Shown one piece after another: positions 1 through 64,000 of a stretch of DNA of 64,000 nucleotides. The DNA lies in contig NZ_MWQN01000002.1 of the NCBI RefSeq assembly GCF_002024165.1, positions 1,116,001 to 1,180,000 on the forward strand. The letters run 5' to 3'. The DNA comes from Embleya scabrispora. Its GTDB lineage: Bacteria > Actinomycetota > Actinomycetes > Streptomycetales > Streptomycetaceae. The notes under the pieces are model-generated. The model saw nothing but the letters and a program-made list of their open reading frames with translations, was not told where the DNA came from and did no database searches. A program made the position numbers and the translations under genes. Position 1 is the stretch's first letter. Each line of letters begins with the position of its first letter.

Positions 1-12
1 CGCAACCGCGCG

Positions 13-267
13 CTACTCGTGGGCCACGCGCTCGCGGGTGGCCGCGGAGGCGCGGTACATCCGGCGCCGCTGCCCGTCGACCGTCCGGTGCTCGGACACG
101 AGCGTGCCGTCGCCCTCCATGCGGCGCAACATCGCGTACAACCGCTCGGCGGTGACCTCGAACCCCTGCCGCCGCAATTCGTCGAGCAGCCGCGGGCCGC
201 AAAACTCCCGCTCGACCGCGACGCGAACGATCTGCCGCCACATGGCGCCCCGCTGAGCCCTACCCAT
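13..267 (-). CDS. PadR-family transcriptional regulator
   Basis: An 84-residue winged-helix repressor of the small PadR type. The pattern GPRLLDELRRQGFEVTAERL followed by YAMLRRMEGDGTLVSEH is the PadR recognition helix and wing, and RRRMYRASA is the usual end of the wing; a long C-terminal dimerisation helix is absent, as in subfamily-2 PadR proteins. The ATG at 267 is chosen over an upstream start at 348 because a purine-rich GGAAGGGGG lies just ahead of it and because the upstream extension would translate the operator. A perfect inverted repeat lies 31 bp upstream (298-315), so autorepression is likely. No target gene is evident; the divergent gene at 437 is the nearest candidate. Confidence 0.8.
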   Translation of the reverse strand: MGRAQRGAMWRQIVRVAVEREFCGPRLLDELRRQGFEVTAERLYAMLRRMEGDGTLVSEHRTVDGQRRRMYRASAATRERVAHE

Positions 268-297
268 CGCGCCCGAGCCCCCTTCCGTCACCACAAC

Positions 298-315
298 TTC
301 TACAACGATGTAGAA
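298..315. promoter_or_regulatory. Probable PadR operator (perfect inverted repeat)
   Basis: TTCTACA-acga-TGTAGAA is a perfect 7-bp inverted repeat with a 4-nt spacer in an AT-rich island between the PadR gene (start 267, minus strand) and the divergent gene at 437. Position and symmetry fit an autoregulatory operator overlapping the promoter. The assignment to PadR is inference from location. Confidence 0.65.
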
Positions 316-436
316 ACCATACAGCTCGTCTCCCGATCCCCACCGCACCGGTCGCCGAATGCACGGCCGCTTCGGGCCGAGACACGCGGGGTGGGAAAGG
401 TGAGTCGGAGCGGGGCGGGTAACGGAGAATGTCGGG

Positions 437-877
437 GTGCTTCCAGATGACGATTACCTGTTGAAGATCGGCCGACTGACCTATTCCGTGACGCTCGTCG
501 AGGGGCTTGTGCTGTCCGAACTTTCCCGCCTGACCGGCCTGCCGCCCGGCTTGCGGGCGCGCAAGTTGGCCGGGCGTTCGGCCGGGGCGATCGGCAAGGC
601 GCTCCAGGATCCGGGCAACATCGGCCACGTCACCGAACCCGCCGTGCGCGAGTGGTTGCGGGTGGCGGGCGAGGAACTCGCGGCGGTGGCCCGGCTGAGC
701 CAAGCGCTGCTGCACGCGCGCCCCGCCGAGGCCGGCGAGGAACCGCGCCTGCATCGGTGGCCGGTCGAGGCGGGGGAGAGCTTCGACATCACCCACGAGT
801 GGCTGGACACCGCGCAGTCGACCGTCGACGACGCGATCCGCCAGGTCGACCGCTCCCGCGTACCGAGTCGGGTCTGA
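437..877 (+). CDS. Hypothetical protein, mostly helical
   Basis: A 146-residue protein I do not recognise. The GTG start at 437 is supported by GGAGAA 7 nt upstream. The sequence is largely amphipathic helix (LLKIGRLTYSVTLVEGLVLS near the N-terminus) with many Glu/Ala/Arg, no signal peptide, no membrane segment and no obvious catalytic motif. The opening is reminiscent of four-helix proteins that begin by recording whether a cell 'starts as' a given type, but this is only an impression. It is divergent from the PadR gene and shares the operator-bearing intergenic region, so it may be the PadR target. Confidence 0.6.
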   Translation: MLPDDDYLLKIGRLTYSVTLVEGLVLSELSRLTGLPPGLRARKLAGRSAGAIGKALQDPGNIGHVTEPAVREWLRVAGEELAAVARLSQALLHARPAEAGEEPRLHRWPVEAGESFDITHEWLDTAQSTVDDAIRQVDRSRVPSRV

Positions 878-966
878 CCCGACGACCGCTCCCCGACTTC
901 CCGGCCGGCGGACCCGGCCCCGAGCCACCCGCCGGCCCTTGAGCGCGACCCCACGCCACCACCCAC

Positions 967-1182
967 GCGGCGCCCCGGGGCCCGTTTCCGATCGCCGCCC
1001 CGACTCGCGCGATGCGCGGCGCGGGTGGGGCCGGGTGCCTTCGGCTCGGGGGCGCGGGGGTGGCGGGGGTGGAGGCCGGCGCGGCTTTGCGGTGGCCGAC
1101 GGCCGCAGGTTACGCCGCCCCGGGGCCCGCTTCCGATCGCCGTCCCGACATGCGCGGCGCGGGGGGCCGGGTGCCTCCGGCC
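967..1182. repeat. Two ~70-bp direct repeats between convergent genes
   Basis: The segment from about 967 to 1045 is repeated at about 1113 to 1182 with few changes (shared cores include CCCCGGGGCCCG, TTCCGATCGCCG, CCCGAC, GCGCGGCGCGGG and GGCCGGGTGCC). The copies are about 146 bp apart and lie between the ends of the converging genes at 877 and 1207. They contain short G/C palindromes and could act as transcription stops. No coding potential is supported in the 878-1206 gap. Confidence 0.55.
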
Positions 1183-1206
1183 CGGGTGTGGGGGTGTGGC
1201 GCCGGT

Positions 1207-2343
1207 TCAGGCCGCCACCGGTGCCGCCGATCCCGCCAGCCGTTCGGTCGCGCGAGCGATACGCGCCGACGCGAGCCCGTCCCCGTACGGGCTGTCCGTC
1301 TCGGCCAACCGAGCCAGCCGCTTCCCGGAGTCGGCCAGCCACGACCGCGCCGTGTCGCCCAACTCCGGACCGGGCCGGACCAGCACCGCGAAGCCCGCGT
1401 CGATCGCCTCCGGACGCTCGGTGGAGCGACGCACCACCAGCAGCGGCCGGCCCAGCACCGTGCACTCCTCCTGGATGCCGCCCGAGTCGGAGACCAGCAG
1501 CGCGGCATGCCGGGCCAGCGCCAGGAACTCGCCGTAGCCCACCGGCTCGACGGCGGTGATCCGGCCGAGCAGCGCGGCCAGGCCGAACCGGTCGACGGCG
1601 GCGCGGGTACGCGGATGCATCGGGAACAGCACCGGCGTGCCGGCCCGGGCGATGGCGTCGAGCTCGGTCAGCACGGCCCGCAGCGCCTCGGCGGTGTCGG
1701 TGTTCTCGGGGCGGTGCACGGTGGCCAGGACGTAGCCGTCGGGCCGCAGACCGTACCCGGCCAGCAGCGCGGCCCGCGCGGCCCGCGCGGGAAGTCGGCG
1801 CCGGACCACCTCGACCACGGTGTTGCCGGTGATCTCGATGCGGCTCTCGTCGACCGACTCGGCGCGCAGGTTGGCCGCGTTGGTGGCGGTGGCGGCGCAC
1901 AGGACGTCGGCGACGTGGTCGACCATGACCCGGTTGTGCTCCTCGGGCATCGCCCGGTCGAAGCTGCGCAGCCCGGCCTCGACGTGGACGAGCGGGATGT
2001 CGCGGGCGTTGGCCGCCAGCGCGCCGGCGAGGGTGGCGTTGGTGTCGCCCTGGACGATCACCGCGACCGGCCGCCGCTCGGCGAAGGCGTCGTCGAGCTG
2101 GTCCAGCGAGTGGGCGATCTGCCCGGCGCGCGGACGCCCGCCGACACCGGTCAGCAGTTCGGGGCGGGGCAGGTCCAGATCGCGCAGGAAACGCCCGGAC
2201 ATCGCCTCGTCCCAGTGCTGGCCGGTGTGCACCAGCCGGGCGGCGGGGCCGAGTTCGTGGATCAGCGGGGCGAGCTTGACCAGTTCGGGGCGGGTGCCGA
2301 GGACGACGGCGACACTGGCGGCGGGCAGGCGGGGCACGTTCAC
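1207..2343 (-). CDS. wecB: UDP-N-acetylglucosamine 2-epimerase (non-hydrolysing)
   Basis: A 378-residue cytosolic enzyme interconverting UDP-GlcNAc and UDP-ManNAc for cell-surface polysaccharide or teichoic-acid-type polymers. Family marks visible: N-terminal VVLGTRPELVKLAPLI, QGDTNATLAGALAA, HVEAGLRSFDRAMPEEHNR, then ATVHRPENTD and the C-terminal nucleotide-binding SDSGGIQEE. These are the conserved substrate-binding segments of the GT-B-fold epimerases, and the length is normal. The GTG at 2343 is chosen because GGAGA lies 7 nt upstream; a longer reading from 2436 would run into the preceding gene. It lies 46 nt downstream of the GT2 gene and is probably co-transcribed with it. Confidence 0.9.
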   Translation of the reverse strand: MNVPRLPAASVAVVLGTRPELVKLAPLIHELGPAARLVHTGQHWDEAMSGRFLRDLDLPRPELLTGVGGRPRAGQIAHSLDQLDDAFAERRPVAVIVQGDTNATLAGALAANARDIPLVHVEAGLRSFDRAMPEEHNRVMVDHVADVLCAATATNAANLRAESVDESRIEITGNTVVEVVRRRLPARAARAALLAGYGLRPDGYVLATVHRPENTDTAEALRAVLTELDAIARAGTPVLFPMHPRTRAAVDRFGLAALLGRITAVEPVGYGEFLALARHAALLVSDSGGIQEECTVLGRPLLVVRRSTERPEAIDAGFAVLVRPGPELGDTARSWLADSGKRLARLAETDSPYGDGLASARIARATERLAGSAAPVAA

Positions 2344-2389
2344 GTACGAATCTCCGAGCCGGGGAGCGGGGGTGGCGAGGGGGTCGGGG

Positions 2390-3844
2390 TCAGGCTTCGA
2401 GCGCGGTGGGTACGCCCGCGAGTTCGACCTCGGCATTGCGCCGGGTCTTGGCCCAACCGTTGCGGCCGCGCGCGAGCCGGATCGCGGCCCGGGTGGCGAC
2501 CACGAACAGGTGGTAGGTGTACAGCCACATCAGGACGCCCCACCCCAGTCCGGTGAGCCATCCGCGGTCGGCGTGCACCTGTTTGCGATAGGCCAGACCC
2601 CACGCCACCATCGGTACCGCGGCAAGGACGAACGCGGCGGCCATCACCGGCCCGAAGCGGAACTGGAAGTCGGCCGTCTCGTCGGGGAACACGATCAGCC
2701 CCACCCCGGTGATCGCCAGCGACAGCGGCGTGAGCAGCACGAGCAGGACACACACCAGCGGCTGGAGGAAGGTGTAGAGCACCTCGGCCTTGCCCGACCA
2801 GCGGTAGTGCGGGGACGCCAGCACCCGCCGCGTGTAGCGCAGGCACTGGAGGTTGCCCTGGGCCCAGCGGGTGCGCTGGGCCAGGAAGCGGCGGGAGGAG
2901 GGCAGTCCCTCCTGGGAGACCTGCGCCTCGGCGACGTGGGTGAGCCGCCAGCCGGCCAGACGCAGTTCGAGGCCGGATTCGTAGTCCTCGAGCAGCGCGC
3001 GCTCGGGCCACGGCCGACCGTCGTCGCCGGCGAGCGAGTCGAGGGCGCTGAGCCGGACGAACTGACCGTTGCCGCCCAGTCCGACACTGCCGGTACGCCG
3101 GCGCAGCAGTTGCATGCCGGTGTTGTTGGCGCGGAACTCGATGTCCTGCATGCGGACCAGGAGCCGGGCCCGGGCGTTGGCGAACCGGCCGCGCTCGGGC
3201 AGCGGACGCGGGTCGTCGACGTTGCGCATGCGTACGCCGATCTGTACGGCGCCGGTGTCGGGGCGGCCCATCGCCTTGTCGGTGCAGACCATCGCGAGGG
3301 CGCCGGGGTCGAGCCGGCCGTCGGCGTCGATCACGCCGACGATCATCCGCGCGGGATCCGCGTCGGCGGGGAGCCGGGCGCGGATCTCGCGGTAGGCGGC
3401 GTTGAGCGCGGCGCCCTTGCCGATGCGGGCGTCCGGGCGCCGGCGGCGGACCAGGTGCACCCGCTCGTCGTGTTCGGCGGCGGCCAGGACCAGTTCGGCG
3501 GTGCGGTCGTCGCTGTGGTCGTCGACGATCCACAGGTGCGCGTGCGGGGCGGCGCGACGCAGGCCGGCGAGGGTCTGCGCGACCACGGCCTCCTCGTCGC
3601 GGCAGGGGACGACCAGGTGCCATTCGAAGGCGGTCGGGTCGCCGGGATCGGCCGGCCGGTTGTGCCGGAAGGCGTGCCGGGTGCCGGCCCAATAGACGAG
3701 GAAGCGGCCGAACACCAACAGCATGTAGACGAGCAGGCCGAGGGACAGCGCGGTGGCCGCCCAGAGAATGCCGGTCTGGTGGGCCAGGACGTACTCACGC
3801 ACAGCGCCGGGGATGAAACTACCTCCAGTTCGAATCCAAGGCAC
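2390..3844 (-). CDS. Membrane glycosyltransferase family 2
   Basis: A 484-residue processive-type GT2 enzyme. An N-terminal membrane segment (about 25-50) precedes a GT-A domain with WIVDDHSDDRT, the metal-binding DADG and the acceptor-site QRTRWAQG (a Q-x-x-R-W variant); four or so membrane helices follow. Known relatives polymerise or transfer sugars from nucleotide donors across or at the membrane. It sits in one direction with UDP-GlcNAc 2-epimerase and divergent from a GT87 gene, pointing to an exopolysaccharide or wall glycan. The start is unsure: the GTG at 3844 has no ribosome site, while a good GGAGGT (3826-3821) precedes an in-frame ATC at 3814; a GTG at 3802 is also possible. Confidence 0.85.
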   Translation of the reverse strand: MPWIRTGGSFIPGAVREYVLAHQTGILWAATALSLGLLVYMLLVFGRFLVYWAGTRHAFRHNRPADPGDPTAFEWHLVVPCRDEEAVVAQTLAGLRRAAPHAHLWIVDDHSDDRTAELVLAAAEHDERVHLVRRRRPDARIGKGAALNAAYREIRARLPADADPARMIVGVIDADGRLDPGALAMVCTDKAMGRPDTGAVQIGVRMRNVDDPRPLPERGRFANARARLLVRMQDIEFRANNTGMQLLRRRTGSVGLGGNGQFVRLSALDSLAGDDGRPWPERALLEDYESGLELRLAGWRLTHVAEAQVSQEGLPSSRRFLAQRTRWAQGNLQCLRYTRRVLASPHYRWSGKAEVLYTFLQPLVCVLLVLLTPLSLAITGVGLIVFPDETADFQFRFGPVMAAAFVLAAVPMVAWGLAYRKQVHADRGWLTGLGWGVLMWLYTYHLFVVATRAAIRLARGRNGWAKTRRNAEVELAGVPTALEA

Positions 3845-4081
3845 ATGTGCTCACGTGGTTGTCATTCGGTGCACAAAACGCCTCACGCACCATCGAATCT
3901 AAGGCAAATTCGGACAATTTCCAACCCGAAAGCCACGTGGCGCGCCTCACCTCGACCGATCCACGGGCGCCGGCACCCGCCCGACACGCGTGCCGACGCC
4001 CTCCAACGCCCCCCGACACACCAACCCTCGCCGCGCGCCCGGAGACAGGGGAACGGCCGCCCGACGGGTTAGTTTCGTCCC

Positions 4082-5380
4082 ATGAGACGACCCGTCGGGT
4101 CCGGTTCACATCCCCTGGTTCGGCGTGATGCGGCGGCGCCTCCGCGTCTCGGCCCGACCGGGGCACGGGCGGAGTGGGCGGAGCCCGGGGAGCGACGGCG
4201 GATCCTCGGATGGACCCTCGCCTGCGCGTGCTCGATCGCCGTGTATCTGTATGTGCGACACCTCAGCCACCCGTCCATGGTCGACCTCGTCGTCTACCGC
4301 GCCGAGGGGCTGGCGGTGCGCGAGGGGCTCGACCTGTACGGCCCGCTGAACACCCCGCACGGCCTCGCCGCCACCTATCCGCCGTTCGCCGCGCTGCTGT
4401 TCGTGCCGTTCACCTACCTGCCGCTGCGGGTGCTGCTCGGGGTCGGCGTCGCGGTGAACCTGCTGCTCGTCGCGGTCGTGGTGCGTTTGTCGATGCGGCT
4501 GGTGGATCCCGGGGGGCGGCTGGGGCCGGCGGTGGTGCCGGCGGCCACGACGTTCGCCATCTGGTTCGAGCCGGTGTTCACGACCATGCGGTACGGGCAG
4601 GTCAATCTCGCCGTGGCGGCCATGGTCCTGTGGGACTTCACCCGGCCGCGCGGGGCTGCGCTGCGCGGGGTGGTGCTCGGAATCGCGACCGGGATCAAGG
4701 TCACCCCGGCGGTGTTCGTCGTGTACCTCCTGCTCACCGGTCGGCGTCGCGAGGCGGGCACGGCGCTGGCGACGGCGGCGGCGACCGTGGCCTTGTCGGC
4801 GATGGTGCTGCCGGCGGCCACCCGACGATTCTGGACCGACCTGGTCTTCGATCCGGATCGGGTCGGGCGGCTGGAGAACGCCGCGAACCAGTCGATCCGC
4901 GGCCTGCTCACCCGGCTCGCCGGCACCCGCGACCTCGACCTCGGCTGGACCGCGGGAATCGTCGTGCCGAGCCTGATCGGCCTGTGCTGCACGCTGATCG
5001 CGTACCGGCGGCGCGGGGACGCTTGGGGCCTGCCCGCGTGCGCGGTGACCGGGTTGCTGGCCAGTCCGATCTCGTGGACCCACCACTGGGTGTGGTGCGT
5101 ACCCATCGCCCTGCTGCTGTGGACCACCCTGCACGGCCCGCACACCCGGGCGCACACCGCGCTGTTCGCCGGTCTCCTGGTCTTCCCGAGCTTCCTGGTC
5201 TGGTCGGTGCCGCACCTGCCCGGCCAGGAGTGGCACATGACGGATCTCGAACTGCTCCGCTCGTCCTGCTACGTGGCGTACGGCCTGGCCTTCGCACTGG
5301 TGGCGGCCCGCCCGAGCCGGGTACGACCGACGCGCGCACCGCGCCCCGCGGCCGAGTCGACTGCCCGGATCCGGCAATGA
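4082..5380 (+). CDS. GT87-family polyprenol-phosphate mannosyltransferase-like membrane protein
   Basis: A 432-residue polytopic membrane protein with about ten hydrophobic helices, of the GT87/PimE-like family that uses polyprenyl-phosphate-mannose. The first extracytoplasmic loop carries DLVVYRAEG, the region holding the catalytic Asp in GT-C mannosyltransferases, followed by LDLYGPL and TYPPFAALLF; MRYGQVNLAVAA, GIATGIKVTPAVF and SPISWTHHWVWCV are family-typical. A basic, proline-rich cytosolic N-terminus of about 40 residues precedes the first helix. It is divergent from the GT2 gene across a 237-bp AT-richer gap (3845-4081) that probably holds both promoters, so the three genes may build one glycan. 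Confidence 0.8.
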   Translation: MRRPVGSGSHPLVRRDAAAPPRLGPTGARAEWAEPGERRRILGWTLACACSIAVYLYVRHLSHPSMVDLVVYRAEGLAVREGLDLYGPLNTPHGLAATYPPFAALLFVPFTYLPLRVLLGVGVAVNLLLVAVVVRLSMRLVDPGGRLGPAVVPAATTFAIWFEPVFTTMRYGQVNLAVAAMVLWDFTRPRGAALRGVVLGIATGIKVTPAVFVVYLLLTGRRREAGTALATAAATVALSAMVLPAATRRFWTDLVFDPDRVGRLENAANQSIRGLLTRLAGTRDLDLGWTAGIVVPSLIGLCCTLIAYRRRGDAWGLPACAVTGLLASPISWTHHWVWCVPIALLLWTTLHGPHTRAHTALFAGLLVFPSFLVWSVPHLPGQEWHMTDLELLRSSCYVAYGLAFALVAARPSRVRPTRAPRPAAESTARIRQ

Positions 5381-5506
5381 CCCGCACGTGGGACAAGCCC
5401 TATGTGTTGCGCCTGGACTGCAATCGCGCCGCCTCGACCACGCTCGACGACTCGTCATGGTTGCCGGAGCGGGTGTCGGCGGCTGGGGGCGCATTAGGGT
5501 GGCGTC

Positions 5507-6085
5507 ATGGTGAAGCGTGGGCCGTATGGGAAGGGTGAGGCCAAGCGGCGGGAGATTCTTCGGGTTGCGTTGGAGGTCTTTGCCGAGGAGGGGTATCGGG
5601 GGACCTCGCTGCGCAAGGTGGCGGCGCGGTGTGATCTGAGTCTGCCGGGGTTGATGCACTACTTCGCGTCCAAGGAAGACCTGTTGACGCAGGTGCTTCG
5701 GGCTCGGGACGAGGAGAACGGGCGGCTCTGGAACGAGTACGAGGGGCCCGATCCGCATCTGGAGATCGTGCGTGCGGGGGCGCGGGCGGCCGGGTTGATC
5801 GAGTTGTTCGTGTCGATGGCGGCGGCCGGCAGCGATCCGGAGCATCCGGCGCACGTGTTCTTCGCCGAGCGTTATCCGCGGGTGCGCGGGCAGATCCGGG
5901 AGTTCTTGGCCCGGCAGGCGCGCAACGGCGTGATCGAGAGCACGATTCCGCCGGAGCGGCTGGCGGCGCTGGTGCTCGCGGTGGCCGACGGCATCCAGTT
6001 GCAGTGGCTCAACGACCGTTCGGTGGACATGGAGCAGGCGCTCGAGGACCTGTTGGAACTGATCGCGCCGCCACGCCCCGAATAG
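5507..6085 (+). CDS. TetR/AcrR-family regulator
   Basis: A 192-residue TetR repressor. The N-terminal helix-turn-helix is clear (ALEVFAEEGYRGTSLRKVAA, then LSLPGLMHYFASKEDLLTQV); the C-terminal ligand/dimer domain is helical. The gene converges on a GH3 beta-glycosidase gene (ends 6085 and 6159), and a TetR-size inverted repeat lies in that gene's promoter at 8474-8498. TetR genes placed downstream of a glycosidase often control it, so GH3 regulation is a reasonable inference. The ATG at 5507 is the first plausible start. Confidence 0.85.
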   Translation: MVKRGPYGKGEAKRREILRVALEVFAEEGYRGTSLRKVAARCDLSLPGLMHYFASKEDLLTQVLRARDEENGRLWNEYEGPDPHLEIVRAGARAAGLIELFVSMAAAGSDPEHPAHVFFAERYPRVRGQIREFLARQARNGVIESTIPPERLAALVLAVADGIQLQWLNDRSVDMEQALEDLLELIAPPRPE

Positions 6086-6103
6086 CCCGCGCGTCTGGGG
6101 CAG

Positions 6104-6146
6104 GGGTGGGCGGAGAGCCCACGGGGAAGGGGCCCGCCGCCCACCC
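6104..6146. terminator. Bidirectional hairpin between convergent genes
   Basis: GGGTGGGCGG (6104-6113) pairs perfectly with CCGCCCACCC (6137-6146) in the 73-bp gap between the ends of the TetR and GH3 genes. There is no T-tract, as is common in high-GC actinomycetes. The call rests on position and stem strength. Confidence 0.55.
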
Positions 6147-6158
6147 GACTCGCCGCCC

Positions 6159-8417
6159 TCAGCCGACGGGGGCGGCCACGCGGTCGGCGAGTTCCGCGAG
6201 TTGGTCGTGGGGGATGATGCCGCCGGCGAAGTCGGCGATCACCTCCAGCGGGACGCCCTGCGCGGCGCGCAGCAACATCGGGTCGTCCGCCAGGCGTGCC
6301 GCGATCGCGTGCTCGGTCGCGGCCAGGCATTCCAGGAGCAGCGGGCCGCCGACGGGGTGGGCCAGCCATTCGCCGAGCGTGCTGCGCAGGTCCAGGCCGG
6401 TGCGCGAGGAGTCCTCGACGTCGACCTCGACGGTCAGGCGCACGTCCCGTGAGGACGCCGCGGCCTCGATCCGGTAGGTGCCGCCCTCCACCCGCCAACC
6501 GTCCTCGCGCACGCTGTAGTAGGCGAGGTCGGTCCGGGCGAAGGACACCACCACCTCGCGGCTCTCGCCCGCCTCCAGCCGCACCGAGGCGAAGCCGCGC
6601 AACTCGCGGACCGGACGCTCCACTCGGGACCCCGCCGGCGCGGCCGAGTAGATCTGTACGACCTCGCGCCCGGCCCGGTCGCCGATGTTGGTCACGGTGA
6701 CCCGGACGGTGAACTCGGCACCCTCGGCGGTGCTCTCCACGCGCAGGTCGCCGTAGTCGAACGTGGTGTAGGACAGGCCGTGCCCGAACGGGAAGGCGAC
6801 CTCGCGGCGGGCGGCGTCGTAACCCCGGTAGCCGACGAAGATGCCCTCGGCGTAGCGCACATGGCCCTCGGAGCCGGGGAAGGACAGGAAGCTCGGCGCG
6901 TCCTCCAGGCGCAGCGGCACGGTCTCGGCGAGCTTGCCGGAGGGGTTGACCGCGCCGAACAGCACCCGGGCGAGGGCGCCGCCGCCGGCCTGTCCGAGCA
7001 GGAAGCCCTCGACCAGCGCGGGCACCCGGTCGTGCCAGGGGGCCGTGCGCACCACGCCGCCGTTGGACAGCACCACCACCACCTGCGGATTGACCGTCAA
7101 AACCCGGTCGAGCAACGCGAGTTGGTCTGCGGGCAGGTCGATGTGCTCGCGGTCGAAGCCCTCCGATTCGTCCTGGCGGGCCAGGCCGAGGAAGAGTACG
7201 ACGGTGTCGCTCGCGGCGGCCACGCGCACCGCCTCGTCGGCCAACACGGCCGGATCGGCGTCGGGTTCGGGACCGTCCGGCAGCGGGTATCCGGCGGCGA
7301 ACTCGACCCGGGCGCCGTCGGCCAGCGCGCGCAGCCGGTCCAGCGGTACGTCCACCCGGGTCGGCGTCACCTGGGAGCTGCCGCCGCCCTGGAAGCGCGG
7401 GGTGCGGGCCAGTTCGCCGAGCACCGCGATACGGCCCGCGGTCGGGTCCAGGGGCAGCAGGCCGCCGTCGTTGCGCAGCAACACCACGCAGTTGTCGGCG
7501 GCTTCGCCGGCGAGGCGGTGGTGGTCGTCGTAGGGCGCGGTCGAGCCGTCGCCGGCCGGCCGGGCACCCCGGTGGGCGAAGCGGATCAGCCGGGCGACCG
7601 AGCGGTCCAGTACGGCCTCGTCCAACTCGCCGGAGTCGACCGCGGCGACCACCTCGCGGTCGGTGCGGCCGCCGGTCGGGGGCATTTCCAGGTCGAGGCC
7701 GGCGCGCAGCGCGGCGACCCGGTCGCGGACCGCTCCCCAGTCGGACATCACCAGGCCCTCGTAGCCCCACTCGGCGCGCAGGATGTCGGTGAGCAGCCGG
7801 GTGTTCTCGGACAGGGTCACGCCGTTGACGCCGTTGTACGCGCACATCACCGCCCACGGATCGTCGTCGCGGACGATGCGTTCGAAGGCGCGCAGGTAGA
7901 TCTCGCGCAGCGGGCGCTCGTCGATGTCCGCGCTGACCCGCATACGTTCGGTTTCCTGGTTGTTGGCCGCGTAGTGCTTCAGGGTGGCTCCGACACCGGC
8001 GTCCTGGAGGCCGCGCACCATCGCGCCGCCGAGCGCGGCGGAGTGGACGGGATCCTCGGAGAAGTACTCGAAGTTGCGTCCGCACAGCGGCGATCGTTTG
8101 ATGTTGATGCCGGGTCCCAGCAGTACCCCGATGCCGTGCGCGGCGGCCTCGACGGCGATCGCGCCGGCGACGCGGTGGGCGAGTTCGACGTCCCAGCTGC
8201 TGCCCAGGGCGACGGCGGGCGGGTAGCACGTCGCGGGGGCGGCGGGGCGCAGGTCGAGCTGTCCGTTCTGCGGGTCCTCGCTCTGGAGCCGCAGTCCGTG
8301 CGGGCCGTCGGACATGGTGACCGACGGGATGCCGGCCGCGTCGAGCCCCTTGGTGGTCATCTGTCCCGCACCGCTGGTCAGCGCGGCCTTGTCGGCGAGG
8401 GTGAGGTCGTGCTCCAC
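6159..8417 (-). CDS. Glycoside hydrolase family 3 beta-glucosidase/xylosidase
   Basis: A 752-residue cytoplasmic GH3 enzyme cleaving non-reducing beta-linked sugars. The N-terminal (beta/alpha)8 part has SDGPHGLR, GPGINIKRSPLCGRNFEYFS, KHYAANNQE and the nucleophile loop GLVMSDWGAV (Asp226); the central alpha/beta sandwich contains QGGGSSQVTP; FPFGHGLSYTTF leads into a fibronectin-III-like C-terminal domain (about 570-670). No signal peptide. The GTG at 8417 has GGAG 7 nt upstream. The promoter carries a perfect inverted repeat at 8474-8498, probably bound by the convergent TetR protein. The exact sugar specificity cannot be read from sequence. Confidence 0.92.
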   Translation of the reverse strand: MEHDLTLADKAALTSGAGQMTTKGLDAAGIPSVTMSDGPHGLRLQSEDPQNGQLDLRPAAPATCYPPAVALGSSWDVELAHRVAGAIAVEAAAHGIGVLLGPGINIKRSPLCGRNFEYFSEDPVHSAALGGAMVRGLQDAGVGATLKHYAANNQETERMRVSADIDERPLREIYLRAFERIVRDDDPWAVMCAYNGVNGVTLSENTRLLTDILRAEWGYEGLVMSDWGAVRDRVAALRAGLDLEMPPTGGRTDREVVAAVDSGELDEAVLDRSVARLIRFAHRGARPAGDGSTAPYDDHHRLAGEAADNCVVLLRNDGGLLPLDPTAGRIAVLGELARTPRFQGGGSSQVTPTRVDVPLDRLRALADGARVEFAAGYPLPDGPEPDADPAVLADEAVRVAAASDTVVLFLGLARQDESEGFDREHIDLPADQLALLDRVLTVNPQVVVVLSNGGVVRTAPWHDRVPALVEGFLLGQAGGGALARVLFGAVNPSGKLAETVPLRLEDAPSFLSFPGSEGHVRYAEGIFVGYRGYDAARREVAFPFGHGLSYTTFDYGDLRVESTAEGAEFTVRVTVTNIGDRAGREVVQIYSAAPAGSRVERPVRELRGFASVRLEAGESREVVVSFARTDLAYYSVREDGWRVEGGTYRIEAAASSRDVRLTVEVDVEDSSRTGLDLRSTLGEWLAHPVGGPLLLECLAATEHAIAARLADDPMLLRAAQGVPLEVIADFAGGIIPHDQLAELADRVAAPVG

Positions 8418-8473
8418 CAGGCGACTCCGATCGATGGCTCCGTGGGCGGGCCGGGGAGGGCACCGCCCGGTTC

Positions 8474-8498
8474 GAAAACCATAAGGTGATCGGTTTTC
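8474..8498. promoter_or_regulatory. Candidate operator of the GH3 gene
   Basis: GAAAACC (8474-8480) and GGTTTTC (8492-8498) form a perfect 7-bp inverted repeat with an 11-nt spacer in a locally AT-rich stretch, 57 bp upstream of the GH3 start at 8417. It is the size of a TetR operator. Binding by the product of the gene at 5507 is inference. Confidence 0.5.
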
Positions 8499-8640
8499 AT
8501 GGTCAAGGGTGCCCGAAAAGGGCGTCGGAATCCGCGTCCGACAAACGGCGACGACGCAACCGGGACCGGTCCCGTCGTCGGGACCGGTCCCGGGAACCGC
8601 CCTTCTCGGTGGCGCCGTTCCTCGGCATCGGCCGGTGGCG

Positions 8641-8859
8641 CTATTCCTCGGTGACGCGGACCGCGCCGGAGGGGCACAGGTCGGCCGCCTGGCGGGCGGC
8701 GCGGTGGGCGCGGGGTTCGGGGTGCGGCGTCAGTACGGTGACGAGGCCGTCGTCGTCCTGGTCGAAGAGTTCGGGTGCGGTCAACGCGCACAGGCCCGCG
8801 CCGACGCAGACATTCCGGTCGCCGCTCACCCGCAGCGCGACCCGTTCCGGGGCGGTCAC
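8641..8859 (-). CDS. 3Fe-4S ferredoxin, P450 partner
   Basis: A 72-residue ferredoxin with three cluster cysteines: CVGAGLC (C-x5-C) and a distal CP in ADLCPSGAV. The residue that would be the fourth Cys is missing, giving the [3Fe-4S] pattern of Streptomyces P450 ferredoxins such as the SuaB/FdxH type. The GTG at 8859 overlaps the stop of the upstream P450 gene in a GTGA four-base overlap, so the two are translationally coupled. It passes electrons from a reductase (not in this window) to that P450. Confidence 0.9.
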   Translation of the reverse strand: MTAPERVALRVSGDRNVCVGAGLCALTAPELFDQDDDGLVTVLTPHPEPRAHRAARQAADLCPSGAVRVTEE

Positions 8860-10112
8860 CAGGTCACCGGGAGTTCGTTGACGCCCTGGATCGAGGCACC
8901 CGGCCGCAGTTTCAGGTCCTCGACCGGGACGGCGAGCCGCAGCGTCGGCACCCGGTCGAACAACGCGGCGATGACCACTTCGAGTTCGAGGCGGGCCAGG
9001 TTCTGGCCGAGGCACTGATGGATGCCGTAGCCGAAGGCGAGATGGTGGCGCGCCGAGCGCCGGATGTCGAAGGTGTCCGGATCCTCGAAGACCGAACCGT
9101 CCCGGTTGACGATGGAGTTGGCCACGATCACGCCGTCGCCCGCGCGGATCAGTTGTCCGTCGATCTCGATGTCGGCGACGGCCACGCGCCCGCCCGCGAT
9201 GTCGGCGATGGCGAGGTAGCGCAACAACTCCTCGACCGCGCCCGGGATCAGGGTGGGATCGGCGCGCAGGGCGGCGTGTTGCTCGGGATGTTCGAGGAGG
9301 GTGATCACGCCGAGCGAGGTCATCGACGCGGTGGTCTCATGGCCGGCCACGAGCAACAGGACGGCCGTGTCCACCAGTTCGTCGCGGTCGAGCGCGCCCT
9401 TCGCCACGTACTCGGTCACCATGTGGGACAGCAGGCCCGGACCGGGGTCTTGTTCGAATCGGGCGATCAGTCCGCCGAGGTAGTCCTCCAGCAGGTCGCG
9501 CGCGGCCACCGCCTCCGGCCCGTCCACGGCCTGGAGTATGCGCCTGCTCGCGTCCTGGAACAGGTCGTGATCGGCGTACGGGACGCCGAGCAACTCGCAG
9601 ATCACCATGGAGGGAACGGGTAAGGACAGCCGGGTGACCAGGTCGGCCGGCGGACCGTCGGCGATCAGGTCGTCGATCGCGGCATGCACGATCCGCTCCA
9701 CGTCCGGGCGCATGTCCTTGATCCGCCGGACGGTGAACTCGCTGATGGTCATCCGCCGGCGCGGTCCGTGTTCGGGCGGGTCCAAGGCGAGGAAGCCCGG
9801 CTTGCGGTTGCGCAGCGCGTACAGCCGGGGTGAGGTCAGGGGGAAGTCGGGGTTCGCGCGATTCGAGGACAGCCGGGGGTCGGCCAATAGGGCGCGGGCC
9901 GCCTCGTACCGGGTCACCACCCACGCCGGGCGGCCGTCGTACAGGGTCACTCGACGCAGCGAACTCGACGCGTCGCGCAGCGCGTTGTAGGAGTCCGGCA
10001 GTCGGTAGGGACAGGTGCGGTCGCTCGGGAAGGCGGGGGCCTCGTCGGGGCCGGCCCCGGCCGGGAAGGTCGAGGATTCGTCGGTGGGGAAGGTCGCAGC
10101 GGTCTCGGTCAT
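8856..10112 (-). CDS. Cytochrome P450, CYP105-like
   Basis: A 418-residue soluble class-I P450. The I-helix oxygen-binding AGHETT is at 256-261, the K-helix ExxR is E295-R298, and the heme loop FGYGIHQCLG places the thiolate Cys at 367. SSNRANPDFP and the C-terminal RPGASIQGVNELPVTW are typical of the CYP105 family of actinomycete hydroxylases. It is coupled to a ferredoxin gene and divergent from a TetR gene, with two operator copies between, which suggests induction by a small-molecule substrate (xenobiotic or secondary metabolite). The substrate is not predictable. Confidence 0.93.
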   Translation of the reverse strand: MTETAATFPTDESSTFPAGAGPDEAPAFPSDRTCPYRLPDSYNALRDASSSLRRVTLYDGRPAWVVTRYEAARALLADPRLSSNRANPDFPLTSPRLYALRNRKPGFLALDPPEHGPRRRMTISEFTVRRIKDMRPDVERIVHAAIDDLIADGPPADLVTRLSLPVPSMVICELLGVPYADHDLFQDASRRILQAVDGPEAVAARDLLEDYLGGLIARFEQDPGPGLLSHMVTEYVAKGALDRDELVDTAVLLLVAGHETTASMTSLGVITLLEHPEQHAALRADPTLIPGAVEELLRYLAIADIAGGRVAVADIEIDGQLIRAGDGVIVANSIVNRDGSVFEDPDTFDIRRSARHHLAFGYGIHQCLGQNLARLELEVVIAALFDRVPTLRLAVPVEDLKLRPGASIQGVNELPVTW

Positions 10113-10138
10113 CGATCCCCTCGCAGCCTTGATCCGAT

Positions 10139-10200
10139 AGAGAACGAGTGGTTCTCTGCTTGGAGGCTAGGCTCATCCCACAGAGAACACAACGATCTCT
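10139..10200. promoter_or_regulatory. Paired operators between P450 and TetR genes
   Basis: Two inverted repeats share one design. AGAGAAC-gagtg-GTTCTCT at 10139-10157 is perfect; AGAGAAC-acaac-GATCTCT at 10182-10200 has one mismatch. Both have 7-bp arms and a 5-nt spacer, with centres 43 bp apart, one near each divergent start. This is the classic layout of a TetR protein repressing itself and a divergent target operon. Confidence 0.8.
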
Positions 10201-10242
10201 CGATAACTTTGAGGAGTCGACCTGTCACCGAATGTCGGTCCG

Positions 10243-10875
10243 GTGGTCGGGGTGACCGTCGACCACCGCAAGGGACCACGACGCCGCGGCGAGGAACTGG
10301 AGAACGCCATCCTGGCGGCGACGCTGGCCGAACTGATGGACGTCGGCTACGCCGGACTGACCATGGAGCGGGTGGCCGCCCGCGCTCGCACGGGCAAGGC
10401 CGCGCTCTATCGGCGCTGGTCCAGTCGTGCGGAACTGGCCATGGACGCCTGCAAGTTGATCGGGGCGGGCGAGAGCGAAGCGCCCGACACCGGGGCGCTG
10501 CGCTCGGACATGATCGCGCTGTTGCGGGAGATGGCGGCCAAGATGGCCGGTCCGCTCGGCGGCATCCTGCGCGGACTGCTCGCCGAGACCACGCACGACC
10601 CCGAACTCGCGCGCCTGCTTCGGGAACGCATGCATACGGTCGGCCCGGAGCGGACCCGGCGCGTGCTCGAACGCGCCGTCGAGCGGGGCGAGATCGACCC
10701 CGGGGTGCCGACCTCGCGCCGCGCGGCCGTGGCCACCGACCTGCTGCGCAACGAATTCCTGCTGTTCGGGGCGCCGATCGCGGACGAGGTCGTGATCGAC
10801 ATCGTGGACGAGGTCTATCTGCCCCTGGTGCGGATGCGTTCGGTTCCGGCGATCGGGCCCGAGTCGGGGGAGTGA
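10243..10875 (+). CDS. TetR/AcrR-family regulator of the P450 operon
   Basis: A roughly 210-residue TetR protein with the helix-turn-helix LTMERVAARARTGKAALYRR and a C-terminal domain of the TetR_C type with LRNEFLLFG. It is divergent from the P450-ferredoxin operon and flanked by two copies of a probable operator. The start is not settled: the GTG at 10243 lacks a ribosome site, whereas a good GAGGAG (10211-10216) sits 5 nt before an in-frame CTG at 10222, so translation may begin there. Either way the DNA-binding domain is complete. Confidence 0.87.
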   Translation: MVGVTVDHRKGPRRRGEELENAILAATLAELMDVGYAGLTMERVAARARTGKAALYRRWSSRAELAMDACKLIGAGESEAPDTGALRSDMIALLREMAAKMAGPLGGILRGLLAETTHDPELARLLRERMHTVGPERTRRVLERAVERGEIDPGVPTSRRAAVATDLLRNEFLLFGAPIADEVVIDIVDEVYLPLVRMRSVPAIGPESGE

Positions 10876-11183
10876 GGGCGGGCGACCGGCGCATCGTGTT
10901 CGTCGCCCCCGGGCGGCCCGGGACCGGCGGCGTCCGCGTCTACACCGTCTCCACCGACGGCGCGGCGCTCCCGGGCGTTGCCCTGAGCCTGCTCACCTCG
11001 TTCGCCGGGTGGGGAACCCGCGGGATCCGAACGGGACTCGTCCCGGCCCGAACACGCGCGCCCCGGACCCGGAACGGCCATTACCCGCAGGGAATTGTCG
11101 GCCCCGCACGCGGAGCGGAGGATTGTCGTCATGGCCGCCGCGCCGGCGGACCGCAAACTCCCACCACCCCCCAGAGGTTCGCC

Positions 11184-11579
11184 ATGTCCGAATTCAAGTC
11201 GACGGCCGAGGTCATCGCGCAGTTCAACGACGCGTTCACGAAGCACGACCCGACGCTGATCGAGGGTCTGGTCGGCGAGGGTTGTGTGATGGTCACGGTC
11301 CAGCCCGCCCCGGACGGGACCCGTTACGAGGGGCTGGAGGCGTGCGAGACCTTCTGGAAGGAGTTGGCGGCCGACCCGAACGTCGCCTTCCAACCGGAGG
11401 AGGTCTACGTCTTCGACGACCGCGCGGTGATCAAGTGGCGGGTGACGTTCACCCCGGGCGAGGTGAACGAGGTGTTCGGCGAGTCGCACGCCGGGTCCAC
11501 CACCGTGGCGGGCGTCAACCTCATGCAGGTGCGCGACGGGCGCATCGTCGAGGGGCTGGGGTACAGCAAGACGCCGTGA
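11184..11579 (+). CDS. SnoaL/NTF2-like protein
   Basis: A 131-residue cone-fold protein of the NTF2/SnoaL superfamily: N-terminal helix VIAQFNDAFTKHD, loop GVxMxTxxPxPDGTRYEG-like segment (MVTVQPAPDGTRYEG), then FDDRAVIKWRVTF and VNLMQVRDGRIVEGLGY. Members bind small hydrophobic ligands or catalyse isomerisation/aldol-type steps. No catalytic residue assignment is safe here. The ATG at 11184 is within a longer open frame but is the only start that gives a family-length protein; AGAGG lies upstream. The 308-bp gap before it (10876-11183) shows no gene. Confidence 0.8.
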   Translation: MSEFKSTAEVIAQFNDAFTKHDPTLIEGLVGEGCVMVTVQPAPDGTRYEGLEACETFWKELAADPNVAFQPEEVYVFDDRAVIKWRVTFTPGEVNEVFGESHAGSTTVAGVNLMQVRDGRIVEGLGYSKTP

Positions 11580-11733
11580 CCTCGGGGCCGCGTGCGTCGG
11601 GACCCGGTGACCCCGTGGTCGTCGCGACGCGGCCCGTGGCGGGCCCGGCACGGGGCGGGTCCGCCACGGGAGGCCGTCGACCCCGGGCGAACGGGGTCGA
11701 CGGCGTGCGACGCCCGCCCGGCACAATTCCGGT

Positions 11734-12117
11734 ATGACTCCCACCGCGCCGCACTATCTGACCCCGGCCGAGACGGCCGAGCGCTCCGGCTTCAGCCTGG
11801 ACACCCTGCGCTACTACGAACGCATCGGCCTGCTCTCCGACGTGGGCCGCGCACCCAGCGGGCATCGCCGGTTCACCGAGCAGGACCTGCAATGGCTCGG
11901 CATCCTGCGCTGCCTGCGGGACACCGGGATGCCGATCGCGGACATGCGCCGCTACGCCGAACTGGCCCGCACCGGCGACCGGGAGTCGCTGACCGAGCGC
12001 ATCGCCCTCCTGGAACGGCACGACGCCTCGGTGGAGGAGCAGATCGCGCTGCTGCGGGCGCAGCAGGGACACCTGCGGGGCAAGATCGACTACTACCGGT
12101 CGGTGCTGCCGGACTGA
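11734..12117 (+). CDS. MerR-family regulator
   Basis: A 127-residue MerR protein. The N-terminal winged helix is textbook (YLTPAETAERSGFSLDTLRY, YERIGLL, GHRRFTEQDLQWL), followed by a long dimerisation coiled coil ending LRGKIDYYRSVLPD. No cysteines for metal sensing are present, so it belongs with the organic-signal MerR group commonly found beside aldo/keto reductases and NTF2-like proteins. It follows the NTF2-like gene by 154 bp; the aldo/keto reductase at 14700 may be under its control, but that is speculative. Confidence 0.88.
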   Translation: MTPTAPHYLTPAETAERSGFSLDTLRYYERIGLLSDVGRAPSGHRRFTEQDLQWLGILRCLRDTGMPIADMRRYAELARTGDRESLTERIALLERHDASVEEQIALLRAQQGHLRGKIDYYRSVLPD

Positions 12118-12324
12118 GCCCGCGCCGGTGGGCCCGGCCGGGTCGTGTGTGCTTCCGGCGGACGACGGATGACCGTGCGGCGTTCGATGGTGGAACGTTC
12201 CGTGTCGACAGCGCCGAAACCGGGCGCGACGATGTGCTCTCCCGATATGGATGTACGGGCACGGGCACGGGTACCGGAGCACTCCGGCCCGTCCGGACGC
12301 CGGGACAGGAGAGGGTCACCAACC

Positions 12325-13086
12325 ATGACCGACACCGCCACCGACTCCGACAACTTCGACAACTTCGACGGTGACCGGTTGCCGCCGACCGTCGCCGCCG
12401 ACCACCAGACGACGCTCCTGGAGTACCGCCGCGCCCGCGGCCGACAGCATGTCCGCGATTGGTACGCCGGTCTGCGGATCAAGAAGTTTCCCGAGGACCT
12501 GCGCGTGTTCGAGCACGTGCTGTGGTCCTCGCGGACCCAGGTGGTGGTGGAGCTGGGCACCCATCTGGGTGGCTCGACCCTGTGGTTCCGCGACCGACTG
12601 CGCACCCTGGTCGGCTACGGCCGCGTCCCCGAGGCGATCCGGGTGATCTCGGTCGACCTGGACCAGTCGCGCGCGGCGGCGCTGCTCGGCAGCGCCGATC
12701 CGCACTTCGCGCGCGACATCACCCTCGTCGCGGGCGACGTCACCGACCCGGGGCTCGCCGAACGGGTCGAGCGACTGATCCCGTCGGGCGCGCGCTGCCT
12801 GGTCGTCGAGGACACCCTGCACGAGTACGCCACGACCGCCGCCGCGCTGCGCAACTTCGCCCATCTGGTGCCCGACGGCGGCTACTTCGTCGTCGAGGAC
12901 GGCATCGTGGACGACCCCGACCTGTGCCCGCCCGACATGCCGGGCGGTGTGGTTCCGGCGATCACCGATTGGCTGGCCGGCGACCAGGGCAGCGCCTTCG
13001 CCACCCGCCGCGACCTGGAGCTCTACGGCGTCACCAGCCACCCGCACGGCTGGCTGCAACGGGTCCGGTGCCGCCCGGCACCGTAA
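12325..13086 (+). CDS. CmcI-like (cephalosporin hydroxylase/rhamnosyl O-methyltransferase family) SAM-dependent enzyme
   Basis: A 253-residue protein of the CmcI family. VVVELGTHLGGSTLWFRD is the SAM-binding motif I, VISVDLDQ follows at the ribose-binding position, and CLVVEDTLHEY plus FVVEDGIVDD supply the acidic residues that bind the metal in CmcI-type O-methyltransferases. The ATG at 12325 is preceded by GGAGAG and starts a low-complexity segment with DNFDNFD. Despite the cephalosporin hydroxylase label used for this family, most members act as O-methyltransferases. No cephamycin genes are nearby, so the substrate is unknown. Confidence 0.8.
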   Translation: MTDTATDSDNFDNFDGDRLPPTVAADHQTTLLEYRRARGRQHVRDWYAGLRIKKFPEDLRVFEHVLWSSRTQVVVELGTHLGGSTLWFRDRLRTLVGYGRVPEAIRVISVDLDQSRAAALLGSADPHFARDITLVAGDVTDPGLAERVERLIPSGARCLVVEDTLHEYATTAAALRNFAHLVPDGGYFVVEDGIVDDPDLCPPDMPGGVVPAITDWLAGDQGSAFATRRDLELYGVTSHPHGWLQRVRCRPAP

Positions 13087-13104
13087 CGGCGGGCCGAGCC
13101 GGGC

Positions 13105-13326
13105 TCAGTGGGTGTAGAGGTACACCAGGCCGCCGGGGCCGTCGGAGCAGAAGAAGCTCGGCCCCCAGAGGTTGTAGCCCGCCACGCCGGCCGCGTGACA
13201 CTGGGCCGTCGTGTAGTAGACACCACTCACGTGGAATTCGCCGGCGGCGGAGGCACTGGTCGCGGCGGCGAGCGGAACAAGCGTTGCGACGGTGGCGGCG
13301 GCGAGCAGTCCGATGCGCTTCTTCAC
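13105..13326 (-). CDS. Small secreted protein
   Basis: A 73-residue precursor with a Sec signal peptide (VKKRIGLLAAATVATLVPLA, cleavage probably after ATSASA), leaving about 45 residues with two cysteines (AQCHA and SFFCSD) and many aromatic/glycine residues (YYTTAQ, YNLWGPSFF, LVYLYTH). The GTG at 13326 is chosen because AAGGAG sits 7 nt before it; an upstream ATG at 13344 would swallow that site. The two cysteines could form a disulfide. Two DasR-like repeats lie about 100 bp upstream. The family is not recognised. Confidence 0.75.
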   Translation of the reverse strand: MKKRIGLLAAATVATLVPLAAATSASAAGEFHVSGVYYTTAQCHAAGVAGYNLWGPSFFCSDGPGGLVYLYTH

Positions 13327-13420
13327 GTGCCAACTCCTTTTCATCGGGGCGACATTCGATTTCGGCGGATGTCGTCGGAGGTGGTGCGATGCCGCTCGGA
13401 TGCTACCGGCGGAGTATTGA

Positions 13421-13458
13421 AGAGGTCTAGGCCAATGTCCGGATAGGTCTATGCCAAT
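13421..13458. promoter_or_regulatory. Tandem DasR-like (dre) sites
   Basis: AGAGGTCTAGGCCAAT (13421-13436) and ATAGGTCTATGCCAAT (13443-13458) are direct repeats 22 bp apart, two helical turns. Against the published Streptomyces DasR element AGTGGTCTAGACCAGT they match at 13 and 11 of 16 positions. They lie about 100 bp upstream of the small secreted protein gene. This hints at N-acetylglucosamine/chitin-linked control; the direct-repeat arrangement also resembles chitinase promoters. Confidence 0.45.
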
Positions 13459-13586
13459 TCCCCGCCACGGGCCGGTCGTGCGGGAAAAGCGTTTGCGGGG
13501 GTCGGGTGTTGTTCGGTAGAAAGTGCGGCCGGACGCCCATCGGCGGATTGCCGCGGGGGACGTGACGACGAGAGGAGGGACACGCG

Positions 13587-13640
13587 ATGTACGCAGTCAT
13601 CACCGCGCCCGTGTCCTCCCGGGGGACCGACCGAGTCTGA
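13587..13640 (+). CDS. Possible 17-residue leader peptide
   Basis: A short frame, MYAVITAPVSSRGTDRV, begins at an ATG preceded by an excellent ribosome site (GAGGAGGG, 6 nt spacing) and stops 37 nt before the TTG start of the GNAT gene at 13678. No other gene occupies this 330-bp gap. It may be a translated leader of the GNAT mRNA. Evidence is limited to the ribosome site and position. Confidence 0.35.
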   Translation: MYAVITAPVSSRGTDRV

Positions 13641-13677
13641 CCCCGGAACGGACGGGCGCTCTTCACTGGAGTGTGCC

Positions 13678-14637
13678 TTGACCGTGGAACAGCAGGATCC
13701 GATCATGCGTCCGATCACCGGACGCGACGAACTCGCCCTCTTCACCCGACTGCCCTACGTCCTCAACACCGAACTGTCGCACGACCTCGCCGCCGGCCGC
13801 CGCCGACCGGAATGGACGTGGGTCGCCCTGCGCGATGACCGACTCCTGGCCCGAGCCGCGTGGTGGAGCCGTCCGGGGGACCGGGTGCCGCGCTACCTGG
13901 ACATCCTCGACGTCGACGACGGCGTCGACGGCGTCCCGGCGGCGGAGCGCCCGGAGTTCGCGGCGCGCCTGGTGCGCACCGCGTTGGCCGACATCCTGCC
14001 CGCCGGGACCCGCCCGCCGGAGTACACCCGCTTCGTCCCGCCCGACTGGCGCGAGGACCCGCTCGTCGGCCCGGCCGTCCGGGCTCGCATGACGGCACTG
14101 GAGGGCCTCGGTGCCCGGCTGTTCGTGGAGCGGCTGCGGTTGGAATGGCGCCCCGGGACGCCGATCCCGCAGCCGCGCGGCCGGCTGACGTTCCGTCCGG
14201 TGCACGATGCCGAGGAACTGGTGACGCTGATGACCGACGTCCTGACGGGAACGTTGGACGCGCACGGGCGGGACGAACTGACCCGAATGACGGCCCGTGA
14301 AGCGGCGGTTGCCCAGTACGACGACGAACTGACCCGCTACGCGAGCCCGAAGGAGTGGTGGCGCATCGCGACGCTGCCGGACGGGGAGCCGCTGGGATTC
14401 GTCATCCCGGCGCACAACGGCTACAACCCGGTGATCGCCTACATCGCGGTACTGCCCGCGCATCGCGGCAAGGGCTACGTCGACGACATCCTGGCCGAAG
14501 GCACCCGCGTGCTGGCCGCCCAGGACGTGCCCCGGATCCGCGCGGCGACCGATCTCGGCAACGTCCCGATGGCGAACGCGTTTCGGCGGGCGGGGTATGT
14601 CGACTTCGAGCGTGAGATCAACATGACCTGGCGCTGA
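13678..14637 (+). CDS. GNAT-family N-acetyltransferase
   Basis: A 319-residue acetyltransferase. The C-terminal half carries the GNAT core: EPLGFVIPAHN (beta strand), VIAYIAVLPAHRGKGYVDDI with the acetyl-CoA pyrophosphate loop HRGKGY, then ATDLGNVPMANAFRRAGYVD, the motif-B asparagine helix. The N-terminal half (about 1-150) is a degenerate GNAT-like extension as in two-domain proteins. The TTG at 13678 has GGAG 6 nt upstream; a GTG two codons later is also possible. It converges on the aldo/keto reductase gene across a strong hairpin. The acceptor substrate is unknown. Confidence 0.83.
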   Translation: MTVEQQDPIMRPITGRDELALFTRLPYVLNTELSHDLAAGRRRPEWTWVALRDDRLLARAAWWSRPGDRVPRYLDILDVDDGVDGVPAAERPEFAARLVRTALADILPAGTRPPEYTRFVPPDWREDPLVGPAVRARMTALEGLGARLFVERLRLEWRPGTPIPQPRGRLTFRPVHDAEELVTLMTDVLTGTLDAHGRDELTRMTAREAAVAQYDDELTRYASPKEWWRIATLPDGEPLGFVIPAHNGYNPVIAYIAVLPAHRGKGYVDDILAEGTRVLAAQDVPRIRAATDLGNVPMANAFRRAGYVDFEREINMTWR

Positions 14638-14641
14638 CGGG

Positions 14642-14691
14642 CCGGCGGGTGGGCGGGGACGGCGCATGTGCCGTCCCCGCCCACCCGCCGG
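14642..14691. terminator. Strong bidirectional terminator hairpin
   Basis: A perfect 22-bp stem (14642-14663 with 14670-14691) with a small loop lies in the 62-bp gap between the ends of the converging GNAT and aldo/keto reductase genes. It should stop transcription from both sides. Confidence 0.8.
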
Positions 14692-14699
14692 GATCCGGC

Positions 14700-15686
14700 T
14701 CAGTGCGCGCTGTCCAGCCGAGTGCGCTGATCCGGCGTCAGTTCCAGGTCCACGGCCGCCAGGTTCTCCGCCAACTGCGCGACGGAGGAGGCGCCGGCGA
14801 GCGGGACGATCGGGAACGTGTGCCCGATCTGCCAGGCGAGCACGACCTGGTTCACCGTCGCCCCGATCTCCCGCGCGACCTCCCGCAACACCGCCAGCCT
14901 GGCGGGCGTGCCCGGGTGGTCGTAGTCCGGCGGCAGCGGCTTGTCGGGCCGCGCGTACGCACCGCCGAGGAGCGGCGAATAGGCGACCAGGGTCAGATCC
15001 GGCTCGGCGCGCAGGTAGCTCAGCAGCTCCGGGCCGGCGTGACCGAGGCTGCCCTCGGGGAAGAGCGCGTCGGGTATGTCGTATCGGGGGCGCAGGTGGC
15101 TGTGCTGATATTGGAGCACCTCGTACCCCGGCACCCCCGCCGCCGCGGCGAGCGAACGGGCCCGCTCCACGCGCCACACGGCGTGATTGCTCGCGCCCAG
15201 CATGCCGACCGTGCCCTCGGTCACCAACTCCCCGAAGGCCTCCACGGTTTCGCGCGGCGGCACGGTCCGGTCCTCGATGTGCGCGTAGAGCAGATCGAGG
15301 CGCTCCACCCCCAGCCGCTCCCGGCTCCGCTCCGCCGCCTCGCGAATCGCCTTCGCGGACAGGCCCTCGGGGTTGTCGATGTAGCCGGTGCCCGCCGCCA
15401 GCGGCGCCGCGCCCAGCTTGGTGGCGATCACGATCTCGTCCCCGACGCCGCGGCTGCGCCGCCACCGTCCGAGCAACGCCTCGCTCTGCCCGCCGAGTTG
15501 CCCGTCGATCCAGAAGGCGTAGTTGTCGGAGGTGTCGATGAACGTGCCCCCGGCCTCGACGAAATGATCCAACACCGCGTAGGAGGTCTTCTCGTCGGTC
15601 ACCGACCCGAACAACATCGCCCCCAGCGCGAGCACGCTCACCTCCCGACGCGTGCCCGGATCGACCCCGATGGTGCGGTACTTCAT
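14700..15686 (-). CDS. Aldo/keto reductase
   Basis: A 328-residue NADPH-dependent (alpha/beta)8 oxidoreductase. Catalytic landmarks in order: FIDTSDNYAFW (Asp and Tyr of the tetrad), VIATKLG (Lys), LDLLYAHIEDR (His), then GASNHAVWRV, YSPLLGGAYARP and the C-terminal cofactor-binding PLAGASSVAQLAENLAAV. It is closest to the AKR group with general aldehyde/ketone activity. The ATG at 15686 with GGGGG upstream is preferred to an upstream start at 15743 that lacks a ribosome site. The physiological substrate is unknown. Confidence 0.9.
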   Translation of the reverse strand: MKYRTIGVDPGTRREVSVLALGAMLFGSVTDEKTSYAVLDHFVEAGGTFIDTSDNYAFWIDGQLGGQSEALLGRWRRSRGVGDEIVIATKLGAAPLAAGTGYIDNPEGLSAKAIREAAERSRERLGVERLDLLYAHIEDRTVPPRETVEAFGELVTEGTVGMLGASNHAVWRVERARSLAAAAGVPGYEVLQYQHSHLRPRYDIPDALFPEGSLGHAGPELLSYLRAEPDLTLVAYSPLLGGAYARPDKPLPPDYDHPGTPARLAVLREVAREIGATVNQVVLAWQIGHTFPIVPLAGASSVAQLAENLAAVDLELTPDQRTRLDSAH

Positions 15687-15736
15687 GGTGACCCCCAACG
15701 ACGCGGCCCGCGATGTCCCGGGCCCGAGGGCACGAG

Positions 15737-16231
15737 TCAACAACCTGGAGCGCGCTCCAGGTCAACCTGTCGGCGCAGGCCCGGGGGAATGGTGAACCGC
15801 AGTTCAGGGCGTTCCCAACCAATCTTCGGAGGCGACGGGGCGATCGTGCCCACGCGCGTCGCGCCCAGCCGCCGATAGAAGGCCTCCGCCGGGGGATGGG
15901 CGACCACGCGCACGGCGGTGAGACCGGCTCGGCCGGCCTCGCCGATCATGTGCTCGATCAGGATTCGGCCGACGCCCGATCCCTGTGCCTCGTCCGCCAC
16001 GAAGGCCAGATCCAGCTCCGGCGGATCCAGGACGAGGGCGTAGAAGCCGAGCGGCTCGTCGCCCGCGTCGACGGCCGCGAAGACCCGATGCCGGGCGATG
16101 TAGTCGGCCGTGACCCGGTACCCGGCGATGATCGAGGCGTAGTGCCCGCGGTAGGCGCCGGACCCGCCCACCAGCGACGTGAGCCGGTCCGCGTCCGAGG
16201 CGACGGCCCGCCTGATGGTGATCGACTGCAT
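15737..16231 (-). CDS. GNAT-family N-acetyltransferase
   Basis: A compact single-domain GNAT of about 164 residues. ITIRRAVASDADRL is the usual first strand and helix; LDLAFVADEAQGSGVGRIL holds the acetyl-CoA loop (Q-x-S-G-V-G), and VRVVAHPPAEAFYRRLGATR is the motif-B region. It lies 50 bp upstream of the aldo/keto reductase on the same strand and may be co-transcribed. The ATG at 16231 is used; an in-frame GTG at 16252 is an alternative, and neither has a clear ribosome site. Confidence 0.82.
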   Translation of the reverse strand: MQSITIRRAVASDADRLTSLVGGSGAYRGHYASIIAGYRVTADYIARHRVFAAVDAGDEPLGFYALVLDPPELDLAFVADEAQGSGVGRILIEHMIGEAGRAGLTAVRVVAHPPAEAFYRRLGATRVGTIAPSPPKIGWERPELRFTIPPGLRRQVDLERAPGC

Positions 16232-16339
16232 CCGTCGAAGTCTAGAGGGCACAAAATCGCTGCCCGCGAGGCGGTCGAGTCGGGGCCCGCGTCGGTGGGG
16301 ACCGACCGGGACCGACCCGAGCGCCTCGCGGGTGGTGCG

Positions 16340-17143
16340 TCAGTCGACCCGGAAGCCGTGTTGGCCGGCCAGGCGGGTCAAGGATCGTTGGCCGGGGATC
16401 CCATTGGCGTCCTGGCCGGAGTAGCCGAGGCGGCGTTGGTAGGCGGCGTAGGCGTGGATCGTCGCGGTCCCGAAGGAGCCGTCGACGTAGGCGGACGCGA
16501 GCAGGCCCTCGGCCTGGAGCGCCTGCTCGACCAGGAGGACGTCGGTGCGGTGCGCCGCCGAGCCCTGGGGAGCGGGTGGGTCGAGGCGCGCGGAGTCGAG
16601 GATGTTGGCCAGGCTGACGGTCGGGACCCCGCTGCCCCCGGGCGTCCCGCGCGGATCGTGCGGATCGGCCGTGGGTGGGCAGCCGTCCGGGAAGCGCGGC
16701 GCCAGGTAACCGCTCACCCGCGCGTCGGTGCGCCGAAACGTGTGCGAGTAGACGCCGTTGCCCTGGCCGCCGTCGCCGCCGCTCGGGATCGTGTTGCCGC
16801 CCTTGGTGTACACGTGGACGTCGTCGAAGCGGACCACGATCTCGGTGTGCGCGCCGTTGCCGAAGTCGACCCAGGCACCCCAACTCGGGTATTCCGACCA
16901 CTGGTCGTGTGCGCGGGCCCAGTTCGCGAACGCGGTGACGTTGTCGACCTTGGGCACGATGTCCGCGAGGCCGACGTCGTTGTACATGCACCAGTCGAAG
17001 ATGACGCACCACGGCACGCCGTCCTCGCCGAACTCCCGTCCCCACTTGGTCTGGTTGTCGTAACCGTCGCGGGCGTTCCAGCTCTCGTAAACGCCTTCCG
17101 GTACGGCTTGGAGATGTGCGATCAGGTCGTCCCATGTAGCCAT
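16340..17143 (-). CDS. Endolysin-like protein: CHAP-type amidase with C-terminal peptidoglycan-binding domain
   Basis: A 267-residue cell-wall hydrolase. The N-terminal catalytic part has QTKWGREFGEDGVPWCVIFD, the pattern of actinophage and actinomycete CHAP/NlpC-like domains with the nucleophile Cys in PWC, and a later histidine in GNGAHTEIVVRF. A GNxIP linker follows. The C-terminal 70 residues (VEQALQAEGLLAS, YVDGSFGTATIHAYAAYQRR) form a PG_binding_1 domain. There is no signal peptide, as in phage endolysins, so release would need a holin, lysis or a non-classical route. The ATG at 17143 is preceded by GGGGG. No other phage genes are nearby. Confidence 0.75.
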   Translation of the reverse strand: MATWDDLIAHLQAVPEGVYESWNARDGYDNQTKWGREFGEDGVPWCVIFDWCMYNDVGLADIVPKVDNVTAFANWARAHDQWSEYPSWGAWVDFGNGAHTEIVVRFDDVHVYTKGGNTIPSGGDGGQGNGVYSHTFRRTDARVSGYLAPRFPDGCPPTADPHDPRGTPGGSGVPTVSLANILDSARLDPPAPQGSAAHRTDVLLVEQALQAEGLLASAYVDGSFGTATIHAYAAYQRRLGYSGQDANGIPGQRSLTRLAGQHGFRVD

Positions 17144-17385
17144 GGGCGGCCCCCATTTCACGCCGGGTGGAACGTATTCTCGATGGCCGGGGTGGGAGGT
17201 CCCGTTCCGGTGGACCCGAGCACACCCCGGGCGCGTTTCGCGGCCGCGGCACGAAACGCGCACTGACGTCGATCGGGGCATACCCACTGACCTGCGACGT
17301 GTACCACGAGTATATGTTCGATGGCGGAGTGTAGTCATATGGTCGTATCATCGGACCAGAACCTCGGGAGCGACCGGGAGAGTTG

Positions 17386-18192
17386 CTACCGCGCGGCGGA
17401 GTCCTCGATCAACTTCAGGGCCAGTGCGCGCAGTTCGGCGTCCGCCTTCTCCGGGCTGCCGGTGTCGTACGGCGGGTCCGGGTCGTATTCGACCGCCAAC
17501 TGCGCGGCCTGGGCCACCCGGTCGTTCGTCAACCGGGAGGTGAGGTGCAGGGCCATGTCGATGCCGGCCGACACACCCGCCGCCGTGATGATCTTCCCGG
17601 CCTCGACGAACCGACCGGGAGTGTAGACGGCGCCGAATGTCGCCAGTTGCCCGCGCGAGGCCCAGTAGGTCGTGGCGGGCAGGCCGCGCAGCAGACCGGC
17701 GGCGCCCAGGATCAGGGATCCGGTACAGACCGACGTGGTCCACGTGGTGGTGCGGTGCATACGGCGGATCCAGTCGAGGGTCTCGGCGTCCCGGCTCGCC
17801 GTCACCATGCCGGGGCCGCCGCCCGGCACGAGCAGGACGTCGACGCCGCGCACCTCGCGCAACGAACGTTCGGCGATCAGCGCCACCTGCCCGGTGTCGG
17901 TGAGAATCCGCCCGGCCCGGCGCGCGACCATGCTCACCCGGGCGCCCGGAACCCGACACAGGACCTCGTACGGCCCGATCGCATCCAGCGCCGTGACCCC
18001 TTGGTAGAGCAACACGGCAACCCGCACCCGTCCCGAGGCGGGGTCGTCGTGGTCGGCGGCCCGCGGCTTCCACTCCTCCGCCGCCCCGGCCGTCCCCGAC
18101 GACCCGGCGGCGAGCAGCCCCGCGCCCACGGCCGCGACGACCGCACCCTTCAGAACCCCACGACGACCCTCGCCCCGCTCGTCGATCACCAT
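17386..18192 (-). CDS. Tat-exported DJ-1/PfpI-family protein
   Basis: A 268-residue precursor. The N-terminus GRRGVLKGAVVAAVGAGLLA is a twin-arginine signal with an AGA-type cleavage site. The mature part is a class-I glutamine-amidotransferase-like fold of the DJ-1/PfpI group: VRVAVLLYQGVTALDAIGPY, LLVPGGGPGM and the nucleophile elbow TSVCTGSLILGAAGLL, with TYWASRGQLATFGA after it. This resembles the sensor half of GlxA-type AraC regulators and isonitrile-hydratase-like enzymes, here exported and without a DNA-binding domain. GAGGT lies 6 nt before the ATG at 18192. Its function is unknown. Confidence 0.8.
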   Translation of the reverse strand: MVIDERGEGRRGVLKGAVVAAVGAGLLAAGSSGTAGAAEEWKPRAADHDDPASGRVRVAVLLYQGVTALDAIGPYEVLCRVPGARVSMVARRAGRILTDTGQVALIAERSLREVRGVDVLLVPGGGPGMVTASRDAETLDWIRRMHRTTTWTTSVCTGSLILGAAGLLRGLPATTYWASRGQLATFGAVYTPGRFVEAGKIITAAGVSAGIDMALHLTSRLTNDRVAQAAQLAVEYDPDPPYDTGSPEKADAELRALALKLIEDSAAR

Positions 18193-18666
18193 CAGGACAC
18201 CTCTTACTCGGCACGTGCTCGGCGTTCCCCCCTCGCCCCACCAGTCGGCGGGCGAGCCGGGGAAGTTCCCGCGGCGAGTAAATTTCGACGCCAAGTCCCT
18301 TGCCATGAAGGGCTGTTCGCGACCGTGATCAGCCATGCGACCGGCTCGACCGACCGGCGGCTCGCCATGCCGTCCCGAATACCCCCAGAAATCTGGGATT
18401 TCGCCGCACCGTGCACAGTGGCGAGGATGGCGACAGTGCGGTGCACGCGAGCGCGACCGCGCGGTCCGGGCGGCGACCGGACCGGGCGTGTCGCCCGCGC
18501 GCGGGCACGGGGGTTGCCGAAGCGGCGACCTGGGGGCGGAAGTGGCGCGCGCGCCGACGAGGTCGGCGTCGTATCGAACGCGCAGGGGCCGTGCGATCCG
18601 ACGGATCGACGTCTTCGGGGCGCGCGCCCTTTCGATCCGGGACACACATGCGCCGGACCGAACGCC

Positions 18667-18704
18667 GCGGCCCCGACTCTCCGTTTCCGAAGAGCCGGGG
18701 CCGC
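18667..18704 (-). terminator. Terminator of the carboxylase gene
   Basis: GCGGCCCCGACTCT (18667-18680) pairs with AGAGCCGGGGCCGC (18691-18704), a 14-bp stem with one mismatch, beginning 18 bp past the stop of the large carboxylase. The rest of the 18193-18721 gap holds no supported gene. Confidence 0.7.
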
Positions 18705-18721
18705 CGCACATGTTTGTTCGC

Positions 18722-21700
18722 TCAGCCCGCCGCAGCCGCCGAGCCCGGCTCCGCCCAGTGCGCCCCGATCGCCTCGATGATCCGCGGCCGCAACTCCCTT
18801 GCCTCGATCACCGCGTCCACCGAACCGACCTCCACCGCACGGCGGATGTCGTGGACCCGGTCGAACTCCGCGGCCACCTCGCCCAGCTTCTCGGTACGGA
18901 CCGACGAGCGCAGTTCGTCCAACTCGGCCGTCAGCGTGGCCCGCTCCGCGCCGGAGGCCGCCGCCGCGCGCGACTCCAGGTCGCGCACCCTCGGGTCGGC
19001 CGCGGTGCGTGCGTTGACGTCGCCGGCGAAGACCACCGCCGCCGCGGGCGCCCCGCCGAGGACCGACGCGAACGAGCCCTCGATGGCCAGCACGGTCATG
19101 TTCGGGTTCAGCGCCTTGGAGAACACCACGAACGCGCCGCCGTGGTAGCGCGAGATGACGCAGAACACGATCGGCCCGCGGAAGTTCACGATCGCCCGGC
19201 CGATCTCCGCGCCGTACTCCAGTTGCAACTTCCGCATCGACTCGGGCGAGCCGTCGAATCCGGACAGGTTGGCCAGCACCACCAGCGGCCGGTTGCCGGA
19301 CGCCGCGTTGATCGCCCGCGCGGCCTTCTTCGACGACTGCGGGAACAGCGTGCCCGCCGTGTAGGTGGCCGGCCCGTCCGTGGGCGGGAAGCCGCGCCGC
19401 GGCACCGCCCGGGACTCGATGCCGAGCAGGCACACCGGCATGCCGCCCAGGTGCACGTCCTGGACCGCCGCCGTGTCCGCGTCGGCCATGCCCGCCCAGC
19501 GCTCCAGGACCGGGTGGTCCTGGTCGGACAGCGCGCGCATCACGGTGCGGATGTCGAACGGCTTCTTGCGGTCGGGGTTGGCCTCGGCGGAGAAGATCTC
19601 GCCGACCGTGGTGAAGTCGCTGCCCTCCACCACGTGCGGGAAGGTCGACACGTCGCGGTCCGTCGGGTCGGTGGTGCCGGTGCGACGCGGCGCGAGTTCG
19701 CCCGGGGCGACGTAGGTGTGGTCGTAGTGCGACATCAGCACGTCACGCGCCGCGTTCAGGTCCGGCGCCCAGTACTGCGCCTGCCCGTTCGGGCCCATCA
19801 CCCGGTCGTAGCCGCCGATGCCGAAGTTGTCCTCGGCGGAGACGCCGCCGGAGAAGTCGAGGGCGTGCTTGCCGGTGAGCACCATGGCCGAGTCGGGGGT
19901 CATCACGAGGATGCCCTTGGTGTGCATGAGCATGGTGGCCTCGGCGTTCCAGTACGGCTGCGCGCCGACGTTGATGCCCGCGACCACGATGTTGATCTCG
20001 CCGCCGTCCTGGGTGAACGTGACGATCCGCTTGAGCGCGGCGGCCACCCAGTCCATGTTCTCCGTGCCCGACTCCATCGAGATCCGGGCGCCGGAGGACA
20101 GCGCGTACCACTCGACCGGCACCCGCATCCGCTCGGCCAGGTCCAGCGCCGCGATCACCCGACGGCACTCCGGCTCGGACAGCGCCCCGAGCGACTTCGT
20201 CGGGTCGCCCAGCAGGACCACGCGGGTGACACCCTCGGGGTGCCGCGCGGTGGCGGTACGGACCACACCCGCCACGATCGCGGCGGAGTTGCCGCCCTTG
20301 GGCCGGTCGACCGGCACGAGGGCGTGCTCCTCGTTCAGGTCGTACTCGACGAAGTCGCCAAGGCGTTCGGTGAGTTCGTACGGGTAGACGGTGTTGCGGC
20401 TGCTCGCGCGCAGCACCTTCAACCGGTAGGCGTCCAGCGGCTCGACCGGCTCGTCCGACGGCTCGCCGATGGTCAGTTCGGTACCGCCGGCGGCGTCGAA
20501 GGGGATCCGTACCGCGATCTTGGTCAGCTCGCCGGTCTGCGGGTCGCGCTGGCGGGCGATGAACAGGATCTCCTCCAGGCCCGCACCCGCGGTGGTCGGC
20601 CGCACGCGCCCGGCGATCATCTCCATCTCGGCGTGCGTGAGTCCGCTCGGCGGCCACACGTAGACCACGACCCGGTTGGTGTTGAAGCGCTTCGCCGAAG
20701 GGCGCCGCGACTGGGCGCGGCGGATCGAGTCGAGGCACGTGGCGAGGATGTCCTCGGCGGTCGGCAGTGCGACCAATCGGCCTTCGTGGTCGCGCAGTTC
20801 GGTGAGGTCGCGGACCTGGGCGAAGGCGACGAGGCGGTCGTCGGCGGGGTTCTCCCGGGCCACGCACTGGAAGAGGTAGACCTCCTCGTCCGAGGACGGC
20901 AGCCGGGTGAGGTCGAACTTGCTCAGCCGCTCCAACTGCATGCGCTGCGCGATGTACGGGTGCAGACCCCGGATCAACCGCTCCTCGACCATCCCCGTGT
21001 CGGACGGGCGGAACGTGAAGTGGTGGTGCATCACCGCGCCGCCACGACCGGCCACCGTGGTGGTCAGTCGGCGGACCCGAGGCGGCAGCGGCTGTGCGGC
21101 GACCACCTCGTGCAGCGCGGCGGCCGTCGCGTCCGCGCTCTCCGGCTGGTTCTCCCAGGACAGGTAGATGTCCGCGTCGATCGGGTTGCCGTCGGCGGCC
21201 AGTTCGGCGAGGCCGCGCAGCGCGCCGCCCAGGGCCTCGAAGCCGACCGCGGCGGAGACCAGCGAGGAGCCGGCCCGCTCGGCGACCACGAACGTGCAGC
21301 CCGCGATCTCGCGGGTACGGACGTCGGTGAGGCCCTTGTTGCCGTAGTAGCGCCGGGTCAGCACCTCCAGCATGGTCGCGTTGTCGAGGTTGTCGCGGAC
21401 CAGCCGCTGGCCGAGCAGCCGGACCAGGGGCTCGGTGCTGCGCACCATCTCGGCGACCCGCTCGGCGCGGTCCGGAGTGTCGGGGTGCGCGTCCAGGTGA
21501 CGCAGGTGCTTGCGCACGCCGGCGTACACGCGGGCGCGGTTGCGGCGCAGCAGCGGCCGGCCGAACCAGTCGTAGACCACACCGCGCGCGAGGTCGGCGA
21601 GTACGGGGAAGCGGACCTGGGTGGCGGCGATCAGCCGCTCCAGGGCCAGACCCGCGGGCTCGTGCAGCGTCGCGTCCGGCGGCGCCTCGCGCAGCCAGGA

Positions 21701-24214
21701 GCGCAACAGGGTGGCGATGACGGCGGCGTCGGCGGAGGCGCGCTGCTGGGCGAGGAAGATCCGGAACACCGCGGCTTCGAGCTCGGCCGAGGGCTCCGGC
21801 TCGGTGACGCCGTAGTGGGCCAGGGCCTTGGCCAGCTTGGCCCGGAACGCGGGGGGCAGTCCGGCGCGTTCCACGTCCAGGCTCTGCAGGTAGCTGTGGA
21901 AGTACTCGCGGGCGCTGTGCAGATGGCCGTCGCCGCCGACGTCCTCGCCCGCGGGCCGATTGCGGCTCAGTTCGGCCAGGTCGGTGAACATCTCGACGAG
22001 TTCCAACTCGCGCACCAGCGGCCGGTGGCCGGCCTCGGCGGCGGCGGTGCGGGCGGCGAGGTAGTCGTCGAGCACGCGGCGCTCGTCGTGCGGGTCGACG
22101 TCGAAGCCCAGCAGCAGGCTGCGCAGGTCCTCCTGGCCGCGCCGGGTGCGCGCCCGCACGGGGACGGTCTCGGGCGCGGCGGGCAGGTCCAGCTCGACGG
22201 ACGCGCCGCCGCTCGCGTCCTCGGCCTCGGCGTCGTCGTCGGCGAGCGGTTCCAGGCGCAGCAGCGGGGCGCCGGTCTCCACCTGGCTGCCCACGGAGAC
22301 CGAGCATTCCTTCAGGCGCGCGCGGAACGGTGCGCGCAGCACCGTTTCCATCTTCATGCTCTCCAGCACCAGGACCGGTGCGCCGGCCTCGACCTCGTCG
22401 CCGATCGCCAGGGGGGTGGCGACGACCAGGGCGGGGGCGGGGGAGCGTACGACGCCGCCCTCGTCGCGGCCGACGCGGTGGGTGACGCCGTCGACCTCGA
22501 CGAGGTGGGTCGGCCCGTGGGTGGCGGTGAGCAGGCGGTAGCGGGTGCCGTTGACCACGATCTGGCCGGTGTGCCGGTCGAACCGGTCGAGCTCGACATC
22601 GGCGGTACGCACCACCTCACCCGCCTCGATGCCGACGCGGAAGCGGTGTGCGCCGACGCGGGCGACGCGGACGCGGTAGCCGACGCCGCGCAGCTTCAGG
22701 TCGAGGGGGCGACCGCTCTCGTGCTGGACCTGCGGCCGGCCGCCGAAGGCGGTGGACAACAGCCGCTGTCGCTCGGCGCGCTCCTCCTCCTCGTAGGCCT
22801 CGATCGCGGCGGCGGCGAGGGCGACGGCGGAGTGGCGGTGCGAGACGAGGCGGCCCTCGCCGCGTACGCGGTCGATCCAGCCGGTGTCGGCGCTGCCGTC
22901 GATCACCTCGGGCTGGTCCAGCAGGTCGAGCACGAAGCTCTTGTTGGTGGCGCCGCCCTCGATGATCACCGTGGTCTGCGCCATCGCCCGCCGCAACCGG
23001 CCCAACGCCTCCTCACGGTCGTGACCGTACGCGATGATCTTGGCGATCATCGAGTCGAAATCGGCGGGGATCGTGTCGCCCTCGCTGACGCCGGTGTCCA
23101 CGCGGATACCGGGTCCGGCGGGCAGGTCCAGGCGGGCGATCCGGCCGGGGGAGGGGGCGAAGTCGCGGTCGGGGTCCTCGGCGTTCAGGCGTGCCTCGAC
23201 GGCGTGGCCGCGCTCGATCGGCGGGGAGCCTTCGAGCCGGGCGCCGCCGGCGATTCGCAACTGGGCCTTGACCAGGTCGAATCCGGTGGTGGACTCGGTG
23301 ATCGGGTGCTCGACCTGGAGGCGGGTGTTGACCTCCAGGAACGCGAACAGTCGGTCGCCGGGGTGGTAGAGGAACTCGACGGTGGCGGCGCCGCGGTAGC
23401 CGACGGCGAGTGCCAGACGCTCGGCGGACGTCTTGAGTTCGGCGACCTGGTCCGGGGCCAGGACGGGGGAGGCGGACTCCTCGACGACCTTCTGGTTGCG
23501 TCGCTGGATCGAGCAGTCGCGCACGCCCAGCGCCCACGCGGTGCCCTGCCCGTCGGCGATCACCTGGACCTCGACGTGCCGGGCACCGGTGACCAGACGC
23601 TCCAGGAACACCACGCCGCTGCCGAACGCGCGCGCGGCCTCCTGGCTGGTGCGCTCGTACGCGTCGACCAACTCGGCATCGCCCGTGATCACACGGATGC
23701 CGCGCCCGCCACCGCCGGCGGTCGCCTTGAGCATCAGGGGGTAGCCGATCTCGGCCGCGGCCGCGAGCGCCGCGTCCAGGGTCTCCACCGCACCGCGGCT
23801 CCACGGCGCGACGGGGACGCCGACCTCCTCCGCGATCAGCTTCGAGCCGATCTTGTCGCCGAGCCTGCGCATGGCCTCCACGCTCGGGCCGACGAAGGCG
23901 ATGCCCGACTCCCGGCACAACTCGGCGAACGCCGGATCCTCCGCGACGAAACCCCACCCCACCCACGCCGCGTCGGCGCCGGTGGCCACCAACGCCCGCT
24001 CCAGGGCCTTCAGGTCCAGATACGGACGCGCCGACGCCGGCCCCAGGTCGTACGACAGATCCGCCTCACGCACGAAGGTGGCCGTACGGTCGACGTCGGT
24101 GTACAGGGCGACGGTCTCGATCCGGGTGCCGGTCTCCGCGGCCAGCTCCCGGACGGCGTGGATGAGCCGCATCGCGGCCTCCCCACGATTGACGATGGCG
24201 ACACGACTGAACAC
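18722..24214 (-). CDS. Single-chain biotin-dependent acyl-CoA carboxylase (eukaryotic ACC-like architecture)
   Basis: An 1,830-residue enzyme holding all carboxylase activities. A biotin carboxylase comes first (FSRVAIVNRGEAAMRL, the ATP grasp loop KATAGGGGRGI, FLEVNTRLQVEHPITE). The biotinyl domain follows with LESMKMET, biotin on Lys621. A helical central region of about 500 residues resembles the ACC central domain. The carboxyltransferase is last (SSGARISMESG, GGEINIVVAGINVG, MLMHTKGILVMT; then GAEIGRAIVNFRGPIVFCVI and RYHGGAFVVFSKALN). The usual actinomycete enzyme splits into AccA/AccB/AccE subunits. The GTG at 24214 has GGAGG 9 nt upstream. Acetyl- or propionyl-CoA is the likely substrate. 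A GTTCAC-N6-GTGAAC palindrome lies 65 bp upstream. Confidence 0.93.
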   Translation of the reverse strand: MFSRVAIVNRGEAAMRLIHAVRELAAETGTRIETVALYTDVDRTATFVREADLSYDLGPASARPYLDLKALERALVATGADAAWVGWGFVAEDPAFAELCRESGIAFVGPSVEAMRRLGDKIGSKLIAEEVGVPVAPWSRGAVETLDAALAAAAEIGYPLMLKATAGGGGRGIRVITGDAELVDAYERTSQEAARAFGSGVVFLERLVTGARHVEVQVIADGQGTAWALGVRDCSIQRRNQKVVEESASPVLAPDQVAELKTSAERLALAVGYRGAATVEFLYHPGDRLFAFLEVNTRLQVEHPITESTTGFDLVKAQLRIAGGARLEGSPPIERGHAVEARLNAEDPDRDFAPSPGRIARLDLPAGPGIRVDTGVSEGDTIPADFDSMIAKIIAYGHDREEALGRLRRAMAQTTVIIEGGATNKSFVLDLLDQPEVIDGSADTGWIDRVRGEGRLVSHRHSAVALAAAAIEAYEEEERAERQRLLSTAFGGRPQVQHESGRPLDLKLRGVGYRVRVARVGAHRFRVGIEAGEVVRTADVELDRFDRHTGQIVVNGTRYRLLTATHGPTHLVEVDGVTHRVGRDEGGVVRSPAPALVVATPLAIGDEVEAGAPVLVLESMKMETVLRAPFRARLKECSVSVGSQVETGAPLLRLEPLADDDAEAEDASGGASVELDLPAAPETVPVRARTRRGQEDLRSLLLGFDVDPHDERRVLDDYLAARTAAAEAGHRPLVRELELVEMFTDLAELSRNRPAGEDVGGDGHLHSAREYFHSYLQSLDVERAGLPPAFRAKLAKALAHYGVTEPEPSAELEAAVFRIFLAQQRASADAAVIATLLRSWLREAPPDATLHEPAGLALERLIAATQVRFPVLADLARGVVYDWFGRPLLRRNRARVYAGVRKHLRHLDAHPDTPDRAERVAEMVRSTEPLVRLLGQRLVRDNLDNATMLEVLTRRYYGNKGLTDVRTREIAGCTFVVAERAGSSLVSAAVGFEALGGALRGLAELAADGNPIDADIYLSWENQPESADATAAALHEVVAAQPLPPRVRRLTTTVAGRGGAVMHHHFTFRPSDTGMVEERLIRGLHPYIAQRMQLERLSKFDLTRLPSSDEEVYLFQCVARENPADDRLVAFAQVRDLTELRDHEGRLVALPTAEDILATCLDSIRRAQSRRPSAKRFNTNRVVVYVWPPSGLTHAEMEMIAGRVRPTTAGAGLEEILFIARQRDPQTGELTKIAVRIPFDAAGGTELTIGEPSDEPVEPLDAYRLKVLRASSRNTVYPYELTERLGDFVEYDLNEEHALVPVDRPKGGNSAAIVAGVVRTATARHPEGVTRVVLLGDPTKSLGALSEPECRRVIAALDLAERMRVPVEWYALSSGARISMESGTENMDWVAAALKRIVTFTQDGGEINIVVAGINVGAQPYWNAEATMLMHTKGILVMTPDSAMVLTGKHALDFSGGVSAEDNFGIGGYDRVMGPNGQAQYWAPDLNAARDVLMSHYDHTYVAPGELAPRRTGTTDPTDRDVSTFPHVVEGSDFTTVGEIFSAEANPDRKKPFDIRTVMRALSDQDHPVLERWAGMADADTAAVQDVHLGGMPVCLLGIESRAVPRRGFPPTDGPATYTAGTLFPQSSKKAARAINAASGNRPLVVLANLSGFDGSPESMRKLQLEYGAEIGRAIVNFRGPIVFCVISRYHGGAFVVFSKALNPNMTVLAIEGSFASVLGGAPAAAVVFAGDVNARTAADPRVRDLESRAAAASGAERATLTAELDELRSSVRTEKLGEVAAEFDRVHDIRRAVEVGSVDAVIEARELRPRIIEAIGAHWAEPGSAAAAG

Positions 24215-24278
24215 CCGACCGAACCTCCTGCAAACCAACGATTGTGCTCGCCGCGACGTTGCGGCGACCCCCGACAGT

Positions 24279-24296
24279 GTTCACCATTCCGTGAAC
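24279..24296. promoter_or_regulatory. Candidate operator of the carboxylase gene
   Basis: GTTCAC-cattcc-GTGAAC is a perfect 6-bp inverted repeat 65 bp upstream of the carboxylase start. The half-sites are identical to those in the TetR operator array at 29691-29728 but with different spacing. Otherwise the 24215-24750 gap holds no gene that can be supported. Confidence 0.4.
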
Positions 24297-24750
24297 CGGT
24301 CGGCAACGCCATGTCGCGGGCAGTGCACACTGAGCGGCGCCAGTTGTAGGAAACATCCAAAAGGGCCGAACGTCCGCGACCCGACCGGGACGGATCCGAC
24401 GGGCGAAAAATGCCGATTCCTGAGCTTTGGTCCATGGCTTGAAGTACACGGTCGATGTGGACTTCGATACATGCGCCGGGCAAGGAGCGCACCCGGTCTC
24501 GCCGTCGTCCCGTCGGACGGGACTGGTCCACGGCGCCGACAGGAGCGTCGGGGGCCGCGACCGGCGTCGTCGACGCACGGACGCGAGGGATGTGCGAGCG
24601 GGCGGCGAAACGGGCTCGCATTTCAGGCTTATCACCGCTTTTCGCTCACGGGCATCCCGTGGCATGCCCGTGGCTTCTCATGCCGGGGCTATGGGTTTGC
24701 GATGGTCGGGCCATCGGTTCGCGATCGGTGGGCTTCGGTAGACAGCGCCC

Positions 24751-25953
24751 ATGAGTGACTACGCGGGATCGAAGATGCGCCCGTCGCGGCGTTCCGTGAT
24801 GGGGCTGGTCGCGGCGGCTTCGTTGGCCGGCGGGGGTGTACTGGCCGATGGCGGGTCGGCTGCGGGGGCCGTCGCCGGCTCCGGGGCGACCGGGGTCGGC
24901 CGGGTGCCGGACCAGTTGCGGCCGGGCGGGGCGTACGACCGGCTCGTCGCGGATCTGGCGGCGCGGGATCGATTCGCCGGGACGGTGCTGCTCGCGCATC
25001 GTGGGCGGCCGGTGCTGATCCGCTCACACGGGATGGCCGACCGGGAGCGGGAAATCGCGAACGGGCACGACACCGTCTTCAACATCGCCTCCGTGGGCAA
25101 GTTCTTCGCCGGTCTGGCCGTCACCCAGCTCTTCGCCCGCCGGCTGATCCGCCTCGACGGCACCATCGGGACCTGGCTGGACGGCTTCCCCCCGGGCGTG
25201 GCCGACACCGTCACCGTGCACCAACTGCTCACCCACACCTCGGGGTTGGGCGACCACCGGGCGGACCCGGCGTGGCGGGAGGCGGTGCGCGGATGGCGCA
25301 CGCCGGCCGAGTTCGAGACGGGCACGCTGGACTTCATCCGCCGGCAGCGACCGCTGTTCCCGCCCGGGACGCGGCTGGAGTACAGCAACTCCGGCTTCCG
25401 GGTGCTCGGCGCGATCGTGGCGCGGATCTCCGGTGGCACCTACGCGGACTACGTACGCGAGCACATCCTCGGCCCCGCCGGGATGACGCGCACGGAATTC
25501 GCCCCGCTGTCGCGTTGGCAGACCGACCCCGCCTACGCGCACGCGTACGGGGAGCCGCAGGCGGACGGGCGGCGTCCCGACCTGACCGCCGCGATGCGCG
25601 GCGCGGAGATCGGGGGCGGCGACGGCGGGGTCTTCTCCACCGCCCCCGACCTGCTGCGGTTCGCGGTGGCGCTGCGCGAGGGACGGCTCGTGGGGGAGGC
25701 GCACACCGAGATGATGCTGAGCGGGAAGTATCCGTTCGGCCCGGGCGGCATGGCCTCCTACGGCTCGCTGATCTCGATCGTCAACGGCCGTCGGCGGATC
25801 GGTCACGGCGGGGGCGACCCCGGGATCACCGCGAACGTGTACAGCTACCCCGACGCGGACTGGGTGGCGCTGTTCGTCGCCAACCAGTCCCTCGTCGACC
25901 TGCGCCCGCTGATCGAACTGCCCGACCGGCTGATCCTCGACGACGGGCGGTGA
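24751..25953 (+). CDS. Tat-exported serine hydrolase, class C beta-lactamase fold
   Basis: A 400-residue precursor with a twin-arginine signal (PSRRSVMGLVAAASLAGGG). The mature enzyme has the penicillin-binding-protein/beta-lactamase motifs: S114-V-G-K117 (SxxK), Y211-S-N213, and H352-G-G. HQLLTHTSGLGDH and YSNSGFRVLGAIVARISGG are typical of the class-C/EstB/DD-peptidase group that includes esterases and D-amino-acid peptidases. Whether it hydrolyses beta-lactams, D-peptides or esters cannot be decided. The ATG at 24751 gives the full signal. Confidence 0.88.
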   Translation: MSDYAGSKMRPSRRSVMGLVAAASLAGGGVLADGGSAAGAVAGSGATGVGRVPDQLRPGGAYDRLVADLAARDRFAGTVLLAHRGRPVLIRSHGMADREREIANGHDTVFNIASVGKFFAGLAVTQLFARRLIRLDGTIGTWLDGFPPGVADTVTVHQLLTHTSGLGDHRADPAWREAVRGWRTPAEFETGTLDFIRRQRPLFPPGTRLEYSNSGFRVLGAIVARISGGTYADYVREHILGPAGMTRTEFAPLSRWQTDPAYAHAYGEPQADGRRPDLTAAMRGAEIGGGDGGVFSTAPDLLRFAVALREGRLVGEAHTEMMLSGKYPFGPGGMASYGSLISIVNGRRRIGHGGGDPGITANVYSYPDADWVALFVANQSLVDLRPLIELPDRLILDDGR

Positions 25954-26021
25954 CGAGAGGTGACGGACGGTAATGGACGATAATGGGCGCTGACGGGCGC
26001 TTCGGGGCTTTTTCCTGTGGC

Positions 26022-26175
26022 TTACTTGTCGGCGACGAGGGTTCCCGGGGCGCCCCGGCTGTCCGTGGGGGTCTCGTGGATCCGGACCTGGACCGCCTCG
26101 GCCGGGGTCTCGTACGCCTCGACCACGGCGTCGGCGAGCCGGCGGACCGCCCTGCTGGACGGTGATGACGGGCAC
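26022..26175 (-). pseudogene. Frameshifted tautomerase (4-oxalocrotonate tautomerase family) remnant
   Basis: Reading from a GTG at 26175 gives VPVITVQQ, the exact N-terminus of small tautomerases with catalytic Pro after the start residue. The frame is then lost; in the next frame VRRLADAVVEAYETPAEAVQ, then VRIHETPTDSRGAPGTLVADK and a stop at 26022, match the rest of the family. Normal members have about 9 more residues between QQ and the first helix, so a deletion of roughly 26 nt with a frame change is the simplest account. A sequencing error alone would not restore the missing residues. Confidence 0.65.
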
Positions 26176-26607
26176 GACGGCCTCCGTCGTCGCGCCGCCG
26201 CCCGGTGTTTGCGGGCCGCTGTGCGGCGTGGGTGGAAGACGGTGCGGGTGGTGGACGGGATCTCGGCCCTGCTCGCGTGGAAGACCGTCCAGGTCGGCGG
26301 CCCGCCGCCGATCGCGGCCGGGCCCGCGTGTTCGGTGGCGAGCGGCGTGCGGGTAGGTGGCTGAACGCTCCAGGCGCCGGATCTGTCGGGGATCGTGGGC
26401 TGCGCGATGTGCGGTCGCTCGGCGGCCCGCGAGGTGCAACTCCTCGGCCGCCGCCACGAAGTACCGGATCCGGCGTGGTCACACGGATGCCGCAGGGGCG
26501 GGCATGATCGCCGTCCGGTAGGGAACTCTCCGCACCCGTCCGCACGCGGAAGCGTGGGACGTCCGCGGCGTGGAGCGCGTCCCGGCCGTCGTCTCCGGAG
26601 GCACATC

Positions 26608-28044
26608 ATGGACACCCGTCGCCGGCTGACCGAGGCGTTCGACACCGTGTCCGCGTGGGCCGACGCCCATCGGGAGCCTGCGCCCGAGCCGGCCGGCGAG
26701 CGCGCCGCCGGCCGGTTCGAGGCGCACCTGGCCGCGCTGGCCGAGCATCTGCGCGGCGGCCGGCCGCTTCCGTACTCCGCGTACGCCGGGCATCCGGTCA
26801 GGCCGCCGCACCCGGCCGCGGTGGCCGGCCGGCTCGCCGTCTCGCTGGTCGGGCCGGAGGACCGGGTCTTCGACGGCGATCCGAGCACGGTCGCGCTGGA
26901 GGAGGAGGTGATCGCCGACCTCGCCGCGATGCTCGGGCTGCCCGGCGCCCACGGGCACCTCACCTCCGGCGGGGCCGTGGCCAACCTGGAGGCGCTGTGG
27001 GCGGCCCGCGAGGCGCACCCCGACCTCGGCATCGCGCACGGCGCCGACATGTACTTCGCACACGCGCACATGTGCGCCGTGCTGCGCACCCCCGCGTACC
27101 CGGTGCCGACCGACGCGGCCGGGCGGATGGACCCCGACGCGCTGGCGCGGGAACTGCGTCGGGAACGGGTCGGCACCGTCGTGGTCAGCGCCGGCACCGC
27201 CACGCTGGGCGCGGTCGACCCGATCGCCGACATCCTGCCGCTGTGCCGCGAGCGCGGGGTGCGGGTGCACGCGGACGCCGCCTATGGCGGTTTCTTCACG
27301 CTGCTCGTGGACGCGGACGAGTTGCGCGCGACGCCCGCGGCCCGGCATCTGCGTGCGCTCGCCGAGTGCGACTCGGTGGTGGTCGATCCGCACCGGATCG
27401 GCCTGTACCCCTCCGGCTGCGGTGCGGTGCTGTTCCGTGAGCCGGTGGACGGGGCCGGCGGGTGGCGGGATCCCCTGGCGGGCGACTTCTCCTCCGACGT
27501 GCCGCGTCCGGGTGAACTCGGCTTGGACCGCGCCCGCCCCGGCACCCTCGCCGCGGCCCTGTGGTTGACCCTGCGGGCCCTCCCGCTCACCCCCGAGGGG
27601 GTCGGCTCGGGGCTCGCGGCGAGCCTGCGCGGCACCCGGCAATGGTGCGAACTGATCGAAGCCGAAGCGGAGTTGATGCTCTTCCAGCAACCCGAGCTGG
27701 ACATCCTGACCTATCTGGCGCTCACCGGCGAGCAGCACCCCCGGATGTCCCGGGTGGAGGCTTCCAGCAGGCATATTCTGCGGGCCGGCACCGCCGATGC
27801 CGAACACCTCGCGCACCCGAGCCACCTGAGCACGCTCTCGGTACGGGTCCTGGACTTCCTGCGCCGCCACCCCCGCGCGGTCGCCGACCGCAACCGCACG
27901 CTGGTGTTGCGCAGTGCCCTCCTCGACTCGGCCGCGGAGTCGCGTGTGGACGACCTGCATGCCCGGATCACCGCGCTGGCCGCCGCCGCGCCGCGCCGCG
28001 CGAGCGGCCCCGACGAGGCGGAGCCGGTGGCGGCGCTGCCGTAG
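26608..28044 (+). CDS. PLP-dependent decarboxylase-family protein lacking the PLP lysine
   Basis: A 478-residue homologue of group-II pyridoxal-phosphate decarboxylases. Family features: GHLTSGGAVANLEALWAAR, VHADAAYGGFF (the Asp that pairs with the pyridine nitrogen and the following Ala), and the cofactor-lysine segment, which here reads VVVDPHRIGLYPSGCGAVLF. The family has DPHK; residue 263 is Arg (codon CGG at 27394), so the Schiff-base lysine is absent. Everything else, including length, looks intact. It may be a non-catalytic homologue, bind a different ligand, or work by an altered mechanism. GGAGG lies 6 nt before the ATG at 26608. Confidence 0.85.
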   Translation: MDTRRRLTEAFDTVSAWADAHREPAPEPAGERAAGRFEAHLAALAEHLRGGRPLPYSAYAGHPVRPPHPAAVAGRLAVSLVGPEDRVFDGDPSTVALEEEVIADLAAMLGLPGAHGHLTSGGAVANLEALWAAREAHPDLGIAHGADMYFAHAHMCAVLRTPAYPVPTDAAGRMDPDALARELRRERVGTVVVSAGTATLGAVDPIADILPLCRERGVRVHADAAYGGFFTLLVDADELRATPAARHLRALAECDSVVVDPHRIGLYPSGCGAVLFREPVDGAGGWRDPLAGDFSSDVPRPGELGLDRARPGTLAAALWLTLRALPLTPEGVGSGLAASLRGTRQWCELIEAEAELMLFQQPELDILTYLALTGEQHPRMSRVEASSRHILRAGTADAEHLAHPSHLSTLSVRVLDFLRRHPRAVADRNRTLVLRSALLDSAAESRVDDLHARITALAAAAPRRASGPDEAEPVAALP

Positions 28045-28196
28045 CGGGCGGCGGTACCGCCGTCGGGCCACGCACGGACCCTCCCCGCCGGGCCGGGCCG
28101 GCCACCGGGACTCGCACCGGGCGCGGGGCCGGCCGGTGCGATCCGGGTGAGGTGTCGGCGCGGGTGTGATCCCGGCGGGGAGGGCGACTTCGGGCG

Positions 28197-29642
28197 TCAG
28201 GGACGCGGTGGGCGGGGCAGGAGCAGGGCCAGAGGGACGACGAGCAGGATGAGGAAGCCGTCGACCGCGAACGCGGTGTGATAACCGTCCAGGACGGCGG
28301 CCGGGTCGGTCGCGGAGTCCGGGGCGGCGACGGTCACCAGTACGGCCAGGCCGAGTGCGCCGCCGAGCTGGCGGGCGGTGTTGAGCAGCCCGGACGCGGC
28401 GCCCGCGTCGCGGGCCTCGATGCCGGCGGTCGCGGCGACGGTGACCGGCAGCAACATCAGGCCCACCCCGGCGCCGGCCACGACCGAGCCGATCACGAAG
28501 CGCACCGGGAAGCCGCCGTCGGCCGGGAGCCGGACCAGGAACAGCACACCCACCGCCGCCGTCACCGCGCCGCCGGCCAACAGCGCGCGCGGACCCAGCA
28601 CGGCGATCAGGCGATGCGCGGCCATCCCGGCGCCGAGCATGGTCACCGTCAGCGGCACCATCGCCCCACCTGCGCGCAGCGCCCCGTAGCCGAGGATGCC
28701 CTGGAGGTAGAGGGACATGAAGTAGAGCGTGGCGGTCATCGCGGAGCCCAGCACGAGCATCATCAGGTTGCCGAAGCGCAGCGCCGGAAGCCGCCACATC
28801 TTCAGCGGCACCAGGGGGCGGGCCGCGGTGCGTTCGATCAGGACGAACGCGACCGTGCACAGCGCGGCGCCGGCGAATGTGCCCAGGACGCCGGGCGAGG
28901 TCCACGCGTGGGTGGTGGTCCGGGAGACGGCGTAGCCGAACAGGCCGGTGGCTCCGGTGACGGCGAGCGCGCCGCCGACATCGATCCGGCGCCGCTCGCC
29001 GGGATCGGCCGCCGGGGTGGACGCGAGGCCGAGGCCGGCGGTGAACAGCAGCGCGACGCCGACGGGGGCGTTGACCAGGAAGACCCAGCGCCAGCCGAAC
29101 TGCTGGGTCAGCACTCCGCCCAGGACCAGTCCGGCCGCGGCGGCGACACCTCCGGTCAGGCTCCACAGGGTCAGCGCCCGGCCGCGGCGGATCGGGTCGT
29201 GTGCGTAGCCGGCGGCGATCAGGCTCAGACCGTTCGAGGCGAGCGCGGCGGCGCCGAGCCCCTGGGCGACCCGGGCCACCAGGAGGGTGGTGGTGTCGTG
29301 GGCCACGCCGCCGAGCACGCCGGCGGCGGTGAAGATCAGCAGGCCGGTCTGGAACACGCTCTTGCGGCCGAAGAGGTCGCCCGCGCGGGCGGCGACCACG
29401 AGCAGGCCGCCGAGGGTGATCAGGTAGGCGTTGACCACCCACTGCTGCCCGGTGTCGCTCAGGTCGAGCGAGGCCCGCAGGTCCGGCAGGGCCACGGTGA
29501 CGATGGTCGAGTCGAGCACGACCATGAACTGCGCCACGCAGGCGACCAGGGCGATCACGTCGCGCCGGGCCGGGCGGGTCGGGCGCGGGGCGGGTTTCGC
29601 GAGCGGGGGCGCGGCGTCCGGTCGGCCGGGACTGTTCGCCAT
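28197..29642 (-). CDS. MFS drug exporter, DHA2 (14-helix) family
   Basis: A 481-residue proton-coupled exporter with about 14 membrane helices. QFMVVLDSTIVTVALPDL is the DHA2 motif D1 in helix 1, GDLFGRKSVFQTGLLIF the loop 2-3 motif A, and GWRWVFLVNAPVGV the motif C/extended helix-6 signature. It is divergent from a TetR gene, and the GTTCAC operator array lies between, so it is very likely repressed by that TetR and induced by its substrates. The ATG at 29642 is set by AGGAG 5 nt upstream; the upstream extension would cover the operator. Confidence 0.9.
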   Translation of the reverse strand: MANSPGRPDAAPPLAKPAPRPTRPARRDVIALVACVAQFMVVLDSTIVTVALPDLRASLDLSDTGQQWVVNAYLITLGGLLVVAARAGDLFGRKSVFQTGLLIFTAAGVLGGVAHDTTTLLVARVAQGLGAAALASNGLSLIAAGYAHDPIRRGRALTLWSLTGGVAAAAGLVLGGVLTQQFGWRWVFLVNAPVGVALLFTAGLGLASTPAADPGERRRIDVGGALAVTGATGLFGYAVSRTTTHAWTSPGVLGTFAGAALCTVAFVLIERTAARPLVPLKMWRLPALRFGNLMMLVLGSAMTATLYFMSLYLQGILGYGALRAGGAMVPLTVTMLGAGMAAHRLIAVLGPRALLAGGAVTAAVGVLFLVRLPADGGFPVRFVIGSVVAGAGVGLMLLPVTVAATAGIEARDAGAASGLLNTARQLGGALGLAVLVTVAAPDSATDPAAVLDGYHTAFAVDGFLILLVVPLALLLPRPPRP

Positions 29643-29690
29643 GGGGACTCCTGGGAGGTGGTGGATAGCATGGAGGCAGCTGGAAACGCC

Positions 29691-29728
29691 GTTCACCGTG
29701 AACGATGTTCACAGTGAACGTTGTTCAC
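29691..29728. promoter_or_regulatory. Three-fold TetR operator array
   Basis: GTTCACcGTGAAC (29691-29703) and GTTCACaGTGAAC (29707-29719) are perfect palindromes; a third half-site GTTCAC follows at 29723-29728. The repeats start exactly 16 bp apart. They lie between the divergent exporter and TetR genes and should control both. Confidence 0.8.
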
Positions 29729-29779
29729 GTTAGGATCGGATCACGAGTGCTGTCAACGGCACGGAAGCGGGAGTTCTCG

Positions 29780-30391
29780 ATGTTGCGACGGCCGGATGTG
29801 GTCAAGGGCGCGCTCGACCTGCTCGACGCCGAGGGGCTGGACGGCCTGACCATGCGCAAACTCGGCACCGCGTTGAACGTGCAGGCGGGCGCGATGTACC
29901 GGCACTTCCCGAGCAAGGAGGCGCTGCTCGACGCGATGGCGGAGCAACTGCTCGAAGGTGTCGCGGCGCCGCTCCCGGAGGTGTCCTGGGACGAGCAACT
30001 GCGGGTGCTCGGCGACCGGTTGCGCGGCGCGCTGCTCTCCCGCCGGGACGGCGCGCGCGTGGTCGCGGGCACCTACGTGCCGGACGCCAACACCAACGCC
30101 GCCGGCCGGCTCGCGGTGGAGGTGCTGTGCCGCGCGGGCCTCGCCCCGGAACAGGCCGGCTGGATCACGTTCGCGATGTTCTACTACGTCCTCGGCCACA
30201 CCATCGAGGAGCAGGCCCAGTCCCGCCTGGCCGAATCCGACGACTGGGCCACCCGCCGGGCCGCCGCCGGCCCGGACGAGTCCGCCACGTTCGAAAAGGC
30301 CATGTCGGCCCTGATCACCGCCGACCCCGGCGCCCGATTCGCCTACGGCCTGGACGTCTTCCTGGACGGCCTCGCCCAACGCCTGCCCTGA
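29780..30391 (+). CDS. TetR-family regulator of the divergent exporter
   Basis: A 203-residue repressor of the TetR class with a TetR_C_1-like sensor domain. The DNA-binding region reads LTMRKLGTALNVQAGAMYRH, FPSKEALLDAMAEQLL, as in TetR itself. The ATG at 29780 has GCGGGAG 6 nt upstream and is preferred to a start at 29705 that lies within the operator array. It faces the exporter at 28197 in the standard TetR-pump arrangement. Confidence 0.9.
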   Translation: MLRRPDVVKGALDLLDAEGLDGLTMRKLGTALNVQAGAMYRHFPSKEALLDAMAEQLLEGVAAPLPEVSWDEQLRVLGDRLRGALLSRRDGARVVAGTYVPDANTNAAGRLAVEVLCRAGLAPEQAGWITFAMFYYVLGHTIEEQAQSRLAESDDWATRRAAAGPDESATFEKAMSALITADPGARFAYGLDVFLDGLAQRLP

Positions 30392-30431
30392 CTCTCCGGA
30401 CCGGTCGGCCGGAGTCGCGGCCCCCGGGTGC

Positions 30432-30656
30432 TCATTGCGGGCCGCCGGTTCCGGGGCCTGCCTCGATTGTCATGCGGATGCGGTGGCCGTCGGCGAAGCG
30501 TTCGTCGACGGCGAGCCGGCCGCCGGTGCGGATCGTGCCCAGGGCCTCGGTCACGTAGCGGCCGCGGCCGCGCTCGCGGTGTGCTCGTCGGCGCAGGGGC
30601 AGGACCAGTAAGGCGCATACCCGAATGGCGATGGCCGCGTGTGTCGACACGTCCAC
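30432..30656 (-). CDS. Small hypothetical protein with a membrane-proximal N-terminus
   Basis: A 74-residue protein starting at GTG 30656, supported by GAGGGG 6 nt upstream. The first 22 residues (AAIAIRVCALLVLPL) are hydrophobic and may span or touch the membrane; a basic stretch RRRAHRERGRGR and a beta-rich tail (GGRLAVDERFADGHRIRMTI) follow. It precedes no obvious partner; the ECF sigma factor gene lies 220 bp upstream on the same strand. The family is not recognised. Confidence 0.55.
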   Translation of the reverse strand: MDVSTHAAIAIRVCALLVLPLRRRAHRERGRGRYVTEALGTIRTGGRLAVDERFADGHRIRMTIEAGPGTGGPQ

Positions 30657-30876
30657 GGCGTTCCCCTCTCCCTCGGCGGGCCCGAACGGCCCCTCGGGGG
30701 ATGAGAGTCGCGGACGCGGGCGAACGTTAACCCGGGTTCCCCGATCTTCCCGCCGCACCGGCCCGGGCTCGGCCGGGCACGCTCGCCGCGTGCCCGGCGC
30801 GGGCGCGAGTGTGCGTCGGCTACCCGGGTGGCGCACGGCATGGGATACGCGGTCCGACGAGCGCGCTTCGGCGGGC

Positions 30877-31929
30877 TCAGCGGCCGCCGACCCCGCTCGC
30901 GCACTCGTGGTCGGCGGCGGGGACGTCCGGGATCGCGCCGAGGCCGATCGTGGTGAGCAACTCCGGTCCGAAGGTGATGATCTCGGTGATCAGGCCGTTG
31001 TCGATGCGCAGTACGTCGAGGGCCGTCGCGGTGAACGCGCCCACGCCCGGCCGGCGGACGTAGTGCCCCACCGCGGGCCGGCGGTTCATCGCCAGCGGCA
31101 GCGCCTCGCGCTCGCCGTGCCCGGGGGCATCCGCCGGGATGGGCCTGCGCATCTCCACGATGGCGGGCCGGCCGGTGTACACGAGCCGGGCCGGGGGGAT
31201 CGCCTGGCGGGCGTCCGCGTGCAGCAGGGCCGCCAGTGCCGCCGGGTCGGCCCGGCGGGACGCGGTGATGTAGCGCTCCAGGCAGGCGCGTTCGGCGTCA
31301 TCGGGCTCGGCCGGCCGGTCGCGGTTCGTCGGGTGGCGGTCGGGCAGTTCCTCGCGCAGGGTTCGTCGGGCCCGTTGCAGGGCGCTCTTGACGCCCGCGA
31401 CGTTCATGCCCAGCGTGTCGGCGGTGTCCGCGGCCGGCCAGTGCACGACGTCGCGCAGGATGAGCGCGGCGCGTTGGCGGGGCGGCAGGTGCTGGAGTAC
31501 GGCCACGAAGGTCGGGTCGAGCGTGTCGCGGCCGACGGCCGCCCCGTCCTCGGGTGTGTCCGGGAGGGGCTGGAGCCAGGGGACCTCGGCGAGGGCCGAA
31601 CGCACCGGCTCGCCCGCGCCGTTCGTGGCGATCGCGATCTCCCGTCGACACCGCGCCGGGGCGGCCGCCGTGTCCAGGCACGCGTTGGTGGCGATCCGGT
31701 ACAGCCACGACCGGAACGGCGCGTGCCCGGTGAACCCCCGGCGCGCCCGCCAGGCCCGCAGCAGGGTCCGGTCGAGGACTTCCTCGGCGTCGGTGAACGA
31801 GCCGAGCATGAGATAGCAGTGCACGCGCAGATCCTTGCGGTGGTGCTCCGCCAGTCGTACGAACGCCCCCTCGTCCTCGGCCCGAACCGCGGCCAGGACC
31901 CCCCGCGCTACATCGTCGGACGTACTCAC
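30877..31929 (-). CDS. ECF sigma factor with C-terminal SnoaL-like domain (SigG-like)
   Basis: A 350-residue extracytoplasmic-function sigma factor. Region 2 covers about 1-90 (CYLMLGSFTDAEEVLDRTLL, RAWRARRGFTGHAPFRSWLY, RIATNACLD), region 4 about 135-190 (LPPRQRAALILRDVVHWPAA), and residues 200-330 form an NTF2/SnoaL-like tail. The EVPWLQPLPD linker is typical of the SigG/TIGR02960 group. In such sigma factors the tail replaces an anti-sigma factor as the control domain. No anti-sigma gene is adjacent, consistent with that. The GTG at 31929 has GAGG 5 nt upstream. Confidence 0.88.
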   Translation of the reverse strand: MSTSDDVARGVLAAVRAEDEGAFVRLAEHHRKDLRVHCYLMLGSFTDAEEVLDRTLLRAWRARRGFTGHAPFRSWLYRIATNACLDTAAAPARCRREIAIATNGAGEPVRSALAEVPWLQPLPDTPEDGAAVGRDTLDPTFVAVLQHLPPRQRAALILRDVVHWPAADTADTLGMNVAGVKSALQRARRTLREELPDRHPTNRDRPAEPDDAERACLERYITASRRADPAALAALLHADARQAIPPARLVYTGRPAIVEMRRPIPADAPGHGEREALPLAMNRRPAVGHYVRRPGVGAFTATALDVLRIDNGLITEIITFGPELLTTIGLGAIPDVPAADHECASGVGGR

Positions 31930-32430
31930 ATCAACCTCACAGCCTCCGCCGACCCCCCTCGGAGCGCCGAACGGTCCAGTCGCGAGCCCGATTTCCCGGC
32001 ACGCGGCCCCCGCCCCCGGCATCCGGGACGCACGGCCTGCGCCCGGGAGCCGGCGGGCCGGCGGGACCGCCGAAGCCGTCGGGACCGCCCGGTCGGGCGG
32101 TCGTCCCGGCGGGGCGGCGGTCTGCGCCGCGCCTGCCGGCAGACCGGCACCCGGCGGCGCCGACGGTTCGCTGCGGACGGAACTCCCCCGTGTGAGCTCC
32201 GGTCGGGCACACCGGGGGACGGCGGCCCCCAGGTACCGACCGCCCACCGGTGTATGCGGACGACGGTAGGCAACCGACGCGTGCCCGAGCGTCAAACGCT
32301 CGGTGGGGATTTGGGGGGTACCAGGGGTGGAGAGGCCGGAGGCGACGGTCAACCAGCGTGGTAGGCAAGTCGGGGTGTTCCGGGACGTATCCGTCATGCT
32401 TTCGGCGCGTCGTTACCCCGGTCGCCTCGT

Positions 32431-33783
32431 TCAGCCGCGCCAGTCGGGGCCCTTCGGCGGGAGCGGCACGCTCGCGAACACCCGGAATCCGCCGCCCGGA
32501 CGCGGGCCGACCTCCAGCGTCCCACCGTGCAGCGCCACCCGCTCCCGCATGCCCGTCAGGCCGTAGCCGCCGACCACACCGGTCGCGGGGATGTCGCCCG
32601 CGCCGTCGTCGACCACCTCGATCCGGACACGATCGGGCAGATGCCGCACCTCGACGCTGGTGCGCGCGTTGCCCGCGTGTTTGCGGGTGTTGGTCAGCGC
32701 CTCCTGGACGATCCGATACAGCGTCAGACCCGTGGCCGGGGGCAGTGGTTCACGCTCGCCGTATTCGCGGTACTCCACCGGGAGACCGGCCGCGCGGGAC
32801 TCGGTGATCAGTGCGTCGATGTCGTCCATCCCGGGCTGGGGTTCGGAGGGCGCCTGCTCGGGACCGTCGTCGCTGCGCAGTACGCCGAGCAGTTGGCGCA
32901 TCTCGCGCAGCGCGGCGCGACCGGACGACTCCAGCGTGAACAGCGCCTCCCGGGCGGTGTCGGGATCGCGCTCAAGGGTGGCCCGGGCACCACCGGACAT
33001 CAGGTACATCGTGGTGATGTGGTGCGCGACGATGTCGTGCAACTCCCGGGCGATTCGGCGACGTTCCTCGGTGACGGCGCGATCGGCGAGCAACTGCCGG
33101 TTGAGCGCGACCTGGCCCTGCCACTTGGCGGTGCCGAGCCCGACGCCGATGATCAGGAGGGTGGTCAGCAGGTCGGCGCCGACCATCTGGGCGAAGGTCT
33201 CGAAGTCGTACGCGTCGCGCAGCGCCTGGACCGAGAACGCCCCGCAGCCGCCGATCCACAGATCACGGGTGCCGCCGAAGCGGGCCACCGTGTACAGCGC
33301 GACCAACAGGGCGCCGCCGAAGGAGTGGGTGGTCGAGGTGGTCAGTACGACCAGGCACATCTGGACGACGACGACCCCGGCGAGCACCCGCATCGGGTGC
33401 CGGCGCCGCGCCGGCAGGATCGCGGCGGCCAGCAGGGCCAGCACGATGCCGACCGGCACCCGCTTGGGCTCCATGCCTTCGTCGGGGACGAGATAGGCGA
33501 GGGCGTCGATGGTGCCCGCGACCAGCGCGACGATCAGGTTGACGCGGTGCCGCAGGAGGAAGACGATCGCCCGGTTGGCCCGAAGACGGTGCCACGCGGT
33601 GACGCCGGCCTTCCGCACGACGATGCGGCGCGTCGGTACGCGCGAATCGAGCCTCGGGCCACCCTCCATCGCGTTCATCGCATCCATCGCGTTCATCGCA
33701 TCCATCGGGTTCATCGCGTCCATCGCGGGTGGCGGGGCGGCGGGTGGCGGCGCGGGTGCCGCCAGGCCGTGATCGGACCCCAT
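32431..33783 (-). CDS. Two-component sensor histidine kinase (HisKA_3), no adjacent partner
   Basis: A 450-residue NarL-type sensor kinase. A Pro/Ala-rich N-terminus with three MDAMN repeats is followed by about six membrane segments (75-210), then ARELHDIVAHHITTMYL with the phosphorylated His, and an ATPase domain with NTRKHAGNA (N box), VVDDGAGDI (G1) and GYGLTGMRER (G2). A response regulator gene is normally adjacent but none is present, so this is an orphan kinase within this window. The ATG at 33783 begins the repeat-bearing tail, and a later start within it is possible. Confidence 0.88.
   Translation of the reverse strand: MGSDHGLAAPAPPPAAPPPAMDAMNPMDAMNAMDAMNAMEGGPRLDSRVPTRRIVVRKAGVTAWHRLRANRAIVFLLRHRVNLIVALVAGTIDALAYLVPDEGMEPKRVPVGIVLALLAAAILPARRRHPMRVLAGVVVVQMCLVVLTTSTTHSFGGALLVALYTVARFGGTRDLWIGGCGAFSVQALRDAYDFETFAQMVGADLLTTLLIIGVGLGTAKWQGQVALNRQLLADRAVTEERRRIARELHDIVAHHITTMYLMSGGARATLERDPDTAREALFTLESSGRAALREMRQLLGVLRSDDGPEQAPSEPQPGMDDIDALITESRAAGLPVEYREYGEREPLPPATGLTLYRIVQEALTNTRKHAGNARTSVEVRHLPDRVRIEVVDDGAGDIPATGVVGGYGLTGMRERVALHGGTLEVGPRPGGGFRVFASVPLPPKGPDWRG
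33667..33723. repeat. 18-bp tandem repeat in the histidine kinase gene
   Basis: About three copies of an 18-bp unit encode MDAMNP/MDAMNA/MDAMNA near the kinase N-terminus. The unit length keeps the frame, so gain or loss by slippage would only change tail length. Confidence 0.75.
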
Positions 33784-34098
33784 GCTCGGGTCTCCTTCGA
33801 TCGCGAGTGGATGGTGAGCGGTGGATGGGAACGGGGTCGGAGTTCGAGGACGCGAGTATGGAGCCTCCGTTCCATTTCACCGCCTTCGACAGCCTTGTCA
33901 GGCCGTTCGGCAGACGATCTCGGTCCGGGACCGGGGTCCCGGACCGACGCCTGCCCGGGACTGAGGTCCGGGGTGGGTCTCATCCCTGGGGTGGACGGGG
34001 GTCGATCGTCTCGATCGGCCCGGTACCGGGGCGGCACTCACGCCCTCCCCGGCGTCGTTTCGGCGCCCGCCGAAGCATCCGCGGGCCACGATGACCGC

Positions 34099-34752
34099 AT
34101 GACGTGGCGAAACCACTCCCTGCTGACCGATCCCGCCTACACCATGCCGGTCGTCCCCGCCGCGCCACCCGCGGGTGTCGCGTGGCTGCGTGCCTCCGTC
34201 GCCCGGTTCAGCGACGGCGCCGTGCACGAGCGGCGGCGTGCCCTGGTGGTCGCCGACCTGGACCGGATCGATCCGCATCACCTCGGGGAGCGGGCCGCGC
34301 GGGGCGGCCGCGGACCGGTCGAGGTGTTGGCCGAGGCGCTCGGCCTGCCCGGTGAACTCGCCGCGGGCATCGCCGCCGACGTCGCGGTGGTGGCGACGGC
34401 CTACCAGCCGCACACCGCGATCACCGCCGAGGCGGACCGAGCCGTGGTGCGTTTGGTCCGGGTGTGCGGCGGCGTCGCCGACGAGGCCACCGCCAACCGC
34501 ATCGGCCTGCTCGTCCAGGCATGCGACGCGACCAAGGCCCTGACCGCGCACCTGGCCGCCGGCCGCACCGACCCCCCGGTCCCACACACCCGCCGAGTGG
34601 CCCCGAACGGAACCACGATCAAGATCGACCTCACCGAATCCCCCTTCGGCCTCGGCCCCCACGCCTGCCCAGCCCAAACCCACGCCCATTCCCTCGCATC
34701 AGCCCCACTCAAAGCACCCACCCCACAACCCACCCGGACCAACCCCACCTAA
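34099..34752 (+). CDS. P450-like mini-protein retaining a heme-loop motif
   Basis: A 217-residue protein. VARFSDGAVHERRRALVVAD resembles the C-helix region of actinomycete P450s, and near the C-terminus FGLGPHACPA fits the heme-thiolate pattern FxxGxxxC with Cys190, but lacks the final Gly. The I-helix threonine region and ExxR are not recognisable and the length is half that of a P450. After the motif comes a Pro/Thr-rich tail. It may be a heme- or ligand-binding derivative of P450. It is divergent from the histidine kinase gene with 315 bp between; no ribosome site is obvious at the ATG. Confidence 0.6.
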   Translation: MTWRNHSLLTDPAYTMPVVPAAPPAGVAWLRASVARFSDGAVHERRRALVVADLDRIDPHHLGERAARGGRGPVEVLAEALGLPGELAAGIAADVAVVATAYQPHTAITAEADRAVVRLVRVCGGVADEATANRIGLLVQACDATKALTAHLAAGRTDPPVPHTRRVAPNGTTIKIDLTESPFGLGPHACPAQTHAHSLASAPLKAPTPQPTRTNPT

Positions 34753-35670
34753 CCCCCAACAAAGCCCGTCACCCACGACCACGGCCGCCCCTGCGCCACC
34801 ACCACGGCACCACCCAAGGCGCGTCAGCGCCCCCGACCCGGCCCGCCCACGCGATCGACGCGCGAAGCGCGGAGAGCGGCGGAGCCGCAAAGTTCGGGCC
34901 GGATGGCCCGGAGCGAAGCGGAGGGACAGCCGGCCCCGAGCGAGGCGCCGCTTTTCTGCGGAGGAGCGAAGCGGGGGAGCAGAAAAGCGGCGCCTCGCGA
35001 GCCGGCGCGAAGCGCCCAACAAAAAGCCGCCGCCGCCAACACGACCCCGGCGCGCCGACCCCACCCCGCGATTCAGGCCCGCGCGCCCCAACTCACGCGC
35101 CCAAGCCCGCCCCAGCCCGCGCGGTCCCATGCCGCTCGCCGAAGCCCGTGCCCTGAGCCGCGTGCCCAAGCCCATGCGCCAAGCCCGCGTCCCGGCCCGC
35201 GCGTCCCATGCCGTAAGCCCAAGCCCGTGCCTCCGCCGCGCGCCCAAGCCACGTGCCCACGCCCGCGTCCCGGCCCGCGCGTCCCATGCCGCGCGCCCAA
35301 GCCCGTGAGCCAAACCTCGCGTCCCGGCTCGCGCCTCCTAAGCCGTGTGCTCGTGCCCGAGCCGTGTGCCCCGACCGTGCGCCAAACCCGCGTCCCGGCC
35401 CGCGCGTCCCATGCCGCGCGCCCAAGCCCGTGCCCTGAGCCGCACGCCCAAGCCCGTGAGCCAAACCCCGAGCCCCAGTCCGCGCGTCCCAACTCGCGCC
35501 CAAACCCGCTCCAGCCCGCGCGTCCCATACCGCGCGCCCAAGCCCGTGAGCCAAACCCCGAGCCCCACGCCGCCCGCCCAAGCCGCGCGCTCAAGCCCGT
35601 GCGCCAACCCACACGCCCCAGCCCGCGCGCCCCAACCGCCGCCCCCAGCCCGCCCCCAGCCCCCGCGGCC
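34753..35670. repeat. Non-coding repetitive GC tract
   Basis: This 918-bp stretch between converging genes contains no credible gene. From about 35090 to 35620 it is an irregular mosaic of repeated blocks, for example CGCGTCCCGGCCCGCGCG, GTCCCATGCCGCGCGCCCAA and GCCCGTGAGCCAAAC, each present three or more times at variable spacing. One strand is markedly C-rich. Frames stay open in several registers only because stop codons are excluded by composition. The first 130 bp contain a different GCGAAGCGGAGG-like repeat and a long hairpin. Confidence 0.7.
34940..34998. terminator. 20-bp perfect hairpin between convergent genes
   Basis: GCGAGGCGCCGCTTTTCTGC (34940-34959) is perfectly complementary to 34979-34998, with a 19-nt purine-rich loop. 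It lies between the converging genes ending at 34752 and 35671 and probably stops transcription from either side; a role in mobile or repetitive-element biology is also possible. Confidence 0.6.
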
Positions 35671-37164
35671 TCAAGCCCGCACCGCCCTCCCCGGCAGTGC
35701 CTCCAGGCACAGCGCCCCGTCCCGCACCACCGGCACGCCGCCGACCAGCACATGTGCGAAGCCCAGCGAAGGGCGTGTGCTGTGTTCGTACGTTGCCCGG
35801 TCGGTGACCGTGTCCGCGTCGAAGACGATCAGGTCGGCGTCGCAGCCCGGTTGCACCCGGCCCTTGCGGCGCATCGCCGGCACGCTGTCCTGGAGGATCC
35901 GCGCGGGCCCGAAGCTGCTTCGGGAGACCGCTTCCAGGAGCGTGAGCGCGCCGAGTTCGCGGACGTAGCGCCGCAGCACCTTCGCGAACGTGCCCGCGGT
36001 GCGCGGGTGCGTGACCGCCGTCGGGGGCAACGGCCAGGCCAGCGGGGCGGGCTCGCCGTTCATCCAGGTCAGCGGCATCGCGTCGGAGCCGACCACGGTC
36101 GAGGGGTGGAGCAGGGCCCGGTCGATCAGGCCCTGTTCGAACGGGTCGGCCTCGTCGAGGAAGTGCGCGATGGCCAGGCCCGACGGGTCCTTGGCGCGCA
36201 CCTCGCGCAGCCGTTCCGCGTTCGCCATGCGCTCGCCGGTGGCGGCGTAGACGATGCCGTCGGGGGTGATGCCGGTGGCGCCGAGCAGCTCGGGCGCGAG
36301 GAAGGCGGCGCCGATGGCGGTCATGCCCGCGCCGTACGGGTAGGCCTCGGTGGAGATCCGGCCGCCCTCGGCGCGGGTGTCGTCCATCAGCTGCATGACC
36401 CTGTCGCTGTGCAGCCGCGAGGTCGAGGTGATGTGGCAGAAGTGCGCGTGTACGCCGGTCTCCGCCGCGGCGCGGGCGATCTCCTGCGCGCCGTCGATCG
36501 GGACGTCCGGGGACTGCTCGACCAGGTTCCGGGCGTGCGTGTAGGTGGGGCGGCCCGATTCGGCGGCCAGGCGGGAGACGGCCAGGTACTCCTCCGGCCT
36601 GACCCGCGGCGCGTAGCCGACGACGACGCCGATCCCGAGGGCGCCGGCGGCCAGGTCGAGGCGCAGGAGTTCGAGCATCTCGTCGACCTGGGTCCCGGTG
36701 GCCTCGGCCTGCCAGGCGGGATTGCCGAGCAGGCCGAGGGCGATGTGCATGCCGCCGCCGTGCGGGAGGCCGCCGACGGCCGCCATCCGGGCCTGACACC
36801 ACGACGCGGAGAAGCCGTAGTTGAGCGGTCGGCCCTCGGCGGCGGCCTGGCGATAGCCCTCGTCGACGGGCGAGAGGCCGGCTTCGAGGTCGAGCGCGGT
36901 GGTGACGCCGTCCATGGCCTGGAGCCGGTGGCCGGCCACGTCGTGCGAGTGGCTGTGCATGTCGATGAAGCCGGGCGCGACCACGAGGCCGCGCACGTCG
37001 ATCGTGCGCCGGCCGACCAGCGGGCGCGCGGACACGGCGGTGATGGTGCCGCCGGTCACCCCCACGTCGGCGAGTGCGTCGTGCCCGGTCTCGGGGTCGA
37101 GTACCCGACCACCGCGCAGCACGAGGTCGTGGATCTGGGACGGTGGCCCGGCGGTTCGCGTCAT
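35671..37164 (-). CDS. N-acyl-D-amino-acid deacylase (D-aminoacylase-like amidohydrolase)
   Basis: A 497-residue cytosolic metal-dependent amidohydrolase. DLVLRGGRVLDPETG and the C-terminal ADLIVFDADTVTDRATYE are the composite beta-sandwich halves; the barrel carries the metal ligands GFIDMHSHSHD (HxH), HARNL, HFCHITS and SDAMP. This set matches D-aminoacylases and related dihydroorotase-like enzymes that free D-amino acids from N-acyl forms. The ATG at 37164 is used; a GTG two codons earlier is equivalent. It stands alone between the repeat tract and the ArsR gene. Confidence 0.85.
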   Translation of the reverse strand: MTRTAGPPSQIHDLVLRGGRVLDPETGHDALADVGVTGGTITAVSARPLVGRRTIDVRGLVVAPGFIDMHSHSHDVAGHRLQAMDGVTTALDLEAGLSPVDEGYRQAAAEGRPLNYGFSASWCQARMAAVGGLPHGGGMHIALGLLGNPAWQAEATGTQVDEMLELLRLDLAAGALGIGVVVGYAPRVRPEEYLAVSRLAAESGRPTYTHARNLVEQSPDVPIDGAQEIARAAAETGVHAHFCHITSTSRLHSDRVMQLMDDTRAEGGRISTEAYPYGAGMTAIGAAFLAPELLGATGITPDGIVYAATGERMANAERLREVRAKDPSGLAIAHFLDEADPFEQGLIDRALLHPSTVVGSDAMPLTWMNGEPAPLAWPLPPTAVTHPRTAGTFAKVLRRYVRELGALTLLEAVSRSSFGPARILQDSVPAMRRKGRVQPGCDADLIVFDADTVTDRATYEHSTRPSLGFAHVLVGGVPVVRDGALCLEALPGRAVRA

Positions 37165-37343
37165 GGCCACACGCTAGGAAGCCACCGGGTGCGGGGCGTT
37201 GTCCACCACGCCGAAATCTCCCGCACGGCTTCGTGTCGGAGCACAAGACGGGCCGGGTGGGTGGACCGTCGGGCTTGGGGCCCGTCCGGTCGGATGAGAC
37301 CGTCGAATCGAACGCGACGGTCGCGTGTTCCATTCGGTTGTTC

Positions 37344-37368
37344 GATTCAGTGATTGCTTGATTCAGTG
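37344..37368. promoter_or_regulatory. Direct repeat in the ArsR promoter
   Basis: GATTCAGTG occurs at 37344-37352 and again at 37360-37368, 16 bp apart, in an AT-rich strip 20-45 bp upstream of the ArsR start at 37388. It may be a binding site of that regulator. Evidence is positional only. Confidence 0.4.
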
Positions 37369-37387
37369 CGTGCTGTAACGTCTACGC

Positions 37388-37783
37388 GTGCATACCTACG
37401 AGGAGGACGGGCCGGCCGTCGTGGTGGACGCCGCCGCGCTGGCCCGGGTGGGGACCGCGCTCGCGGACGAGAGCCGGCGCCGGTTGTTGCTGGCGCTGTT
37501 GGCGGCGCCCGCGTACCCGTCGGAACTGGCCGAGCGGCTGGGGCTGACCCGGGGGAACGTGTCCAACCACCTTTCGCGCCTGCGGGACTGCGGGCTGGTC
37601 CGCGCGGTCGCGGTGGGCCGCCGGGTGCGGTACGAGCCGGCCGACCCCAAACTCGCCCACGCCCTCGCCGACCTCGCCGCCCTCCTGCCTCCGGCGGGCC
37701 GCGACGGGGGAGAGGCCAACCGGAATCGTGCGATCGGCGATGCCGACGACGCGGCGATACCCGCGGGGGTGCTCCGTGGGTGA
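37388..37783 (+). CDS. ArsR-family winged-helix regulator
   Basis: A 131-residue ArsR-type repressor: LADESRRRLLLALLAAPAYP, SELAERLGLTRGNVSNHLSR, LRDCGLVRAVAVGRRVRYEP. The alpha3 position has none of the ELCVCD cysteines of arsenic/cadmium sensors; a single DCGLV cysteine lies at the end of the recognition helix, where CmtR-type sensors also have one, so the ligand is open. A Gly/Asp/Ala-rich tail follows residue 100. The GTG start at 37388 gives a family-length protein. No metal transporter is adjacent; the genes downstream are a small coupled frame and lnt. Confidence 0.82.
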   Translation: MHTYEEDGPAVVVDAAALARVGTALADESRRRLLLALLAAPAYPSELAERLGLTRGNVSNHLSRLRDCGLVRAVAVGRRVRYEPADPKLAHALADLAALLPPAGRDGGEANRNRAIGDADDAAIPAGVLRG

Positions 37784-38000
37784 GATCCGCGCCGGGAGTG
37801 CGCGCCGGGACTCCTCCGGTCGGGATGCTCCCCGCCGGGCCTCCTCCCGCCCGGGGTCGTTCCCGGTCGGCGCCCCCTCCGCACAGGTTCCGGGCTTGCT
37901 CGGCGCGGATCTCGTCGTCGGTCGGCCCGCCTGCCCGATTGTTCAGTTCGTCCCGCGGATCGCCCTACGCGCCGCCCCGAGTTCAGCCGAGGAGACGCCG

Positions 38001-38117
38001 ATGCCGGTTCCGGTCGGGAAGGTTCCGTTGCCCGTGTTCGTCGAAGGTCTCGACGACGGACGGTCGTTGGTCGCGGCTGTCGGGTGCCCGCGGTCGCGGG
38101 GCGGGTGGGCCGCGTGA
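38001..38117 (+). CDS. Small 38-residue frame coupled to lnt
   Basis: A 38-residue frame (MPVPVGKVPLPVFVEGLDDG and onward) begins at ATG 38001 behind an excellent GAGGAG 6 nt upstream. It stops at 38117, overlapping the GTG start of the lnt gene in a GTGA four-base overlap. lnt itself has a poor ribosome site, so this frame could feed ribosomes to it. The peptide is otherwise unremarkable. Confidence 0.5.
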   Translation: MPVPVGKVPLPVFVEGLDDGRSLVAAVGCPRSRGGWAA

Positions 38118-39793
38118 CGGCGGTGGCGGTCCAGGTGCGGCGGAGGTTGCGAACCTGGGCCGGGGCGATCATGGCGGCCTCCGGTGGGCTGTTGCTCGCG
38201 CTCGCGTTTCCGCCGGTCGGGTGGTGGCCCACCGCGGCCGTCGGGCCGGCGCTGTTGTTGGCCGCCATTCGCCATCGGCGGGCCAAGGTGGCGTTCCGGC
38301 TCGGGACGCTGTTCGGGCTGACGTTCTTCGTTCCGCTGCTGTGGTGGCTGACCAACCTGGGCGTGCTGCCGTGGCTGGCGCTGAGCGTGGCCCAGGCGTT
38401 GTTGCTCGGGCTGCTGTGCTGCGCCGTGCCGGCCTTCGCCCGGCTGCCCGGATGGCCGCTGTGGGCGGCCTGCTGGTGGGTGACCACGGAGGCGGTGCGC
38501 TCGCGGGTCCCGCTCGGCGGCTTTCCGTGGGGGCGGCTCGGCTTCAGTCAGGCCGACGCGCCGACCCTGGGCTGGGCGTCCGTGGCCGGCGCCCCCGGCG
38601 TGAGTGCCGTCGTCGCGCTGACCGCCGCCTTCCTGGCCGCGCTGCTCACCGCGCCCCGCGCGCACCGCGTCCGGTTCGGCGCGGGCCTCGTGGTGGCCGG
38701 CACGCTCGCGTCCGGCGGGGTGTTCCTGCTGCCGAGTACGCACGGCGAGCACACCGCGAAGGTGGCCGTCGTCCAGGGCAACGTGCCGCGCGCCCGCAAC
38801 ATGGAGGAGCAGGCCCGGGTCCAGCAGGTCGCGGAGAACCACATCGCCGCCACCCGCGAGCTGGCCCGCGACATCAAGCTCGGCAAGGCCCCCCAGCCCG
38901 ACCTGGTCCTGTGGCCCGAGAACGCCACCGACCGCGACCCGCGCACCGACGTCGGCCTGCGCGAGGGCATCTCGCTCGCCGCCCGCGAGGTCGGCGCGCC
39001 GATCGTGGTGGGCGCCATCCTCGACGCCTCCCACGACCGGATCCGCAACACCAGCCTGCTGTGGTTCCCCGACACCGGCCCGGGCCGCTACTACGCGAAG
39101 CAGCAACTGGTGCCGTTCGGCGAGTACATCCCGCTGCGCGACCTGATCGGTGGTCTGGGCGACCTCCAACTGATCCCGCGCGACTTCGTCGCCGGCTCCG
39201 GACCGGTGCGCCTGGACGTCGGCCCGATCCACCTGGCCTCCTCGATCTGCTACGAGGTCGCCTACGACGGCCAGGTCCGCGGCGCGGTCCGCACCGGCGC
39301 CAACCTCCTCGCCGTACCCACCAACAACGCCACCTACATGCGCAACGGCAGCCTCGCCGAGCCGAAGCAGCAGTTGGCCATGTCCCGGCTGCGCGCCGTC
39401 GAACACGGCCGGTCCGTACTGGTCGCCTCCACCACCGGGATCAGCGCGGTCATCGCTCCCGACGGCACGATCGTGAAGTCCACCGAGCCGTGGACGCGCA
39501 AGGTGCTGAACGCGACCGTGCCGCTGCGCAGCGAGACCACCCTGGCCACCCGCCTGGGCGAACTGCCCGAGGGCGGGCTGGTGTTGATCGCCGTGGCGGC
39601 GATGGCCGAGGGCATCCGCCGCACCCGGCGCGACCGGCGCGACGCGACTCCCGCGGCGGCGACCGCCGGCGACGCCGCTCCGGCGGCGGGCGTCGGCGCC
39701 GATTCGGCGAGCGCCCCCGCGACGGTGCCCGCGAGCGACACCGCGTCGGTCCCCTCCGCCGCCGCCCCGGAAGGTGCGGCCGGGGAGCGCTGA
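38114..39793 (+). CDS. lnt: Apolipoprotein N-acyltransferase
   Basis: A 559-residue membrane enzyme adding the third acyl chain to the N-terminal cysteine of lipoproteins. Six or so membrane helices (20-210) precede a nitrilase-like periplasmic domain with the triad Glu269 (VLWPENAT), Lys329 (YYAKQQLVPFGEYIP) and Cys379 (ASSICYEVAY); FGEYIPLRD is also a family mark. The C-terminus ends in an Ala/Thr/Pro-rich tail. The GTG at 38114 is chosen because it overlaps the preceding small frame (GTGA); a GTG at 38084 is the alternative. Actinomycetes commonly encode lnt. Confidence 0.92.
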   Translation: MTAVAVQVRRRLRTWAGAIMAASGGLLLALAFPPVGWWPTAAVGPALLLAAIRHRRAKVAFRLGTLFGLTFFVPLLWWLTNLGVLPWLALSVAQALLLGLLCCAVPAFARLPGWPLWAACWWVTTEAVRSRVPLGGFPWGRLGFSQADAPTLGWASVAGAPGVSAVVALTAAFLAALLTAPRAHRVRFGAGLVVAGTLASGGVFLLPSTHGEHTAKVAVVQGNVPRARNMEEQARVQQVAENHIAATRELARDIKLGKAPQPDLVLWPENATDRDPRTDVGLREGISLAAREVGAPIVVGAILDASHDRIRNTSLLWFPDTGPGRYYAKQQLVPFGEYIPLRDLIGGLGDLQLIPRDFVAGSGPVRLDVGPIHLASSICYEVAYDGQVRGAVRTGANLLAVPTNNATYMRNGSLAEPKQQLAMSRLRAVEHGRSVLVASTTGISAVIAPDGTIVKSTEPWTRKVLNATVPLRSETTLATRLGELPEGGLVLIAVAAMAEGIRRTRRDRRDATPAAATAGDAAPAAGVGADSASAPATVPASDTASVPSAAAPEGAAGER

Positions 39794-39819
39794 ACCGCCG
39801 ACGGCGCGGGGCGGGCGGC

Positions 39820-39841
39820 CTCGGTACGAAGGAGTACCGAG
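39820..39841. terminator. Hairpin between convergent genes
   Basis: CTCGGTAC (39820-39827) pairs perfectly with GTACCGAG (39834-39841) around a 6-nt loop, with further G/C complementarity outside. It lies in the 81-bp gap between the ends of lnt and the lamin-tail gene. Confidence 0.65.
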
Positions 39842-39874
39842 AGACCACCCGCTCCGCGCCGCGTCCCGCGTCCG

Positions 39875-41302
39875 CTACGGCGTGCAGTTCAGCGTGCCCG
39901 CCCGCAGTGCGTGGCCGCCGTCGTTGTCGTCGTCGGCCCAGACGACCGGCTTGCGGCCGGACACGCAGGCCGTCTGCGGGGCGATGGCGAAGCCCTCGTT
40001 GTTGTGGTTCGACAACCCTGTGGGGCGGTTGTACCGGGCGGTTATCGCGAACCGGCCCTGGGCGTCGATGCCGAGGGTGGTGCTGCGGCCCTGGCAGGTG
40101 TTGTCGCAGACCGCCCACAGCCGACCGGTCGCCGGCTCGAACTGCAGCTCCATCACCGCCGGGAAGCCGCTCGCGAAGCCGGCGACGCGGTGGTATCCGC
40201 CGCCGGTCCGGTCGAGCGCGTAGGCGTACACCGTGCCGTTGGCCTCCAGGCCGACGAAGAACAACCCGCTGCCGTGGTCGGGGTAGGCGGCCGGATCGTA
40301 GGCCACGCCCGTGTGTTCGTCCCGGAAGCCGTGTCCGGTGAGGAAGGTGTCGGGGATCCAGGTGATGCCCTCCAGGCCGCTGTTGGCCTCCACCGCGGGC
40401 AGGTCGGCGGTCAGGTTCCACTCGGCGGTCGCGTTCAGTGCGCCGGCCGTCGAGGAGGTGTCGAAGCGGACGATCCTCGGCAGGCTGACGTTGCCGTCGT
40501 CGTTGTCGCGTTCGGTGGCGACGAACAGCCCGTCGGGGGTGAAGGTCACACCCTCCGCGTCGGGATCGCCGGTGCCGTTGCGGTAGTTCAGCGCCTTGCC
40601 CGAGGCCCAGCCGCCGGTCGGATCCGGGCGCCACTTGCCGCCGGTGTCCGGCACGAGGCGGTACAGCGTGCCCGGTCCGTTCTTCACCGCCCACAACACG
40701 CCGGCGTCCTGGAAGGAGAGGCCGCTGAGGTTGGTGCCGAACACGTTCGAGCCGTCGGCGACGGTGACGGTGCTGCCGCCGGGCCAAGTGGCCCACGAGG
40801 TGGGGCACGCGTTCGGCGCGCCCTTGGTCGGCGCGGCGGTGGTGGTGAACGAGCCGGTGCCGTCGGCGCAGCGGCCGTATGTCGTGGTGGCGTGCGTGGT
40901 CCACTTGTACGAGTCGACGAGGGTGGTGCCGCCGGGCCCGAACAGCCGGGCCGAGTCGGAACCGCCGAGACCGAAGGACGACTCGACGTCGAGTGCCAGG
41001 TAGCCGCCGGCGGGCAGCGAGGTACCGGCGGCGATCGGGTAGGCATGCGCGTCGTCGTTGTCCTTGACGACCCACCCGGACAGGTCCGCCGCGGCCGAGC
41101 CGGTGTTGACCAACTCGACCCAGTCGCCCGGGGTTCCGTCACTCGACTCGACCTCGTTGATCCGCACGGCGGCCTGCCCGGCGGCCGGTGTCTGCGGCTG
41201 TGTCCGCGCGTGTGCGGACGCCGGCGCGCCCGAGAGTCCGAGGGCGATGAACGACAGTGCGGCGACGACGAGTTGCACTCTTCCAGGCAAACGCTTTCGC
41301 AC
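39875..41302 (-). CDS. Secreted lamin-tail-domain protein with beta-propeller/esterase-like region
   Basis: A 475-residue exported protein. The Sec signal peptide (VRKRLPGRVQLVVAALSFIA) ends near PASAHA. Residues about 45-150 form a lamin-tail/LTD domain (VRINEVESSDGTPGDWVELV, NTGSAAADLSGWVVKDND). The rest is a WD-like or SdiA-regulated/esterase-like-phytase propeller with repeats such as AEGVTFTPDGLFVATERDND, GLEGITWIPDTFLTG and NHNNEGFAIAP. Its combination of LTD and propeller is common among secreted actinomycete proteins; the substrate is unknown. The GTG at 41302 is set by AGGA 9 nt upstream. Confidence 0.8.
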   Translation of the reverse strand: MRKRLPGRVQLVVAALSFIALGLSGAPASAHARTQPQTPAAGQAAVRINEVESSDGTPGDWVELVNTGSAAADLSGWVVKDNDDAHAYPIAAGTSLPAGGYLALDVESSFGLGGSDSARLFGPGGTTLVDSYKWTTHATTTYGRCADGTGSFTTTAAPTKGAPNACPTSWATWPGGSTVTVADGSNVFGTNLSGLSFQDAGVLWAVKNGPGTLYRLVPDTGGKWRPDPTGGWASGKALNYRNGTGDPDAEGVTFTPDGLFVATERDNDDGNVSLPRIVRFDTSSTAGALNATAEWNLTADLPAVEANSGLEGITWIPDTFLTGHGFRDEHTGVAYDPAAYPDHGSGLFFVGLEANGTVYAYALDRTGGGYHRVAGFASGFPAVMELQFEPATGRLWAVCDNTCQGRSTTLGIDAQGRFAITARYNRPTGLSNHNNEGFAIAPQTACVSGRKPVVWADDDNDGGHALRAGTLNCTP

Positions 41303-41635
41303 GATGGCCAGTCCTTTGCTCGGGGATCGGCGGCGAGCGGCGCACTCGCCCTCGGATCGAAGCATGGGGCACACCGACGGCGCCACGCTGAACACCTCAC
41401 GAACGCCGTGCGAAGCACACCGGGCGGGCGTCCGGTGCGGCGGGGTCCGGGGCGGGTCCGCGTGCGCCCGGCCCGTCCGTCACAAAACGGTGGCCTGGTT
41501 CGTCATAACGGTGATGGAGCGGGACCGCCCGGGCGTGGGGATGCACCCGGGCGGGCACGTCCCGGTCCGTTCCGATGGCCGACCACACCCGCCCGCCCCG
41601 GCGCCCGTCCGGGCGTCGACCCCGAGGAATCGATC

Positions 41636-41701
41636 ATGCAGCTCACGACGCATCTCGCGACGCATCTCGCGACGCATCTCGCGACGAATCGACCACGATG
41701 A
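41636..41701 (+). CDS. Possible 21-residue repeat-encoded leader peptide
   Basis: ATG 41636 starts MQLTTHLATHLATHLATNRP, behind GAGGA 7 nt upstream. It is built on a 12-bp tandem repeat. Its TGA (41699-41701) overlaps the ATG at 41698 of the Cse2-like gene in an ATGA overlap. The Cse2 gene has no ribosome site of its own, so this leader may be how it is translated. Confidence 0.45.
   Translation: MQLTTHLATHLATHLATNRPR
41646..41681 (+). repeat. 12-bp tandem repeat ahead of the Cse2-like gene
   Basis: CGACGCATCTCG is present three times in perfect tandem (41646-41657, 41658-41669, 41670-41681), with a partial fourth copy. A change in copy number would keep frame. Confidence 0.85.
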
Positions 41702-42279
41702 CCGCGCCGCCGATACCGCGCGTCTCCGCGTATTGGGCGCCGTGGGAGCACGCGTTGCACACGTTCCTGGCGCGGGTCCACGGCGATCGCCGGTTGGCCG
41801 CCCGATTCCTGCCGGCCGCGACGACCGACCCGCCCGTGTCCGCCGTGGAGGCGATCACCGCCCACCTGCCCGTCACCCTCGAACGCCGCCTGGCCGCCCG
41901 GGCCGTGCGGCACGCGGTGGCGCTGTACGCGGCGCACCAGGGCTCCCTCACCGGCGGCCTGCACCGCCCGGACGGCACCTCGATCGGCGCCGCCTGCCGG
42001 GACCTGGCCCGACTGATCGCACCCGACCACACCCTGGTGCAACGCCGCGAACGCACCCGCTTCGACGGCGCGGTCGAGGCCGAGACCCTGGACGAACTGT
42101 CCACCCGCCTGCACCCGTTGATGGCCGACCTGGGCCGCCGCCGGATCGCCTTGGACCACGTGCGCCTGGCCAAGGACCTCCTGTGGTGGGAAACCCCGGT
42201 CGGCCGCCGCTACACCCGAAACCGCTGGGAGGAGGACTTCCACGACCTGACCCCCCAACTACCGCACCACGACGGCTGA
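41698..42279 (+). CDS. Orphan Cse2/CasB-like protein (type I-E CRISPR Cascade small subunit)
   Basis: A 193-residue helical protein. Aligned by eye with Thermus Cse2, it shares the features of the family: WEHALHTFLARVHGDRRLAA, RHAVALYAAHQ for Cse2 VAALYALKDG, the GTSIGAACRDLARL segment, VQRRERTRFDGAVEAETLDE, IALDHVRLAKDLLWW for IDFARLLDDLLRW, and GRRYTRNRWEEDFH at the C-terminus for HVQARWAREYY. In Cascade this subunit dimerises along the crRNA backbone and holds the non-target DNA strand. No cas8/7/5/6, cas3, cas1/2 or repeat array is in the window, so it is an orphan. The start follows an upstream leader frame; an alternative in-frame ATG is at 41575. Confidence 0.75.
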   Translation: MTAPPIPRVSAYWAPWEHALHTFLARVHGDRRLAARFLPAATTDPPVSAVEAITAHLPVTLERRLAARAVRHAVALYAAHQGSLTGGLHRPDGTSIGAACRDLARLIAPDHTLVQRRERTRFDGAVEAETLDELSTRLHPLMADLGRRRIALDHVRLAKDLLWWETPVGRRYTRNRWEEDFHDLTPQLPHHDG

Positions 42280-42370
42280 TTGATGTCACGCCACCCCGGC
42301 CCGCCGACTCGTGGGCCGGCCGGTCGACTTCCGGGTCCGGTGTCCGGGAGGCCGCCGGCATGATCGGGGC

Positions 42371-42901
42371 ATGACTGTGATCGAGATCGTGCAGGGTGAC
42401 ATCACGCGCCAGGACACGGACGCCATCGTGACCGCCGCGAACGAGTCGTTGCTGGGCGGCGGCGGCGTGGACGGGGCGATCCACCGTGCGGCGGGTCGAC
42501 GGCTCGCGGCGGCGGGGGCCGAGATCGGGCCGTGCGATCCGGGCGACGCGATGGCGACGCCGGCCTTCGACCTGGATCCGCCGGTGCGTCACGTGATCCA
42601 CACCGTGGGGCCGGTCTGGGAGGGGGGTGACTTCGGCGAGGCCGAGGTGTTGGGGTCCTGCTATCGGCGTTGCCTGGAGGTTGCGGATGAACTGGGGGTG
42701 CGGAGCCTGGCGTTTCCGGCGATCGCCACCGGCGTGTACGGATTTCCGGCCGAGGAGGCCGCGCGGATCGCGGTGGCGACGATCGTGGGGACGTCCAGCG
42801 CTGTCGAGCGGGTACGCCTGGTGGCGTTCGATCGGGAAGGGCGGGACGCGCTGGAGGAAGCGCTCGCCTCGGTCGGCGAAGGGTCCGCGGTCACCTCGTG
42901 A
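42371..42901 (+). CDS. Macrodomain protein, probable O-acetyl-ADP-ribose deacetylase
   Basis: A 176-residue MacroD-type domain that would hydrolyse ADP-ribose esters. Its ADP-ribose-binding sites are clear: IEIVQGDIT, VTAANESLLGGGGVDGAIHR (the substrate loop with catalytic Asn/Asp), RHVIHTVGPVW and SLAFPAIATGVYGFPAEEA. The ATG at 42371 follows a purine-rich CGGGGC. It lies 92 bp after the Cse2-like gene on the same strand. It may act on metabolic O-acetyl-ADP-ribose or on ADP-ribosylated proteins. Confidence 0.9.
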   Translation: MTVIEIVQGDITRQDTDAIVTAANESLLGGGGVDGAIHRAAGRRLAAAGAEIGPCDPGDAMATPAFDLDPPVRHVIHTVGPVWEGGDFGEAEVLGSCYRRCLEVADELGVRSLAFPAIATGVYGFPAEEAARIAVATIVGTSSAVERVRLVAFDREGRDALEEALASVGEGSAVTS

Positions 42902-42976
42902 GGACTGCCCCGCGGGCGGGCGGCAGCTTGGCGAGGTGCCTCCCGTCGGCATGGGCGCCGGCACGGGCCCCGGGTC

Positions 42977-44680
42977 TCACCTCGATACCGTCGCTCGGTA
43001 CGTCTCGTTGCCGGCCAGCAGGTTGCGGTGTGTGTCCTCGGCGACGATCGTGCCCTCGTCCAGCAACAGGACACGGTCCGCGGCGTCCAGGAACGCCGGG
43101 CTGCTGGTGATCACCACGGTGGTCCGGCCCCGGCGCAGGGCGGCGACGTTGCGGGCGATCAGTTGCTCCGTGACCGCGTCGACGGCGGTCGTCGGGTCGG
43201 GCAGGACCAGGATCTCGGCGTCGGCCGCCAACGCGCGGGCCAGGGACAGCCGTTGCCGCTGGCCGCCGGAAAGGTTGGCGCCGCGGTCGCGGACGGCGTG
43301 GTCGAGTCCGTCACGATGCAGGGCGACGACATCGGTGAGCAGGGACGCCTCGACGGCCTCCGCGAGCAGTCGCCCGCCGCCCGACGGGTCGATGTTGCCG
43401 CGGAGGGTGCCCGCGAAGATCTCCGCGTTGGCGGGGTTCACCAGCATGTGCGCGCGGATCGTGTCGACCGACAGATCGGCGACTGGCGTGCCGCCGAGGC
43501 GCACGGTGCCCCGATAGGCGTCGTGGGGGACCCGCGCGGCCAGGAGCGCCACGAGGTCGGCCGCCGCACCCGCTCGGCGCGCGACGACGGCCACGAACTC
43601 GCCGGACCGCACCCGGAAGGACACCTCGCGCAGTGATCCGAACCCGACCGACTCGACGTCGAGGCCGCCCCCGGCGACCGGGGGCTCCGCCGCCGGCGGC
43701 GGCACGACCGGCGGCGCGGCGAGCACCAGCGCCATACGCTCGGCCGACGCGCGCGCGATCATCACGTACTTGGGCATGTTCGAGCACAGTCGCAGCGGCT
43801 CCATGATGAACTGCGCCAATCCGACGGCCATCACCAGCGTGCCGATGCCGATCCGACCCTCGAACGCCAGCCAACCCGCCGTCAGGGTCACGGCGGTGGC
43901 CAGAACGGCGTTCAGGGCCTGCGCCGTGCCCGCGTACGCGCCGTTGACCCTCGCGACCGCGATCGCCTGGCGCCGGGCCGCCGAGCTGACCCCCCGATAC
44001 GAGGCGAACGCCGCGTGGTTGCCGCCGAAACCGTGCAGCGGGCGCAACCCGGTGATCAGGTCGGCGACCTTCGCGCCGGCCCGAGCGACCAGGGCCTGCT
44101 GCTCGCGGGTGCCGGCGTCGATCCGCTTGGCCAGCACGCTCGTCACCGCAAGGATCGCGGCGGTCCCGACGATCACCAACAGGCCGAGCGGAACACTGGC
44201 CAGGCCCAGGGCGATCGCCGCGACGAGCACCGCGACCAGCGAGCCGATGAGCACCGGGATCACCTCGATGAGGTCGGCGGTCTGATCGGCGTCGTCGGTG
44301 GCGATCGTCAGCACCTCGCCCGACTTGAGCTCGCCGCCTCCGGCCACGGGTCGAAGTCCGCGGGCCGCCACCCGCACACGCCAGTGATGCGCTTCGGTGG
44401 TGTTGGCCTTCTGCAATACGCGCATGCCGAACCGCCACGACAGCGAGACGGTCGCGCTGATCACGGCCAGCGCGACGATCGCCAGGGCGAGCGGTGTGAG
44501 GCCGCGATCGCGCAGCGCGTGTTCGACGATCAGACCCAGCGCGATGGGGAAGGCGGTTTCGCCGGCCTGGTACATGCCCATGAGGACGGTGCCTCGAGCC
44601 ATGGCACCGATATTGCGGCGCAGGGTGGCCCGGACGATGTCGGGCCCGCTGAGGGGCCGCGGGCTTTCGGGAGTCGTCAT
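42977..44680 (-). CDS. ABC permease-ATPase half-transporter A with degenerate Walker motifs
   Basis: A 567-residue fused transporter: six helices (about 25-310), then a nucleotide-binding domain. The Walker A region (367-376) reads ARRAGAAADL with no GxxGxGKS; the Walker B region is EILVLPD (489-495) where the Asp is Pro; the Q-loop Gln and the H-loop His (ITSSPAF) are also gone. The signature NLSGGQRQRLSLARAL (469-484) is perfect. So this subunit cannot bind or split ATP alone but can complete its partner's site. It is the last gene after the binding protein and half-transporter B. The start could also be the ATG at 44695. Confidence 0.85.
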   Translation of the reverse strand: MTTPESPRPLSGPDIVRATLRRNIGAMARGTVLMGMYQAGETAFPIALGLIVEHALRDRGLTPLALAIVALAVISATVSLSWRFGMRVLQKANTTEAHHWRVRVAARGLRPVAGGGELKSGEVLTIATDDADQTADLIEVIPVLIGSLVAVLVAAIALGLASVPLGLLVIVGTAAILAVTSVLAKRIDAGTREQQALVARAGAKVADLITGLRPLHGFGGNHAAFASYRGVSSAARRQAIAVARVNGAYAGTAQALNAVLATAVTLTAGWLAFEGRIGIGTLVMAVGLAQFIMEPLRLCSNMPKYVMIARASAERMALVLAAPPVVPPPAAEPPVAGGGLDVESVGFGSLREVSFRVRSGEFVAVVARRAGAAADLVALLAARVPHDAYRGTVRLGGTPVADLSVDTIRAHMLVNPANAEIFAGTLRGNIDPSGGGRLLAEAVEASLLTDVVALHRDGLDHAVRDRGANLSGGQRQRLSLARALAADAEILVLPDPTTAVDAVTEQLIARNVAALRRGRTTVVITSSPAFLDAADRVLLLDEGTIVAEDTHRNLLAGNETYRATVSR

Positions 44681-44753
44681 CGAGTGGCGGCGCATCTCTT
44701 CCGGCGAACGTGGGCGTATGCGGGCGGGACCGATGGCGGACGGCGGACGGCGG

Positions 44754-46553
44754 TCACCGCGCGGGGCCTTGCGCCGCGTCGCTGCCTTCGCGCCAGGCCT
44801 GCCACAGCCGTGCGTAGCGGCCGTCGAGGGCGATCAACTCCTCGTGGGAGCCCTCTTCCACGACGCGCCCCGCCTCCAGGACGGCGATGCGATCGGCCGT
44901 GGCCGCCTGGGTCAGCCGGTGGGCCACCAGGAGCGTGGTCCGGCCCGCGCACGCCGCCAGGACGGCGCGTTCCAACTCGGCGGCGTGGGCGCTGCCGGCC
45001 TCCGCGGTGGATTCGTCCAGCACCACGACCGGGGTTCGGCGCAGCGTCAGCCTGGCCAGCGCGATACGGGCGACCTCCGTGACGTCCGGCCGCCGGCCGC
45101 CTTCGCCGACGTCGGTGCGCAGGCCCTCGGGGAGTGCGTACACCCACGTGTCGGCGCCGACGGTACGCAGCGCGTCGAGCAGTTCGGCGTCGCCGGCGTC
45201 CGGCGCGGCCAGGCGCAGGTCGTCGGCGAGCGGTCCGGAGAACACGTGCGTCTCCTGGGTGAGGATGCCGACGAGGGAGCGTGCTCCGGCCTCGTCCAGG
45301 TCGGCGAGGTCGGTCGAGCCGATGTGCACCGATCCGGCCTGTGGGGTGCCGATGCCCGCGATCAACGCGGCCAGGGTCGACTTGCCCGCGCCGCTCGCCC
45401 CGACCAGGGCGAGCGAACCACCGGCCGGGATCGTCAGGTCGACGTCGCGCAACACCGGCCGGTCGCCGTCGGGATAGGCGAACGTCAGCCCTCGGACGAT
45501 CACCGGCCGGGGTGCGCCGTCGGCGACGGGGACGGCGGGGTCGCCGACGAGTCGGTCCGGGGTGGCCTCGCCCAGTACACCGACCAGCCGGGTCAGGCTC
45601 GCCCCCGACTTCTGTGCCTCGTCGAAGGTGAACATGATGGATCCGAGCGGCACGAACAGTTGGTGGAACAGCAGCGGGGCGGCGGCCACTTCGCCCAGGC
45701 TCGCCGCGTCCGCCTCCAGGAGGGCGTAGCCGACCAGGACGATCAGGGTCAGGCCGATGAACTCGGCGCGGTTCTCCCGGCCGACGAATCGGCCGAAGAG
45801 CCGGAACACGTCGATGCCCAGGTCGCGCACGCGTCGCGAACCGCTGTCGACCTGCTCACGAAAGGCCGCCTCCAGGCGGAACGCCCGGACCGTGTCGATC
45901 CCGTGCAGGCCGCTGATCAGCGCCTGCGCACGCTCCGCCTGGGCGCTCCGCTGCCGCCGGTACAGCGGCGCGGAACGCGGGAGGTACCAGCGCAGCGCGA
46001 GCGCGTACGCCGGAAGGGCGCCGGCGCCCGCGAGGCCGAGCCGCCAGTCGAGCCCGAACATGCCGGCGGTGGCGATGACGACCAGCACGCCGGCGGAGAA
46101 CACGGTGGGGACGGCCACGCGGATGCCCTTGGACAGCACGGCCACGTCGTCGCCGACCCTGGAGAGCACGTCGCCGCGGCCGACCTGTTCGACCCGGGTA
46201 CCGGGCATGCCCAGTACCGCGCGTACCGCGCCCTCGCGCAGTCGGGCGAGCAGGTCCGCGCCCAACCGTCCGATCAGGTGGGTGGACACCGCGGTGGCCG
46301 CCGCGCCGAGCAGCGCGGCGGCCACCAGCCAGGCCCCGATCACGACCAGGGTCGAGCGCGGTTCGCCCGCGACGACGGCGTCGACCACACGGCCCAGGAG
46401 CAGTACCGGGATCACCTGGAGAGCCGCCGCGGCCACCATGGTGAACACGCCGGCCGCGGTCGGCCACGGCCGGTGCCGAAGGTGCGCCACCACCCACCGG
46501 GTCGCCTCGCGCCCGGAGGCGGTGTGCAGCGCGGGCGCGGGGGGAGTCGCCAT
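44754..46553 (-). CDS. ABC permease-ATPase half-transporter B with degenerate signature
   Basis: A 599-residue fused transporter: six helices (about 30-310), then a nucleotide-binding domain with intact Walker A GASGAGKST (385-393), Q-loop LTQETHVF, Walker B VVVLDE (509-514) and H-loop AHRLT (544-548). The signature position (484-492) reads GEGGRRPDV instead of LSGGQ. With half-transporter A this makes one complete composite ATP site and one dead one. The LDESTAEAGS segment is shared with siderophore-linked exporters of the IrtA/IrtB and YbtP/Q kind. It starts 5 nt after the stop of the binding-protein gene. Confidence 0.87.
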   Translation of the reverse strand: MATPPAPALHTASGREATRWVVAHLRHRPWPTAAGVFTMVAAAALQVIPVLLLGRVVDAVVAGEPRSTLVVIGAWLVAAALLGAAATAVSTHLIGRLGADLLARLREGAVRAVLGMPGTRVEQVGRGDVLSRVGDDVAVLSKGIRVAVPTVFSAGVLVVIATAGMFGLDWRLGLAGAGALPAYALALRWYLPRSAPLYRRQRSAQAERAQALISGLHGIDTVRAFRLEAAFREQVDSGSRRVRDLGIDVFRLFGRFVGRENRAEFIGLTLIVLVGYALLEADAASLGEVAAAPLLFHQLFVPLGSIMFTFDEAQKSGASLTRLVGVLGEATPDRLVGDPAVPVADGAPRPVIVRGLTFAYPDGDRPVLRDVDLTIPAGGSLALVGASGAGKSTLAALIAGIGTPQAGSVHIGSTDLADLDEAGARSLVGILTQETHVFSGPLADDLRLAAPDAGDAELLDALRTVGADTWVYALPEGLRTDVGEGGRRPDVTEVARIALARLTLRRTPVVVLDESTAEAGSAHAAELERAVLAACAGRTTLLVAHRLTQAATADRIAVLEAGRVVEEGSHEELIALDGRYARLWQAWREGSDAAQGPAR

Positions 46554-46558
46554 GACGG

Positions 46559-47626
46559 TCAGCCGATCGACTTGGCGGTCTCGTCGATGGCGTAGGGCAG
46601 GGACAGCAGGGTGGCCTGCGACATGGCCGCGCCGATCGCCGGGCCCTCGCTGTCGAGCAGGTACGACACCGTGCCGTTCTTGACGGCGGGCAGGTTGGTG
46701 AACAGCGGGTGGTTCTTCAGCGCGTTGATGTCGGCCTGGTCGTTGATCACGAAGACGCGGTCGACGTTGATCAGGTCGATGCGCTCGGGCGACAGCGGTA
46801 CATAGAATTTGCCGTCGGCGAGCCGGTCGATCTCCGGCACACCCTGGAAGCCCATCCCGGTGAGCAGTTGGCCGCGCACGTCGGTGGTGGTGAACGGCGC
46901 GAGCTGGTCCTTGTACCAGGAGACCGCGACGGCCCTTTGCCTGGTGAACTCCGGGCGGGTGGTGCGGAGCGTGTCCAGTTTGGTCCGGATGTCCTGTACC
47001 AGCCGGGCGCCTTCGTCGGGCTTGCCGAGGGTTTTGGCGATGTGCAGCGCGTTGTCCTGCCAGGGTGCGCTGAACGGCTCCTTCTCGCCCTTGGTGCGAC
47101 CCACCGTCGGGGCGAGCTTGGCGAGCTTGTCGTACGCGGCCTGGTCGATCTCGGAGTAGACGGCGATGATCAGGTCCGGGCGCAACTGGGCGATCTTCTC
47201 GTAGTTGGGGCCGGAGTCCCCGTTCTTCATCACGACTTCGGGGCGGGCGCCGCCCCACTTGTCCTTCGTCCAGGGCCACTGGGTGTTGATGTCGGGGGTG
47301 GTTCCGGGCGGGTTCGGATACTGGTCGACCATGCCGACCGGCTTGTAGCCGAGGGCCAGGACCGCCTGGTCGTCGGTGTAGCCGACGGTGACGATGCGCT
47401 GCGGCGCCTTGCGTATCGTCGTCGACCCGAACGCGTGCTCCACGGTGGTCGGGAAGGCCCCCGCGGCGGCCGGCGGCGGGGTGTTGCCGGCGGCGGCGCC
47501 GTCGGCCTTCCCGTCGGCCCTGTCGGAGCCGCATCCGGCGAGGAGGCCGATGCCGAGGGCCGCGGCGGAGGCCGTCGCGGCCAGGCGCCGCCAGGGCTTC
47601 GTACGTGTGGTTCCGGGGAGGTGCAT
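46559..47626 (-). CDS. Siderophore-binding lipoprotein of an ABC importer
   Basis: A 355-residue class-III substrate-binding protein of the FhuD/FepB/BtuF type. The lipobox LLAGC follows a basic N-terminus. The mature part has KAPQRIVTVGYTDDQAVLAL, LGYKPVGMVDQYPN, YEKIAQLRPDLIIAVYSEID, GRTKGEKEPFSAPWQDNALH and the C-terminal half with YKDQLAPFTTTDV. AAGGAA sits 4 nt before the ATG at 47626. An iron box lies 38 bp upstream. It leads the unit that includes both half-transporters, and would capture an iron-siderophore for the permease pair encoded upstream. Confidence 0.9.
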   Translation of the reverse strand: MHLPGTTRTKPWRRLAATASAAALGIGLLAGCGSDRADGKADGAAAGNTPPPAAAGAFPTTVEHAFGSTTIRKAPQRIVTVGYTDDQAVLALGYKPVGMVDQYPNPPGTTPDINTQWPWTKDKWGGARPEVVMKNGDSGPNYEKIAQLRPDLIIAVYSEIDQAAYDKLAKLAPTVGRTKGEKEPFSAPWQDNALHIAKTLGKPDEGARLVQDIRTKLDTLRTTRPEFTRQRAVAVSWYKDQLAPFTTTDVRGQLLTGMGFQGVPEIDRLADGKFYVPLSPERIDLINVDRVFVINDQADINALKNHPLFTNLPAVKNGTVSYLLDSEGPAIGAAMSQATLLSLPYAIDETAKSIG

Positions 47627-47663
47627 GAGGGTTCCTTGGTCGCAGACGTACGCATCACCCGAC

Positions 47664-47682
47664 TTAGGGCAGGCTTACCTTA
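47664..47682. promoter_or_regulatory. Iron box of the binding-protein unit
   Basis: TTAGGGCAGGCTTACCTTA resembles the DmdR/IdeR consensus TTAGGTTAGGCTAACCTAA (15 of 19 identical) and lies 38 bp upstream of the lipoprotein gene. Iron-loaded DmdR1-type repressor would shut the unit off. Confidence 0.75.
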
Positions 47683-47693
47683 CTTGATCGGGA

Positions 47694-48626
47694 TCAGGAG
47701 GAGTCGGCGGAGTGACGATCCTCATGCGCGGCGACGTCGGTCCGCTTTCCCGCCCGGACATGGGCCCGGCCGATCGGCACGACGAGCGGTCGGTCGCCGA
47801 CCGGGTCGTCGATCACCGTCGCGGTCAACCCGAAGGCCTCGCGCAGCAGTTCGGCGCTGATCACGTCGCGGGGGTGCCCCTGGGCCAGGATCGAGCCCGC
47901 CCGCATCACGACGAGGTTGTCGCTGTACCGCGCCGCCAGGTTGAGATCGTGCAGCACCATGACCACCGTGCGGCCCGCCTCGTGCAGGTCGTCCACCAGG
48001 TCGAGGACGTCGATCGCGTGCGCCAGGTCGAGGTAGGTGGTCGGCTCGTCCAGGAGCAAAAGGTCGGTTCCCTGGGCCAGGGTCATCGAGATCCATACGC
48101 GCCGGCGCTGCCCGCCGGACAGCGAGTCGACCGCGCGGTCGGCCAGGTCGGCCACGCCGGTCATGGCCAGTGCGCGCTCGACCACCGAGGCATCGTCGGA
48201 CGACCACTGGCGCAGCCAACTCTGGTGCGGATGGCGGCCCTTGGCGACCAGATCCGCCACCGTCAGCCCCTCCGGCGCCACCGGCGCCTGGGGCAGCAGG
48301 CCGAGCTTCTTCGCCACGTCGCGGGTCCTGAGCGTGGCGATGTCCTCGCCGTCCAGCACGACCGCGCCCCGCGTCGGCTCGAGCAGCCGCGAAAGGGTGC
48401 GCAGCAGCGTCGACTTGCCGCAGCCGTTGGGCCCGATGATGGTGGTGACCAGGCCCGACGGGATCACCACGTCGAGGCCGTCGATGACCGTCGCGCCGCC
48501 GTAGCCGACGGTGATCCCGTGGGCCGTCAGGCGCGGGATCCGGTCGACCCCGGACGCCGTCCCGGCCTTGCTCCCGGTTTCCTTCCCGGCTTCGCTCCCG
48601 GTCTCGGTCATGCGCTGCGCGGCCAC
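47694..48626 (-). CDS. Siderophore ABC importer ATPase (FepC-like)
   Basis: A 310-residue ATPase of the iron-chelate importer family: Walker A GPNGCGKST, Q-loop LPQAPVAPEG, signature SLSGGQRRRVWIS, Walker B LLLLDEPTTYLDL, H-loop VLHDLNLAARY. All motifs are intact. A roughly 25-residue Lys/Gly/Ala-rich N-terminal tail precedes the domain. The GTG at 48626 (GAGGGG 5 nt upstream) is preferred. It starts 25 bp after the second permease gene stops and closes that operon. Confidence 0.92.
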   Translation of the reverse strand: MAAQRMTETGSEAGKETGSKAGTASGVDRIPRLTAHGITVGYGGATVIDGLDVVIPSGLVTTIIGPNGCGKSTLLRTLSRLLEPTRGAVVLDGEDIATLRTRDVAKKLGLLPQAPVAPEGLTVADLVAKGRHPHQSWLRQWSSDDASVVERALAMTGVADLADRAVDSLSGGQRRRVWISMTLAQGTDLLLLDEPTTYLDLAHAIDVLDLVDDLHEAGRTVVMVLHDLNLAARYSDNLVVMRAGSILAQGHPRDVISAELLREAFGLTATVIDDPVGDRPLVVPIGRAHVRAGKRTDVAAHEDRHSADSS

Positions 48627-48651
48627 GAACACCCCTCGGATCGCCTGTCCA

Positions 48652-49734
48652 TTACGCCCGCTGCCGGAGGTTGGCCCGCACCAGCAGGTATACGAGGAAG
48701 GGGCCGCCGATGGCGGCGGTGACCACGCCCACGGGCAGCGCGACCGGCAGCGCGGTGCGCGCGACCAGATCCGCGCCGATGAGCAGCAGCGCCCCCACCA
48801 CCCCCGAGGCTGCCAACGGGGGCGTCGGGGTCCCGACCAGTCGCATCGCCACCTGGGGCGCCATCAGCGCGACGAACGGAACGGGCCCCGCCGCGCTCAC
48901 CGCGGCACCCGCGAGCAGGACCGCGCACAGCAGAAGTACCGCGCGTACGGCGACATATCGCACGCCCAGGCCGGCGGCGACCTCGTCGCCCAGGTGCATC
49001 GGCTTGAACTGGAAGGCGATCGCCATCACGACGAGCATCAGCACGAGCGTGCACCAGAAGGCCACCCGCACCTCGTCCCAGGAGCGGTTGTCGAGCGAGC
49101 CGACCAGCCACGCCTGGGCCCTGGCCACGTCGCGGATGTCGGCGGTGGCCAGCAGCCAGGTCGTGACCGCCTGCGTCACCGCGTTCGCCGAGATGCCGAT
49201 GAGGATGAGCCGCAGGCCGTCGATGCCCCGGCGCCAGGCCAGGGCGTAGACGAGCAGACCGGTTCCGAGGCCGCCCGCGAGCGCCGCGGTGGACAGTCCC
49301 ACGGAGCCGGCGATCGCCGCGGACGCTCCGCCCGACACGGTCACCAGGAACACCGCGACCGCGCTCGCGCCGCCGGTGATGCCGAGAACGTCCGGACTGG
49401 CCAGCGGATTTCGGGCGAGCGACTGGGTGAGCGCCCCGGAGACCCCCAGTGCGATGCCCACGATCAGGCCCGCCAGGGCCCTCGGCATGCGCAGGTCCAT
49501 GACGACGAACTCGTCGACCGCGTCGCCCCGGCCGAGGATCGTCGCGATCACCCGGTCCAGTCCGAGCCGGAAGTCGCCGACGGCGATGGACACGCAGAAC
49601 AGCAGGAAGGTCGCCGCGATCAGCGCCAGCGTCACCACGACGACGCGCGGTCGCCAGACGAACGACACGTGCCCGAACCGCACCCCGGGGCGGGTCGAGG
49701 AGCGGATCAGGGGGCCGACTTCCGCGCCGCTCAC
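48652..49734 (-). CDS. Siderophore ABC importer permease (FecCD family), second subunit
   Basis: A 360-residue permease with about ten membrane helices. RMPRALAGLIVGIALGVSGA, LTQSLARNPLASPDVLGIT and GPVPFVALMAPQVAMRLVG (the coupling-helix region) are FecCD landmarks. Its GTG start (49734) overlaps the stop of the first permease gene in a GTGA overlap, so the two are coupled and presumably form a heterodimer. Confidence 0.92.
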   Translation of the reverse strand: MSGAEVGPLIRSSTRPGVRFGHVSFVWRPRVVVVTLALIAATFLLFCVSIAVGDFRLGLDRVIATILGRGDAVDEFVVMDLRMPRALAGLIVGIALGVSGALTQSLARNPLASPDVLGITGGASAVAVFLVTVSGGASAAIAGSVGLSTAALAGGLGTGLLVYALAWRRGIDGLRLILIGISANAVTQAVTTWLLATADIRDVARAQAWLVGSLDNRSWDEVRVAFWCTLVLMLVVMAIAFQFKPMHLGDEVAAGLGVRYVAVRAVLLLCAVLLAGAAVSAAGPVPFVALMAPQVAMRLVGTPTPPLAASGVVGALLLIGADLVARTALPVALPVGVVTAAIGGPFLVYLLVRANLRQRA

Positions 49735-50801
49735 AGGCCCTTGATCCTTCCGCGCCACACCAGCACCGCGAAGGACGGGGCGCCGAGCAGGGCCACCAGC
49801 ACACCCGCGTCCAACTCGCCCGGCCGCACCACGACGCGTCCCACGATGTCGCACAGCAACAGGACGAGCGCGCCGAGCAGGCCCGCGTAGGGCACCAGCA
49901 GGCGATAGTCCGGGCCGGTCAGGTATCGGGCCACGTGGGCCACCATGAGACCCAGGAAGGCGATCGGGCCGCATGCCGCCGTCGCCGCTCCCGCGAGGAC
50001 GGTGACGGCGACGATGCCGGTGACGCGGGTCCGCACGATGTTCACCCCCAGGCCCCGAGCCACGTCGTCGCCCAGGCCGAGCAGGTTGAGCGCGGGCAAC
50101 GTGGCGAGCGCGGCGACCAGTCCGAGTGCGACGAGCCCGGCCACCGGCCCGATCACGTCGAACCCGACGCCGGCCACCGAGCCCGCGTTCCAAAAGCGCA
50201 GCGCGTCCATGGCCGCCTTGTCCGACAACGACACCGCGGTCGTCATCGCGGCGAGGAAGACCGTGACCCCCTGGCCGGCCAACGCCAGGGTCAGCGGGTT
50301 TCCCGCTCCCCGCCCGATGCTCGCCAGCCCGAACACCACGGCGCCGGCGACACCGGCCCCGGCGACGGCGAACCACACGTACTGCGTCGGCTCGGCGAAC
50401 CCGAACACGGCGATGGCCGTCGCGACGGCGAACGACGCGCCGGCGTTGACCCCCACCAACCCCGTGTCCGCGATCGGATTGCGCGTGTATCCCTGGATCA
50501 ACGCGCCGCCGACGCCCAGCGCGATGCCCGCCACGATCGCGAGCACCGTACGCGGGAGGCGCACGGTCTGCACGATGAGCCGGACCTCGTTGCGCCGCTG
50601 GTCCGGGTCCGGCGCCGCGAACAGACCGTGCCACACCTCGGACGGACTCAGCGCCCGCGCGCCGACGGCCAGGGACGCCACCACCGCGAGCGCGAGCGCG
50701 GCGATCAGCACGCACAGTCCGACCAGGCGCCGCCGACGTACGTCCGCGGTGGCGGGGGCGGGGCCCGCGGGCGCGGTTTGGCGGAGGATGATGTCCGTCA
50801 T
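49731..50801 (-). CDS. Siderophore ABC importer permease (FecCD family), first subunit
   Basis: A 356-residue permease, ten helices, with RLPRTVLAIVAGIALGVGGA, LIQGYTRNPIADTGLVGVNA and GPIAFLGLMVAHVARYLTG. A basic N-terminus (ADVRRRRLVG) precedes helix 1. The ATG at 50801 has GGAGG 9 nt upstream. It is the first gene of the permease-permease-ATPase operon, with a good iron box 136 bp upstream. Confidence 0.92.
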   Translation of the reverse strand: MTDIILRQTAPAGPAPATADVRRRRLVGLCVLIAALALAVVASLAVGARALSPSEVWHGLFAAPDPDQRRNEVRLIVQTVRLPRTVLAIVAGIALGVGGALIQGYTRNPIADTGLVGVNAGASFAVATAIAVFGFAEPTQYVWFAVAGAGVAGAVVFGLASIGRGAGNPLTLALAGQGVTVFLAAMTTAVSLSDKAAMDALRFWNAGSVAGVGFDVIGPVAGLVALGLVAALATLPALNLLGLGDDVARGLGVNIVRTRVTGIVAVTVLAGAATAACGPIAFLGLMVAHVARYLTGPDYRLLVPYAGLLGALVLLLCDIVGRVVVRPGELDAGVLVALLGAPSFAVLVWRGRIKGL

Positions 50802-50936
50802 GCCGGACACCCTCCGGAAACCCACCATGCGTCAGGAACACCCCGTGCCATGCCACTCCCGTCGTGCTGCGGCTCACCACCGGGCATGCGGCAACACCCG
50901 GGGATGGGCGCATCGATAGAGCGGCACGCCGAAGAC

Positions 50937-50955
50937 TTAGGTTAGCCTAAGCTGA
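50937..50955. promoter_or_regulatory. Iron box of the permease operon
   Basis: TTAGGTTAGCCTAAGCTGA agrees with the DmdR/IdeR consensus TTAGGTTAGGCTAACCTAA at 16 of 19 positions. It lies 136 bp upstream of the first permease gene and about 50 bp past the end of the next gene (51007, which is transcribed toward it), so it most likely serves the permease operon. Confidence 0.85.
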
Positions 50956-51006
50956 CTTCGCCTTTGTTGTCGAGCACCTCGGGCGCACCCCGACCCGGGT
51001 GGAGCG

Positions 51007-51774
51007 CTACCCGATGTGTGGGCGGCGGATCGTCGCCGGCCGGGGGTGGCGGGGAACGGGAGGGGGATCGGGGGTGGGGTCTATCGCGAAGACGCTGCGG
51101 CCGGAGGTGGCTTCGCCGATGCCTCCGCGTTTGATCACGCGGTAGTGGACCTCGGCGCTGCTGCCCTCGCAGGCGCGTACCCGGTCCAGGGGGATCTGCG
51201 CCGAGCCGTCGCCCCGGGCCCGTTCGACGGTGAAGCGGGTCTCGAACGGCTCGACGCCGGACGGTCGTGGGGTCCAGGTGACGACGACGGTGTCGCCGCT
51301 GTCGACCGGGACGTCGTCGTACGGCACGGTGACGGTTGCGCCACGCGCGTCGAGTCGGTCCAGGCTGATGTGTCCGTTGGTTGCCTCGGTGACGTCGGCG
51401 AAATCGAGCAACGGCGGGTATTCGCTGACGCATTCGACGACGGCGCCGCTGGGTGCCTCCAGGGTTCTGCCGTCCGGTTTGATCAGTCGGTAGGTCACCT
51501 GCACGGCCGCGCCCGCACTCCAGCAGACCTTGGCGTGCGGCAGGGGAACGTAGACGGCGCCGACCCCCGCGACGGCGGTGTGTACCTCGAACGCCCCGAC
51601 GAGGGTGGGGGATCGTGGCGCCCACGTCACCACGAGACCGTCGCCGGGCCGGCACACCGCCGCCGGGGCGGTGATCCGTACGGTCAGGTCCCGCCGCCCG
51701 TGTCGATCGAGGTCGACGCGATCGTCGACGGCGTCGCACACCTGCGGCGGCGCCAACAGCTCGCAAACGGACAT
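51007..51774 (-). CDS. Hypothetical protein with two Ig-like repeats
   Basis: A 255-residue beta-rich protein made of two related modules (about 25-115 and 125-240). Each has the run VxVPYxxVxVxDTVVVTWxPR-like (GDGLVVTWAPRSPTLVG; GDTVVVTWTPRPSGVEP), followed by a strand VYVPLPHAKVC or AQIPLDRVRAC and then VxYRxIKxxG (VTYRLIKPDGR; VHYRVIKRGGI). Related modules occur in bacterial proteins with repeated 'MAAGDTVTVTW' domains. The gene at 57888 encodes a relative. There is no signal peptide. The ATG at 51774 has AAGGGA 8 nt upstream. Its role is unknown. Confidence 0.7.
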   Translation of the reverse strand: MSVCELLAPPQVCDAVDDRVDLDRHGRRDLTVRITAPAAVCRPGDGLVVTWAPRSPTLVGAFEVHTAVAGVGAVYVPLPHAKVCWSAGAAVQVTYRLIKPDGRTLEAPSGAVVECVSEYPPLLDFADVTEATNGHISLDRLDARGATVTVPYDDVPVDSGDTVVVTWTPRPSGVEPFETRFTVERARGDGSAQIPLDRVRACEGSSAEVHYRVIKRGGIGEATSGRSVFAIDPTPDPPPVPRHPRPATIRRPHIG

Positions 51775-52105
51775 GGTGGACGTCCCTTCCACGAACGAAG
51801 ATCACTCGTCGGCCACTTCGCAGCGTAACCAGGAAAACATCCGGCAACACCTCATTGCCGGGACGAAGATGCCAGGTCGAGATCTTGCGTCGGTCGAGGC
51901 TTCGCCGGGTCGTCCGAGTGCCGGGGTCGGCACGGCGGTTGCCTCGTTCGCGCCGGGAGCGGATCGCCTCGCCCCGATTCGTGACCGCTGCCTCGATCGT
52001 GCGGCGGGTACGGCTCCCACGCGTCGTGGAGATGTGCCGGCGCCCCCGTCGCGGCGCAGTCGTGGCGTTCGGTCGCGGCTTCAGGATTCGCCCTACGATG
52101 TGCGC

Positions 52106-52462
52106 ATGAGTTCGGGCGAACGACACGCAGGTGCCTCGATGACGCGGGAGTCGGCCACCGGTGAACGCCTGGAGGTCGCCGCTTCGGTACTGGCCCTGCT
52201 CGCGGACCGTACCCGGCTCGCCCTGCTCGACCGACTCGGCCGGGGCGAGGCCGACGTCACGACGCTGACCCGGGACTGCGCCGCGCCGCGCCCCTCCGTC
52301 AGCCAGCACCTCGCGAAACTGCGACTGGCCGGCCTCGTTGCCGCCCGCAAGGACGGGCGCCGCGTCGTGTATTCGCTGCGCCACGGCCATCTGCGTCGAC
52401 TGGTGGACGAGGCGCTCCAGGTGGCCGACCACACGATCGGCGAACTGCCGCCGCACGATTGA
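52106..52462 (+). CDS. ArsR-family metal-sensor repressor (NmtR/KmtR-like)
   Basis: A 118-residue ArsR/SmtB regulator: LLADRTRLALLDRLGRGEAD, then the recognition helix DCAAPRPSVSQHLAKLRLAG and GRRVVYSLRHGHLRRLVDEA. Histidines at both ends (ERHAG; RHGHLRR; ADHTIGELPPHD) resemble the His ligand sets of nickel/cobalt sensors NmtR and KmtR. It lies 115 bp before a transporter with a His-rich tail and probably represses it until Ni or Co rises. The ATG at 52106 is used; a later ATG at 52139 would remove the N-terminal His. Confidence 0.82.
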   Translation: MSSGERHAGASMTRESATGERLEVAASVLALLADRTRLALLDRLGRGEADVTTLTRDCAAPRPSVSQHLAKLRLAGLVAARKDGRRVVYSLRHGHLRRLVDEALQVADHTIGELPPHD

Positions 52463-52577
52463 CGCTTGCGGGGCCTGGGGTCTCCGGCGGGTTTCGTGAT
52501 GATCAACGCGTGCATGCGTGCGCACATGATGAGTACGCTGGTCTCGCCCCTCGACGGTGCCGAACGGGACGAGGCCG

Positions 52578-53951
52578 ATGCCGATGCTTGCCGTATTACG
52601 AAATCGCACCTATCGCCGTCTGTTCACCGCGCAGGTCGTCGCGCTCGTGGGTACCGGACTGGCCACGGTCGCACTGAGCCTGCTCGCCTACGACATCGCG
52701 GGGGCGGACGCCTCCGTCGTGCTGGGCACGGCGCTCGCGATCAAGATGGTCGCGTACGTCGTCGTCTCGCCCGTCGCCGGCGCGCTCGCGCATCGGGTCT
52801 CCCGGCGGGGACTGCTGGTCGCGATGGACCTCGTCCGTGCCCTCGTCGCGCTCGCGCTGCCGTTCGTCACCCAGGTGTGGCAGATCTACGCGCTGATCCT
52901 GCTGCTCCAGGGCGCGTCGGCGATCTTCACGCCCACATTCCAGGCCGGCATCCCCGAACTCCTGCCCGAGGAGGGCGAGTACACGGCCGCCCTGTCGATG
53001 TCCCGGCTCGCCTACGACCTGGAAAGCCTGTTCAGCCCGGCGTTGGCCGCTTTGTTACTCGAACTGGTCTCGTATCACTGGCTGTTCGCCGGGACGACGG
53101 TGGGCTTCGTCGCCTCGGCCACCCTGGTCGTCTCGGTCGTGTTGCCTCGGCCCGCGCCGGCGGAGCGGGCCCGGGACGTGCGCGGTCGATATGCGCAAGC
53201 GGGCCTCGGGTTCCGGTTGTTCCGCGATACGCCGGGGCTGCGGGCGCTGTTGGCCCTTGATCTGGCGGTCGCGGCGGCGAGCGCGGTCGTCTTCGTGAAC
53301 ACGGTCGTTCTGGTTCGGGAGCACTTCGGGCGGAGCGCGGGTGCGGTCTCGTTGGCGCTGGGTGCCTATGGCGGGGGTTCGATGGTGGCGGCCCTGCTGC
53401 TGCCGCGCCTGCTGCGCCGCTTTGCGGATCGGGGCGTGATGTCGGTCGCGGCCGGTGCGCTTCCGATGCTCTTGGCCGCCGTCGCGGGGCTTACGGCGGT
53501 GGCGCCGAACGCTCGGTCCTGGGTGCTGCTCCTGGTCGTGTGGGCGGCGATCGGCGCGGCGTGTTCGCTGGTGCTCACGCCGGCCGGGCGGGTGATTCGG
53601 CGGTCGGCGGGGGCGGCGGACCTGCCCGCCGCGTTCGCCGCTCAGTTCTCCCTGTCCCACGGGTGCTGGCTGGTGACCTATCCGCTCGCCGGATGGTTGG
53701 CCGCGGGCGCGGGCATGCCGGTCACCGCGACGGTGCTGGGCGGCATCGCCCTGGCGGGAGCGGTCGGTGCGGCGGCGTGTCGGCCCCGTCGAGGGGGCGC
53801 CGAACTCTTGCATGTGCACCGCGACCTGCCCGCCGACCACCCACACCTGGTCGACGCCGTGCCCTCGGCCGGCGGATGGCGGCATCGACACGCCTATGTG
53901 ATCGACCGGCACCACGGCCACCGGCCCGACGCGCTGTCGGAGCGTGCCTGA
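52578..53951 (+). CDS. MFS transporter with His-rich C-terminus, probable Ni/Co efflux
   Basis: A 457-residue MFS protein of 12 helices, DHA3/NreB-like (RNRTYRRLFTAQVVALVGTG, HRVSRRGLLVAMDLV). After helix 12 a 60-residue cytosolic tail carries about eleven His (LLHVHRDLPADHPHLVD, GGWRHRHAYVIDRHHGHRPD), as in the nickel exporters NreB and NrsD. Paired with an ArsR metal sensor, metal export is the best reading. Two TTA leucine codons (52596-52598 and 53055-53057) make translation dependent on the bldA tRNA in streptomycetes, so expression is probably tied to development. An ATG at 52584 is an alternative start. Confidence 0.85.
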   Translation: MPMLAVLRNRTYRRLFTAQVVALVGTGLATVALSLLAYDIAGADASVVLGTALAIKMVAYVVVSPVAGALAHRVSRRGLLVAMDLVRALVALALPFVTQVWQIYALILLLQGASAIFTPTFQAGIPELLPEEGEYTAALSMSRLAYDLESLFSPALAALLLELVSYHWLFAGTTVGFVASATLVVSVVLPRPAPAERARDVRGRYAQAGLGFRLFRDTPGLRALLALDLAVAAASAVVFVNTVVLVREHFGRSAGAVSLALGAYGGGSMVAALLLPRLLRRFADRGVMSVAAGALPMLLAAVAGLTAVAPNARSWVLLLVVWAAIGAACSLVLTPAGRVIRRSAGAADLPAAFAAQFSLSHGCWLVTYPLAGWLAAGAGMPVTATVLGGIALAGAVGAAACRPRRGGAELLHVHRDLPADHPHLVDAVPSAGGWRHRHAYVIDRHHGHRPDALSERA

Positions 53952-54038
53952 ACTGGGCTCGGTCATCGATGTGCTGCTCCTGGGTCTAGTCTGGATACCG
54001 GCGTAGGGTATGGGCGACGCGAGGCGGAGGGTGGGTAC

Positions 54039-54545
54039 GTGACGGCGCGCACTGCGGGATCGGTGGCACGCGGGCCGCGTGGTATCGCCCGTGTCCTCGT
54101 GCGTGGCCTGCTCCTGCTGCTGCTGACGCTCGGTGTCATGGGCATGCATACGCTCGGCCATCCGGCGTCGGCGGCTGCGCCTGGATCGGCCCCTGGATCG
54201 GCCCCGGTCGTGGCGGCCGATCCTGCCGCCGGCATGGCCGCGGATGCGGCCGGTGCGGGTCGCGGCGCGATGGAGCCGATGGCGCCCGACCGTCATGGCG
54301 GTTGCCCGGATCGCGACTGCTCCGCCGACGGCGGCCCGCACCACGATTCCGACCCGACCACGATCTGCCTGGCCGTGCTGCTCGCGGGCCTCGGCGTCGT
54401 GGTGGCCGCCCTGGCCGTACTCGCCCTGCGTCGTGCCCGGACCCGGCGCCGACGTCGGCCGCGAGCCCGACTGGCGGCTTTCGTACTGGGGTTGCCGCCA
54501 CCGAGGACACCCGACCTCACCCTCCTGCGAGTGCTGCGCAGATAG
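54039..54545 (+). CDS. DUF6153-like membrane protein
   Basis: A 168-residue protein with an N-terminal membrane segment (VLVRGLLLLLLTLGVMGMHT), an Ala/Gly-rich extracytoplasmic stretch with His/Cys motifs (DRHGGCPDRDCSADGGPHHD), a second membrane helix (ICLAVLLAGLGVVVAALAVL) and a basic cytosolic tail ending LTLLRVLRR. This layout matches the DUF6153 family that sits beside DUF305 genes in actinomycetes. The Cys/His loop suggests metal (copper) binding. GGAGGG lies upstream of the GTG at 54039. It is 103 bp before the DUF305 gene. Confidence 0.7.
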   Translation: MTARTAGSVARGPRGIARVLVRGLLLLLLTLGVMGMHTLGHPASAAAPGSAPGSAPVVAADPAAGMAADAAGAGRGAMEPMAPDRHGGCPDRDCSADGGPHHDSDPTTICLAVLLAGLGVVVAALAVLALRRARTRRRRRPRARLAAFVLGLPPPRTPDLTLLRVLRR

Positions 54546-54648
54546 GCCGACGCCCCGTCCCGGGCCACGGCCGGGGACTTCGCGCCCTGTTTCGCATCGC
54601 CGAGCCCGCCGTACGGGCGGGCCGCACATTCCTAGGAGAAGCACGACC

Positions 54649-55317
54649 ATGAAGCGATTCACCCGTACCCGTACCCGCGCCCTTGCCCTGACCGCCGCCC
54701 TGTTGTCCGGTGCGCTCGTCCTCGCCGCGTGCGGCAGCGATGACGAGGACAAGTCCTCGGCGAAGGCTTCCACTTCCGCGTCCGCTCCCGCCTCGGCCTC
54801 GGCTCCGGCTCCGGCGGGTGCGTTCAACGACGCGGACGTGATGTTCGCGCAGATGATGATTCCGCACCACGAGCAGGCCGTGGAGATGGCCAAGGAGGCG
54901 CCGGCCAAGGCGGCCGACCCCGAGGTGAAGCAGCTCGCCGCGACGATCGAGGCGGCGCAGGCCCCGGAGATCCGGCTGATGAAAGGTTGGCTCACCACCT
55001 GGGGCAAGCCGACCTCGGCTCCGGGTGGCATGAGCCATGGCGGCGGCATGATGTCCGAGGCGGACATGATCGCGTTCAAGGCGTCCACCGGTGCCGACTT
55101 CGACCGGCGGTTCCTCGCCATGATGATCGAACACCACAACGGCGCAATCGCCATGGCGGAGACGGAACTCGCCCGGGGCGTCGATCCCGCCGCGCGCAAG
55201 TTGGCCGAGCAGATCAGGAGTTCGCAGGCAACCGAGGTGCGGCAGATGCGGCAACTGCTCGCCGGCAAGGGCGGCACCACTCCCGGTTCGCCGTCGATGC
55301 CGGGGATGAACCACTAG
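54649..55317 (+). CDS. DUF305 lipoprotein (ferritin-like, His/Met-rich)
   Basis: A 222-residue lipoprotein: lipobox LVLAAC, a Ser/Ala/Pro linker, then two helical-pair repeats, each with the DUF305 signature: MMIPHHEQAVEMAKEA and MMIEHHNGAIAMAETE. The Met- and His-rich loops (GGMSHGGGMM; SMPGMNH) resemble copper-binding sites; DUF305 proteins are often found with copper-handling genes. AGGAGAA precedes the ATG at 54649. It is probably co-expressed with the DUF6153-like gene and may bind copper at the cell surface. Confidence 0.88.
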   Translation: MKRFTRTRTRALALTAALLSGALVLAACGSDDEDKSSAKASTSASAPASASAPAPAGAFNDADVMFAQMMIPHHEQAVEMAKEAPAKAADPEVKQLAATIEAAQAPEIRLMKGWLTTWGKPTSAPGGMSHGGGMMSEADMIAFKASTGADFDRRFLAMMIEHHNGAIAMAETELARGVDPAARKLAEQIRSSQATEVRQMRQLLAGKGGTTPGSPSMPGMNH

Positions 55318-55444
55318 CCGGCTCCGAACGCCGCCGTCCCTCCGCCGCCGATATCCTCTGCGGCGAGGGGCGGCGGCCCATGCCACGACGTTCCCGACGA
55401 CCTCGGACCGGGCCGCCGCCGTGCGCCCGTAACGCCGCCCCCGC

Positions 55445-55894
55445 TCAGTTCGGGGTCGGGGTCGTGGTGGCGTCGCTGTCGTCGACCCGGCGGACCTCCG
55501 GGGCGGGCCACTCCTCGAGGGAGTAGCAGACGGCGAAGTCGTCCACATCCATCCAGCCCACCGCATGGCGGGGGTCGTCCTCGGCGTCGGCGATCAGGAT
55601 CGCCGCCGTGCCGTCGCGCGGATGGGTGCCGTGCGCGTGTCGGACGCCGAGGACCAGGACCAGGCGCGGCGAGAAGTCGGCGTTCGGCTCGAATTCGTCG
55701 CGTAGTCGCCAGGTTTGGCCCGGCGCGGCGATCAGCCACGGTGAGAGGTCGGCGATCCGGTCGCAGGCCACCCGAGTGGCCGCTGCTCGGTCGAGGTGGT
55801 CGTCGGTGATCAGGGCGTCGATCCAGGCGTTGACGAGAGCTCCGGCGCCGAAGGCTCCGAGGAGATGGTCGATGCGCTTGTCGTTGGGGTTCAT
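55445..55894 (-). CDS. Hypothetical protein
   Basis: A 149-residue acidic protein not recognised. It begins with a helical segment (DKRIDHLLGAFGAGALVNAW), then DALITDDHLDRAAATRVACD, and ends beta-rich (LVLVLGVRHAHGTHPRDGTA, AILIADAEDDPRHAVGWMDV) with a disordered Thr/Asp tail. No signal peptide. The ATG at 55894 is the first plausible start. The 608-bp gap up to the gene at 56503 shows no supported gene, only a short lower-GC strip near 56290-56350. Confidence 0.5.
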   Translation of the reverse strand: MNPNDKRIDHLLGAFGAGALVNAWIDALITDDHLDRAAATRVACDRIADLSPWLIAAPGQTWRLRDEFEPNADFSPRLVLVLGVRHAHGTHPRDGTAAILIADAEDDPRHAVGWMDVDDFAVCYSLEEWPAPEVRRVDDSDATTTPTPN

Positions 55895-56502
55895 TGTCAG
55901 AACCCACGAGTGTGGACGGGGTATTGGTTCTCGTCGGACCGGTTGGAGGTGGGATCGGGATTCTGATGGGTGGTACGGGTGGTGTGCATGAGGCTCGGCG
56001 CTCCCTGTGGGTCGGTCGACGGCGGGTGGACGGCCGGGCGGACGATCGTGGACGTCCTCCGTGGGTGTGAACCGGAATGGACGCCCGGGTATGCCGGGGT
56101 GGAGCGACATGATGGAGCGGATGCCGTCCGCGCTTGGTTTGCGCGCGGTCCGGGTGCGACCGGCGCGCGACCCGCGCGCGGGTGCGGCGACGTACGGCCC
56201 GATCACGAGCGGTTTGTGACAGCCGGCCGAGGATGGCCGGCCGGCGCGGTCACAGCGGCCACCCATGGTCGTGCATGGGGCGCCCATGAGTACGCGATAC
56301 GCGGTGATTTGCTGATTTACCTGACGAACCGCCCATGGTGGTGTCAAGCTTGAGGGTCCGAGTGGAGGCATGCCGACGACGTGGCGGGGGATCCGATGGG
56401 TGAGTGGTCGCAGGGAGTGGAAGTCGGTGTCGGTGGGATCCCGCCGGTGCCGAGCGAGGACGGTGCCGGCGTGGGTGCCGGTGCGCGGTCCGCCGAGCGG
56501 GC

Positions 56503-57861
56503 GTGATCCCGGAGCCGCAGGGGGCCGAGGCCCTCCCCTCGACTCCCGCCCGAGACGCCGCCTCCGGCACCGGCTCGACCCCGGCGAGCCGCGCCGCGCG
56601 GTCGGCCGCCAACGGGGCCGGTCGCCCCGACGACGCACCCACGCCGGCCCGGCGACGACTGCTCCAGGTGCTCACCCTGGCCGAGGCGGGCCTCGAACGC
56701 CTCGACCGCCGAGGCCCCCACCGGGAGTCGGCGGCCCGTCCCGACGCCGGCCGCGGCGCCGGCGGGCAGTTCGTCGTGGAGACCGCCCGCCTCGTGCTGA
56801 TCGCCGACCGGATCCCGCACGCCGCACCGGAGATCCGATCCGCGCTCCACCGCATCGCGACTCTGCTGGCCCCGCTCGCCCGCACCCCGGAACGCATCGC
56901 GCTGCTCGTCCGACACCCGCGTACCGCCGTGCCGTTCGCCATCACGCATCTCGCCGTGGAGCAACTCGGCGCCTCCGACCCCCACTTCACGGCGACCCTG
57001 CGTCGGGCCTTCGCGACCGGCCACGTCGACGCCGTCGAACGGCCGCCGCATCGCCGCCTGGAGGCGGCCTGGCTGCGGGCTCAGTGCGGCGGCGAACCGG
57101 TCGACCACACCGCACACCGCCAGGGTTCGATCCTGGCCGCACACCCGCACCCGCTGCACATGAGCCTCGCCGACCTGCACGCGCTCACGCACACCCTGTT
57201 CCATCTCACCGACTTCGGTCGCCGCGAACTCCCCGACGAAGTCGACCCGACCGAGCTGCGCAGCGTCCTCGACGCCTGCCTGCTCTGGCACCTCTTCGAG
57301 GAAAACACGGACCTGGTGGCGGAGTTGCTGACCGCCGCACTGCTCCTGCCGGGTCCGGTGTCGCGCACCGCGCTGCTGTGTCGGGACGCACTCGACGCGC
57401 TGTGGACCGAGGTGGGCTTCCTGCCCGGGCCCGGCCCCGGCCGGCAGCCGAAGCTTTTCGGCACGATCACCGGCACGGAACGCGAGACCTACGCCTTCCG
57501 GCACGACTTCCACACGATGTACGCCGCCGGCCTGATGCACGCGGTGGCCCTCGGCCGCGCGCCGCACGACGTGTGGGCGCGGCCCGGGACGCCGGCCGAC
57601 CCGGGGCGGGTCGGCGTGTACTCGGACCGATGGCCGCTGTGGATTCGCCTCGTCACGCGCGACGGGCCGGGCCTGCCCGTCGCGCCGGCCGCCGAGGCGG
57701 CGATCATCCGGGCCGGGCGCGACGGCGCGTACGCCGAGATGGAGAACGCCCTCCTGTCGGCTCCCGCGCACGGCGTGTCCCCGCTCACCGTCGCCCACGC
57801 CCGCGACCTGCTCGACCGCCACCTCACGAGCGAGCGACCCGACATCGACGCGCGGAGATGA
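56503..57861 (+). CDS. Large helical hypothetical protein (resembles DUF6895 family)
   Basis: A protein of up to 452 residues, helix-rich, cytosolic. A disordered Ala/Pro N-terminus precedes a core with ERIALLVRHPRTAVPFAITH, FATGHVDAVERPPHRRLEAA, then HMSLADLHALTHTLFHLTDF and DACLLWHLFEENTDLVAELL. The 'THTLFHLTDFG' segment resembles the DUF6895 family seen in actinomycetes, whose function is unknown. The start is uncertain (GTG 56503 chosen; GTG 56404 also in frame). It converges on the Ig-like gene at 57888. Confidence 0.6.
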   Translation: MIPEPQGAEALPSTPARDAASGTGSTPASRAARSAANGAGRPDDAPTPARRRLLQVLTLAEAGLERLDRRGPHRESAARPDAGRGAGGQFVVETARLVLIADRIPHAAPEIRSALHRIATLLAPLARTPERIALLVRHPRTAVPFAITHLAVEQLGASDPHFTATLRRAFATGHVDAVERPPHRRLEAAWLRAQCGGEPVDHTAHRQGSILAAHPHPLHMSLADLHALTHTLFHLTDFGRRELPDEVDPTELRSVLDACLLWHLFEENTDLVAELLTAALLLPGPVSRTALLCRDALDALWTEVGFLPGPGPGRQPKLFGTITGTERETYAFRHDFHTMYAAGLMHAVALGRAPHDVWARPGTPADPGRVGVYSDRWPLWIRLVTRDGPGLPVAPAAEAAIIRAGRDGAYAEMENALLSAPAHGVSPLTVAHARDLLDRHLTSERPDIDARR

Positions 57862-57887
57862 CGCCCCCGCGTCCGCGCCGCCCTCGC

Positions 57888-58394
57888 CTACCGCACGCCG
57901 GCCAGTACCACGAGCGTTTCCGACGTCAGCCGATCGCCCCGAGTGTCCGTCACCTCGTAGTGGATCCGCGCCGAACGCACGGGGACGCGGGTGACCACTT
58001 CGCGCGGGATGTCGAGGAGGGGCAGTTGCCCCGGCGGCGGGATGGGCACCGAACATCCGGAGACGCGGGCGACCACTTCGCGCGGGATGTCGAGGAGAGG
58101 CGGGTGCCCCGGCTGCTTGCCCTCGCCCATGACGTGGGTCAGGGTGAACGCCGTGTCGGCGACAGGATCCGCGCCCTCGAAGTCCCGGCAGCCGAGGTAG
58201 TGCAGCGTGATCGTATGGCCCGGCGGGGGAGCGTAGGGGATCTCCACCGTGACGACGGTGGCCTCGGGCCACAGCGTGATCGCCTCGACGCAGCACTGTG
58301 TGGCCGACGCCACCATGACCATGGTCGGCAGGTCGAGGGTGGGCTTGGGCAACTTCCGCTTGGGATCCGGGTGTTGCAGCCACCACTCGCTCAT
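57888..58394 (-). CDS. Ig-like-module protein with a 26-residue internal duplication
   Basis: A 168-residue protein starting MSEWWLQHPDPKRKLPKPTL. Its beta-strand run (VVTVEIPYAPPPGHTITLHY) and end (ARIHYEVTDTRGDRLTSETL) match the Ig-like modules of the protein at 51007. Between them LLDIPREVVARV and LLDIPREVVTRV are copies of one strand made by a 78-bp tandem duplication. Only one full module is present. No signal peptide. It lies 67 bp after the FAD-subunit gene stops, but is not obviously linked to that operon. Confidence 0.65.
   Translation of the reverse strand: MSEWWLQHPDPKRKLPKPTLDLPTMVMVASATQCCVEAITLWPEATVVTVEIPYAPPPGHTITLHYLGCRDFEGADPVADTAFTLTHVMGEGKQPGHPPLLDIPREVVARVSGCSVPIPPPGQLPLLDIPREVVTRVPVRSARIHYEVTDTRGDRLTSETLVVLAGVR
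57985..58140. repeat. 78-bp tandem duplication
   Basis: Two adjacent 78-bp units (about 57985-58062 and 58063-58140) share CCACTTCGCGCGGGATGTCG and flanking bases with few changes. The unit is 26 codons, so the frame of the gene at 57888 is kept. Confidence 0.75.
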
Positions 58395-58461
58395 GCCGAC
58401 CTCCACGCCGCGACCTGGCGGGCCCGCTCCACATCGGGCCCGCGCCAGTCTGGCACAGCCG

Positions 58462-59985
58462 CTACCGCACGACCGGCCCCGCGTCCGTCGGTGATTCCGC
58501 CGTGGTGGTGGCGTCGTGCGCGCGCGCCAGGGCATCGACCGGCAGCGGCTTCACCGGCGGACGCGCGGTGAAGGCGCCGATCGTCTCCCTCGGCACGCCG
58601 GTTTCCCGGTGCAGGAGTTCGAGCAGGGCCGGGCCGCACATCCGGCCCTGGCAGGGGCCCATGCCGGCGCGGGTGAGCAGCTTGACCGCGTCGGCGGTGC
58701 CCAGGCCCGGGTTGTCCGCCAGCGTGCGGCGGACTCCGCCGAAGGTGATCTCCTCACAGCGGCACAGCACGGTGTCGTCGTCGGCGAGCGCGTGCAGCCC
58801 GGCCCGGTGGGGTGCGCACGTGTGGTCCAGGAACGCCGCCATCCGCCCGGTGGCGGCCAACTCGGCCTCGACGGGGCGCAGTTCCCGGTCGTGCACGGCG
58901 GATTCGAGCAGGCCCAGGCTGCGGCCGATGTCGAGGCCGGCGCGGCGTCCGGTGGCCACGGCGTGTTCGGCGCCGGCCACGCCGGTGAGTTCGCCGGCCG
59001 CCCAGATGTGCGGCAGCGACGTGCGCATCGCGTCGTCGTGGTCGAGCACCCAGCCGCCGGCCGGGCCGTTCCAGTGCGCCGCGCAGCCCGCCTGGCGGGC
59101 CAGCTCGGTGGAGGGAACGAAGCCGTATCCGGTGCCCACGGTGTCGCAGCCGACGGTACGGGCGCTGCCCGGGACCGGGCGCCAGTCCTGGTCGACGCGA
59201 GCCAACACGGCGGCGGCGACGTGCTGTTCGCCCTCGGCTCGCAGCAGCAGTGTGCGGGTGTGCACCGGTACGCCCGCCCGACGCAGTGTGCGCAGGGCGG
59301 CCAGGCCCTCGGCGACCTTGGCCCGGTTCCCGGGCAGTGCGGCGACGGCGCGGATCAGGTCGGCGGGGGCGGGCAGGTGCTGGGCGAAGGCGACTTCGGC
59401 CACGTCCGCGCCCGCGCGCACCAGCTGCGCGGCGGCGATCAGCAGCAGCGGGTGTGCGCCGGCCAGCACGATCCGCCGACCGGCGAGCGTGCGGTGGCCC
59501 TTGAGCAGGGCCTGGATGCCGCCGACGGTGAGAAAGCCCGGGAGGGTCCAGCCCGGGAGCGGCACCGGCAGGTCGTAGGCGCCGGCGGTGAGCAACAGGG
59601 CCCGGGGCAGCAGGACTTCGACGCCCTGGGGGCCGTGCACCGCGACCCGGGGCCCGGCCGGGACGGGTGTGCCGGGCGGCGCGGCCCAGCCGTCGGGTGC
59701 GGTGCGGGTGGCGAATACGCCCCAGGCGGTGGTGTGGTGGGCGAAGTCGATGCCCGGATGCGCGGCGGCGCGGGTGAGCAGCGCGCGACCGGCCGCGTAC
59801 GCGGGGGCGGAGAGCGGGTCCGGGCCCGGGTTGGCCGGGTCGGGGCGGCGCCAGATCTGGCCTCCGGGGCGCGGCTGTTCGTCGACGACCAGGACCCGGG
59901 CGCCGTGCGTGGCGGCGGTGACGGCGGCGGCCAGCCCGGCGGGTCCGGCGCCGACGACGAGCAGGTCGGGGGTGGTGGTGTTCAT
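58462..59985 (-). CDS. FAD-dependent dehydrogenase subunit with BFD-like 2Fe-2S domain (D-hydroxyproline dehydrogenase/opine oxidase alpha type)
   Basis: A 507-residue subunit: FAD-binding LLVVGAGPAGLAAAVTAATH and VVDEQPRPGGQIW, NAD-like fold segment GRRIVLAGAHPLLLIAAAQL, then the second FAD motif IWAAGELTGVAGAEHAVATG. The C-terminal 100 residues carry four cysteines, CRCEEITFGGVRRTL and GMGPCQGRMCG, a BFD-like [2Fe-2S] site. This is the alpha subunit of heterotrimeric D-hydroxyproline dehydrogenase, opine oxidase or HCN synthase-like enzymes. Its ATG (59985) overlaps the 2Fe-2S gene stop (ATGA). Confidence 0.85.
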   Translation of the reverse strand: MNTTTPDLLVVGAGPAGLAAAVTAATHGARVLVVDEQPRPGGQIWRRPDPANPGPDPLSAPAYAAGRALLTRAAAHPGIDFAHHTTAWGVFATRTAPDGWAAPPGTPVPAGPRVAVHGPQGVEVLLPRALLLTAGAYDLPVPLPGWTLPGFLTVGGIQALLKGHRTLAGRRIVLAGAHPLLLIAAAQLVRAGADVAEVAFAQHLPAPADLIRAVAALPGNRAKVAEGLAALRTLRRAGVPVHTRTLLLRAEGEQHVAAAVLARVDQDWRPVPGSARTVGCDTVGTGYGFVPSTELARQAGCAAHWNGPAGGWVLDHDDAMRTSLPHIWAAGELTGVAGAEHAVATGRRAGLDIGRSLGLLESAVHDRELRPVEAELAATGRMAAFLDHTCAPHRAGLHALADDDTVLCRCEEITFGGVRRTLADNPGLGTADAVKLLTRAGMGPCQGRMCGPALLELLHRETGVPRETIGAFTARPPVKPLPVDALARAHDATTTAESPTDAGPVVR

Positions 59986-60266
59986 CGGGCTTCCTCGCCG
60001 GTGGTGTCCACGCTCATGCCGGCGCGTACGGGTTCCTGGCAGGAGCGGATCAGGGGCGCGCCGTCGACGGTGACGGTGCACTCGAAGCAGACGCCCATCC
60101 CGCAGTAGGCCGCGCGCGGCCGGCCGGCGCGGTCGTGCCGGGTGACGGGTTCGTCGATCGCGATCAGCGCGGCGGCGAGCGAGCGACCGCCCGGCACCTC
60201 GCGCGGGACGCCGTCGAGGGTGATGGTCACCTGCCCCGGCCGGCCGGAGGGGGAGTGGTCAGACAA
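59982..60266 (-). CDS. 2Fe-2S small subunit (gamma type)
   Basis: A 94-residue ferredoxin-like subunit with CGMGVCFEC and a distal RSC, the [2Fe-2S] ligand set of the small subunits of D-hydroxyproline dehydrogenase, opine oxidase and HcnA. It begins at a TTG (60266) 9 nt after GGAG and overlaps the DadA-like gene by 8 bp; its stop overlaps the start of the FAD subunit. It carries electrons between the two flavin subunits. Confidence 0.85.
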   Translation of the reverse strand: MSDHSPSGRPGQVTITLDGVPREVPGGRSLAAALIAIDEPVTRHDRAGRPRAAYCGMGVCFECTVTVDGAPLIRSCQEPVRAGMSVDTTGEEAR

Positions 60267-61428
60267 AGTTCAACGCTCCGAACCGTGCGGGGGAGTAGTC
60301 GTCCAGGGGCAGGGCGGTACTTCCGGTCAGGATCTGTTCGGCGAGCAGGCGGCTGTAGGTGGGGCCGAGGGTGAAGCCGGATCCGCCGGTGGCGACGTAC
60401 AGGTCGGGGCGGCGCGGAACGGCGCCGAGCAGCGGGAGTTGGTCGGGGGCGAGCGAGGTGGCGCCGGACCACACGCGCAACACGGGCAACCGCTGCACGG
60501 CCGGCACCACGCGGGCGGCGTCGGCGCCGGCGAAGACCGAGTCCAGGCGCAGTTCGGGGCGGGCGTCCAGGTCCAGGGTGCCGGCGTGTTGGACGAACTT
60601 GGCGGCCCGGCCGCCGCCGATCAGGATGTTGCCCTCCGCGCTCTGCTTGAGCGAGAGCCGTCGGCCGGCGTGTTGCACCAGGTGCGGGACCAGTGGCCGG
60701 GTGGCGGCGGTGACGGTCATGGTCAGCGCGACGGGGACCACGGGCAGTCGGATGTCGGCCATCGCGGCGACCTCGGCGGTCCACACGCCGGCGGCGACGA
60801 CCACGGCGCGCGCGCTCAGGCGCGGTCCCGCGGCGGTGTCGGCGAGCCAGTGCCGGCCGTCGTGGCGCAGCGCGGTCAGTCGTACGCCGGTCTCGATGCG
60901 GGCGCCGAGCCGCCGCGCGGCGCGGGCGTAGGCGTGGGTGACGAGCCGGGGGTCGGCCTTGCCCTCGCCGGGACACCACGCGGCGCCGACGACCCGCTCG
61001 GACAGATACGGCGCCAACGCGTGCGTGGCACGGGCGTCCAGGAGTTCGACGTCGAGGCCGTGGCTGTGCTCCAAGTGCGTCTTGTGCGCGAGCAGGGCCA
61101 GGTCCTCGGGCGTCTCGGCGAGCATCAGACCGCCGCCGCGGCGCACGCCGCACGGTTCGCCGAGTTCGTCCTCCAGACCGGCCCACGAGTTCATCGCGTC
61201 CAGGTGCAGCGGCAGTGCCTCGGCGGCACGGGCGGCGACGGCGTGGCCGTGTTGGATCATCCGGTATTCGAGTTGGAAGTGCAGGCTGCCGGCGTTCTGG
61301 CCGGAGGCGTGCCGGTTCAGCTGGTCCTTTTCGATCAGATGCACGCCGGCACCGCCGCGGGCGAGATGGTAGGCCACCGCGCAGCCGAGCAACCCGCCGC
61401 CGATGACCAGGACTTCGGTACGTTCCAT
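60259..61428 (-). CDS. DadA-like FAD-binding oxidase (beta subunit)
   Basis: A 389-residue DAO-fold flavoprotein: EVLVIGGGLLGCAVAYHLAR (dinucleotide-binding), HASGQNAGSLHF, the C-terminal YVATGGSGFTLGPTYSRLLA. In heterotrimeric imino/amino-acid dehydrogenases this subunit oxidises the substrate C-N bond. Its ATG (61428) shares one base with the DapA-like gene stop (TGATG). Together with the two following genes it should make a membrane-independent dehydrogenase complex. Confidence 0.88.
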   Translation of the reverse strand: MERTEVLVIGGGLLGCAVAYHLARGGAGVHLIEKDQLNRHASGQNAGSLHFQLEYRMIQHGHAVAARAAEALPLHLDAMNSWAGLEDELGEPCGVRRGGGLMLAETPEDLALLAHKTHLEHSHGLDVELLDARATHALAPYLSERVVGAAWCPGEGKADPRLVTHAYARAARRLGARIETGVRLTALRHDGRHWLADTAAGPRLSARAVVVAAGVWTAEVAAMADIRLPVVPVALTMTVTAATRPLVPHLVQHAGRRLSLKQSAEGNILIGGGRAAKFVQHAGTLDLDARPELRLDSVFAGADAARVVPAVQRLPVLRVWSGATSLAPDQLPLLGAVPRRPDLYVATGGSGFTLGPTYSRLLAEQILTGSTALPLDDYSPARFGALNFV

Positions 61429-62348
61429 CAGGAGACGAGTCCCAACTCGGCGAGGGTGGCGTGGACTTGCTCGGCCTCGGCGGCGGTGAGCGGCAGCAGT
61501 GGTCGGCGCGGGTGTCCGGCGGGCACGCCGCGCAGGGTCAGGGCGTGCTTGAGGATGGCGGGAGCGCTGGCGAAGCGCGGCCCGTAGTCGGGGGTGAACC
61601 AGGCCCGCATCAGCACCCGGTCGCGGGCACCGACGGCCAGCGCCGCGGCCTCGTCGCCGGCGGCGAGGTGGGTGAAGAACGCGGGGTGGTCGCGGCCGAG
61701 CACGGCTCCGGCGCCCATCAGGCCGTCGCCGCCGATGCCGCGCATCAGGGCGGCGCCGACCGCGTCCGTGGGAATGCCGAAGTAGCGCACCCGCTCGTGC
61801 AGGGCGACCAGGCCGCGGACGAAGCCGCCGAAGTCGCCGGTGGAGTTCTTGATCGCTACCACGGTGGGCAGGTCGGCGATCGCGGTCAGGGTTTCGGTGT
61901 CCAGGTCGACGCCGGTGCCGCGCGGCCAGTTGTACACGCACAGCGGGATGTCGACGGCGGTGGAGACCTCCTCGTAGAAGGCGATCGTCTCGCGCGCGTT
62001 GGGCACCACGTACGGCGGCGGGGTGAGCAGGATGCCGTCGAGGCCGGCGGCCCTGGCGGCGCGGGCGTGGCCGATCGCGGCGGCGGCGGTGTAGGCGTTG
62101 CAGCCGCCGAGCAGGGTGTATCGGCCGCGGACCCGGCGGGCTGCGTGGGTGAACAGGGTGGCGCGTTCGGTGGCGGTGAGCGTGTACCACTCGCCGGTGG
62201 TGCCGGCGATGACCACGCCGTCCAGGCCCTCGGCGGCGAACCATTCCAGTTGTTCGTCCCAGGCGGCCAGGTCGAGGTCGCCCTGGGAGGTGAAGGGGGT
62301 GGTCACGGCCGGTATGTAGCCGTGCCAGTCGACGGTGGTGCGGTCCAT
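61428..62348 (-). CDS. Dihydrodipicolinate synthase-family enzyme, probable pyrroline-hydroxycarboxylate deaminase
   Basis: A 306-residue Schiff-base class-I aldolase-fold enzyme. The lysine is Lys167 (VVAIKNSTGD), the proton-relay tyrosine Tyr139 (VYNWPRGTG) and the GTTGEWYTLT motif is at 49-58. The AGTTGEWYTL variant differs from true DapA (GTTGE-SPTL). With a three-subunit D-hydroxyproline dehydrogenase, the DapA relative expected is 1-pyrroline-4-hydroxy-2-carboxylate deaminase, giving alpha-ketoglutarate semialdehyde. AAGGA and GAGGG lie ahead of the ATG at 62348. Other DapA-family roles cannot be excluded. Confidence 0.8.
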   Translation of the reverse strand: MDRTTVDWHGYIPAVTTPFTSQGDLDLAAWDEQLEWFAAEGLDGVVIAGTTGEWYTLTATERATLFTHAARRVRGRYTLLGGCNAYTAAAAIGHARAARAAGLDGILLTPPPYVVPNARETIAFYEEVSTAVDIPLCVYNWPRGTGVDLDTETLTAIADLPTVVAIKNSTGDFGGFVRGLVALHERVRYFGIPTDAVGAALMRGIGGDGLMGAGAVLGRDHPAFFTHLAAGDEAAALAVGARDRVLMRAWFTPDYGPRFASAPAILKHALTLRGVPAGHPRRPLLPLTAAEAEQVHATLAELGLVS

Positions 62349-62444
62349 GCCCTCGATCCTTTCGGGGACACAAACCCGGGATCCGACCCACGCGGGCCGT
62401 TCGGCGCCGGTGGGCCTGGTACGTGCGGCACGCTCCGGCCGTAC

Positions 62445-62516
62445 GGCGCGGTCGGCCGGCGCGTCCGGGGTGTGGGGGAGCGACCACACCCCGGACGCGC
62501 AAGCCGACCGCGCCGC
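62445..62516. promoter_or_regulatory. Very long hairpin upstream of the catabolic operon
   Basis: A 17-bp perfect stem (62460-62476 with 62485-62501) extends through a 2-nt mismatch into a further 13-bp stem (62445-62457 with 62504-62516), with an 8-nt loop. It sits 97 bp upstream of the DapA-like gene and downstream of the regulator gene. It could be a terminator for the regulator or an mRNA structure at the operon leader; it has no T-tract. The rest of the 62349-62775 gap shows only G/C-rich repeats. Confidence 0.65.
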
Positions 62517-62775
62517 GCGCCGTGGCGACGCGAGGCCCGCACGTCGCGGGGCGTCGAGGTGACCCGCGCCTACGGCGACGGGTGTACCCGCGGGCCGTAC
62601 GGCGCGGGCAACCCCCGTGCCGTACCACCTCGGGAGCACCCGAAGTCGCGATGGCCCGAGAGCCCCGCCGCGCTACGGCAACGGGCGTACCCGCGACCGC
62701 CGGCCCGCCGGGACCGCCCGCCGCGCTACGGCGTGGGAAGTACCCTCGCCCCGGTGCCCCGGGCGCACCCGTGCC

Positions 62776-63312
62776 TCACGGCATCGGAGGCGTGACCGCG
62801 ACCAGTAGCCGTGCCGGGGCGTCGGAGTTGTTGACGAACCGGTGCGGCAGACGCGAATCGAACGTGATCGCGTCGCCCTCGTGCAGGTGGTGGACGCGAC
62901 CGTCCACCTCGACGTCGAGTTCTCCGGCGAGTACCGTGGCGCATTCCGTGGAGGGATGGCTGTACGGCTCGTCGGAGGAGGCCTGGCCCGGCTCGATGTC
63001 CGCTTCCAGCACTTCCAGATCGCCCGTTCCGGGGGTGAGCCTGGAGTAGGTGATGTGCTGACGGGCGGCACCGAGCCGCATGCGCCGCTCACGCGTGGTG
63101 ACAGCCACGCGCGGTACGTCGGGGTCGTCGAACAGGGTGGCGATGGAGGTGTCGAAAACGCGGGCGAGCTTGCGCAAGGTGCTCAGACTCGGTTCCGCGG
63201 CGCCGTTCTCCAACTGGCTGAGCATGCCCGCCGAAATACCGGCTGCGGCGGCCAACTGACGCAAGGTCAGATCGTGCGCCTGCCGTAGTTCGCGCAGTCG
63301 GTCACCCAGCAT
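62776..63312 (-). CDS. XRE-family regulator with cupin sensor domain
   Basis: A 178-residue regulator. The XRE helix-turn-helix is residues about 5-65 (LTLRQLAAAAGISAGMLSQL, ENGAAEPSLSTLRKLARVFD), and a cupin_2 domain covers about 100-178 (SHPSTECATVLAGELDVEV, DGRVHHLHEGDAITFDSRLP, HRFVNNSDAPARLLVAV). Such proteins often control amino-acid or amine catabolism operons. It lies upstream of, and in line with, the DapA-dehydrogenase operon and is its likely regulator. The ATG at 63312 lacks a strong ribosome site. A GTTCAA palindrome is 69 bp upstream. Confidence 0.88.
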   Translation of the reverse strand: MLGDRLRELRQAHDLTLRQLAAAAGISAGMLSQLENGAAEPSLSTLRKLARVFDTSIATLFDDPDVPRVAVTTRERRMRLGAARQHITYSRLTPGTGDLEVLEADIEPGQASSDEPYSHPSTECATVLAGELDVEVDGRVHHLHEGDAITFDSRLPHRFVNNSDAPARLLVAVTPPMP

Positions 63313-63380
63313 GGTCCGATCCCGTTCGCTTCGCTGCCGAGTACCCTCGACTCGTGGATCCTGGCTTGTGCTATCGACTT

Positions 63381-63397
63381 GTTCAACGTGATTGAAC
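63381..63397. promoter_or_regulatory. Candidate operator of the XRE-cupin gene
   Basis: GTTCAA-cgtga-TTGAAC is a perfect 6-bp inverted repeat 69 bp upstream of the XRE-cupin start (63312), in an AT-richer stretch. Autoregulation is likely by position; no copy was found ahead of the DapA-like gene. Confidence 0.55.
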
Positions 63398-63566
63398 GCT
63401 TCGGGGCGAAGATAAGCACGGTGCCGACCCCCCGTCAAGATCGATTGGCTCGGTGTGGGGGTGAAGCACGCCCTCCCGACGTACCGCGGGGGAAGTACGC
63501 GTCGGGAAAAGCGGGTTCGCCGCTCCCCGCTCGCCGCCGTCGGCATTTGTCCCCGACAACGCCTGT

Positions 63567-63686
63567 GAGCAGTCATCGAGCGGATGTCGAGCAGTCATCA
63601 AAGCGTTATCAAAGCGGAGAATGCTCGCTCCATGTGGATCCTTGATCACCAAACATAAATTTTTGGTCCCACATGTCGAGATGTGG
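63567..63686. promoter_or_regulatory. Repeat-rich region upstream of the terminal lipoprotein gene
   Basis: GAGCAGTCATC occurs at 63567-63577 and 63589-63599 (22 bp apart), ATCAAAGCG occurs twice 11 bp apart starting near 63597, and CCACAT-gtcgag-ATGTGG (63669-63686) is a perfect inverted repeat. The stretch is AT-rich (about 63650-63665 is nearly all A/T). These sit 115-235 bp ahead of the gene at 63801 and may form a complex promoter. No coding frame is supported. Confidence 0.45.
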
Positions 63687-63800
63687 AAAAAAGTCATTGA
63701 CCGCCACCTCGACCCGCGCCTACTTTCGAGCCCACCGTTCAGCCAGATCAAACACTCGGTTCCGTCATCGGCCGATCGGGTGCCTTGAGAAAGGTGCGCC

Positions 63801-64000
63801 ATGCAGGGCAATCAAGCCATCGGGGACAACAGCGGCAGCACGACCGCGGGCAGGTCGGCAGGCAGCAGATCCGCCCGCCGCCGGGCCGTGCGACGCGCCG
63901 CCGCGCCCGTCGCGGTCACCGTGGCCGCCGCCATGATGCTCGCCGCGTGCGGCGGCGCGAAGAAGAACACCGACGACAAGGGCGGAGGCGGCGGAGGCAC
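63801..64000 (+). CDS. Lipoprotein, probably ABC substrate-binding (3'-truncated by window end)
   Basis: Only the first 66 codons are visible. The N-terminus is long and basic (SRSARRRAVRRAAAPVAVTV) with a lipobox AAMMLAACGG, followed by a Lys/Asp/Gly linker (AKKNTDDKGGGGGG). This is the usual start of an actinomycete ABC-type binding lipoprotein. AAAGG lies 6 nt before the ATG at 63801. The ligand cannot be told. Confidence 0.75.
   Translation, partial: MQGNQAIGDNSGSTTAGRSAGSRSARRRAVRRAAAPVAVTVAAAMMLAACGGAKKNTDDKGGGGGG

Follow-up and report, generated by a model that had tools for sequence, protein, structure and literature searches.

A Cse2-family gene that stands outside a cas operon, behind an ECF41-type promoter signature, is conserved in one genus, Embleya, and is, as far as its sequence can tell, an unusual and real variant of a CRISPR component. 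The gene (41698-42279, forward strand) encodes a 193-aa homologue of Cse2/CasB (Cas11e) and lies in a 64-kb stretch of DNA, referred to here as the window. A lone CRISPR subunit gene under a stress-type promoter suggests a new job for the subunit. The chances appear evenly balanced that a single gene derived from Cse2 has been recruited into the ECF41 regulon and that its predicted nucleic-acid-binding product acts outside the cas operon. The more specific proposal, that the Cascade small subunit has been exapted as a stand-alone, ECF41-controlled stress protein which would handle single-stranded nucleic acid or R-loops without a crRNA complex, is put forward tentatively. A preliminary description had noted an orphan cse2 with a leader peptide and a macrodomain gene; as a whole this observation could be confirmed, and its single claims fared differently, as set out below.

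Family membership and the missing Cascade genes

The product of 41698-42279 was recognized by PF09485 with 64.2 bits (cut-off 24.6, E 2.2e-17; residues 61-182 on profile positions 31-137), by TIGR02548 with 49.9 bits (cut-off 28.5, residues 31-182) and by five PADLOC Cas11e models. The Pfam search, a check proposed in the preliminary description, places the protein in the Cse2 family; the resemblance claimed there along its whole length did not extend to the first 30-60 residues, which are unmatched. Because the Pfam match comprises residues 61-182 only, the N-terminal third is divergent. The closest solved structure is 4h79_A, annotated as a Cse2-family protein (E 3.5e-7), followed in rank by designed repeat proteins aligned over short pieces only. 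An AlphaFold2 prediction with 3 sequences yielded an all-helical model of low confidence (pLDDT 44).

The family residue is kept in all four Embleya orphans at 18 of the 32 listed family columns, including H80 Q81, H89, G97, A99, R101, L103, R121, L152 D153, W164, R174 and W177. Positions 33 (G), 45 (W), 82 (Q), 88 (M) and 154 (Y) are substituted in all four, turning HQQ into HQG and LDY into LDH; here and for the basic residues, positions 31-45 depend on an uncertain N-terminal alignment. Seven columns are basic (at least 80% Lys/Arg) among 51 other Cse2 rows, namely 60 phmmer hits after removal of the three loci of the orphans and of six redundant sequences. Five of these seven (31, 36, 101, 121 and 174) hold Arg in every orphan and the remaining two (139 and 146) vary; the net charge is only +2 to +3 in three of the orphans, which counts against the reading preferred here. 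Cse2 arginines are described as touching Cas7 and steering the non-target strand (review, PMC5965380). A mapping of the DNA-binding arginines of E. coli Cse2 onto the orphan was dropped at an hhalign probability of 0.7%.

Profile searches of the whole window genome (G000; 10.96 Mb in 8 contigs, 98.6% complete) returned no match to Cse1 (PF09481), Cas7e (PF09344) or Cas1 (PF01867), and for these three families the designation as an orphan holds. The Cas1 model did detect the E. coli control. PF09481, PF09344 and PF09485 were all silent on the Escherichia coli control genome, so that a very divergent Cse1 or Cas7e might escape them, and cas1 is reported to be absent from some I-E systems of Streptomycetaceae (PMC12231136). 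The genome-wide cas search, likewise proposed in the preliminary description, did bring up a second Cse2 gene (40.7 bits) on contig C5 (131755-132504, equal to L003:11756-12505). This copy is also alone: none of the nine neighbouring ORFs examined has a Pfam match, and a plasmid relative was sought and none found.

Across 297 genomes of the family, Cse2 occurs in 138 and Cas7e in 137. Only G000 and G131 hold Cse2 without Cas7e, and only G282 shows the reverse. Two Cse2 matches occur in each of Embleya hyalina (G001) and E. scabrispora (G002), whose single Cas7e match lies beside the Cse2 that is not the orphan. A further genome of the genus, G003, an assembly of ~1650 contigs, has one Cse2 and one Cas7e, and the orphan profile matches nothing in it. 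The same survey revealed a Cse2 match at G059:C1:5602320-5602781 with no Cas7e match on its contig, and two Cse2 domains in a single open frame, with a Cas7e match nearby, in L060 (G087), L075 (G191), G014, G071 and G108; by their sequence, the double-domain frames suggest fused Cse2-Cse2 subunits.

Orthologues, chromosomal sites and selective constraint

Close orthologues of the orphan turned up in three other Embleya: E. hyalina with 93% identity, E. scabrispora with 72%, and Embleya sp. NBC_00888 with 72% in a comparison over residues 1-184. One of the searches used two exact 7-residue patterns and detects close relatives only. Outside Embleya, only weak matches were obtained in the 297 family genomes (best 58 bits, with the best 11 candidates per genome scored) and in 394 genomes of the class (best 57 bits, with the best 8 candidates per genome scored); they span mostly residues 60-190 and stay at the ordinary Cse2 level. 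Phages and viral contigs yielded no relative, and scans of the viral contigs with the orphan and the canonical Cse2 profiles bore this out. In a tree calculated without L002, L006 and L007 (the second copy of the window genome, the non-orphan Cse2 of E. scabrispora and the Cse2 of G003), the four orphans group together in one clade with a support of 100/99, whose stem measures 2.4 changes per site compared to 0.19 for the median end branch; the placement of this clade is unsure owing to long branches, as flagged by a treekit warning.

The four genes occupy two chromosomal sites. In the window and in E. hyalina, an LTD/phytase-like gene lies on one side and the macrodomain and ABC genes on the other. 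In E. scabrispora and NBC_00888, the gene is found near genes for HAD_SAK_2 of the RNA-repair type (L010:7379-7996 and L079:7284-7805), Ku (L010:3321-4280), a sigma factor and a glycosyltransferase; the NBC_00888 copy is carried by a linear replicon of 5.7 Mb that is annotated as a plasmid and classed as mobilizable. Common to all four loci is a block of promoter, leader and cse2, and CCGTCACAAAA and TTCGTCATA are conspicuous amid diverged DNA in a three-species alignment. Four immediate neighbours were checked and none is a cas gene.

The dN/dS ratio is 0.34 for the window and E. hyalina and ranges from 0.29 to 0.42 across the six pairs of the four Embleya. Non-synonymous changes between the window and E. 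hyalina lie below the neutral expectation (P 0.003-0.007 for 15/30). When changes were polarised, 8 synonymous and 3 non-synonymous ones fell on the E. hyalina branch and 4 synonymous and 5 non-synonymous ones on the window branch, with 4 synonymous and 6 non-synonymous changes assignable to neither. Constraint is clear between Embleya species, and the window's own branch is compatible with none. As the window lineage is the one in which no Cascade was found, this lessens the certainty of a Cascade-independent role.

The distribution of the gene and its constraint bear on two rival explanations. The orphan might be a host-encoded modulator of the type I-E Cascade which, under ECF41 control, replaces the small subunit or titrates Cas7e and thereby tunes CRISPR activity, in the manner of viral Cas homologues that take over the place of Cascade subunits. 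A Cascade-linked role is possible because E. hyalina and E. scabrispora combine the orphan with another Cse2 that is linked to Cas7e; the E. hyalina branch shows the clearest constraint, and AcrIB3, a Cas5 mimic, is reported to substitute for Cas5 in Cascade (PMC13131331). However, the window genome retains an open orphan gene with no match to Cse1, Cas7e or Cas1, phages and viral contigs hold no relative, and G003 has Cas7e but no orphan orthologue could be found among its ~1650 contigs. We consider a modulator unlikely.

Alternatively, the gene could be the relic of a lost Cascade that is open by chance. Its fast divergence from canonical Cse2 and the window branch, which is not demonstrably constrained, would fit such a history, as would the second lone Cse2 on C5, an indication that stray copies occur in the window genome. 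Against this, the gene is intact in four species at a dN/dS of 0.29-0.42, it is accompanied by the same promoter and leader at two sites, none of the four neighbours checked is a cas gene, and the Cse2 stretches inspected in Embleya and elsewhere lack the ECF41-type promoter. A relic is improbable. The preliminary description had left the choice between a repurposed module and a decayed Cascade; its interpretation is partly supported, the former being better backed by the four species, the dN/dS values, the promoter in four of four and the joint occurrence of promoter, leader and cse2 at two sites. Decay fits less well overall, although the window branch on its own would be compatible with it.

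Promoter signature, leader and macrodomain gene

Recruitment of a Cse2-derived gene into the ECF41 regulon, the reading preferred here, builds on a feature absent from the preliminary description and present in all four orthologues. The sequence CGTCACA-n16-CGTC at 41478-41504 (forward strand) resembles the ECF41 promoter consensus, TGTCACA-n16-CGTC (Wecke et al., 2012; PMC3426412). The search pattern was derived from this consensus and set before the sequence of the fourth species, NBC_00888, was inspected. YGTCACA-n16-CGTC occurs once in the 64-kb window, where 0.12 occurrences are expected, and lies upstream of cse2 in four of four orthologues with a spacing of exactly 16 bp. The first base of the -35 element is C instead of the consensus T in three of the four species; NBC_00888 carries an exact TGTCACA-n16-CGTC within DNA otherwise unlike that of the other three. 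No such site was found at a spacing of 15-17 in 65 other stretches (280 kb), a set of 60 short Cse2 loci (some genes being represented twice) and five longer stretches, one of them devoid of Cse2, that overlap or adjoin four of the short loci; the set also overlaps in part with the second orphan.

In the window genome, the pattern occurs 24 times and its reversed form 3 times. For eight of the 24 sites, a full-length SigX4-type sigma gene is found no more than 2 kb away, where 0.15 such sites would be expected. Full length was judged by profile coverage and assigned to 14 of 49 sigma matches; only four of these 14 exceed the curated cut-off. Nine hand-picked genes behind such sites were subjected to a Pfam scan and comprise two carboxymuconolactone decarboxylases, two NAD-binding epimerase-like proteins, three ECF sigma factors (two with a SnoaL match below cut-off), one MFS transporter and one LigT-like protein. 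The LigT-like (2'-5' RNA ligase superfamily) and MFS genes are found at L082 (G000:C1:6041813) and L086 (G000:C2:353274). When the orphan and these nine genes are set aside, 8 of the 14 remaining sites are not followed by any ORF that passed the filter on codon-position G+C, so that some of the 24 sites are probably chance occurrences.

Neither an ECF41 sigma gene nor a COE (carboxymuconolactone decarboxylase/oxidoreductase/epimerase) gene adjoins the orphan cse2. The window contains no full-length ECF41 gene, the nearest full-length ECF41-type match being ~53 kb off, and one partial, weaker sigma match at 31210-31845. About 30% of ECF41 genes are reported to have no COE neighbours (PMC3426412). 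As a lead only, the cognate sigma factor may be sought first in the ECF41-type sigma gene at C3:405367, which scores 250 bits and thus less than the curated cut-off, and whose promoter shares the C variant and the GTTCGTC end with that of the orphan.

The ECF41-like site could be fortuitous and the gene be read from an ordinary promoter, given that the first -35 base departs from the consensus in three of four species and that several of the 24 genomic sites have no gene behind them. This is very unlikely, since the spacing of 16 bp is exact in four of four cases, the chance of a site is ~3e-4 per 250 bp at the site density of the genome, and the C variant is also found ahead of an ECF41-type sigma gene (L093).

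Inspection by eye located a leader ORF of 21 codons at 41636-41701 (forward strand), with its ATG at 41636 and a stop codon that overlaps the cse2 start as ATGA (41698-41701). It is preceded by a Shine-Dalgarno-like GAGGAA (41624-41629, also by eye), which is identical in E. hyalina and reads AAGGA in E. scabrispora and NBC_00888. A Shine-Dalgarno-like sequence, an ATG, a short ORF and a TGA overlapping the cse2 ATG as ATGA are present in four of four orthologues, the other three leaders having nine codons each: MRLTTNRPR in E. hyalina, MPFPIECAR in E. scabrispora and MAFTTWCAR in NBC_00888. The window leader equals that of E. hyalina plus 36 bp of a 12-bp repeat and one residue change; the tandem repeat (41638-41690, forward strand, 4.4 copies) is restricted to the window species. 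The 21-residue ORF and the ATGA overlap of the preliminary description were thus borne out, and its THLA repeat had to be discarded as a conserved element, being an in-frame expansion of a leader that has nine plain codons in E. hyalina. An in-frame N-terminal extension of Cse2 was rejected as another explanation of the repeat: across the four species, the open frame upstream of the cse2 ATG measures 61, 43, 12 and 12 codons and has no resemblance between the two species pairs, and the start of the protein, MTAP.I.RVSAYW, is kept. The overlap itself is little telling, as ATGA arises whenever codon 2 begins with A. More telling are an upstream ATG in the frame that ends at the overlap, the ribosome-binding sequence ahead of this ATG and the absence of one before cse2 itself, which suggest translational coupling of leader and cse2.

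The gene at 42371-42901 (forward strand) encodes a macrodomain protein (PF01661, 134.6 bits; NF001664, 202.8 bits with a cut-off of 200). Its identity had been correctly assigned; its pairing with cse2 did not stand, since the two genes lie side by side in the window species and E. hyalina alone. As the repeat is confined to the window species and the macrodomain gene is missing from the second chromosomal site, the conserved unit includes neither of them. Structure in the interval separating cse2 from the macrodomain gene found no support (z -0.57). The dS of the macrodomain gene relative to E. hyalina is 0.25, compared to 0.08-0.14 for neighbouring genes, perhaps as a result of recombination. 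That the two proteins are operon partners in ADP-ribose or nucleic-acid repair metabolism is highly improbable: the 91-bp gap on the same strand is retained in E. hyalina, and HAD_SAK_2 and Ku near the gene at the second site are loosely repair-like, but the E. scabrispora (20 kb) and NBC_00888 (16.5 kb) stretches have no macrodomain match and the only one of E. scabrispora is 53% identical and on a different contig.

Proposed mechanism and relation to known systems

In the preferred reading, a signal would switch on an ECF41 sigma factor, SigJ-like and with a SnoaL C-terminal domain, which would then initiate transcription at the signature at 41478-41504. Ribosomes would load at GAGGAA, because no Shine-Dalgarno sequence is seen before cse2, translate the leader and restart at ATGA. 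Under stress, the Cse2-family product would then bind nucleic acid in single-stranded form or in R-loops, outside the cas operon; neither Cse1 nor Cas7e was detected in the window genome as a possible partner.

If kept without its complex, a Cascade small subunit would show clearly that a Cas protein can work outside immunity, and a concrete sigma-factor link between a stress response and a CRISPR-derived protein would be at hand. The ECF41 regulon would also be wider than the targets found by Wecke et al., who report the COE and ECF41 genes as the sole detectable conserved ones (PMC3426412). Among the matches listed in a search of the open literature, titles and the beginnings of abstracts reported no orphan or exapted Cse2 and no ECF41- or Embleya-CRISPR case like this one.

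Lone homologues of Cas subunits outside cas operons are also known from the viral anti-CRISPR proteins AcrIB3 and AcrIB4 (PMC13131331). In contrast to these, the orphan is conserved in a genus, has no counterpart in phages or viral contigs and is present where no Cascade was found. With the genes of the ECF41 regulon, the orphan shares the TGTCACA-n16-CGTC-type promoter at the exact spacing of the published consensus (PMC3426412), but it encodes neither a COE protein nor a sigma factor and has no adjoining ECF41 gene. Its nearest relative is Cse2/CasB (Cas11e) of the type I-E Cascade, with which it shares the Pfam, NCBIfam and PADLOC matches and 4h79 as the best solved relative, and from which it differs by a genome with no cas7e or cse1 match, a divergent N-terminal part and an ECF41-type promoter of its own.
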